From a virus: 32,615 nucleotides of DNA. The notes beneath the pieces were generated by a model. The model did no database searches, was not told where the DNA came from, and worked only from the letters and a program-made list of their open reading frames with translations. The DNA is taken from positions 1 through 32,615 of the IMG/VR virus record IMGVR_UViG_3300034685_000271; one strand, written 5' to 3'. The position numbers and the translations under genes are program-made. Shown piece by piece: positions 1 to 32,615 of the stretch. The first letter of the stretch is position 1. The number at the start of each line of letters is the position of its first letter.

Positions 1-61
1 TGTAAATATATATCCGAATAGGTAAAACCTATCATAACGGCGAAATATGGCGCTTTTCGTG
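1..61. repeat. 61-bp terminal direct repeat (left copy)
   Basis: These 61 bases are identical to 32555-32615. Exact end identity of this size is what an assembler leaves on a circular or circularly permuted molecule, so the true genome is about 32,554 bp and gene order wraps from the small ORF at 32489 into the metallophosphoesterase at 94. It could also be a real short terminal repeat. A 6-bp inverted repeat (ATAGGT/ACCTAT, 18-32) lies inside it. Confidence 0.9.
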
Positions 62-72
62 AGCGCTTTTTT
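50..72 (+). terminator. Possible intrinsic terminator upstream of the metallophosphoesterase
   Basis: GCGCT (50-54) pairs with AGCGC (62-66) around a 7-base loop and is followed by six T (67-72). The stem is short (5 bp), so it may be weak. On the circular map it would end or attenuate transcription arriving from the tail genes before the metallophosphoesterase and lysis genes. Confidence 0.45.
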
Positions 73-93
73 CATGCCGAAAGGGGGTTTCAA

Positions 94-864
94 ATGCAAG
101 TAGCAACGTATGAATTTGAAGGAGAGTATATCGATATTTTACCGATTGGAGATTTGCATTTAGGTTCAGAAGAAAGTATGTTTGACAAAGCAGTAGAATT
201 TGTAGAAAACAATCCAGAAGCCAAAATAATCCTTCTTGGAGACCTTGTTGACAATGCAATTGCAGAAAGTTTAGGTGATGTTTATTCCCAGACAACAAAT
301 CCACACGGCGCTTTGCAGGCAATTTTGGAATTTCTGACAAAGTATAAGGAGCGTATCCTGGGGGTGGTAAGTGGAAACCATGAAAGAAGAACATGGAGAA
401 AGGTTGGAGTAGACCCAATTAGGCTTTTCTGCGAAGAATTACAAATTCCATATGCAGATGATTTATTGGTTTTGGATATTGGGATTAAAGGTAAATCTTC
501 TTTTAGAGGTAGTAAGCGAAGAACTCATTATGCAATTGCCTGCCATCATGGGAGTAGTGGAGGACGGTTTCCAGAAAAGAGCATGAGACAGCACAGATAT
601 TTTCAGTCTATGGTTTCCAATGTAGATATATACATTACAGGGCATACTCATGTTCCGCAAACAAGTATGACTGCGGTATATGAGTATGACCCACGAAACA
701 AAAACATAACGATAAGAAACATGCAGCATATCACCGTTCCCGCGTGGACGCAAGAAAAATACGCAAGACAAAAGATTTTACCCCCGAGCCCTGCAACAGT
801 CTTGATCTTGAGATTGTACGCATCAAAAGAGAAGAAACACGAAGTGTTTATGAAGTCGAGGTGA
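94..864 (+). CDS. Calcineurin-like metallophosphoesterase
   Basis: The 256-aa product has the ordered metal-binding motifs of the calcineurin-like phosphoesterase fold: GDLHLG (D20, H22), GDLVDN (D50, D53), GNHE (N95, H96), HHG (about 151-153) and GHTH (H184, H186). It probably hydrolyses a phosphoester with two bound metal ions; the substrate (nucleotide, nucleic acid or other) cannot be told. The ATG follows AAGGGGG. It is the first gene after the circle junction and precedes the lysis genes. Oddity: from about base 765 the -1 frame encodes a more typical strand-rich C-terminus (ends YEVEV) and stays open into the next gene, while the annotated frame ends with an unremarkable 30-residue tail. 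The last 30 residues may therefore be displaced by an indel. Confidence 0.85.
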   Translation: MQVATYEFEGEYIDILPIGDLHLGSEESMFDKAVEFVENNPEAKIILLGDLVDNAIAESLGDVYSQTTNPHGALQAILEFLTKYKERILGVVSGNHERRTWRKVGVDPIRLFCEELQIPYADDLLVLDIGIKGKSSFRGSKRRTHYAIACHHGSSGGRFPEKSMRQHRYFQSMVSNVDIYITGHTHVPQTSMTAVYEYDPRNKNITIRNMQHITVPAWTQEKYARQKILPPSPATVLILRLYASKEKKHEVFMKSR

Positions 865-869
865 GAAGT

Positions 870-1148
870 ATGAAAAAGGTTTGGGTCTTTCTAAAAAAAT
901 TCTGGTGGCTGTTGTTAGCAATATTTGCTTTTATATTAGGACTTTTCTTTTCTCGTGGAAAGAAAAATCCAGATATTTCTTTGTTAGAAGAACAAAGAGA
1001 AGATCTTGAAAAGGATTTAGATAAGCTTAAAAAAGAACAAGCTCAGCTTGAAAAGGAGGCGAAAGAAATTGAAAAGAAAAAGTATTTTAATAATGCTGAT
1101 GATGCTGCTAATTATATCAACAATGAACTTCGCAAACGAAAAAAATAA
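870..1148 (+). CDS. N-terminal membrane anchor plus coiled coil (i-spanin-like candidate)
   Basis: The 92-aa protein has one membrane segment at residues 5-27 (W/L/F-rich), then a K/E-rich heptad-like coiled coil at about 38-75 and a basic end. The start is the ATG with GAGGTGA just upstream; a longer open frame extends back to 744 without a stop. The next gene begins inside it in another frame (80-nt overlap). A membrane-anchored coiled coil overlapped by a secreted or membrane partner next to holin and endolysin genes is how inner-membrane spanins are often arranged, so a role in disrupting the outer envelope at lysis is a reasonable inference, not proven by homology. Confidence 0.6.
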   Translation: MKKVWVFLKKFWWLLLAIFAFILGLFFSRGKKNPDISLLEEQREDLEKDLDKLKKEQAQLEKEAKEIEKKKYFNNADDAANYINNELRKRKK

Positions 1149-1458
1149 TTATAATTTTATACAACAGTCTCCTGACGGAAGATTTTATTTGACTGAAGAC
1201 ACAGTAATTGAATTAGCTAATTATATAAAACAGTTGCAAGAATTAAATAACAACTATTTGGAACAAATCAACAACTTAAAAGAACAAATTAATAATTTAA
1301 AGCAACAAATATCTAATCTTGAAGAGCAAATAAAAGTATTAGAAAGTAAAAATTTAGAACTTCAAAAAGAGTTGGAGGCTGAAAAGCTAAAGAAAACAGT
1401 TTTAACTGTTATTGCAACAATAACATTAGGAACAACCATTTATCTTTTTGTTAAATAA
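1069..1458 (+). CDS. Signal-peptide, coiled-coil, C-terminal-TM protein (spanin-like candidate)
   Basis: I chose TTG 1069 because AAGGAGG lies about 10 nt upstream. That start gives a classic signal peptide (MKRK, a hydrophobic LIMLMMLLIIS core, then NFA before NEKNN), which the alternative ATG at 1123 would lose. The mature part has a short polar head, a long coiled coil (Q/N/L/E heptads, about residues 55-105) and a C-terminal membrane segment (about 108-128). A secreted rod anchored at one or both ends fits a spanin, or a toga/Omp-alpha-like spacer, but there is no lipobox Cys. It overlaps the previous gene by 80 nt in a different frame. Confidence 0.55.
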   Translation: MKRKSILIMLMMLLIISTMNFANEKNNYNFIQQSPDGRFYLTEDTVIELANYIKQLQELNNNYLEQINNLKEQINNLKQQISNLEEQIKVLESKNLELQKELEAEKLKKTVLTVIATITLGTTIYLFVK

Positions 1459-1472
1459 CGGGGGTGGTTATG

Positions 1473-1673
1473 ATGAAAAAACTTTCAAGCAGAAAACTCT
1501 GGTTGGCATTAGTTTTAATGGCGTTGTTTACTTTTTTAATCATAATCGGCAAAATAGGTGAAGAAAACTATATTAATGCAATGTTGTGGCTTTATGGTGT
1601 TTATTCTGGCGCCAATGTTTTGACAAAATTCACTTTTAAAAATAAAACAGAAAGTAGTGATAACAATGACTGA
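1473..1673 (+). CDS. Putative holin, small two-TM protein
   Basis: The 66-aa protein starts with a basic MKKLSSRKLW segment followed by a hydrophobic helix (about residues 9-28) and a second membrane-compatible segment (about 36-55), ending in a charged tail. The N-terminal SRKLW-type motif and two-helix layout resemble small phage holins of the SRKFW type that I recognise by style. ATGs at 1470 and 1473 are both possible; GGGGTGG favours 1473. It sits directly before an XhlA-like gene and a transglycosylase, and its end overlaps the next start by 8 nt. Confidence 0.6.
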   Translation: MKKLSSRKLWLALVLMALFTFLIIIGKIGEENYINAMLWLYGVYSGANVLTKFTFKNKTESSDNND

Positions 1674-1950
1674 CCCAAATGTCAAATTAGCCCAACACGA
1701 AGAACAAATAAAGTCTATTCAAGATGACATTAAAGAAATAAAAGAGTCTATTAAAGAAATTAACAAAAAACTTAATGGTTATTTAGATAGCAAAATAGAA
1801 ACAAAAGTAAAAACAATGAGTGGATATATTGAAGAAATAGCAATCGATGCATACGCAAAACTTGCTGGAAAAAGAGCTCTCGCATTTGCTATCTCCGTAA
1901 TTTTATCTTTGGTTACAGGTGCTTTGGCAGGGCGTTTCTTCTGGAGGTGA
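1666..1950 (+). CDS. XhlA-like coiled-coil membrane protein
   Basis: The 94-aa protein has a charged N-terminal coiled coil (about residues 6-40, EEQIKSIQDDIKEIKE-type heptads), a linker and a single C-terminal membrane helix (about 74-92, AFAISVILSLVTGALAG). This matches the XhlA/haemolysin-associated lysis proteins that work with a holin and endolysin. The ATG at 1666 overlaps the previous stop. The SD of the following endolysin gene lies inside its last codons. Confidence 0.65.
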   Translation: MTDPNVKLAQHEEQIKSIQDDIKEIKESIKEINKKLNGYLDSKIETKVKTMSGYIEEIAIDAYAKLAGKRALAFAISVILSLVTGALAGRFFWR

Positions 1951-1954
1951 GATA

Positions 1955-2440
1955 GTGAATGAAAAAATTGAAAAGTATATCGAAGAAAATTGTAAGGTTA
2001 ATAACATAGATCCAGATCTAATTAAAGCGTTAATAATGACAGAAAGTGGTGGAAATCCGAACGCTGAAAGTCCTTTTGCAAGAGGGCTGATGCAGATTTC
2101 CAAGATAGCATTAAAGGAAGTGAACGAAAGATACAGGGTTAATATTGCATGGGAAGAGCTTTTTAATCCATATAAAAACGTATCAGTTGGAATTCTGTAT
2201 TTTAAAAGACTGTTAGATTACTTTACAACCAAATATCCATTTAATCTATTTGCAGTTGCATTTGCAATTATGGCATACAATTTTGGCATAGGAAATGTAA
2301 ATACCTGGCTGAGGAATACAAAGCCAGATAACAGCCATATAGATGAATTTATACCAAAAGAAACCAGAGACCATCTTTTGGATGTAATGTGGTGGTATAC
2401 ATACTTTAAAAATAGAAAAATCCCTCCTCTAAATAGATAA
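1955..2440 (+). CDS. Lytic transglycosylase (SLT fold) endolysin
   Basis: The 161-aa protein carries the soluble lytic transglycosylase signature: catalytic Glu in ESGG (E30), GLMQ (44-47) and AYNFG (107-111). It would cleave the MurNAc-GlcNAc bond of peptidoglycan. It has no signal peptide, so export should depend on the neighbouring holin. The GTG start is chosen because GGAGGTGA lies 5 nt upstream; the open frame extends further but without an RBS. It is the last gene of the lysis block and is followed by a strong terminator. Confidence 0.88.
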   Translation: MNEKIEKYIEENCKVNNIDPDLIKALIMTESGGNPNAESPFARGLMQISKIALKEVNERYRVNIAWEELFNPYKNVSVGILYFKRLLDYFTTKYPFNLFAVAFAIMAYNFGIGNVNTWLRNTKPDNSHIDEFIPKETRDHLLDVMWWYTYFKNRKIPPLNR

Positions 2441-2446
2441 AACATT

Positions 2447-2473
2447 AGCCCCCCAATTAGGGGGGCTTTTTTT
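2447..2473 (+). terminator. Intrinsic terminator after the endolysin gene
   Basis: AGCCCCCC (2447-2454) pairs perfectly with GGGGGGCT (2460-2467) around a 5-base loop, followed by a T run to 2473. It closes the lysis block. Confidence 0.92.
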
Positions 2474-2509
2474 GTTATAAAAATCGTAGAAAAATCTTGG
2501 AATTATTCG

Positions 2510-2540
2510 AAAAAAAAGGGGCGAGAACGTGCCTCGCCCC
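2510..2540 (-). terminator. Intrinsic terminator of the minus-strand gene
   Basis: Read on the minus strand, GGGGCGAG (2540-2533) pairs with CTCGCCCC (2525-2518) and is followed by eight T (2517-2510). It lies immediately downstream of the stop of the 2550-3068 gene and isolates that gene from the lysis block. Confidence 0.9.
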
Positions 2541-2549
2541 GCTTTTGGC

Positions 2550-3068
2550 TTACTCAAGAGCGCTCTTGAGATCGCTGACGTCATCTGCGTCGTCGAGTTC
2601 CTCTACCGTGCCGTCGGGGTAGTACTTGGTTATGCCCTTTGCAGGACTACCGTAGAGCCTTCCAGTCCTCTTCCAGCGGACGATAATGGGCTTGCCGGAC
2701 GGCACGTAGACAAGGGCGCCTCTGGACACACCCAGCGACCCAACCGGCGACCTGTAAGCAACGTAGCCCAACTGCAGAATTTCAGGATCATCTATCGTGA
2801 ATTCTGCACCGCCTCTGTATCCACAATCTACAAAGACATCGTAGATGACTCCGGGGCCGGGCTTTGCCACGTAGTTGCCTTTTTCTGTTTTGACGATCTG
2901 CGCGTTAAGAGGGAATTCGATGAACAGGCTTCCCTCCTCATCCCTCTGCACAAGCTTCGAGCTAATCCATAGTCTGAACGAGATTTTGCCGTGTGTCCCC
3001 GAGCCCACGTCGATATAGTAGAACTTCGTCCCTTCAAACTCTTTATACTTCACTTCGTACCTCTTCAT
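2550..3068 (-). CDS. Unknown GC-rich minus-strand gene (moron-like)
   Basis: I do not recognise this 172-aa protein. It looks soluble and beta-rich with many Gly/Val/Tyr, contains a KPGPG turn and an ITKYYPDGTVEELDDADD-like acidic end, and has no TM or signal peptide. It is the only clear minus-strand gene. Its GC content is visibly much higher (about half G+C) than the AT-rich surroundings, and codons such as CTC, GTC and CGG contrast with neighbours. It has its own TTGACA promoter and its own terminator. Together these are the hallmarks of a moron acquired horizontally. The start is ATG 3068 (on the minus strand) after GGGAGGTGAGAAG; a GTG five codons upstream lacks an RBS. Function unknown. 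Confidence 0.8.
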   Translation of the reverse strand: MKRYEVKYKEFEGTKFYYIDVGSGTHGKISFRLWISSKLVQRDEEGSLFIEFPLNAQIVKTEKGNYVAKPGPGVIYDVFVDCGYRGGAEFTIDDPEILQLGYVAYRSPVGSLGVSRGALVYVPSGKPIIVRWKRTGRLYGSPAKGITKYYPDGTVEELDDADDVSDLKSALE

Positions 3069-3087
3069 CTTCTCACCTCCCACATCG

Positions 3088-3117
3088 AGCTTAGCACGAT
3101 TTGGGCATATATGTCAA
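3088..3117 (-). promoter_or_regulatory. Promoter of the minus-strand moron-like gene
   Basis: On the minus strand a perfect TTGACA (3117-3112) is followed 18 nt later by TAAGCT (3093-3088), preceded by an extended-minus-10 TG. The -10 hexamer is poor but the -35 and TG are good. It is about 20 nt upstream of the start codon. Confidence 0.55.
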
Positions 3118-3155
3118 GAACTATATGAAATTCATCGAACTGTTACATTAACTTC

Positions 3156-3184
3156 TTGGCTTCTTAAGAAATAAATGTTATTAT
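3156..3184 (+). promoter_or_regulatory. Promoter of the tandem Y RNAs
   Basis: TTGGCT (3156-3161), 17-bp spacer, TATTAT (3179-3184). Transcription would start around G3192, which is exactly where the terminal GTGGA helix of the first Y RNA begins. That coincidence strengthens the call. Confidence 0.7.
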
Positions 3185-3191
3185 AAAGATA

Positions 3192-3255
3192 GTGGAAGTG
3201 TAGGTGAGAGTTACTTCGATTTGGCAGAAAATACTCTCACTAATAGTTACTCCAC
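3192..3255 (+). ncRNA. Y RNA-like RNA 1 (short, no tRNA mimic)
   Basis: A 64-nt hairpin RNA. Its ends GTGGA (3192-3196) and TCCAC (3251-3255) pair, then an imperfect AGTG/GTTAC segment forms a bulged helix. An inner perfect 8-bp helix follows, GTGAGAGT (3204-3211) with ACTCTCAC (3233-3240), closing a 21-nt loop. The motif pair GGAAGTGTA ... AGTTACTCC is shared exactly with RNA 2 and brackets a bulged stem like the Ro60-binding stem of Y RNAs. It lies just upstream of a Ro60 gene, the usual position of bacterial Y RNAs. Confidence 0.75.
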
Positions 3256-3261
3256 ATGATG

Positions 3262-3403
3262 AAATCTTGGAAGTGTATGAGGTGGTTACTTCGCTGGTTG
3301 AGCGTGAGGTCGATGGGTTCGAATCCCATCCAGCTTGGAGGAATCCAGCTGTAGCTCAGTGGTAGAGCGCAATTACACCACCTCAAAAGTTACTCCAAGA
3401 TTT
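3262..3403 (+). ncRNA. YrlA-like Y RNA with permuted tRNA-like module
   Basis: Outer helix: AAATCTTGGA (3262-3271) with TCCAAGATTT (3394-3403), 10 perfect pairs. Next comes the GGAAGTGTA ... AGTTACTCC bulged stem, then an inner helix TGAGGTGGT (3278-3286) with ACCACCTCA (3377-3385), 9 perfect pairs. The enclosed domain is a tRNA cut at the anticodon: variable-loop-like AGGTC (3307-3311); T arm GATGGG-TTCGAAT-CCCATC (3312-3330); acceptor-like stem CAGCT/AGCTG plus GGA/TCC (3331-3351) capped by GNRA loop GGAA; T8-A9 equivalents; and D arm GCTC-AGTGGTA-GAGC (3354-3368). This is the known YrlA architecture, in which the Y stem replaces the anticodon arm and the effector module mimics tRNA. It cannot be aminoacylated, having no free CCA end. 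Confidence 0.88.
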
Positions 3404-3424
3404 ATTTAAAGCCCGTGGAGTAAC
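3389..3424 (+). promoter_or_regulatory. Possible Y RNA/terminator attenuator switch upstream of rsr
   Basis: The 3' Ro60-site strand GTTACTCC (3389-3396) is perfectly complementary to GGAGTAAC (3417-3424), which makes up the top of the terminator stem and its loop. RNA 1 has an even longer match (GTTACTCCAC, 3246-3255, with 3415-3424). Also GTGGTTACT (3282-3290) matches AGTAACCAC (3419-3427). Forming these pairs would exclude both the Y RNA stem and the terminator tip. Inference: when Rsr binds the Y stem the terminator forms, and when it is free read-through into rsr occurs. Confidence 0.4.
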
Positions 3425-3438
3425 CACGGGCTTTTTTT
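3411..3438 (+). terminator. Intrinsic terminator between the Y RNAs and rsr
   Basis: GCCCGTGG (3411-3418) pairs perfectly with CCACGGGC (3424-3431) around loop AGTAA, followed by seven T (3432-3438). It defines the 3' end of the Y RNA transcript. Only 27 nt separate it from the rsr start codon and no promoter is visible there, so rsr expression seems to require read-through. Confidence 0.93.
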
Positions 3439-3465
3439 ATTACCCAAATTAATGGAGGTGTTATT

Positions 3466-5019
3466 ATGGCAAAGTTTCAAAAACAGTATCGAGAAAGAGC
3501 GTTCACAAGAAACTACGAAGGAGAGAAGGTTTATCGTATGACTCCCGAGATGGAGTTGTACGAAAGAGTATTGACAAATCTTGTAGGTGAAAAGAAATTC
3601 TATACTTCGGGGGAGAAAGACTTAGAAGACTTGAAAAACGCTGTGCAAAGAGTTTTGGAAAGAGACCCGAAGTTTGTTTTACAGCTCGCAAACTACGCTC
3701 GAAACTTCATGCATTTGCGTTCAGTTCCTATTCTCTTGCTGGTTTTAGCTTCGTTGCATGATGGGGCAAAACCATATGTCAGGGAGTATACACCAAAAAT
3801 TGTGAAAAGAGCCGATGAACTTGCAGAAGTTATATCCCTCTTCAATCTTTTAGTTGGGGATATCGGAGATGCGTCACCAAAAGGTTCTTTGCCTGCGTCT
3901 TTGAAGAAAGGACTGGCTGATACTTTTGAAACTTTCGACGAGTATCAGCTTAACAAATACAAGAAAGGGTTAAAAGATGTGTTGAGAATCACGCATCCGA
4001 AACCAAAGAACGAATATCAGAATCAGCTCTATAGATATCTTATATACGACGAGGTAGGAGAGGAACTGAAACAAATACGAGCCTTGAAGCAATTGCTCCA
4101 AAAACATGAATTCGATGATGAAGCAATAGAACTCATTCGTGAGTCTCACGCTACCTGGGAGGTTGCAGTCTCAAAATTTGGGAACAAAGCTGAGGTGTGG
4201 AATGCTTTGGAATTGCCTTTTATGGCTGGGTTGAGAAATCTTAGAAACTTATTAGAAGCAGGAGCATATCAAGCTTTGGATAGAGTTATTGCGATGTTGA
4301 AAGATGAAAAATCAGTATTGAACTCGAAGCAATTCCCGTTCCGTTTCTTTTCGGCTTACCGTGAAGTGAAGGACCTGTATAATGTTTCGGGAGAATACAA
4401 AGCAAAAGTGCTGAAAGCTCTTGAAATTGCTATATTCCTATCAGTGAGGAACATACCAAAACTTCATGGAAACACAGCAATATTTGTAGACACTAGTGGG
4501 TCTATGACAAATTATTTATCAGAGCATTCGAAGGTTACTTATGTTGATATAGCTAGTCTAATGGGAGCTGTATCACATATGATATCCGACAAGTCTTTGG
4601 TGATTGCTTTTGCGTCAACCGCAGAAGAAGTAGTGCTAGATAAGGATGGAAGCATATTCGAGAATATGAAAAGAATTCAAAATACAGAAGTAGGATATTC
4701 TACATATGTTGAAGAAGCGATGGAGTTGTTAGAAAAATCAGAGTTTGAACCGGACCGAATACTATTATTCTCCGATATGCAGGTCTATTCGCAGTATGGA
4801 AGCGACAATGCTCGAAAAAGTATATCGCACTATTTAGAAGCTCATGGGCATCCACATTTTTACTCCTTCGATCTTGCTGGATACGGAACTTCAGTTCAAC
4901 CGCTTTGGAAAAAAGGAGTTACCTTATTTAGCGGTTGGAGCGAGAAAATGTTGAACTATATTGCTCTTTCTGAAAAGGAAGATTTCAGGATATTGGAAGA
5001 AATCAAGAAAAATTATTGA
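3466..5019 (+). CDS. rsr: Ro60/Rsr ortholog (TROVE + vWA domains)
   Basis: The 517-aa protein matches the length and layout of Ro60 family proteins (about 530 aa). An N-terminal TROVE module of HEAT-like helices spans about residues 15-330 and would form the RNA-binding ring. A C-terminal von Willebrand A domain follows, with a complete MIDAS: DTSGS (342-346), T413 in GYSTY and D437 in FSDMQ. Ro60 binds Y RNAs on the ring's outer face and misfolded or single-stranded RNA ends through its pore; in bacteria a Y RNA can tether it to PNPase for RNA degradation. ATG follows GGAGGTG. Two Y RNA-like genes lie directly upstream. No RtcB/RtcA repair genes accompany it, unlike the RtcR-type operon. Confidence 0.95.
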   Translation: MAKFQKQYRERAFTRNYEGEKVYRMTPEMELYERVLTNLVGEKKFYTSGEKDLEDLKNAVQRVLERDPKFVLQLANYARNFMHLRSVPILLLVLASLHDGAKPYVREYTPKIVKRADELAEVISLFNLLVGDIGDASPKGSLPASLKKGLADTFETFDEYQLNKYKKGLKDVLRITHPKPKNEYQNQLYRYLIYDEVGEELKQIRALKQLLQKHEFDDEAIELIRESHATWEVAVSKFGNKAEVWNALELPFMAGLRNLRNLLEAGAYQALDRVIAMLKDEKSVLNSKQFPFRFFSAYREVKDLYNVSGEYKAKVLKALEIAIFLSVRNIPKLHGNTAIFVDTSGSMTNYLSEHSKVTYVDIASLMGAVSHMISDKSLVIAFASTAEEVVLDKDGSIFENMKRIQNTEVGYSTYVEEAMELLEKSEFEPDRILLFSDMQVYSQYGSDNARKSISHYLEAHGHPHFYSFDLAGYGTSVQPLWKKGVTLFSGWSEKMLNYIALSEKEDFRILEEIKKNY

Positions 5020-5044
5020 GAGGGGTATTCGCCCCTCTTTTTTT
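5019..5044 (+). terminator. Intrinsic terminator after rsr
   Basis: AGAGGGG (5019-5025, overlapping the stop codon) pairs with CCCCTCT (5032-5038) around a 6-base loop and is followed by a run of T to 5044. Confidence 0.88.
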
Positions 5045-5056
5045 GTACGAATATGT

Positions 5057-5150
5057 GTCAACTACCCACCACCTATAGAGGTGGAGGCTTGCAAAAGCCT
5101 TAGTTGACTACCCTCAGCCATTGGTTGGTGGAAAGTTCCAAATTTTTTAA
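5057..5150 (+). other. Three-way-junction element resembling an IS200/IS605 end or small RNA
   Basis: GTCAACTA (5057-5064) pairs perfectly with TAGTTGAC (5101-5108). Inside are two hairpins with almost no unpaired bases: CCACCT-ATAG-AGGTGG (5069-5084) and AGGCTT-GCAA-AAGCCT (5085-5100). A weak hairpin (TGGA/TCCA) and a T run follow to about 5148. The start GTCAACTACCCACC recurs at 10940. Such hairpins with CCCACC motifs resemble the structured ends and guide-RNA scaffolds of IS200/IS605 elements as I remember them, but no tnpA or tnpB is present, so this would be a relic or a miniature derivative. A free-standing phage RNA is an alternative. Confidence 0.55.
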
Positions 5151-5353
5151 TAAGAAATTTTAGATATGAAAACACTTTTATATATATTAATCCCCCCTAT
5201 AGGCCGCTAAGCACCAATACCAAAAAAGAGCATAAACGCTTTATTTATGAGCTTTCGATACACAACTCGAAACTAAAATGTTTGAAATAAAAATAATTTA
5301 CTTACTTTTAACATAAACGTTTCTCTCCCTTAACACATAAATATTGATTATGG
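5151..5353. other. Noncoding AT-rich stretch with short inverted repeats
   Basis: I see no gene here. The stretch holds a CATAAA/TTTATG inverted repeat (5231-5249), TTTCGA/TCGAAA (5253-5272) and repeated CATAAACG words (5231, 5312). They lie upstream of the early extended -10 promoter and could be operator sites; nothing else is supported. Confidence 0.4.
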
Positions 5354-5362
5354 TGGTATAAT
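5354..5362 (+). promoter_or_regulatory. Extended -10 promoter of the early block
   Basis: TGG followed by a perfect TATAAT (5357-5362) forms an extended -10 element; no good -35 lies at the usual distance. Transcription would start near 5369, leaving a leader of about 95 nt before the first early gene. Confidence 0.6.
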
Positions 5363-5463
5363 GTAATTGCAAACGAAAGAAAAGAAAAAAATAAGGGTCT
5401 TTGAAAAGTGAATAGGAAAGCAAAAAATTTGAATTAAAAAATAAAAAAATGGGAGGGGATATT

Positions 5464-5931
5464 ATGATGAGGAGTTTCAAGATTGAGAATGGTGCACTTG
5501 TGGAGGTACCGATTTTTGAAGAACACAAAAGAGGGAAAAACTGGATGGCAAAGATTTCTTTCGATCCGAGGTCTCCGGCAGGATTGAGCAGAGAGTTCAT
5601 GGTTCGTGCAAGAGGCAAATACTTTTATATGGTTGAGGGGCTGAAAGTTGGGGACGCAATTGAGTTTGGAGCCGATTACTATACAACATCTAGAAAAAGA
5701 CACACAAACAGAGTTTACGCAGCTGTTGTTGCATTAACATCTACAGAATTAACTCTCGAATTATACAGCACATCTAGCGAAGCAATTGAGGCAGCAAAGA
5801 AGATAAAAGAAACAGCAGAAAATGCAGAAGAAGTTGAAGCACCAAGCGAGCTGGAAAGGTTTTCTGATGCAGAATTGATCGCTGAACTTGAAAGAAGAGG
5901 CTATAAAATAATAAAGGAGGAGAAATTATGA
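5464..5931 (+). CDS. Hypothetical early protein
   Basis: I do not recognise this 155-aa protein. The first two thirds look like a compact beta-rich domain with many basic and aromatic residues (MVRARGKYFYM, YYTTSRKRHTNR). It is followed by an acidic helical linker and a C-terminal helix pair ending SDAELIAELERRGYKI, which resembles a small SAP/LEM-like end. No TM or signal peptide. The start is ATG 5464 (or 5467) because GGGAGGGG precedes it; an in-frame ATG at 5449 lies before that RBS. It is the first gene after the extended -10 promoter and overlaps the next gene by ATGA. Confidence 0.75.
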   Translation: MMRSFKIENGALVEVPIFEEHKRGKNWMAKISFDPRSPAGLSREFMVRARGKYFYMVEGLKVGDAIEFGADYYTTSRKRHTNRVYAAVVALTSTELTLELYSTSSEAIEAAKKIKETAENAEEVEAPSELERFSDAELIAELERRGYKIIKEEKL

Positions 5932-6380
5932 GCTTTTTAAAGAATGAATTTGAATTGTATAAAAATTTATTTGGAAAATATAAATTAAATATTGAATTAT
6001 TAAAGAGGATTCCTAATGGAAAAGCTTTGAAGTTAGGAGATGTTTTTGCGATATATGGTGACATTATAGTGTATGGAATTGTTGTTGAAAAAAGTGGGGA
6101 TTTAGCCGAATGCGTTGTGCTTTCTCCAGATGTTTTTCTAAGTAGCTCAAAGGCTTTAAAAATAAAAATAAATCATTTAGTTGATTATGTTTACGTGACA
6201 CATGTATACTTTTATATCAAGGATAATTTTGCACAAAATTATTGTCAAGTCATTATAAATATAAAAGAAGATATCAACAAAATTGCTGAAAATGTTGAAG
6301 AATTAGATGAGGAAATCTATACAGGACCAAGAAAAAAATATTTCGATCTATTAATTAAACAATTAAGAAAATTATATTAA
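5928..6380 (+). CDS. Hypothetical protein
   Basis: This 150-aa protein is unrecognised. It has a helical N-terminus, a beta-rich centre (LGDVFAIYGDIIVYGIVVEK) and a charged helical C-terminus with an acidic EELDEEIY stretch. It is translationally coupled to the upstream gene through an ATGA overlap, with AAGGAGGAG before the start. Early-region position suggests a host-interaction or regulatory role, but nothing in the sequence shows it. Confidence 0.75.
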   Translation: MSFLKNEFELYKNLFGKYKLNIELLKRIPNGKALKLGDVFAIYGDIIVYGIVVEKSGDLAECVVLSPDVFLSSSKALKIKINHLVDYVYVTHVYFYIKDNFAQNYCQVIINIKEDINKIAENVEELDEEIYTGPRKKYFDLLIKQLRKLY

Positions 6381-6403
6381 AAAAAATAAAGTGAGGTGAT
6401 ATA

Positions 6404-6691
6404 ATGGTAAAAAAGAATTTGGTGAAATTGGCAAAGTTTCTAAGAAAAAGGGCTAAGGGCGGGGGGGTTAAATTAACACTCCCCCAATCTAAAACTCTCG
6501 CGAGGATTATAACTCGCAGAGGGCGTTGGCGGAGAGGTTTTGGGGTAACAGACTTTGTTGCAATCGGGCTCTCCCAGGGCGATGCAACAAAGTTATGGTT
6601 GTTGCTTTTGGACCAGGACGACCCAAATGCCTGGGATTCCTGGGGGCTCAAACAAGATATTCTCAAAATTGTGTTCAAATTAAATCTTTAA
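6404..6691 (+). CDS. Hypothetical small basic protein
   Basis: The 95-aa protein is strongly basic in its first half (KKNLVKLAKFLRKRAKGGG; RRGRWRRGFG) and hydrophobic/acidic in the second (KLWLLLLDQDDPNAWDSWG). The basic half could bind nucleic acid. Local GC content in its central part is higher than in flanking genes, hinting at recent acquisition. GAGGTG lies before the ATG. I cannot name a family. Confidence 0.6.
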   Translation: MVKKNLVKLAKFLRKRAKGGGVKLTLPQSKTLARIITRRGRWRRGFGVTDFVAIGLSQGDATKLWLLLLDQDDPNAWDSWGLKQDILKIVFKLNL

Positions 6692-6713
6692 AATAATAGA
6701 GGAGGTGGTTTAC

Positions 6714-6932
6714 ATGGGTAGGAAAGCACAGGTTGTTTTACACATTAACGAGGATGTTATAGGAAGTTTTATACAAAAGTTTTTTGGTGGAGATCGCAAA
6801 AAAGGGATTGGTGTTTTGTCATTGCTTGTTGAGGATTACATTAAAGATTTTGTTCTTGGGAAGAAGGATATAAAAATAATGGTTCTTGACAAAGAAGGGG
6901 GTGATGAGCAGTATTTTGAACCAGAAAAATAG
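6714..6932 (+). CDS. Small protein, possibly ribbon-helix-helix-like
   Basis: The 72-aa protein begins with a short strand (KAQVVLHI) followed by two predicted helices, the order seen in ribbon-helix-helix DNA-binding proteins, then an acidic tail. No diagnostic motif confirms this. The ATG at 6714 is chosen over a GTG three codons earlier because GGAGGTGG sits 7 nt upstream. Confidence 0.6.
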   Translation: MGRKAQVVLHINEDVIGSFIQKFFGGDRKKGIGVLSLLVEDYIKDFVLGKKDIKIMVLDKEGGDEQYFEPEK

Positions 6933-6942
6933 GGTAATTTAC

Positions 6943-6972
6943 TTGAAACAAAAATCAGAATAATAGTATAGC
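6943..6972 (+). promoter_or_regulatory. Candidate promoter before the recombination genes
   Basis: TTGAAA (6943-6948), 18-bp spacer, TATAGC (6967-6972). The predicted start site is at about 6979, next to an ATG at 6980. Moderate match only. Confidence 0.35.
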
Positions 6973-6979
6973 ACAATTC

Positions 6980-7090
6980 ATGGAGAATTTCAAGAAAATT
7001 AGGTACAAATTCTCGCGAGAGATCCGATATGAAGCCGCAAAAGTATCAGGAAGAGCATTGAATCATATTAGTCAGGAGGTGAAAGCATGA
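6980..7090 (+). CDS. Possible 36-aa basic peptide coupled to the YqaJ gene
   Basis: A short open frame encodes a basic 36-residue peptide (MENFKKIRYKFSREIRYEAA...). Its stop overlaps the next ATG as ATGA, the usual sign of translational coupling, and it contains a TCTCGCGAGA palindrome. It has no ribosome site; the ATG would lie about one base after the predicted transcription start, so it could only be translated leaderless. It may be spurious. Confidence 0.35.
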   Translation: MENFKKIRYKFSREIRYEAAKVSGRALNHISQEVKA

Positions 7091-8016
7091 GAATTTCCAC
7101 AACCAAAATGACGTATGAAGAATGGAAACAACAACGACGAAAAGGAATTGGGGGGTCTGATGCAGCTGCTGCCTTAGGATTATCCAGATGGAAAAGTCCT
7201 TTGAGATTATACCTTGAAAAAATCGGGGAAATTAAAAGCGATGTAGATACAGAAGCAGCATACTGGGGAAACATTCTTGAAGACATAGTTGCAAAAGAAT
7301 TTGAAAAAAGAACAGGTAAAAAAACACAAAGAGTTAATGCTATTCTAATCCATCCAGATCATGAATGGATGATAGCTAACATAGACAGAAAAGTTGTAGG
7401 TGAAAGTGCGATCCTGGAATGTAAAACTACTTCTACCTGGAATAAAGATGAATGGAAAGATGATGAAATCCCACAAGAATATATTATCCAGCTTCAACAC
7501 TATCTGGCAGTTACGGGATATGAAAAAGCATACATTGCAGTTCTAATAGGTGGAAATAAGTTTGTCTGGAAAGAGTTGGGAAGAGACGAAGAACTTATCA
7601 ACATGATCATTGAAGGAGAACAGAGATTCTGGGAAATGGTTGGAAACAGGACACCACCAGAACTTGATGGCAGCCAAGATGCTAATGCGATTCTGGAATA
7701 TCTCTATCCGAAGGCAGAGGAAGGAACTTCCATAGAACTTCCAGCATATGAATCGCTTGTAGATGAAATTGTATCACTCAATAAGCAAATAAAACAACTT
7801 GAGGAATTAAAAGCGGAAAAAGAAAACAAACTGAAAGAAGCAATAGGAGAGCATGAAACAGCTATTGTTGGAAAGTACAAAATCACCTGGAAAAATATCA
7901 CGTCCAATAGATTTGATAGTAGAACCTTTAAGAAAGAATATCCAGATTTATATGCGAAATTTGTTAAAACATCAACTTATAGAAGATTTTCAATTAAAGA
8001 AGATAGGAGGGGTTAA
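7087..8016 (+). CDS. YqaJ-type viral recombinase exonuclease
   Basis: The 309-aa protein shows the YqaJ/lambda-exonuclease (PDDEXK) pattern: GGSDAAAALG (22-31), WGNILED with E65, D100 in IANIDRK, and E111-x-K113 in ILECKT, then IPQEYIIQLQHYLAVTG. The C-terminal part is a coiled-coil extension. It would digest 5' strands of double-stranded DNA ends to give 3' overhangs for the annealase encoded next. AGGAGGTGAAAGC precedes the ATG. The recT start lies two bases after its stop. Confidence 0.93.
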   Translation: MRISTTKMTYEEWKQQRRKGIGGSDAAAALGLSRWKSPLRLYLEKIGEIKSDVDTEAAYWGNILEDIVAKEFEKRTGKKTQRVNAILIHPDHEWMIANIDRKVVGESAILECKTTSTWNKDEWKDDEIPQEYIIQLQHYLAVTGYEKAYIAVLIGGNKFVWKELGRDEELINMIIEGEQRFWEMVGNRTPPELDGSQDANAILEYLYPKAEEGTSIELPAYESLVDEIVSLNKQIKQLEELKAEKENKLKEAIGEHETAIVGKYKITWKNITSNRFDSRTFKKEYPDLYAKFVKTSTYRRFSIKEDRRG

Positions 8017-8017
8017 T

Positions 8018-8926
8018 ATGGCAAATGTTAACGAGGTTAAAAATAAGCTTGCTAAAAAAGAAGGGGCCAAGACTCCGAATCCCAAGTCCAATACAATTCG
8101 CACTCTTCTAGAACGGATGAAACCCGAACTTGCGAAGGTGCTCCCCAAACACCTCGAACCAGATCGAATTCTACGCATTGCATTAACAGAAATCAGGAGA
8201 AATCCCAAACTTCTGGATGCTTCACGAGAATCGCTGCTCGGTGCGGTCATGTTATCAGCGCAGCTTGGATTGGAGCCTGGCCCACTAGGTCACTGTTACC
8301 TTATACCATATTATAACTCAAAAACAAAATCATATGAAGTCCAATTCCAACTAGGATACAAAGGAATGTTAGATCTGGTAAGAAGATCAGGACAAATTGA
8401 AATGATTGACGCTCATGTAGTCTATGAAAATGATGAATTCGATTATCAATATGGATTAGAACCAAAGTTGTATCACAAGCCATCTTTAAAAACCAGAGGA
8501 AAGCCAATTGCAGTATATGCAATAGCAAAGTTTAAAGATAGAGGTTTTAGCTATCTTGTAATGTCAATTGAAGATATTGAGAAAATTAGAAAACGAAGTA
8601 AGACACCAGACAATGGTCCGTGGGTAACAGATTGGGAAGCAATGGCAAAAAAGACAGTTATCAAACAATTATGTAAGTACTTACCGCTTAGTATTGAAGT
8701 ACAAAGAAATATTGCGGTTGACGAAACAACAAAGAAAGTAAATGAAGATCTTGAATCACCTGATGAAATACTAGATCAACCAGATGAAACAGATTGGAAC
8801 ATTATCGATGTTGAACCAGAACAACAAGACAGTTCAGAACCAGAAGCAGAGAATAAAGAACAACAGCCAGAAGAAGAAAATCCCCAAGAACAAAAAGAAA
8901 TACCAAATCCATTCGTAAAAGAGTAG
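8018..8926 (+). CDS. recT: RecT single-strand annealing recombinase
   Basis: The 302-aa protein has the RecT family core: PDRILRIALTEIRRNPKLL, the AVMLSAQLGLEPGPLGHCYLIPY block and FQLGYKGMLDLVRRSG, followed by WVTDWEAMAKKTVIKQLCKYLPLS. A low-complexity acidic tail (E/Q/P-rich, about 245-302) may contact SSB or the exonuclease. It anneals complementary single strands made by the YqaJ nuclease. The start at 8018 has AGGAGGGG just upstream; the open frame extends back into yqaJ without an RBS. A strong terminator follows it. Confidence 0.95.
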   Translation: MANVNEVKNKLAKKEGAKTPNPKSNTIRTLLERMKPELAKVLPKHLEPDRILRIALTEIRRNPKLLDASRESLLGAVMLSAQLGLEPGPLGHCYLIPYYNSKTKSYEVQFQLGYKGMLDLVRRSGQIEMIDAHVVYENDEFDYQYGLEPKLYHKPSLKTRGKPIAVYAIAKFKDRGFSYLVMSIEDIEKIRKRSKTPDNGPWVTDWEAMAKKTVIKQLCKYLPLSIEVQRNIAVDETTKKVNEDLESPDEILDQPDETDWNIIDVEPEQQDSSEPEAENKEQQPEEENPQEQKEIPNPFVKE

Positions 8927-8930
8927 CTTG

Positions 8931-8960
8931 TTCCCTGCCCTTCTTGGGGCGGGGAATTTT
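8931..8960 (+). terminator. Intrinsic terminator after recT
   Basis: TTCCCTGCCC (8931-8940) pairs with GGGCGGGGAA (8947-8956), 10 pairs including one G-T, followed by TTTT. It separates the recombination pair from the replication genes and may cause partial read-through. Confidence 0.8.
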
Positions 8961-8978
8961 ATAAAAGAGGTGAGAGCA

Positions 8979-9794
8979 ATGGATATATACAAGTTACTGG
9001 GGACTCTTTGGGGGGAGCATGAAAGGGCTCATTTAAACAAAAGTGCAATTGTTTTATATTTTAGGCTTATATATGAAGCTAACAAAAGCTTCTGGAAAGG
9101 CCCACTTACGCTCTCCTGGGAGTACCTGGGGCGAGTTCTGGGGTTCTCTCCTGAAACTCTGGGACGAGCTATAAGCGATTTAAAAAGTAGGGGATTGATC
9201 ACATACGAAAGGAAAGGAAGACACTCAGCTTTCTGGTTCCCACAGCTTGACTTCGATAATCGAAGTGAAAACAGTAGTGAAAAAAACAATTACTTCGATA
9301 ATCGAAGCAGAAACCGAAGTGAAAATCGAAGTGAAAACCGAAGTGATTATATATATAATAATAATAATAATATAAATAATAATATATTAATACAAGAAGA
9401 CAATAAAAAAAGTAATATAGAATTCCCTAACGGGAATTCTGCAACACCTGTTGCGGATAACCCCCCGAAATGGTATCTCAACCTAGACGAACGAAAAAAA
9501 GCCATAGTTGATACATGGCGGACTCTAATTGGGCCCTTTGATCCGAAATGGTTGCCACTAGTAACAGAGACCCTGCGTGAATGTTATCCAGCGCAAATTA
9601 AGAATGCAATTGTGACACTTGCAAAAACAAAAGCAGATATCATGGCCGAGCAGGGTTTTGAGTATGTCGTCGAGCCTTTGCTTAAGGGGGTATTTGGTAA
9701 ACGCTCCAAAAAGAAAAAGAAAACTCCTACAGGATTTGCCAGTAAACTTTCCGGATTAAAACAATTTCTGGAAGAAGGTGAAGAAAGTGCTTAG
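8979..9794 (+). CDS. Winged-helix replication initiator containing the likely origin
   Basis: The 271-aa protein begins with a winged helix-turn-helix (about residues 20-85: LTLSWEYLGRVLGFSPETLGRAI...GLITYERKGRHSAFWF) like phage replisome-organiser proteins. The middle is low complexity (NRSE repeats, then Asn-rich). A C-terminal helical domain (about 155-250) follows with a basic KKKKK patch. The DNA encoding the middle holds 12-bp iterons plus an AT-only tract, the layout of origins embedded in initiator genes such as lambda O. It should bind the iterons and recruit the helicase through the neighbouring loader. The start is ATG 8979 after AGAGGTGAGAGC. Confidence 0.82.
   Translation: MDIYKLLGTLWGEHERAHLNKSAIVLYFRLIYEANKSFWKGPLTLSWEYLGRVLGFSPETLGRAISDLKSRGLITYERKGRHSAFWFPQLDFDNRSENSSEKNNYFDNRSRNRSENRSENRSDYIYNNNNNINNNILIQEDNKKSNIEFPNGNSATPVADNPPKWYLNLDERKKAIVDTWRTLIGPFDPKWLPLVTETLRECYPAQIKNAIVTLAKTKADIMAEQGFEYVVEPLLKGVFGKRSKKKKKTPTGFASKLSGLKQFLEEGEESA
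9250..9350. repeat. Origin iterons: 12-bp CGAAGTGAAAAY-type repeats
   Basis: Copies begin at 9261, 9273 (degenerate), 9303, 9315, 9327 and 9339, all in 12-bp phase in the right-hand cluster and encoding NRSR/NRSE/NRSD. Two palindromes, ACTTCGAT-A-ATCGAAGT (9250-9266) and ACTTCGAT-A-ATCGAAGC (9292-9308), present the same core in both orientations. These are probable initiator-binding sites. Confidence 0.75.
9346..9392. other. AT-rich unwinding element of the putative origin
   Basis: About 47 bases made only of A and T, mostly TA/ATA/AAT steps, directly beside the last iteron. This is the expected position of a duplex-unwinding element. It encodes an Asn/Ile-rich linker of the initiator. Confidence 0.65.
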
Positions 9795-10365
9795 TAAAAG
9801 AACTTTCGCCGCGGGAATTGCATTGCTCGCGAGCGTATACGAAAAGCTCGAGCGAATCACGACGGATAAATTCCTAAGCGAGCAATGGTATAGAATGCTT
9901 TCCGATTTAACAGATGAGCAATTTAAATATGCAATAGAAGTTATCGTGAAAACTAGCAAGTTCGCTCCAACCATTTCTGAAATACGAGAAAAAGCTATAG
10001 AATTTAACCACCAGGCGGAATTAACCGCCGAAGAAGCCTGGGCTCTTGTGTATTTAGATGTACACAAGAAAGGCTATTACAACGAGCCGCAGTATCAAGA
10101 TTGGAAGCTTGAAGCGGCCAAAAATGCTATAGGCTGGTCGACGCTATGTGACATGAAAGATAGCGAAAAAGGAGTTATACGAGCCCATTTTATGAGAATT
10201 TACGATAGTTTGAAAACCAGGGAAAAAACAGCGGAAACAATCCAAAACCCGAAAATGCAGCAGCTTATTTCCATGTTAGCTGGAACACTCGCTCCAAAGT
10301 CTTCCCAGCCGGCGATTGAAGCTAATAAAATAAAAGAGCTTGAGGACAAAAAAGGAGGGAAATAA
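9778..10365 (+). CDS. Replicative helicase loader, G39P-like
   Basis: The 195-aa protein has an N-terminal helical domain (about residues 10-75) with the pattern of SPP1 G39P and related loaders/inhibitors: LSEQWYRMLSDLTDEQF, then VKTSKFAPTISEIREKA. G39P-type proteins deliver the DnaB-family helicase to the initiator-bound origin. No helicase gene is in this window, so the target would be the host helicase. The start is uncertain: GTG 9778 or GTG 9787 (GGTGA 4 nt upstream favours the latter). It overlaps the initiator gene and its last base is shared with the SSB start. Confidence 0.75.
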   Translation: MKKVLSKRTFAAGIALLASVYEKLERITTDKFLSEQWYRMLSDLTDEQFKYAIEVIVKTSKFAPTISEIREKAIEFNHQAELTAEEAWALVYLDVHKKGYYNEPQYQDWKLEAAKNAIGWSTLCDMKDSEKGVIRAHFMRIYDSLKTREKTAETIQNPKMQQLISMLAGTLAPKSSQPAIEANKIKELEDKKGGK

Positions 10366-10697
10366 TGCCAAGTTACGCAAAAACTATTATAATGGGGCAT
10401 GTAGGAACTATAAAAGCAAATTACACACAAACAGGAAAGAAAATAACCAGTTTTACGGTAGCGGTTAACAGAAAATTTAACGGTGATGAAGAAACAGATT
10501 GGTTTAATGTTTCAACAGTGTTTGATTGGGTAGAAGACAAGATTCAGAAAGGCGACCTTGTTCTGGTTGAAGGGGTACCACAATCAAGGAAATATCAAGG
10601 CACGGTATATTACACAATTTGGGCTGACAATATTAAGTTGATAAAGAAACCAAACAAACAAGGTGCCATAGAAGAACTTGATGAACCACCATTCTAA
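10365..10697 (+). CDS. ssb: Single-stranded DNA-binding protein
   Basis: The 110-aa OB-fold protein has the SSB pattern (GHVGTIKANYTQTGKKITSFTVAVNRK, then GDLVLVEGVPQSRKYQGTVYYTIWADNIKLI) and the acidic, Phe-ended tail DEPPF that recruits partner proteins. It is shorter than host SSBs because the linker is reduced. AAAGGAGGG precedes the ATG, which overlaps the previous stop. It serves replication and RecT-mediated annealing. Confidence 0.93.
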   Translation: MPSYAKTIIMGHVGTIKANYTQTGKKITSFTVAVNRKFNGDEETDWFNVSTVFDWVEDKIQKGDLVLVEGVPQSRKYQGTVYYTIWADNIKLIKKPNKQGAIEELDEPPF

Positions 10698-10710
10698 GGG
10701 GGGATTGTAA

Positions 10711-10983
10711 ATGCGCTGGTATGTGCTTACAAAAGGGAAACAAGTATTGCGTCGCGAAAGAACTTTTGATGATGCCATGTTTTATGCTTATACTCACTAT
10801 GCGAAAAAGACGAACCCGTATAAATACCTGTACGTCGTAAGTGAAAAAGACTACAACGCAAAGAATTGGGAGGCGGTAATAGAGGTCAACGATAGAGATT
10901 TTATCCTTAAAAATGGAAAAGTGGTTAGGAGGGAGAATAGTCAACTACCCACCGCTTGTAGAAAAGGAGGAACGATTACATGA
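10711..10983 (+). CDS. Hypothetical protein with repeat-derived C-terminus
   Basis: The 90-aa soluble protein is unrecognised; residues 1-70 look like a small alpha/beta domain (WYVLTKGKQVLRRERTFDDA, then YLYVVSEKDYNAKNWEAVIEV). The last 16 residues are encoded by the copy of the GTCAACTACCCACC element at 10940 and read like a random extension, so the original stop may have been lost when that sequence arrived. It overlaps the next gene by ATGA. Confidence 0.65.
   Translation: MRWYVLTKGKQVLRRERTFDDAMFYAYTHYAKKTNPYKYLYVVSEKDYNAKNWEAVIEVNDRDFILKNGKVVRRENSQLPTACRKGGTIT
10940..10970 (+). repeat. Second, partial copy of the GTCAACTACCCACC element
   Basis: 31 bases matching 5057-5087 at 25 positions, the first 14 exactly. 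Only the 5' part is present: the closing TAGTTGAC arm and the second hairpin are missing. Its final AAGGAGG lies 10-15 nt upstream of the next ATG and serves as that gene's ribosome site. Confidence 0.5.
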
Positions 10984-11213
10984 AATTTAAAATTGAAACT
11001 GAGCGAAGGAAGAATTTCTTTGAAAAAACAATTACTATAGGCATTACTATAGGCAGAATTGAAATTACATTTTTGTGGAGAAGTCGTAAAAGTATTTTGG
11101 GCAGGTTTGGTGGTGGTTGGAATTGGAACTTAGGCTTTCAAGCTGGTGGTAATACTCTTATTCTGAACTTATTGGTATTTTCAATTATATTTGCTTTTTT
11201 AAGAAAGGAGTGA
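10980..11213 (+). CDS. Conserved-type small phage protein with GGGWNW motif
   Basis: The 77-aa protein has alternating strands, the GRFGGGWNWNLGFQAGG block at about residues 42-58 and a hydrophobic end (TLILNLLVFSIIFAFL). Small proteins with this GGGWxWxLG-type motif are familiar from many phage and prophage replication regions, always without assigned function. The C-terminal segment could insert in a membrane. AAGGAGG is supplied by the partial repeat upstream. Confidence 0.7.
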   Translation: MKFKIETERRKNFFEKTITIGITIGRIEITFLWRSRKSILGRFGGGWNWNLGFQAGGNTLILNLLVFSIIFAFLRKE

Positions 11214-11217
11214 TAAC

Positions 11218-11469
11218 ATGTGGATAATTGCGTTGTTGATTATAATAACGATTTTCTACATGGCAATGTTAGATGTAGCCGCAAGAGCAGATGAAGAAGC
11301 AGAAAGGGAAAGACAAAAGGTTGAGTTAAGAGGAATTTACGTAGAGCCCAAACGAAAGAGAAAGCATAAATCAGTTGGTGAAAAGATACTTGAAAATTAT
11401 GAAAGAAAGAAGGGGGAAAAGTGGGAAAAAGCCAAAGAAGAAAAGGATACAGGGGCGAAAATCAGTTAG
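11218..11469 (+). CDS. Small single-pass membrane protein
   Basis: The 83-aa protein starts with a hydrophobic helix (residues 1-18, MWIIALLIIITIFYMAML) followed by a long, highly charged, Lys/Glu-rich helical tail that would lie in the cytoplasm. No family recognised. AAAGGAG precedes the ATG. Its 3' end overlaps the resolvase-like gene by 49 nt. Confidence 0.6.
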   Translation: MWIIALLIIITIFYMAMLDVAARADEEAERERQKVELRGIYVEPKRKRKHKSVGEKILENYERKKGEKWEKAKEEKDTGAKIS

Positions 11470-11747
11470 TAAACTACTTCAAACAATACAATCTCACAGT
11501 CAAAAGAATTCCACTTTCTGGAGCAACTGAATATAAAAAGGGAGATATTGAAGTGGAAGGATACACAGGCGAGGTAAAACTTAGAAAAAACGGTTTCAAA
11601 GAACTATACAAATGGCTGGAAAACGCAGATATTTTATTTCTTAAAGCCGACAGGAAAGAATATCTTGCAGTTATGCCTGTAGGCTTGTTTAAAGATTTAT
11701 TACTTACACTAAAGAAGGAGGAATTAAAATGTGGGTCCAAGGAATAA
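11421..11747 (+). CDS. Holliday-junction-resolvase-like PDDEXK nuclease
   Basis: The 108-aa protein follows the small phage/archaeal resolvase pattern: basic RRKGYRGENQLVNYF with E13 near the N-terminus, KRIPLSGATEYKKGDIEVEG (D42), then EVK (E51, K53), and a WLENADILFLKADRKEYLAVMP block typical of the family. It would resolve branched replication or recombination intermediates before packaging. GTG start after AAGGGGGAAAA. It lies downstream of the recombination and SSB genes, consistent with this role. Confidence 0.78.
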   Translation: MGKSQRRKGYRGENQLVNYFKQYNLTVKRIPLSGATEYKKGDIEVEGYTGEVKLRKNGFKELYKWLENADILFLKADRKEYLAVMPVGLFKDLLLTLKKEELKCGSKE

Positions 11748-11926
11748 CATTAAAAAACAAGCACAAAGTTTTGGCTTATCTTAGAGAATTGTCAAAAATT
11801 AACTTTAACGAAGTTACTATAATCGTAAAGGGGGAAAGTGAATATGAAAAACACCAAAGATTACTCGATAGGATTGCTGGACAAAAAAGCGGTAATAAGC
11901 ACAGAAAATTTAGACACCGCGATTAA
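11729..11926 (+). CDS. Hypothetical small basic protein
   Basis: The 65-aa protein has an N-terminal strand, a helix, a second strand (EVTIIVKG) and a strongly basic end (SGNKHRKFRHRD). AAGGAGG precedes the ATG. It overlaps the genes on both sides (19 and 83 nt). Unknown function. Confidence 0.5.
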   Translation: MWVQGITLKNKHKVLAYLRELSKINFNEVTIIVKGESEYEKHQRLLDRIAGQKSGNKHRKFRHRD

Positions 11927-12068
11927 ACTTTTGCTTAAACTCCAGTTACCAACTTATATTCGCGAGGATGAAGAAAATGTGATTGATATAAGGTCAATCA
12001 AAGATTTGATAATAACGATCCAATTGGTGGGGGATATCCAGCGCATAAAACTAAAAGACTGGAAATAA
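11844..12068 (+). CDS. Hypothetical protein
   Basis: The 74-aa protein is unrecognised. It reads as two strand-helix units (DYSIGLLDKKAVIST ... AIKLLLKL; NVIDIRSIKDLIITIQLV). ATG 11844 is preferred to GTG 11838 because AAAGGGGG lies 9 nt upstream. It overlaps the previous gene by 83 nt in another frame, an unusually deep overlap that makes the pair less certain. Confidence 0.55.
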   Translation: MKNTKDYSIGLLDKKAVISTENLDTAIKLLLKLQLPTYIREDEENVIDIRSIKDLIITIQLVGDIQRIKLKDWK

Positions 12069-12083
12069 TTGGAGGGGGTGCTA

Positions 12084-12563
12084 ATGTCGACTACGAATTA
12101 CGTAATAGAAGAATTACAGCGGTATAAAGGATATTGGCAGGGCGTTTTGGATAAGAAAGTACACCTGGATTTTAAGGATGGAGAAATCCAAGTGCTAATC
12201 GCCCTGCCGTCTGGAACTGTGGTTTTCAATAAACAATCAAGATCTTCAGCAAAAATATTCGATGAATCAATTATTGTCAAGAAACAAAGAATGTGGCACA
12301 AGATCATGCAAATAGAACGGTGGTTGGAGAACTTATCAAAACGTGAGAGGGAGGCGATATTCTGGAGATTTATTCAACATGATTTCGAACCAGCACCATA
12401 TTATCAGCAGCATAATCTGGTTTTGAAATGGAGAACACTTTCGTGGGAAGAGATCGCAAAAAAAATGGGAATATCAAAAACCGGGGTCTATTATTTAACT
12501 CAGGCGGGGTTGGAAAAAATTGCTCAGCTGGAAGAAGCACTTGACATTACTGAACGAAAATGA
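12084..12563 (+). CDS. Sigma-region-4/ArpU-like late transcription regulator
   Basis: The 159-aa protein ends in a sigma-70-region-4-like helix-turn-helix: LSKREREAIFWRFI followed by LSWEEIAKKMGISKTGVYYLTQAGLEKI (about residues 85-150). The N-terminal half has the helical build of ArpU/RinA-type phage late regulators. It sits as the last gene of the early block, exactly where such activators lie, with a perfect promoter beginning in its last codons. It probably switches on the packaging-structure-lysis operon. GGAGGGGG precedes ATG 12084. Confidence 0.75.
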   Translation: MSTTNYVIEELQRYKGYWQGVLDKKVHLDFKDGEIQVLIALPSGTVVFNKQSRSSAKIFDESIIVKKQRMWHKIMQIERWLENLSKREREAIFWRFIQHDFEPAPYYQQHNLVLKWRTLSWEEIAKKMGISKTGVYYLTQAGLEKIAQLEEALDITERK

Positions 12564-12569
12564 TATAAT
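12541..12569 (+). promoter_or_regulatory. Consensus sigma70 promoter for the late block
   Basis: TTGACA (12541-12546), 17-bp spacer, TATAAT (12564-12569), with TG one base before the -10. Both hexamers are perfect, the best promoter in the window. It begins inside the last codons of the late-regulator gene and points at the packaging genes. Confidence 0.88.
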
Positions 12570-12578
12570 TTTTGTAAG

Positions 12579-12722
12579 ATGGATAAATATGCAAAAATGG
12601 GGGCCAATCACAGGCCCCTATTTTGTTGCCAATTTTTTAAAAAAATCGGTAGCGGGGAGTTAGATAAAGAGCTTGCCCGCTGTGGGAAAGGGGCGTGGGG
12701 TTGTGAATATCAAAACACTTAA
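12579..12722 (+). CDS. Possible 47-aa leader ORF
   Basis: An open frame of 47 codons (MDKYAKMGANHRPL ... GKGAWGCEYQNT) begins about 3 nt after the predicted start of the consensus promoter and overlaps the metallopeptidase start. It contains the terminator-like hairpin and has no ribosome site. It is either a leaderless leader peptide or chance; I favour neither strongly. Confidence 0.25.
   Translation: MDKYAKMGANHRPLFCCQFFKKIGSGELDKELARCGKGAWGCEYQNT
12599..12627 (+). terminator. Terminator-like hairpin in the late leader
   Basis: GGGGCC (12600-12605) pairs with GGCCCC (12613-12618) around AATCACA, then TATTTTGTTG. The U tract is imperfect. Lying about 25 nt after the late start site, it could attenuate the late transcript or stop early read-through. 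Confidence 0.5.
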
Positions 12723-13008
12723 GATTAACGGTTTTGAATATGAAGTGCAGTATCATGATGATTTAGGTGGCGACATGGTTGGCAACATTGATTATGTCGA
12801 GGGAATAATCAACGTAGAAAAGCACTCTAATAAAGGCATGCTTTTAACACTATTACACGAGGCGGTTCATGCAATACTTTTTTCAGCTGGATTGAATAAC
12901 GTTGATGATGATGAACACGATGAAAGGATCGTCCAAGCGATGGCACACGGGATATATACTCTCATCAAGGATAATCCGAAGCTTGTTGAACTTATTAAGA
13001 AGGGGTGA
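12703..13008 (+). CDS. Small HExxH metallopeptidase-like protein (ImmA/IrrE-like)
   Basis: The 101-aa protein carries a zinc-metallopeptidase motif HEAVH (52-56) in LLTLLHEAVHAILFSAG, followed by an acidic DDDEHDERIVQAMAHGI helix that could give the third ligand. The N-terminal strands (KINGFEYEVQYHDDL, IDYVEGIINVEK) match short phage proteins usually labelled ImmA/IrrE-like that lie near terminase genes. The substrate is unknown, and the short size without an HTH argues against a repressor-cleaving role. GTG 12703 is chosen with GGGG upstream; the longer TTG-started frame lacks an RBS. Confidence 0.7.
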   Translation: MNIKTLKINGFEYEVQYHDDLGGDMVGNIDYVEGIINVEKHSNKGMLLTLLHEAVHAILFSAGLNNVDDDEHDERIVQAMAHGIYTLIKDNPKLVELIKKG

Positions 13009-13017
13009 TGAATAGAT

Positions 13018-13061
13018 AAACGCGGGCGCGTTTGTCTAATGGATCGAACAAATTTGGTCGA
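13018..13061. other. Palindromic block before the HNH gene (packaging-site candidate)
   Basis: AAACGCG-GG-CGCGTTT (13018-13033) is a perfect inverted repeat and is followed by an 18-bp imperfect palindrome with TCGA ends (13044-13061, 16 of 18 symmetric). It is in a 104-bp gene gap directly before HNH and terminase genes, the usual place of cos or pac sites. No function is shown. Confidence 0.35.
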
Positions 13062-13112
13062 AGGGAGCGATAAGATGGGGTAGGCTCCATTCCAAGGATT
13101 ATCCGTGATTAC

Positions 13113-13427
13113 GTGCATAAGCGGGATAAAGAGAAATGCCGCGTTTGCGGGAGATATGTAAATGGAACCGGCCAAATCCATCACTTATTCAGGCGTAATG
13201 CGACGATACCGCCGGATTATGGGATTCCCTGGGTTCCAAGAAACAATCACCCGTATAATCTTATCCTTGTGTGCCCAGAATGCCATTTAAAAATTCATAG
13301 AGGGTTAGAAATAGATAAAGACTTTTTTATTGAACAGAACAAAAAGAAGAAACTCACGAAAGGAATCAGAAAGTGGGTGGAGGAGAATGAAGTGGGAAAA
13401 CTTGGATCAGGAGCTGACTCTGGATGA
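13113..13427 (+). CDS. HNH endonuclease (packaging-associated)
   Basis: The 104-aa protein has the HNH fold signature: CRVCG knuckle, IHH (catalytic His pair), HPYNLILVCPECHLKIHRG with the second CxxC and the final H. HNH proteins next to TerS/TerL assist terminase in cutting concatemers in cos-type phages such as HK97. The GTG start has no good RBS. The frame stays open upstream to 13074 and would add a family-typical IPRIIRDY segment, and an ATG with an AGGGAG site at 13075 is out of frame by one base in a G run. The true N-terminus is therefore probably longer. Confidence 0.82.
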   Translation: MHKRDKEKCRVCGRYVNGTGQIHHLFRRNATIPPDYGIPWVPRNNHPYNLILVCPECHLKIHRGLEIDKDFFIEQNKKKKLTKGIRKWVEENEVGKLGSGADSG

Positions 13428-13650
13428 ACTATCCGCAGAAGAATTAAGTCAAATTTCCATTCAAGAAGCACAGATGAGAATGCAGAATAACATAAACCTG
13501 CTTGCAAAGATAAACAACTTACTTCTGGAAGCATCAAACGAACTTGGGAAGTGGCGGATTATTGTCGAGAAACTGAAACACACGAAGAATACGATCATAG
13601 AACAGAATAGGGCGTTGAAAGAGATCTTGAAAGGGGAAAGGTGGCTGTAA
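13387..13650 (+). CDS. Hypothetical helical protein
   Basis: The 87-aa protein is almost entirely helical, with an acidic N-terminus (ENLDQELTLDELSAEELSQ) and heptad-like Leu/Ile spacing to the end, suggesting a coiled coil. GGTGGAGGAGA precedes ATG 13387. It overlaps the HNH gene by 41 nt and lies between HNH and terminase, so a packaging accessory role is possible but unsupported. Confidence 0.6.
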   Translation: MKWENLDQELTLDELSAEELSQISIQEAQMRMQNNINLLAKINNLLLEASNELGKWRIIVEKLKHTKNTIIEQNRALKEILKGERWL

Positions 13651-13653
13651 AGG

Positions 13654-13690
13654 TTGCCAATGTTGGCAAAAAGGCAAATAAGTTGGCAAA
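13654..13690. promoter_or_regulatory. TTGCCAA-TG-TTGGCAA palindrome and repeat before terS
   Basis: A perfect 16-bp palindrome (13654-13669) is followed by another TTGGCAAA (13683-13690) immediately upstream of the small terminase gene; TTGCCAA also occurs at 12626. The position suits a TerS recognition site or an operator. Unproven. Confidence 0.4.
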
Positions 13691-13702
13691 GAGGTGGTGG
13701 TA

Positions 13703-14254
13703 ATGAGTATTCTACATAATTCAAAATGCAAGGTATGTAATAGTGAACATAGAGCTGAGATAGAGAAACTTCTTGCAGAAGGTTGGGGAGTAAAAAGAAT
13801 ATCGGCTTGGTTAGAAGAAACATATAACGAGCATATTTCACATACTGCAATACTTAGACATAAGAAAAACCATTGGAACGTTGGGCTGGAAATCAAAAAG
13901 CGTGCAGCACAGAAAGAATCAGAACAGTTGTTTGAAGAGGAAGTAAAAAAAGGTCTTTCAAGGCTTGAAACGTTGAAAGTAGAGCGTGAACAAAATTTTG
14001 AATTAGCAAAACAACTTAGAATGATCTTCTTCGACTTGATAAAAACAGGGGATTGGAAAAGGATTCATCCAGAAACTTTCAAAGCCATGCAATCTTTGTA
14101 TAACACTGCTACCAATCAAGTGCGTTATACAGCAGCTGAAGAATTCAAACAACTTGACCAAGATACAGAAGATCCATTTGTCAAATTAATGGAGTTGATA
14201 ACAAATGACAAAGAGTCAGATGGAGATGATAGCGAGGAAGCTCAAGAATCCTGA
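13703..14254 (+). CDS. Terminase small subunit (putative)
   Basis: The 183-aa protein starts with a zinc-knuckle-like [16 protein letters not shown] and an HTH-like segment ([20 protein letters not shown], then [10 protein letters not shown]) within residues 8-55. A long coiled-coil oligomerisation region and an acidic tail ([15 protein letters not shown]) follow. This plan fits small terminases that bind pac/cos DNA as rings. It overlaps terL by 50 nt. ATG 13703 follows GAGGTGGTGG. The name rests on architecture and position rather than a catalytic motif. Confidence 0.75.
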
Positions 14255-15491
14255 AACGTTCGTTAAGCTGTTATTTGGATATGATGAAATAGCGGAAAAG
14301 CAACGTGAAGTGTTATATATGAACGGTTCAACTCAGGTAATATGTGCAGGTAGAAGATTTGGAAAGACAAACTATGTAGCGGGAAAAATTTTTTATTTTG
14401 CAACGTTGAATCCAAGAAGTCATATCATTGTAGGCGGTCCATCTTTAGATCAGGCAAGAATTTATTATGACTTACTAGAAGAAGCAATAGAGAGATCACC
14501 ATTAAGAGGCTTTGTGAAAAGTGCAAAAGAATCACCGTTCCCAACTATTACGTTAAAAAATCATTCAGTTATAACAACAAGATCTACGGCATACAATGGA
14601 AAGTATTTGAGAGGTAGGAAAGTTAATTTAGTTGTACTTACAGAAGCGGCGTTTATAAAAGACAGTGTATATGAACAAGTTATAACCCCAATGAAGTTGG
14701 ATATGGGAGCACCTGTGATTTTAGAATCTACACCAAACGGAATGAATTACTTCTATGAAGAATACCAGCGTGGTTTAAAAGGAGCAAACAGAACAGTATC
14801 ATTACATGCAACTGTGTATGATAATCCGTTTTTAGATCAAGAAGAAATAGAGAATGCAAAAGCAAAAACACCAGAATATGTTTGGAGGCAGGAATATTTA
14901 GCTGAGTTTGTAGATGACGATTCTTCATTCTTTCCTTGGAAGGTATTGGTTGAAGTATTTGAAGATTATAAACCTGCTGGATATAAGGAAGGACATACAT
15001 ATACAATTGGCGTTGACTTGGCAAAGTATAAGGATTACACGGTGATTGTTGTACTAGACACGACAGAAGAGCCGTACAAGATAGCAGAATTTCACAGGTT
15101 TAATCAAATACCATATGAAGAGATCATAAAGCTTGTAAATGATATTCAAATGAGATACAACGGGTTCGTGTTTCTGGACGCAACAGGTGTTGGTGATCCA
15201 GTAGCGGAAAGAATAAATGCATGCCAGCCGTTTGTATTTTCCCAGAAATCAAAAAGTGAATTATTGCATAACTTATTGCTTGTGATGGAGCAAAAAAGAA
15301 TTTTACTACCATCATCAAATATAACGTTACGTGATGAGTTGAGGTATTTCAGAAGAATTAAATCTGGAAGTGGATTCAAACTCGAAGCTCAGGAAGGTTA
15401 TCACGACGACTGTGTTATGGCTTTGGCACTTGCTGTTTACGGTGCAACGAATAAACAAGAAGCAAAGAGCTTTAATCTGGACATTGTGTAA
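14205..15491 (+). CDS. terL: Terminase large subunit
   Basis: The 428-aa motor has Walker A GRRFGKT (49-55), a Walker B-like VVLTEAAF with catalytic E147, the coupling motif ESTPNG (174-179), and an RNase H-like nuclease with D271 ([12 protein letters not shown]), D325 (FLDATGVGD) and D401/D402 (HDDC). It pumps DNA into the prohead and cuts it. Oddity: the residue before the Walker B glutamate is T146, where Asp is normal. It follows terS with a 50-nt overlap and precedes the portal gene. Confidence 0.96.
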
Positions 15492-15504
15492 GGTGGTGAA
15501 ATAG

Positions 15505-16737
15505 ATGGTGAAAAACTATAACGAATTATTTGATTTGTTTTACGGAGAATATACCGAAAATTACTGCAAACAAAAAGGATTATTTATAGATTACGACTCA
15601 AAAGGGAACTTAAAACACATTACAAAAAGCCTTGTAGATTACGCATACGAGATCATAGCAACGGATTATTCGCTCATATTTGGCGAAAATTTTGAACTTA
15701 TAGTTCCAGACAATGAAAACGCAACAAATAGACTAAATGAAATTTTGAAACAAAACAACTTTGAGAAGACTGCAAGATTGTTTGTTATTCAAGGATTGAT
15801 TTTAGGGGATAGTGCTTTAAAGATTGGGCGTGATGATAACGGGCAGATAAGAATAGGGATTGTAAACCTTCTAAACGGAACACTTAACTATGTTATGGAA
15901 TACGGACAGGTTGTGGCTTGGACATATGAATATGCTATGAAGCATCAGGATAGCACTTTAAACGTAAAAGAAGTTTATACAAAAGACAAGGTACAGATTT
16001 ACATAGACGACAAGTTAGTAAAGGACATACCAAACAGATACGGTGAATTTTGGCTTATACATGTAGCAAATATGCCGAGTTTAAAAGATCCTGTGTGGGG
16101 TGAAAGTGAACTTGAGAGGATAGGGGATACCATAGACGAGATGAATTCTACTTTATCCAGGATATCTGCAATTGAGGATATATATGCCAAACCAAGAATC
16201 ATAGCAAGTGGAATTAGAGACGCTTCAAACTTAAAGCAAGAACACAATGTATGGTCCACTCCAGACAACGCAGAACTTAAGATTTTGGAATACAACGGAA
16301 ACGTGATTCCGTCGATGTTAAAGAAGTACGAAATGTTAGAGAATTACTTACGCAATAAATGTCCAGAGCTTATTCTCAATGATCTTGGCAATATTTCTGG
16401 ATATGCATTAAAGCTAAAACTTTCCAAACTAATCAAGAAAATTAAAAACTATAGATCTGTTTACTTTGACGGTATTAAGAAACTTGCAAAGCTTGCACTC
16501 GCAATGGACGGGGTTGTTGTTGACGAGGTTGCAATTAAAGTTGATCCAGTTATTCCTGCAGATGAGGTTGAGGATCTTAACAAATGGCTTATGCTTATGC
16601 AATCACAATTGGTCTCCAAACAAACAGTTGCTGAAGCACTTGGATACGACTATAACGAAGAAGCCAGGAAAATAGAAGAAGAAAATGCCTGGTACCTGGA
16701 GATGATTGGCGATGAATCTAGACAAAAGGCTGAATAA
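15505..16737 (+). CDS. Portal protein (SPP1 gp6-like)
   Basis: The 410-aa protein has the portal layout: an N-terminal alpha/beta clip and wing region (DYAYEIIATDYSLIFGENFEL, IQGLILGDSALKIG), the stretch EFWLIHVANMPSLKDPVWGESELERIGDTID, then long stem/crown helices (GYALKLKLSKLIKKIKNYR) and a C-terminal helix (QLVSKQTVAEALGYDYNEEA). Twelve copies would form the DNA channel and head-tail vertex. GGTGGTGAAAT precedes the ATG. It overlaps the head morphogenesis gene by 26 nt. Confidence 0.9.
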   Translation: MVKNYNELFDLFYGEYTENYCKQKGLFIDYDSKGNLKHITKSLVDYAYEIIATDYSLIFGENFELIVPDNENATNRLNEILKQNNFEKTARLFVIQGLILGDSALKIGRDDNGQIRIGIVNLLNGTLNYVMEYGQVVAWTYEYAMKHQDSTLNVKEVYTKDKVQIYIDDKLVKDIPNRYGEFWLIHVANMPSLKDPVWGESELERIGDTIDEMNSTLSRISAIEDIYAKPRIIASGIRDASNLKQEHNVWSTPDNAELKILEYNGNVIPSMLKKYEMLENYLRNKCPELILNDLGNISGYALKLKLSKLIKKIKNYRSVYFDGIKKLAKLALAMDGVVVDEVAIKVDPVIPADEVEDLNKWLMLMQSQLVSKQTVAEALGYDYNEEARKIEEENAWYLEMIGDESRQKAE

Positions 16738-17527
16738 GAGCGAGAAATATCTTATTAATCGTAATTTGAGACTTTTAAAAGCTTTGCTTGAAAGAATTAT
16801 CGGGATGCTTATAACCGGAGAAATGGGACCAAAGACTTTTAACTGGATCCAGATGCAAATTGCAACACAAGTTGAAGAATACATAAACGAATTTAAGCAA
16901 TATCTTAGCAAAGAAACTTTATCGATATTTTCCTTATCAAGCAAAGCGGCATACGAAAGCATAAATATGCCTTTCAAGGGCGTTCCAACAAATGCAATGT
17001 TATGGTTTAATAGTAATTTCCTAAGCTTTGAAGAAACGATCATGCGCAATTATGCAGGAGCTCTTATGCGAAAAATAGAAAACACCATAACGGCCGGGAT
17101 AATTTCGGGAACTCCGACGGATGTGATCGCAAAGATTTTAGCAAAAGAAATCCCACCAAACGCAAAACGTAGAGTGCAGGTTATGGTACGCGACCAGTTA
17201 GGATTAGCAATGCAACATGGAATCTGGCAAACTTATCAGGAGCACCAGGATATAATCCAGGCTTATCGCTGGTCTGGACCGCAAGATAAACGAACGACTA
17301 AATGGTGCAAAAATAGATATAAGTTGACACAACAAGAACCCTGGACTTATAATCAAATCCAGAAGTTTATTAAGACTAATCCTAAAAAGATAAAAGGAAG
17401 AGAAATAAGAGCTGATCATGGAACGTTCCTGCATCCCCATATCCAATGCAGGCATAGACTTTTAGCAATTCCAAAGTCACCAAAGTTAGTCGTAAATAAA
17501 GGCATAAAGGAGGTTTTAAGAGAGTAG
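16712..17527 (+). CDS. Head morphogenesis protein (SPP1 gp7 / Mu F-like)
   Basis: The 271-aa, mainly helical protein ends in the family's signature: AYRWSGPQDKRTTKWCKNR, a linker, then HPHIQCRHRLLAIP (Cys/His pattern, about residues 180-255). Such proteins are minor head components injected or placed by the portal. It directly follows the portal gene, overlapping its end. ATG 16712 is chosen with GGAGATGATT upstream. It has no visible extra enzymatic domain. Confidence 0.85.
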   Translation: MNLDKRLNKSEKYLINRNLRLLKALLERIIGMLITGEMGPKTFNWIQMQIATQVEEYINEFKQYLSKETLSIFSLSSKAAYESINMPFKGVPTNAMLWFNSNFLSFEETIMRNYAGALMRKIENTITAGIISGTPTDVIAKILAKEIPPNAKRRVQVMVRDQLGLAMQHGIWQTYQEHQDIIQAYRWSGPQDKRTTKWCKNRYKLTQQEPWTYNQIQKFIKTNPKKIKGREIRADHGTFLHPHIQCRHRLLAIPKSPKLVVNKGIKEVLRE

Positions 17528-17539
17528 TGGGGTGATAAA

Positions 17540-17803
17540 ATGGCTGATGTGATGAAAGACAGGGTTTGGAAAAATGTTCCACCTGCAGGCTCTTCAAAAA
17601 GAGAGGATATGCCAGCACATGTGTTTTTAGATCCAAAGAATAGGAGATATCCATACAAAAAGAAAGTAAATGGCGAATGGAAGCCTTCATGTGCTGGACT
17701 ACTTGCGGCATACAGAAGAGCCATGATGAATAAAGATGCAGAAATAGCAAGCAAGGCAAAAAGCCTTGCAATTCAATACAAATGTCCTTGGGCAAACAAA
17801 TAA
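17540..17803 (+). CDS. Small head-region protein
   Basis: The 87-aa basic protein contains HVFLDPKNRRYPYKKKVNGE followed by SCAGLLAAYRRAMMNKDAEIA. This pattern of a YPY motif and a helical AAYRRA stretch occurs in small phage proteins between minor head and scaffold genes, with no assigned role. It may be a prohead accessory. GGGGTGATAAA precedes the ATG. The two Cys residues (C-x-n-C) are too far apart for an obvious knuckle. Confidence 0.6.
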   Translation: MADVMKDRVWKNVPPAGSSKREDMPAHVFLDPKNRRYPYKKKVNGEWKPSCAGLLAAYRRAMMNKDAEIASKAKSLAIQYKCPWANK

Positions 17804-17819
17804 GAAGGAGGTATAAAGC

Positions 17820-18518
17820 ATGTTAGAAATGGAAAAGAGGGGCATTGACATCCAACTCTTTGCAGAGGGGGATAGTCAAGCCACTCAAGAGGAAAAGGCT
17901 GAAAGTCAAACTGTAAACCAACCAGCTGAAGGGGAAGAAGTTCTTTATGACGATAAAGATCCAATCGAGGCGTTAAGAGCAACAGCCATAGAGCTGGGGC
18001 TCAATCCCGAGGAAGTTGCAATTATGACAAAAAAGGAACTCCAAAGCCAAATCGATAGGGCCGTTACTCAAGCAATTAAAACAAGGGAGGAGAAATTAAA
18101 GAAAAAAGCAGAAATTGAGAAGATGAAGGAAAAAGGACAGTATGAACAACTCTTAAGACAAGAAAGAAAAGAAGCTTTGGAGGACCTAAAGAATACGTAT
18201 CTTCAAGCAAAAGGCTTACCCCTGGAATTTGGTGCATTAATCACAGTTGATCCACTCGTGGATAAATCGCTTTCCGAAGCAAAAGAAGAGCTTGTGGGCG
18301 CAGTAGAGACAATTGCAGGAAAAATTAACGAAATAGTAGAAACCAAAGTAAATGAGAAGTTGAAAAGCCTAGAAGCTGGATCATTTACACAAACTTCAAA
18401 CATACCAGAAACATTACCAAAAACACGAGATGAACTTTTAAGCTTACCGTATGAAAAACAGGTAGAGATATTCACAAAATATCCTGACCTATACAATAAA
18501 TTACTGCAAGGAGGTTGA
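17820..18518 (+). CDS. Capsid scaffolding protein (DUF4355/gp20-like)
   Basis: The 232-aa protein is acidic at the N-terminus, then a long coiled coil (about residues 70-125, TREEKLKKKAEIEKMKEKG), then helices ending PYEKQVEIFTKYPDLYNKLLQGG. The order disordered-acidic, coiled coil, helical end, just before the capsid gene, is typical of phage scaffolds. It should nucleate capsid assembly and leave or be degraded afterwards. The N-terminal RGIDIQLFAEGD segment is a common start in this family. AAGGAGGTATAAAGC precedes the ATG. Confidence 0.83.
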   Translation: MLEMEKRGIDIQLFAEGDSQATQEEKAESQTVNQPAEGEEVLYDDKDPIEALRATAIELGLNPEEVAIMTKKELQSQIDRAVTQAIKTREEKLKKKAEIEKMKEKGQYEQLLRQERKEALEDLKNTYLQAKGLPLEFGALITVDPLVDKSLSEAKEELVGAVETIAGKINEIVETKVNEKLKSLEAGSFTQTSNIPETLPKTRDELLSLPYEKQVEIFTKYPDLYNKLLQGG

Positions 18519-18523
18519 TTTAA

Positions 18524-19354
18524 ATGGCAGAAACATTAAAAGCTAACATGGTAGTTCCAGAAGTATTTTCAAATATTGTTGAAGGTGAATTTACATCCAA
18601 AGCTAAACTTTTAAAATTTGCTACTGTTTACAATAATTTGGTCGGAAAACCTGGCGATACAATTCACTTTCCAAAATGGGGAACATTAAGCGAAGCAACT
18701 GACTTGACGGAAGCAACAGCAATGGGAACTGAAGTACTTGGAACATCTGATGTATCAGCAGTAATCAAAGAAATAGGTAAAGCAGTTGAAATTTCCGATA
18801 CAGCTGTTTTAACTGCAATCGGAGATCCAATAAGCGAAGCTGCAAGACAACTTGGAATTGTTATTGCTAACAAAGTTGACAGTGATATTAAAGCTGAACT
18901 TGAAAGCACTACACTTGCCGTTGATTACTCAGCAACTGGAGTAATTGACTATAATGCAATAGTTCAAGCACTTGCACAATTTGGTGAAAACTATGATGAC
19001 ATTCTTGCACTTGTAGTTCACTCAAAACAAGCTGCTGACTTGTTAAAAGATAGCAATTTCATTAACGCAGCAGCATTTGGACAACCAGTTATGGTAAACG
19101 GCTATGCAGCAATTGGAAAAGTAGCAGGAATTCCTGTTGTAATTTCCGATAGAATAACCAAAACAACTGGCACACCAGATACATACACAGCATTGTTATT
19201 AAGAAAGAATGCAGTAGCACTTGCATACAAGAGACAGCTCAAGATTGAACAAGATAGGGACATCTTAAAGAGAACCACAGTAATTGCTGGAACAATGCAC
19301 TATGCAGTCAAACTCTTGGACGCAAACAGAGTAGTTAAGATCATCACACAATAA
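18524..19354 (+). CDS. Major capsid protein (HK97 fold, N4-gp56-like)
   Basis: The 276-aa protein shows capsid family features: N-terminal MVVPEVFSNIVEGEFTSKAKL, the KPGDTIHFPKWG strand (E-loop region), GKAVEISDTAVL, the spine helix DPISEAARQLGIVIANKVD, VVHSKQAADLLKD, GYAAIGKVAGIPVVISDRI and a C-terminal YAVKLLDANRVVKI. Size and motifs resemble the N4-gp56-like capsid group. It lies after the scaffold with AAGGAGG before ATG and is followed by a terminator that could raise its relative expression. Confidence 0.92.
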   Translation: MAETLKANMVVPEVFSNIVEGEFTSKAKLLKFATVYNNLVGKPGDTIHFPKWGTLSEATDLTEATAMGTEVLGTSDVSAVIKEIGKAVEISDTAVLTAIGDPISEAARQLGIVIANKVDSDIKAELESTTLAVDYSATGVIDYNAIVQALAQFGENYDDILALVVHSKQAADLLKDSNFINAAAFGQPVMVNGYAAIGKVAGIPVVISDRITKTTGTPDTYTALLLRKNAVALAYKRQLKIEQDRDILKRTTVIAGTMHYAVKLLDANRVVKIITQ

Positions 19355-19356
19355 TT

Positions 19357-19385
19357 GAGGGCGGGTTAATCCCGCTCTCTTTTTT
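19357..19385 (+). terminator. Terminator after the capsid gene
   Basis: GAGGGCGGG (19357-19365) pairs with CCCGCTCTC (19371-19379, one G-T) around TTAAT, followed by six T. Probably partial, reducing transcription into the connector and tail genes relative to capsid. Confidence 0.85.
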
Positions 19386-19399
19386 AGGGAGGTGAAAGA

Positions 19400-19558
19400 A
19401 TGGGTATCGGAACACTTCGCAGACATTATGAACAGAATAATATACCTGAACCAAAGGAAGTTGAGCTTAAACAAGAGCCAGAAAAAGAACCAGAGGTTGA
19501 AAAGAAGGTAGAAGAAGTTAAAAAACAAGCTAAACCAAAGAAAAGCAAAAGGAAGTGA
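19400..19558 (+). CDS. Small charged head-associated protein (52 aa)
   Basis: The 52-residue protein starts MGIGTLRRHYEQNN and continues as a Pro/Glu/Lys-rich disordered chain (PEKEPEVEKKVEEVKK, basic end). GGGAGGTGAAAG precedes the ATG. Short proteins starting with GIGTLRR and ending in such tails are familiar directly after capsid genes, with no known role. Confidence 0.7.
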   Translation: MGIGTLRRHYEQNNIPEPKEVELKQEPEKEPEVEKKVEEVKKQAKPKKSKRK

Positions 19559-19563
19559 TGTAA

Positions 19564-20034
19564 ATGACTAATCTAGAATACATCAGAATGAAAATTCCTG
19601 ATAAAGATCCTATAAACCAGATTTTCACAGATGCAGAATTGCAACAAATTATAAAAGATAATTCAGAAATCAAATTGATAGTTGCAGAGTCAAAGGATTT
19701 TGAAGGGAAGATATACCAGATACCGTACAGACATTTAGATGAAACCTACAAAGAAAGAGTGTTTATAGACAGCATTGAAACAACAGATTATACACTAGAC
19801 AAGGAAACGGGCGAAATTACATTTACAAATGCTGTTAATGGAGTTGTAGTAGTTCAGGCAAAGGTAATAGATTGGAATAATGTTCTTGCCGATTGTTATG
19901 AAATGATCATGGGAGATTTTCAGAAGCTTAATTCCTACTCAATACAGAATGCCTCACAGCAATATGACAACACTAAACCACATCTTAGATACTTAGCAAA
20001 TTATTACAGATCCGCACGCGGGTGGGATTTATGA
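19564..20034 (+). CDS. Head-tail connector protein
   Basis: The 156-aa protein starts with a helical LEYIRMKIPDKDPINQIFTDAELQQII, the usual opening of gp6/gp15-type connector (adaptor) proteins, then has an inserted strand-rich segment (YQIPYRHLDETYKERVFIDS) and ends in helices (LADCYEMIMGDFQKLNSYS). It would sit below the portal in a 12-fold ring. Its stop overlaps the next ATG. Confidence 0.72.
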   Translation: MTNLEYIRMKIPDKDPINQIFTDAELQQIIKDNSEIKLIVAESKDFEGKIYQIPYRHLDETYKERVFIDSIETTDYTLDKETGEITFTNAVNGVVVVQAKVIDWNNVLADCYEMIMGDFQKLNSYSIQNASQQYDNTKPHLRYLANYYRSARGWDL

Positions 20035-20501
20035 TTGACATCAGCGTTGACAAAAAACAGCTGGTAAAAATCAGAAGGTATGTATCAGATGACAGATTTC
20101 GTGAAGTCTTGCGTAAAGTTTTATTGGCAGCAGGAATGGAACTTGAAGAAAAAATAGTTAAAAACATACACGAGAGAGCAAGCAATACCGGGCGTTTAGG
20201 CCAATCCTGGACTGTGAAAGATATAAGTTATGACAAAGTAAAAGTATTTACAAACTTACAATATGCTCCATTTGTAGAATATGGAACACGACCACATAGA
20301 CCACCATTTGAACCGATTTTGAAATGGGTTCAACAAAAGTTACAAATCAAAGGTAGACAAAGCCGACATGTAGCTTGGGCAGTATGGTACAAAATAACAC
20401 AAAAAGGTACAGAAGGAAAAAGTTATCTAAATGATGCAGTAAGAGATTTCAAATTATCCAAATGGATAGATGAACTAATAAGGGCGTGGGAAAATGTTTA
20501 G
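20031..20501 (+). CDS. HK97 gp10-like tail completion protein
   Basis: The 156-aa protein has the gp10-like pattern: an N-terminal strand plus amphipathic helix (FREVLRKVLLAAGMELEEKIVKN-type), RASNTGRLGQSW, then VFTNLQYAPFVEYGTRPHRPPF, and a C-terminal region. The YAPFVEYGTxxHxPPF stretch is the family hallmark. It links connector and tail. The ATG at 20031 overlaps the previous stop; a GTG at 20022 is less likely. It overlaps the next gene by 8 nt. Confidence 0.88.
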   Translation: MIDISVDKKQLVKIRRYVSDDRFREVLRKVLLAAGMELEEKIVKNIHERASNTGRLGQSWTVKDISYDKVKVFTNLQYAPFVEYGTRPHRPPFEPILKWVQQKLQIKGRQSRHVAWAVWYKITQKGTEGKSYLNDAVRDFKLSKWIDELIRAWENV

Positions 20502-20853
20502 CACGGTAAGAAACCTTATAACTCAACTGGAAAACATTTTTGATAACGTTTCAATTGCAGATGATAGAGCGCTGCAAAAAGCAAACAATGCAACCGTGTT
20601 TATTGACAAGATAATCCCGGAGTATCTTACGAGCACGAGAAAACGTTACACTTGCAACATGGCTATTTTATTTTCAATTGATGGAACACCAGATCCAGCT
20701 TACGAAACAGCAGATACAAAGATAGCACAAATTGAATCAACATTAGATAGCTCTTTCGCTTATTATGAAATATCTGAGATCCAATACAGTTATGTTCAGA
20801 ACTTAAAACGGCTGTTCGTATTTATGCAAATAAGCTTTAAATGGGAAGAATAA
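20494..20853 (+). CDS. Tail terminator-like protein
   Basis: The 119-aa protein lies between the gp10-like and tail-tube genes, the invariable position of the tail terminator that caps the tail tube and docks it to the head. It has the expected small alpha/beta composition (helix, YTCNMAILFSIDG strand, DTKIAQIESTLDSSF helix, RLFVFMQISFKWEE closing strand). Identification rests on position and size; no diagnostic motif is visible. Confidence 0.68.
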   Translation: MFSTVRNLITQLENIFDNVSIADDRALQKANNATVFIDKIIPEYLTSTRKRYTCNMAILFSIDGTPDPAYETADTKIAQIESTLDSSFAYYEISEIQYSYVQNLKRLFVFMQISFKWEE

Positions 20854-20867
20854 CGGAGGTGAGTTAA

Positions 20868-21830
20868 ATGTATACAGGAGCCAAATCAAGTGTCTTGCTT
20901 GGGATTGAAAGTGCTTTTGGGAGCGAGGCACAAGCTAAGTATAAACTACCATTTACAAGCGAAAGTCTAAACCATAAAGTTGAAGCAGTCAGATCAGAAG
21001 CATTATTAGGAACAAGGGGAATAAAGTCTCTCGCTCCTGGAAAATTAGGAGCTGAAGGGAGTATTGACGCGGAGTTATACCCTGCAACTTCTGGAGTTTT
21101 GTTTTATTTAGCACTTGGAAAGGCAATATTAGAAGACCCAGACGCAACACCGTCTTCTGGTGATGAATATAGCAAGATTGTTCCAATAGGTTTAAGTGAA
21201 GATTTGCCGAGCGCATCAATTGAAGTAAATCACGGTGGGCAGAGTTTTAAATATTTAGGCATGAAAATTAATCAACTTAGATTTTCTGGTTCAGTAGGCG
21301 CAATACCGTCAGTATCTCTGGATTGGATTGGTAAAGAAGAATTAAGTGGCAGTTTAACACAAGGGGCTATCGTTGTACCGGATGATGAACCTTATTACTT
21401 TAAAGAATTGAAACTATATACCGACCAATTTGTGACCACTACTGACCTTTATTCGAGTGTTGAGCTTACAATTAACAACAACTTAGAAGCTGATGATTAT
21501 CGGTTAGACGGCACAGGACAACGCAAAACGTTGGAAGCTGGAAGATTAGAAATCACCGGAGCATTGGACATAATTTTTGATGCTTCAGTTGTGAGTGGTG
21601 AATATAGCAAATATAAAAACTTCACCGAGGGCGCACTTGGAATTGAATTAGCAAAAGATAGTGGCAACACTTTAAAAATTTATATACCGAGACTATTATT
21701 TTCCAGTATGACACACGATATAAGCGGTGCGGATAAAATAACAATTAGAGCAGAATTTACTGCATTAATTCCATTGGCTGGTGAAATAATAGAAGTCCTA
21801 GATTATACTAACAAAACAGGAACATATTAA
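20868..21830 (+). CDS. Major tail tube protein
   Basis: The 320-aa protein is beta-rich and has tube-family features: an N-terminal GAKSSVLLGIESAFGSEA, LPFTSESLNHKVEAVRSEALLGTRG, a LAPGKLGAEGSIDAELYP block and a long series of strands ending in IRAEFTALIPLAGEIIEVLDYTNK. The size suggests a standard tube domain plus a surface insertion (about residues 170-230). No sheath gene is present, so the tail is non-contractile. GGAGGTGAGTTAA precedes the ATG. Confidence 0.85.
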   Translation: MYTGAKSSVLLGIESAFGSEAQAKYKLPFTSESLNHKVEAVRSEALLGTRGIKSLAPGKLGAEGSIDAELYPATSGVLFYLALGKAILEDPDATPSSGDEYSKIVPIGLSEDLPSASIEVNHGGQSFKYLGMKINQLRFSGSVGAIPSVSLDWIGKEELSGSLTQGAIVVPDDEPYYFKELKLYTDQFVTTTDLYSSVELTINNNLEADDYRLDGTGQRKTLEAGRLEITGALDIIFDASVVSGEYSKYKNFTEGALGIELAKDSGNTLKIYIPRLLFSSMTHDISGADKITIRAEFTALIPLAGEIIEVLDYTNKTGTY

Positions 21831-21841
21831 GGGGTGATTGA

Positions 21842-22207
21842 ATGAGCCTTTTTGCAAGCAGTGAAACAGTGAAACTTTATATTAAGGATAAGAAAGTCGT
21901 GAATAAAGAGACTGACACATGGATTGAAGTTCCAAAAGAGCTTTCTGCAGAATTAAGAGAAGAAGCAATAACAATTTTCCAGAATTCAAAGATAGAGGTA
22001 ACTCGAGACGGGAATGCAATCCTGGATCTAGCTGCAGTAAATGCTATCCCATATAAATTCTTAGTCAAAGTCATCAAAGCATGGAGTGAAAGTGTACCTG
22101 TGACACTGGAAAACATAAAGAAAGTAGAGGCGACTACCCTTTTAAATATCTGGATCAAGCTTCAAGAGATGTACAATCTCGGTGGTAGCAATGCTTTTGG
22201 AGTTTGA
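21842..22207 (+). CDS. Tail assembly chaperone, first frame (gpG-like)
   Basis: The 121-aa protein lies between tube and tape-measure genes, where siphoviruses encode the chaperone that coats the tape measure. It is alpha/beta with a helical C-terminal half (YKFLVKVIKAWSESVPVTLENIKK, TTLLNIWIKLQEMYN). The next gene starts within it in the +1 frame, which resembles gpG/gpGT pairs. Confidence 0.75.
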   Translation: MSLFASSETVKLYIKDKKVVNKETDTWIEVPKELSAELREEAITIFQNSKIEVTRDGNAILDLAAVNAIPYKFLVKVIKAWSESVPVTLENIKKVEATTLLNIWIKLQEMYNLGGSNAFGV

Positions 22208-22688
22208 GGATGGTAGCTGGATTGAATACAAAAAGCTAACCGTAAGGGGATATAATCTCATAAAACAAGGGGGAGTGATCGAAGCTCTCCCGTTTCACAT
22301 TCTTAGATGGAGCGAAAACGCCCCCATAAATGCAAAGACTTGCGGAATGTTAAAACATGAAACAGTTGAGCTATTGAAAAAGAAATTATTCGAAAGTGTT
22401 GAGCCAATGATAAAGATTGAAGGATACAAACTAAAACGATGGCTAAATTTAATGCTTTCCGATATTAAAATGGGAAATAATATTCCGGAAGAAGATAGAC
22501 AAATGTATGACTTTATAAGAGAGAATTACTTTCAGTTTGTTCTAGCATACGTGGATCACAAGGGGAACATAATTAATCTTCCAGAACCTGGAGGAATTTT
22601 AGATCAGCCTGTAGACTGGATTGTCTTTTTAATAGCTTTTAAAACAGTCTTTGTAGAACAGCTCGCAAATAAGAATAAAGGCAGGTGA
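22191..22688 (+). CDS. Tail assembly chaperone, second frame (gpT-like)
   Basis: The 165-aa protein overlaps the previous gene by 17 nt in the +1 frame and precedes the tape measure, as the T part of gpGT does. It has helical Lys/Leu-rich segments ([30 protein letters not shown]-type) and a Pro/Trp-rich end ([19 protein letters not shown]). It may be made by its own start (ATG 22191, weak GGTGG) or as a fusion by +1 shifting; no textbook slippery site is visible. Its length is greater than a typical T extension. Confidence 0.65.
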
Positions 22689-22693
22689 TTCCG

Positions 22694-25600
22694 ATGCCGC
22701 AAGAAACATTGGGAATAGTTATCAAAGCTTCCGATTCAGCTAGCCCCGTGCTAAGAACCGTCTCACGAAATTTGGATTCTTTCCAAAAGAAAATGGATAA
22801 CGTTCGAAGAAATCTGCAACAATTTTCAAACGCGATCAATACTGCATTAAGATACACTGTTGCACTCACAGGAGCATTAGCGGGGGCAGTAAGTGCGTCT
22901 ACTTATTTTGCAGCCAAGGTAGAAAAGTCATTCCAGAATGCAAGAACAATGATGAAGATGACAAGTGATCAAGCCAGAGAGATGCAACAACAATTAATTA
23001 ATTTATCCATGGCAACAGGAAAGCCTTTAGACGAGCTTAATAATGCTTTGTATATGCTAGGATCAGCCGGTGTTGAAGCAAAAGATAGCTTAAACGTGCT
23101 AAAAGCCACCACTATTTCTTCAATCGCGGGCGCGACGGATTTAACAACTACGTTCCAAAGTGCTATTTCTATCATCAATGCATATGGATTAAGTATAGAT
23201 AATCTTTCCACGATATATGCAATGCAGTTTGAAGCAGTTAAGAAAGGGCTATTAACATACGAAGAATTAGCAAGAGATTTTGGACAACTCATACCATCAG
23301 CAAGAAATTTAGGTGTTAGTTTACAAGAAGCATTAGCAGGTTATACAGCATTAACAACAGCGGGCTTCAGATCTGCAGAAGCAGCAAACGCCGCAGAAGG
23401 AGCATTCATGGATATGCTTCAACAAGCTGATAAGTTTAAGGAATTAGGAATCTTCCTGTACGATGCAAATGGAAAGTTTATTGGATTAACAAAAGTTGTT
23501 GATCAACTAAGAAAAAAGCTTGAAGGACTTACAGATGATGAAAAACGAGCTTTCCTTCAACAACTAGCGCTTTCCGAAACAGGCTCGAGAGCGTTGTTAA
23601 CGTGGATCAATAACTACGAAAAATTTACAGATGTGTTAAGCGGGATACGGGGCGATACAGAAGCTTTGAATGAAGCATATCAGCTGCAAACTCAATCCGT
23701 TTCGTACCTACTCGATAGATTAAAAGCCAGTATTGGAGCATTAAACATGGCATTCTTTAATGCAATAAGAACTGGCGTGGTTGATTTACTGCAAAAGATG
23801 ATAGCAGGTGTAATTCAATTAACCAGATGGATTGATAAAAATAAAGAAACGGTAGGAAAAGCAGTCTGGGCGCTTCTCAGGTTAGGTGCTACATTAATAA
23901 GCGTATTAATAGCTTTAAAACTGTTTGCACAACTTGCACAAATAGGAACATTCTTACTTAATCCGTTTACATTAGCAGTTCTTGGTGTAGTGACTGCGTT
24001 ATACAAGTTATGGCAATCAAAGAACGAAGGAAAGAGCTTTGCAGATTTCTTGCAATGGTTATGGCAAGGATTAGTGGAAATATTTACCAACATAATTAAT
24101 TGGATTAAAAGTGTTAACTGGCAAGAGATTTGGGAAGACTTTATTGGCTTTTTCAGTTGGATTTGGCAAGGTATGAAATCAGGATTTAAAACGGTATGGG
24201 ATTGGACTGTTACTGGTTTAGACAAATTGTGGGACATAATGAATTGGCTTGGTGATAAGATCTGGACTGGGATTAAAACAGCATGGGATTGGGTTGTATC
24301 AGGTCTTACTTGGTTATGGGATAATGTTTTACAACCATTAGGAAAAGGAATTTTGACTGGTTTGAAAACTACTTGGGAATGGGTAGTAAACGGTTTAACT
24401 TGGCTATGGGCAAATATTCTAGAACCACTTGGTCAAGGTATATGGAATGGCTTAAAGACAATCTGGAATTGGACTATACAAGGTATTGAATGGTTGTATG
24501 ATAACATTCTAAAACCATTAGGAACAGCAACTTGGCAAACATTAAAAACAACTTGGGTTTGGACTATTACAGGTATTCAATGGCTTTGGGAAAATGTTTT
24601 ACAACCATTAGGAGAAAAAATATGGGAAGCATTGAAAACAACATGGGAATGGACAATAACTGGTTTGGAATTTGTAAGAGAAATAATGAAATACTTTGGT
24701 TCAATTGTACAAACAACTTGGGAAATAGCAGTTAAACTTACTGGCGATGTTATAGATTTCTTTAAAAAAGGTTTTGAACAAACTGGTGAAATTGCAGTAA
24801 AGAAAGAAGAATTGGCAAAAGAAATTATGGATGATAAATCAACTCCGTGGTGGATGAAAATACTTGCATGGATGGGGCTTTATTACGAGCCAGGATTTGC
24901 AGAAGGAGGATATACAGGTTCTGGTGGCAAATACGAACCAGCTGGAATAGTGCATAAAGGGGAATACGTTATTCCAAACAAAATAGTTAAAAAATATCCT
25001 GAACTTGTAGCTTTTCTTGAAAATATTAGACTAAAAGGTTATGCAGAAGGTGGATTAGTTGATGCTGTAATTAACTATCTTTTTGGTGGTGGAGTAGGAG
25101 AAGATATAAAAATAATTGCTCAAACAATTTCAAAAATAGCAGATATATTGCAAGCTTCAAATCCAGAGATGGCTGAACAGTTGAAACTTATAGCCGGAGA
25201 ATTACAGCAAGAAGAATCTGGTGCTAAAGAAGAAAAAGAACTAACGTTTTTGGAAACGATAAGCAAATGGTACAAACAAGTTATCGAATCGGTATCGTTC
25301 ATAAAAAAAGCAGTTGATAGCTTTGTTTATTTGCTTGGAACATTGCAAAGCGTGCAACAATTATTGGATCCAATCGGAACAATTATTCAAGGAATATTTA
25401 ACGTGCTAGCACCGTTAATCGAGAGCGCACTTAAACCATTTGCACAGATACTTATGGTGCTAGGAAACACGATTGGAACAATTCTTACTCCAGCATTAGA
25501 AGTTGTTGCAGGAGCATTTAGAATGATAGCAAATGTACTTGTATGGGCATATAACAATGTATTTGTCTGGTTCGCTCGAGGAATTTATTTCATATTTGGA

Positions 25601-25939
25601 TTAATAAGAGAAGCGTTTGTCAGGCTTAATAACTTCATTGCAAGCATACCACTTATTGGCCAATTATTAGGATTAAAGAAAATACAAACTAAATCGCTCG
25701 ACGATATATGGAAGGAAGCCCAGGAAAAGATTCAGCCAATTGAATTAGGAGCCAGCACGGAAACCGGAACAGGAAGCTATATTGCAAACGTTACACGTTC
25801 CGGGCCAGAAACGGTTTATAACATAGTAAATTTATACGCAAATGAAAGCTTTATAATGGACCATAGAACTAAATTTGAAGACTTCTTAGCAGAAACTATT
25901 CAGAAACTTATTGATACAGGACAAATAAAATTTGCATAA
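22694..25939 (+). CDS. Tape measure protein
   Basis: The 1081-aa protein is the longest helical gene and lies after the chaperones. Features in order: N-terminal coiled coil (about 20-55); a TP901-type core ([43 protein letters not shown]); hydrophobic segments near residues 400-440; six Trp-rich 30-residue repeats (about 493-669); the family motif [14 protein letters not shown] (about 749-762); and a hydrophobic region with predicted membrane segments (about 890-990). It sets tail length, here roughly 160 nm if 0.15 nm per residue holds, and probably helps DNA cross the membrane. ATG 22694 follows GGCAGGTGA. Confidence 0.95.
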
Positions 25940-25977
25940 TACGGGCGTAAGCTCCCATTTTTTAAGGAGGGATAAGA

Positions 25978-26316
25978 ATGGTTCAGAGTATGGCAAAACC
26001 ATCTGAAATACAAATAATAAAGTTAACAGATGACATGAAACAAGGTAAAGTAAAAGTTTCATATGCTTTTAATTATGGCATACAAGAAAAACAGATCGAA
26101 GAACACATCATGAGAGAAGACAGAACAACAGATGTCGAAATGCGAACTGTTTACGAATATTACCAATACGTTGCAGATGCAGAATTTGACTTACTTCTAA
26201 AGCCGTTTATTCCAGAGTTGTTGAAACAAATGTATAAACAACTTGGACCTGTTATACAAGAAAGGTTGAATTTAGCAAACGTTGAGATACCAAAAGAAAT
26301 ATCTATTGAGGGGTGA
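25978..26316 (+). CDS. Small tail-tip region protein
   Basis: The 112-aa protein is unrecognised. It has strands near the N-terminus (IQIIKLTDDMKQGKVKVSYAF) and a helical second half (YYQYVADAEFDLLLKPFIPELLKQMYKQLG). It sits where a distal tail protein is expected but is far shorter than Dit proteins (usually 200 aa or more). GGAGGGATAAG precedes the ATG. Confidence 0.65.
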   Translation: MVQSMAKPSEIQIIKLTDDMKQGKVKVSYAFNYGIQEKQIEEHIMREDRTTDVEMRTVYEYYQYVADAEFDLLLKPFIPELLKQMYKQLGPVIQERLNLANVEIPKEISIEG

Positions 26317-26322
26317 TAATTG

Positions 26323-27522
26323 ATGGCATTGCATAAAGAAAGTTATGGGCTGATATACAACGACGATGGAAGCTTATGCGTGACACTACGCAAAGATGAT
26401 GTTCCGTTTGAAGGTGTTACAAGTTTTGCGGTGGAGGAGGGGACGACGAATTTACTATCCAACCCAAGTTTTGAAACATATACAGGAACAAGCGGAGTGG
26501 CAGATAATTGGCTGAGAGCTTCAAATTCAACTGTTACTCCAAATTATTCTGTAGAATCAATCGGGTACAACAGCAACCGTTCACAAAAGATAGAGATTAC
26601 AAACAGCACAGGCCTGGGTGATGCAATTGTTTATCGGTTACACACACTAACGATTGGTTCTACATACACATTATCCGCATATGTTAGAGGAAATGTTACT
26701 GGAACATGTGTTGGTTTTGTAAGAATTGTACCAAAACTTGGTGGTGGAGCTAATATAAATACGTTTGTCACTTATTTTGTTCCAACAAATCAATGGCAAC
26801 GTGTTAGCGTAACAGCCACCATTCCAGAAGAAACATCTTACTGTGAAATAACTGTAGGACTTCGAGCAATGACAGCTGGAGATTTTGGAACTTTATACAT
26901 CGATAATGTTCAGTTAGAGGAAAAACCCTTCGCCACGTCCTTCGTGGACGGGACGAGGGCGGATGGACGACTTGCAATACCGATTAACTTTCGAACTAAT
27001 CTGGTTATATCAGGCTGGTTCAAACCCTATGGAACTTCAGGAAATTATAATACACAAGGTGGTTGGGCACGGATTGTGAATTTTTCAAATTCGAACGACA
27101 CTCGACGTGTTACACTAGCATACAACAGAAGAGATTCACATCCTGACTTTCAAAAGTTTCAGTTGAGTATTTATAATGCAAGTGGTGATGTAATCGTTTC
27201 AACTTCAAATGTTTATCCTTTTAACAAGTGGTATTTTTGGGTATTAATTATCGAAGATGCTTCTACGACTGCCTACATTTTTGATGAAAACGGAAATATG
27301 GAAAAAATAGTAAACACGAATTCAATCCCACTATCAGATATCTCTTCTTCGCCACTTTATATAGGTCATAGAACTACTGGAACTACTGATGTGCTCAACG
27401 GTGTTATCTCAAATCTTCTCATTGCCCGCTACGACCCAGCAATCTGGACTGATGATTATATCCAGGCGCTGTATGATGCAAAAAAACCGTTCGCTGTTCC
27501 ACCAAAAATGCCGATTATATAA
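26323..27522 (+). CDS. Tail protein with CBM-like and LamG-like domains
   Basis: The 399-aa protein has a short N-terminal strand region; a carbohydrate-binding-module-like beta sandwich (about residues 38-205) that starts TNLLSNPSFE and ends YIDNVQLEEKPFATSF; and then a concanavalin/LamG-like domain (about 215-395) with INFRTNLVISGWFKPYG and KWYFWVLIIEDASTTAYIFD. Such cassettes bind host surface glycans. GC-rich patches at 26429-26448 and 26927-26971 flank the CBM, which is otherwise AT-rich, as if the domain was swapped in. ATG 26323 follows GAGGGGTGATAA. Confidence 0.82.
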   Translation: MALHKESYGLIYNDDGSLCVTLRKDDVPFEGVTSFAVEEGTTNLLSNPSFETYTGTSGVADNWLRASNSTVTPNYSVESIGYNSNRSQKIEITNSTGLGDAIVYRLHTLTIGSTYTLSAYVRGNVTGTCVGFVRIVPKLGGGANINTFVTYFVPTNQWQRVSVTATIPEETSYCEITVGLRAMTAGDFGTLYIDNVQLEEKPFATSFVDGTRADGRLAIPINFRTNLVISGWFKPYGTSGNYNTQGGWARIVNFSNSNDTRRVTLAYNRRDSHPDFQKFQLSIYNASGDVIVSTSNVYPFNKWYFWVLIIEDASTTAYIFDENGNMEKIVNTNSIPLSDISSSPLYIGHRTTGTTDVLNGVISNLLIARYDPAIWTDDYIQALYDAKKPFAVPPKMPII

Positions 27523-27544
27523 GACTATATAAGGCGGTGATAGC

Positions 27545-30500
27545 GTGATTGAAGCAGTTAACATAAATCCTGATTTTCTAACACAAACAAGAGATTTAAC
27601 AAGGTATAAAAAGATTGCATTTTATGCAAAAATAGATGGTGTTAATTGGTACGACCTAAGCGATTATGTTTTGAAAGTCAGAACTAATAACAGAATAGAA
27701 CTTCTTGAAACGCCTGCGATAGATACGGCGGTGTTAACTGTTAGAAATGAAAATAATGCCTTTACACCAACGCAATATAACGATGTATTTGACCCAACCG
27801 TCGGAAAAATTAACGGGACGGTGAACGATGATTATTTAAATAAAGTATGGGAAGTTAAAGTGTACGTTATTATAGGTAAAGAAGCTGATGGACTTGAACT
27901 TCCAGATAACGTAATTGAATATTGGAGAGGTAGTTTAAATGATACGGTTCCAGACGGTTATACAGCTGCTCCAGAAGACGAAAATGCAATAGCTATCCCA
28001 ATTTTCTATGGCTGGAAACCTGCTAATGCAATTACAGAAAGACACAAAACAGCGGATATAGAACTCAAAGACCTTTTATGGATAGCTACGCAAAAGAAAC
28101 CAACTAACCCTTTGCTTTATACAGGCTATACTCCAGACCAAATAATAAACGATATACTTGTTAATAGGCTTGGCTTTGATGTAAGCTATTTGGATTTACA
28201 AGTTTTGACAACTCCCTGGGAAGTATTTATTGCTGACAATAACAAAACATGGTGGCAGATACTTCAGGAAATTACAAAAGCAACAGGTGGAAAACTCACT
28301 TGCACGCCAGACGGTAAAATAGCATTTAGAACACGAATTGAAAATTATTCAGACCCAACTCCTGCCATAACTATAACTGAAGATAATATCAAAAATTACA
28401 ATATCAATACCAAAAGACAATTTAATCAGATCAAGATTCAAAGCCAGGGGTATGAAATCGGTTCAGCTCAGGAGCATGTAATTGATCACGAACTCCAGGG
28501 AGATGCAAGCATTGTAAAAGCTGGAACACAAGGCACTTTCGAGCTTGAGTATACAAGTGAATACATAAAAGATCCCGATACATATGTTTATATCAGCTAT
28601 TATCTCAATGACACACCAATCGCGGTTGATAGGCAATTCAGCGCCGGTTATAATGATGGAAATATCAGGCTAGACGAACTAACTGCATATCCAGATAAAT
28701 TAATATTAAAAATCACAAATCTTTCAAGCACGGTGGATTATAGGATTACACACATCAAATTTTCAGCAGTTCCAATTAAAAAGAAATCGGAGCTAACAGT
28801 TACCAAACCAAATCAAACAGGGCAGCCAGATGCAGAGCTATCTCTCACTTCGTACTACTCGTCTGAAGCTTTACTTTCCAACATTGCTGATGCTTTGTAC
28901 GGCGAAACTACAAAGACGATAAAGTTTGTGTTGCAATTAAATGAGTTTTATCCAGAACTTTTTGCAGGAAATTTAATAACCCTGCAATTAGCACCAAAAG
29001 GAATTTCTTCTGGAACTTTTTTGATAAATGGTGTAGAGCACGAGCTGGAAGCACAAAAGTTCAAAACCAGCATAAGCATAGTTGAATGGGGGAACGTTAT
29101 ATTTGATATTGCAGATAAACAGGTATCCAAAGTGACTCCATCAGAAGTGGCACAACAACCAGCCGAGACAACACAATTAGAAACGGTTCAGCAGCAAGTG
29201 CAAGAGCTTCAGACACAAGTTCAGACAGTAGATGATAGAACAAACTACTTAGACGGTTTGGCTCCAGCTACACCAACAGGGCTTGCTCTTGCAACTATAA
29301 ACGAAAATGGTTTGAATTTCATAACTGCATCTTGGAATGCCAATACAGAAGCGGATTTAATCGGATATGAACTTGCTTGGAGTTATGACGGTATCGATTG
29401 GAATTATATAACAACCGCCGATACACTAGTAAAATTCGAAGTTCCAGGAAATATGACGATTTATGTCAAGGTAAGGGCTTACGATGCAGAAGGAAAGAAA
29501 TCAGGTTGGAGCACAGTACAAAGCATTACAAGTGCAAAGGATACAGATGCTCCGGCTACTCCAACACTTGTTTCAACCGAAAGTCTTTATGGTGCGGCTA
29601 TTATCAAGGTTACCGAGCCAACCGAAGATGACTTTTCACATTTTTTGGTAACTGTTAATTTGGAAACCGTAAGAGTTGACAGCACGACAATAAGGGTGGA
29701 ACTATCTCCAGGATCGACTAATGTTCCCGTAGAGATACGCGCTGTGGATTTTTCTGGCAATCAATCTTCTCCTTTAACGGTTAATGTAAGTTCTAAAACA
29801 TTAAGCGAAGCCGAACAAAGCTTTGCCGACGTTCAAACAGACGTTGCCAATTTACAAGCTGATGTATCGGGCATTCAAAGTGATATTACTACTATTAACA
29901 ATGATATATCTACAATCGAGACAATTTTAAATTCGGCGCCAGATGCCACAAATCAATATTATGCCATCAAGACAAACGCAGATGGAATTTCGACTTTATT
30001 TGCAAAAACAGATGTAAATAGTCTTGGTGTTGGTGAAACTTTATATAGCAAAATAACACAAAATGCAAGCGATATCTCGACTCTTGTAGCTAAAACAGGA
30101 ATCAATAGTTTGGGTGAAACCGAAACATTATATAGTAAAATAACTCAGAATGCCGACAGCATTACTTCTATAGTCGCAACATTGAATGGAGATGCTAATG
30201 ATCCAAGTCAATATTCTGCAATTAAACAGAACGCAACAAGTATTTCGACGATTGTAGCGACGCTAAATGACACACCAGATGCCGCAAATCAATATTCTTC
30301 GATTAAACAAAACGCAAGTGAAATTTCAAATCTTGTAGTTAAAACAGGGATTAATAGCTTGGGGGAAAATGAAACATTATATAGTAAAATAACACAAAAC
30401 GCCGATAGCATTACTTCTATAGTTGCGACGTTAAATAGTGATGCCAATGATCCAAACCAATATTCAGCAATAAAGCAAAACGCTTCACAAATTTCAACCG

Positions 30501-31906
30501 TGGTTGCAGATGTTAGTTCTATCGATAGTGATTTAAGTGATTTGACTACGGCAGCTACTCGTTGGAGTTCGTTCCAACAGCTATCGGACGAGATAAATTT
30601 AAGGGTTGTTGCAAAAGATGAAACAGGAACACCGCAAGCCACAGAGTTATCTATTCAAAACGGGAAAATAGTTGTTGATGCAACACAATTTGAAGTTTAT
30701 GGTGATGCAATTGTCAATGGTACGCTTACAGGCGATAAAATACAAGCCAAAACTATTTCAGCAGACAAACTTGTTGTTCAACCAGCTAACGCACTTCCAG
30801 AAGGAACAATAGCATATTGGTTAGATTCACTAGTTGACGTTGTAAATGGAATTGTTCCTGAAGGTTATACAGAAATCAACTTAGCACCAAGCATAACACT
30901 TACTCCATATAATGCTCCTGAAGGAAGTGTTGTAGGAGATTTAATAGCAGGAAATAAAATATATGCAGGAAAAAGCATACAGGTAGGTAATAAAGTATTT
31001 ATAGAAAACACTTCAGACGGTAAAGGGATAATAAGAGTTAATAATGAAGGAGTAGATTTAGTAAAAATCGGCGAGGCTTCTACGCCCAAATATTACGAAA
31101 CTTGTGAAATTTATGTTGATATATTAGGCGGGTTTGATTCCCCAGAACCAAGAGTTTATGCAAGTTTAGATGGTGTAACTTGGATAGAAATAGGCACTAC
31201 TCAGAGCTTAGATAGACAAATGACAAAAGTAGGCTTATTCAGCTTACAAAAAGAAGGAACTACATTGTATCTAAAAGTAAAAACAACAGTTTTGGAAGGA
31301 GCAGAAGACGGTGAAATAAAACTATATGTTGATGGCTCTCTTGCTTACACTTTTTATTATAGTGTAAAAGCCCTCGGGACAAACGAACAAATTTTCTCAT
31401 ATACACTGCCAAGTTCGCCATCTGATGGTATTTCAATCTCTGGAGGACTTTTAGAAACACCACAAATTGTTTTAAGCAACACAGCCGGAAAAATACTATT
31501 TGCCGATAGTTATTGGGAGATTACAGACGGTCAGGAGGTTTCCGAAGCCTATACGGAATTAACCATAAACTTTACTAACAAATATTTTGACGATAAAATT
31601 ATCTTTTTTGAGATTGCCAGAGGATTTGGCCTGCGATTTGAGCCCGGAGGCAATACACGCATTTCTTATGGCGAAATTTTCAATACCGATAATGAATTAA
31701 TTATCGGCAAATACGACGAAAGAACCGGAAGAATAGCTTCTATTATTTTGCAACCTGATTCTGGCGTAAGAATTGATGGTGGAGGGTTAATGCTCCCAAT
31801 TTCGTTAACTGCTCCAGACTCTCCGGTTCCAGGAATGATTTATTTTAATAGAACGGATAAGCATTTCTATGGCTACAACGGCTCAAGCTGGGTAAGATTG
31901 GATTAA
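27545..31906 (+). CDS. Tail-tip/central fibre protein with FnIII and coiled-coil repeats
   Basis: The 1453-aa protein combines a tail-hub-like N-terminal half (about residues 1-520, with LSDYVLKVRTNNRIELLETP and YTGYTPDQIINDILVN), a short coiled coil (about 540-565), an FnIII domain (about 572-665: PATPTGLALATI, YELAWSYDG, YVKVRAYDAEGKKSGWS), a second sandwich (about 670-750) and seven tandem 27/29-residue repeats (about 805-985). A J/gp21-like segment (GDKIQAKTISADKLV) and a beta-rich receptor-binding end follow, finishing FNRTDKHFYGYNGSSWVRLD. It likely forms the trimeric tip that recognises the host. GTG start after GGCGGTGATAGC. Confidence 0.9.
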   Translation: MIEAVNINPDFLTQTRDLTRYKKIAFYAKIDGVNWYDLSDYVLKVRTNNRIELLETPAIDTAVLTVRNENNAFTPTQYNDVFDPTVGKINGTVNDDYLNKVWEVKVYVIIGKEADGLELPDNVIEYWRGSLNDTVPDGYTAAPEDENAIAIPIFYGWKPANAITERHKTADIELKDLLWIATQKKPTNPLLYTGYTPDQIINDILVNRLGFDVSYLDLQVLTTPWEVFIADNNKTWWQILQEITKATGGKLTCTPDGKIAFRTRIENYSDPTPAITITEDNIKNYNINTKRQFNQIKIQSQGYEIGSAQEHVIDHELQGDASIVKAGTQGTFELEYTSEYIKDPDTYVYISYYLNDTPIAVDRQFSAGYNDGNIRLDELTAYPDKLILKITNLSSTVDYRITHIKFSAVPIKKKSELTVTKPNQTGQPDAELSLTSYYSSEALLSNIADALYGETTKTIKFVLQLNEFYPELFAGNLITLQLAPKGISSGTFLINGVEHELEAQKFKTSISIVEWGNVIFDIADKQVSKVTPSEVAQQPAETTQLETVQQQVQELQTQVQTVDDRTNYLDGLAPATPTGLALATINENGLNFITASWNANTEADLIGYELAWSYDGIDWNYITTADTLVKFEVPGNMTIYVKVRAYDAEGKKSGWSTVQSITSAKDTDAPATPTLVSTESLYGAAIIKVTEPTEDDFSHFLVTVNLETVRVDSTTIRVELSPGSTNVPVEIRAVDFSGNQSSPLTVNVSSKTLSEAEQSFADVQTDVANLQADVSGIQSDITTINNDISTIETILNSAPDATNQYYAIKTNADGISTLFAKTDVNSLGVGETLYSKITQNASDISTLVAKTGINSLGETETLYSKITQNADSITSIVATLNGDANDPSQYSAIKQNATSISTIVATLNDTPDAANQYSSIKQNASEISNLVVKTGINSLGENETLYSKITQNADSITSIVATLNSDANDPNQYSAIKQNASQISTVVADVSSIDSDLSDLTTAATRWSSFQQLSDEINLRVVAKDETGTPQATELSIQNGKIVVDATQFEVYGDAIVNGTLTGDKIQAKTISADKLVVQPANALPEGTIAYWLDSLVDVVNGIVPEGYTEINLAPSITLTPYNAPEGSVVGDLIAGNKIYAGKSIQVGNKVFIENTSDGKGIIRVNNEGVDLVKIGEASTPKYYETCEIYVDILGGFDSPEPRVYASLDGVTWIEIGTTQSLDRQMTKVGLFSLQKEGTTLYLKVKTTVLEGAEDGEIKLYVDGSLAYTFYYSVKALGTNEQIFSYTLPSSPSDGISISGGLLETPQIVLSNTAGKILFADSYWEITDGQEVSEAYTELTINFTNKYFDDKIIFFEIARGFGLRFEPGGNTRISYGEIFNTDNELIIGKYDERTGRIASIILQPDSGVRIDGGGLMLPISLTAPDSPVPGMIYFNRTDKHFYGYNGSSWVRLD
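29957..30510 (+). repeat. In-frame tandem repeats of the tail fibre
   Basis: Seven units built on YSKITQNADSITSIVA. They come in two lengths: 29 residues with a KTGINSLGENETL ending and 27 residues with a TLNSDANDPNQ ending. Some units are near-identical at DNA level, so unequal crossing-over could change copy number. Confidence 0.8.
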
Positions 31907-31925
31907 TGTAAAAAGGAGGGATTGA

Positions 31926-32096
31926 ATGACAGTTAATCAGAAAATTCAAAACAAGATTATGATAATATCAGATGCATTAAACGATTTGGTAGAGTTAATT
32001 AACAAAATACTGTTAGAAAATCAAGAACTGACACAAAAAATCAAGACGCTGGAAGCAAAACTACAACAACTGGAGCAGCAAGAAAATAAGGAGTGA
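31926..32096 (+). CDS. Short coiled-coil protein (56 aa)
   Basis: The 56-residue protein is one continuous coiled coil (ISDALNDLVELINKILLENQ, TLEAKLQQLEQQENKE) with AAAGGAGGG before the ATG. It follows the tail fibre gene, so it may be a fibre chaperone or a trimerisation partner; this is inference from place and shape. Confidence 0.65.
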   Translation: MTVNQKIQNKIMIISDALNDLVELINKILLENQELTQKIKTLEAKLQQLEQQENKE

Positions 32097-32100
32097 TAGG

Positions 32101-32475
32101 ATGTTATATGTATTTATTGCAATCTGGTTTATATGGTGGATTTTTGCATTTTTCAAACCAAAATGGATTCAATTTCCAGTTTCAGTTGTTGCGATGACAA
32201 TAGCTCCGTTCGTGTTTTACAATCCTAAGCAGTATGAGTATTATGTAAAAACACACGGCGGTATTAAAGCTAAAGTTAGGTTGCACAACCATGAAATTAG
32301 ACATGTGTGGCAACAGAGAGTATTTAGCCCGTTGGTAATGTTGTTGTTGTATTTGTTCTTTTTTATTGTGCAATTTATTTACTTTAAGGTTATAAAGCTC
32401 ATGTCGTGGTATGACGCTTATCGCTATGCCTATTGGTATAATCCATTTGAACGTGATGCAAGAAAGCACGAATAA
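32101..32475 (+). CDS. Membrane protein with HExxH motif
   Basis: The 124-aa protein has hydrophobic helices at about residues 1-18, 24-40 and 75-100. Between the second and third lies NHEIRHVWQQR (H64-E65-x-x-H68), and near the end comes NPFERDA (E117). An HExxH plus a downstream Glu in an NPxExxA context is how some membrane-associated zinc proteases place their ligands. It is therefore a candidate small membrane metalloprotease encoded between tail and lysis genes. Loss of the motif in relatives would argue otherwise. AAGGAGTGATAGG precedes the ATG. Confidence 0.65.
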   Translation: MLYVFIAIWFIWWIFAFFKPKWIQFPVSVVAMTIAPFVFYNPKQYEYYVKTHGGIKAKVRLHNHEIRHVWQQRVFSPLVMLLLYLFFFIVQFIYFKVIKLMSWYDAYRYAYWYNPFERDARKHE

Positions 32476-32488
32476 AGGAGGGATTCAC

Positions 32489-32545
32489 ATGGTCTTTTCC
32501 ACACAAAAACCAGCGGGGATAATGATTTTAAGGCGTGTTTCATAA
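32489..32545 (+). CDS. Possible 18-aa peptide
   Basis: A very short frame (MVFSTQKPAGIMILRRVS) preceded by a strong AAAGGAGGG site. The RBS is as good as those of real neighbours, so it may be translated; it may also be a decayed gene remnant at the end of the tail block. Function unknown. Confidence 0.35.
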   Translation: MVFSTQKPAGIMILRRVS

Positions 32546-32554
32546 GGTAAGATG

Positions 32555-32615
32555 TGTAAATATATATCCGAATAGGTAAAACCTATCATAACGGCGAAAT
32601 ATGGCGCTTTTCGTG
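32555..32615. repeat. 61-bp terminal direct repeat (right copy)
   Basis: Identical to bases 1-61; see the left copy. It supports a circular map in which the tail genes join the metallophosphoesterase and lysis genes. Confidence 0.9.

Follow-up and report, generated by a model that had tools for sequence, protein, structure and literature searches.

A probable relic of an IscB-type transposon left end behind the rsr terminator of a phage genome

The region behind the rsr terminator

The window, by which we mean the whole stretch of 32,615 bases that was analysed, is a virus contig with terminase, major capsid and tape-measure genes. Its rsr gene is followed on the plus strand by a terminator at 5018-5044, with the stem at 5018-5039 and a T run that ends at 5044, and 12 nt separate the end of this run from position 5057, where a compact folded element starts, as an earlier note made from the letters of this DNA had stated. 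The same note held that no gene accounts for the element, and indeed no open reading frame of at least 80 aa overlaps its junction. Promoter-like matches in 4900-5500 number four against 2.3 in shuffled sequences (sd 1.3), which is close to chance, and none of them stands upstream of the element on its strand. At the other end of this phage rsr (TROVE) gene, directly upstream of it, a probable Y RNA (Rfam YrlA) occupies 3266-3402, with 32.8 bits (E 1.4e-5 in 321 bases) and below the gathering score of 69; it contains D-arm-like and T-arm-like motifs, and ARAGORN finds no tRNA in it.

Positions 5057-5108 of the plus strand form a three-way junction with helices of 8, 6 and 6 pairs, on which RNA and DNA folding agree. 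Helix 1 joins 5057-5064 to 5101-5108, helix 2 joins 5069-5074 to 5079-5084 under an ATAG loop, helix 3 joins 5085-5090 to 5095-5100 under a GCAA loop, and only the four junction bases 5065-5068 remain unpaired; helices, tetraloops and unpaired bases are thus those already described in the earlier note. A stretch of 101 nt was more stable than all of 200 dinucleotide shuffles (z -3.38 as RNA, -4.12 as DNA). To this we can add the comparison among relatives in alignment A1, a selection of copies made of the window and 22 chosen relatives (23 aligned copies, 18 distinct), where 93.6% of cells are paired, double-sided changes occupy 25 cells against a shuffled mean of 8.2, and the covariation score is 0.228 for the junction of the window against at most 0.106 for slid versions. 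Since pairing and covariation are kept across the aligned copies, the junction is a conserved RNA feature and not a chance fold: it is real, and it is already known in kind.

Homology to the HEARO RNA of IscB nucleases

IscB nucleases are small, are related to Cas9 and bring their own guide RNA with them. This omega-RNA is the HEARO RNA (Rfam RF02033), and a permissive Rfam scan matched this family to 5057-5220 with 33.5 bits (E 1.2e-4 in 2,361 bases and 2.4e-5 in 451 bases; 4.0e-7 in a one-family search of the 32,615-base record). At the gathering threshold no Rfam family was reached in the whole window, HEARO standing at 33.5 bits against a threshold of 83. The full alignment suggested that 5057-5220 is a complete HEARO in reduced form; this reading was rejected because the score rises to 35.0 bits when 5057-5121 is taken by itself, without 5122 onward, and because the downstream DNA (5109-5450 by itself) gives no HEARO match in Rfam.

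The boundary became clear from the comparison with other viral contigs. Positions 5057-5120 are identical in 64 of 64 bases to two HEARO copies, L007:2876 and L008:1705, and divergence from both begins at 5121; past the identical bases L008:1705 continues as an ordinary HEARO, and L007:2876 does likewise until its contig ends. The plus-strand stretch 5057-5120 is therefore the full extent of the common transposon sequence, and position 5150, where the earlier note had closed the element, is no natural boundary. The AT-rich intergenic DNA that follows (5121-5450, plus strand) has neither HEARO content nor a transposon right end. Taken together, the identity over 64 bases and the absence of HEARO content downstream indicate an IscB-type left end that breaks off behind the guide-adaptor domain. 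By its position, and in agreement with the folds, the 35.0 bits and the covariation, the junction at 5057-5108 (plus strand) would be the 5' guide-adaptor domain of the HEARO omega-RNA together with the left-end palindromes of the transposon. The likeness to IS200/IS605 ends or omega-RNA scaffolds remarked on before was hence correct in kind, the element being an IscB-type left end with the first omega-RNA domain.

The first domain of HEARO is the same as our element in sequence, in three-way fold and in left-end position. However, complete copies score 129-177 bits against 35.0 bits here, where just the first 64 nt of a scaffold of about 210 nt are left, and the nexus stem, central stem, pseudoknot and 3' hairpins that HEARO possesses were not found; the scaffold motifs TACGTT and AACATTGG are likewise absent here. 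The IscB-type (ISC, IS200/IS605-like) transposons in L012, L005, L022 and L024 have their left end in common with the window but also carry iscB and a right-end hairpin, and neither was found in it. For the IscB N-terminal domain (PF14239, RRXRR) the window had no match, nor did any control genome, and the model does match three of seven related records (L012, L005 and L008). The right-end hairpin had no match in the window with up to 3 mismatches, and none was recognisable among the generic hairpins of the window that are followed by GTCT or GACTTC. The Y1 transposase (PF01797) and TnpB (PF07282) are both absent from the record, with matches in 5 and 6 of 14 control genomes, respectively, and on this point too the earlier note was right. 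Many IS200/IS605 elements have no Y1 transposase of their own. Among named phages there was no strong match to the element, the best one (H1) having an E of 1e-3 and 75% identity over 69 bases.

Intact, truncated and solitary copies

Homologous copies were collected in viral contigs by a 12-locus scan and a relaxed 31-stretch scan (32 matches), from which L026, L027, L031, L034, L035 and L042 were dropped by eye as chance matches in which helices 2 and 3 are absent, so that 26 copies remained. Rfam was used to check L029, L030, L032, L033, L040, L041 and L044, plus the copies of four records, and the remaining ones were classed by reading their sequence. In intact copies iscB lies directly downstream, as a frame of 425 aa in L012 and 437 aa in L005. 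When genome contigs were searched, a specific 28-base pattern gave no match and a looser one gave six loci, in Geobacillus and Anoxybacillus, with frames of 424 codons downstream in L022 (Anoxybacillus) and L024 (Geobacillus). The elements end in a right-end hairpin followed by GTCTYCT or a similar sequence. In L029 this hairpin carries the core CACCTATAGAGGTG, the same that is found in helix 2 of the left end in the window, and the palindromes of the two ends (CCACCTATAGAGGTG on the right of L029, CCACCTATAGAGGTGG on the left in the window) are alike, a likeness which suggests that one transposase may bind both ends.

In an intact copy the stretch would thus have two roles. At the RNA level it would supply the guide adaptor of the omega-RNA, placed immediately 3' of the guide. 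In single-stranded DNA, a TnpA transposase would recognise its palindromes as the hairpins of the left end.

Fourteen of the 26 copies in the relaxed viral scan reach the end of the scaffold or iscB, and five are cut by the end of a contig or locus. Truncated left ends are common, since seven copies stop within the scaffold: four of them (3 sites) do so further inside, at about 150-160 in L008:5236, 118 in L032 and 78-100 in L033 and L039, and three (2 sites), L030, L040 and L044, after only 50-66 nt. L040 and L044 have no Rfam match at E 0.01 and are assigned by their identity to L021 (65/66 and 66/66). Besides the one in the window, two solo copies stop at the base of helix 1 or close to it. 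Fragments shorter than these were invisible to the scan, whose pattern demanded an intact helix 1. Such scattered breakpoints resemble ordinary decay.

A few of these records deserve a separate mention. Two metagenomes have a solo left-end junction at one and the same phage site, L040:1926 and L044:3874, and about 800 nt downstream of the junction L040 has a minus-strand frame that is TnpB-like by eye. In two phage contigs, L029 (reverse complement, 732 onward) and L041:533-880, a complete HEARO omega-RNA (159.1 and 153 bits) without iscB is followed within about 400 nt by a right-end hairpin; these are candidate trans-acting guide RNAs mobilised as MITEs. L008:1705-2335 and L011:6812-7420 appear as internal-deletion derivatives that keep the right end and an omega-RNA complete by its end motif, with iscB shortened to a frame of 106 codons in the former and to a short in-frame remnant in the latter. 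In L008:5236-5910 a phage gene (5465-5806) lies between a truncated HEARO left end and an IscB right-end hairpin; by eye it resembles the window ORF 6404-6691, and the transposon ends may have captured it. Finally, the G004 record (L005, L006), a viral contig of 112 kb, contains three HEARO RNAs and three IscB domains.

A probable transposon relic and its alternatives

On this evidence we consider it very probable that the element is the truncated left end of an IscB-type (ISC, IS200/IS605-like) transposon, lying in a phage just after the rsr terminator. In the rsr relatives L002 and L003 the terminator is common through TTTTTTGTACGAA and the element is absent, so that either the lineage of the window gained it or theirs lost it. 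On the right side the match of L025 is confined to 5467-5917, which leaves no empty-site comparison there, and consequently the event that removed the remainder is not visible; patterns taken from the flanks of the solo copies L030 and L040/L044 matched no contigs but these themselves. As everything past 5120 has been lost, the piece should neither guide IscB nor transpose, and with its right end missing it should not move. By homology it is of a known kind, and none of the tests made identifies it as a functional HEARO or transposon; most likely it is an inert fossil, too young to have acquired mutations. Some observations go against a relic, namely a HEARO score far below the Rfam gathering threshold of 83, a junction free of mutations, the recurrence of solo copies and the fact that two others of these stop at the base of helix 1 or close by, perhaps a sign of a retained unit. 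What had been suspected to be a new guide-RNA scaffold is in our opinion settled as a remnant of a transposon class already known. Phages are visited by IscB-type elements, which leave debris behind, and compact, stable, gene-less folds in phages should be viewed with caution, because they can be transposon ends.

The position of the guide deserves attention. In the solved IscB complex the omega-RNA begins with the guide, its 5' segment, and the guide-adaptor hairpin follows directly (PMC9640706). The guide would therefore precede the GTCAAC arm, at 5041-5056 (plus strand), and the suggestion of the earlier note to look for it after the GTTGAC arm is wrong for the IscB class. If the omega-RNA were intact, this segment would be the guide; here it belongs to the phage flank and is made up largely of the end of the rsr terminator, and the flank through TTTTTTGTACGAA follows rsr also in L002 and L003, which have no element. 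The 16 bases before the element match the window once besides themselves, with 3 mismatches, which is near chance. An RNA from the window could carry a guide (5041-5056) but would be without most of the protein-binding scaffold. The idea of a domesticated guide-RNA scaffold, also raised in that note, is not supported, given how little of the scaffold is left and that no IscB domain was found, and the truncated copies of several lengths in other phages speak against it as well.

Could the phage have kept the guide-adaptor domain for another use? Solitary CRISPR repeats occupy Cas proteins, and by comparison a retained and transcribed domain might act as an RNA decoy that occupies the IscB of the host, a reading to which its 64 unmutated nt and the solo copies in the phage contigs L030 and L040/L044 lend some weight. 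However, the element sits after a terminator, with no promoter-like match upstream on its strand in 4900-5500; the nexus, central stem and pseudoknot, which IscB contacts (PMC9640706), are missing; and truncations at other lengths are equally common. We therefore regard a decoy as improbable. Its more general form, in which the solo junctions of the window, L030 and L040/L044 are all kept by phages to jam IscB from the host or from rival elements, as an RNA-based anti-OMEGA factor, is a little harder still to credit; a true decoy would amount to an RNA inhibitor of an OMEGA nuclease.

A second possibility is a minimal mobile unit (MITE), made of the 64-nt left end and an unrecognised right end and moved by TnpA in trans. 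Both ends do occur without an intact iscB in other phage contigs (L008:1705, L011, L029 and L041), but the right-end hairpin was not found in the window, and the search of viral contigs gave no other copy with this right junction, the sole match (L016) being an unrelated stretch of 17 bases. A 16-base pattern from about 5201 on matched L017 and L018, with no homology past the matched stretch in the sequence read. This possibility too appears improbable.

The ends of repeats often break metagenome assemblies, and the L007 contig ends inside its own HEARO copy. An assembly chimera at a repeated transposon end is nevertheless very unlikely, as the junction after 5120 would still need some truncated copy, and one solo junction is present in two records, L040 and L044. 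Lastly, the compact and stable fold might have suggested the omega-RNA of TnpB or a wholly new small RNA, a reading to which we assign next to no probability: although TnpB omega-RNAs and IS605 right ends belong to the same broad OMEGA class of mobile element, the TnpB omega-RNA is a different RNA, with its guide on the opposite side from that of IscB, and the close match to the HEARO 5' domain, in a record without a TnpB domain, refutes it.
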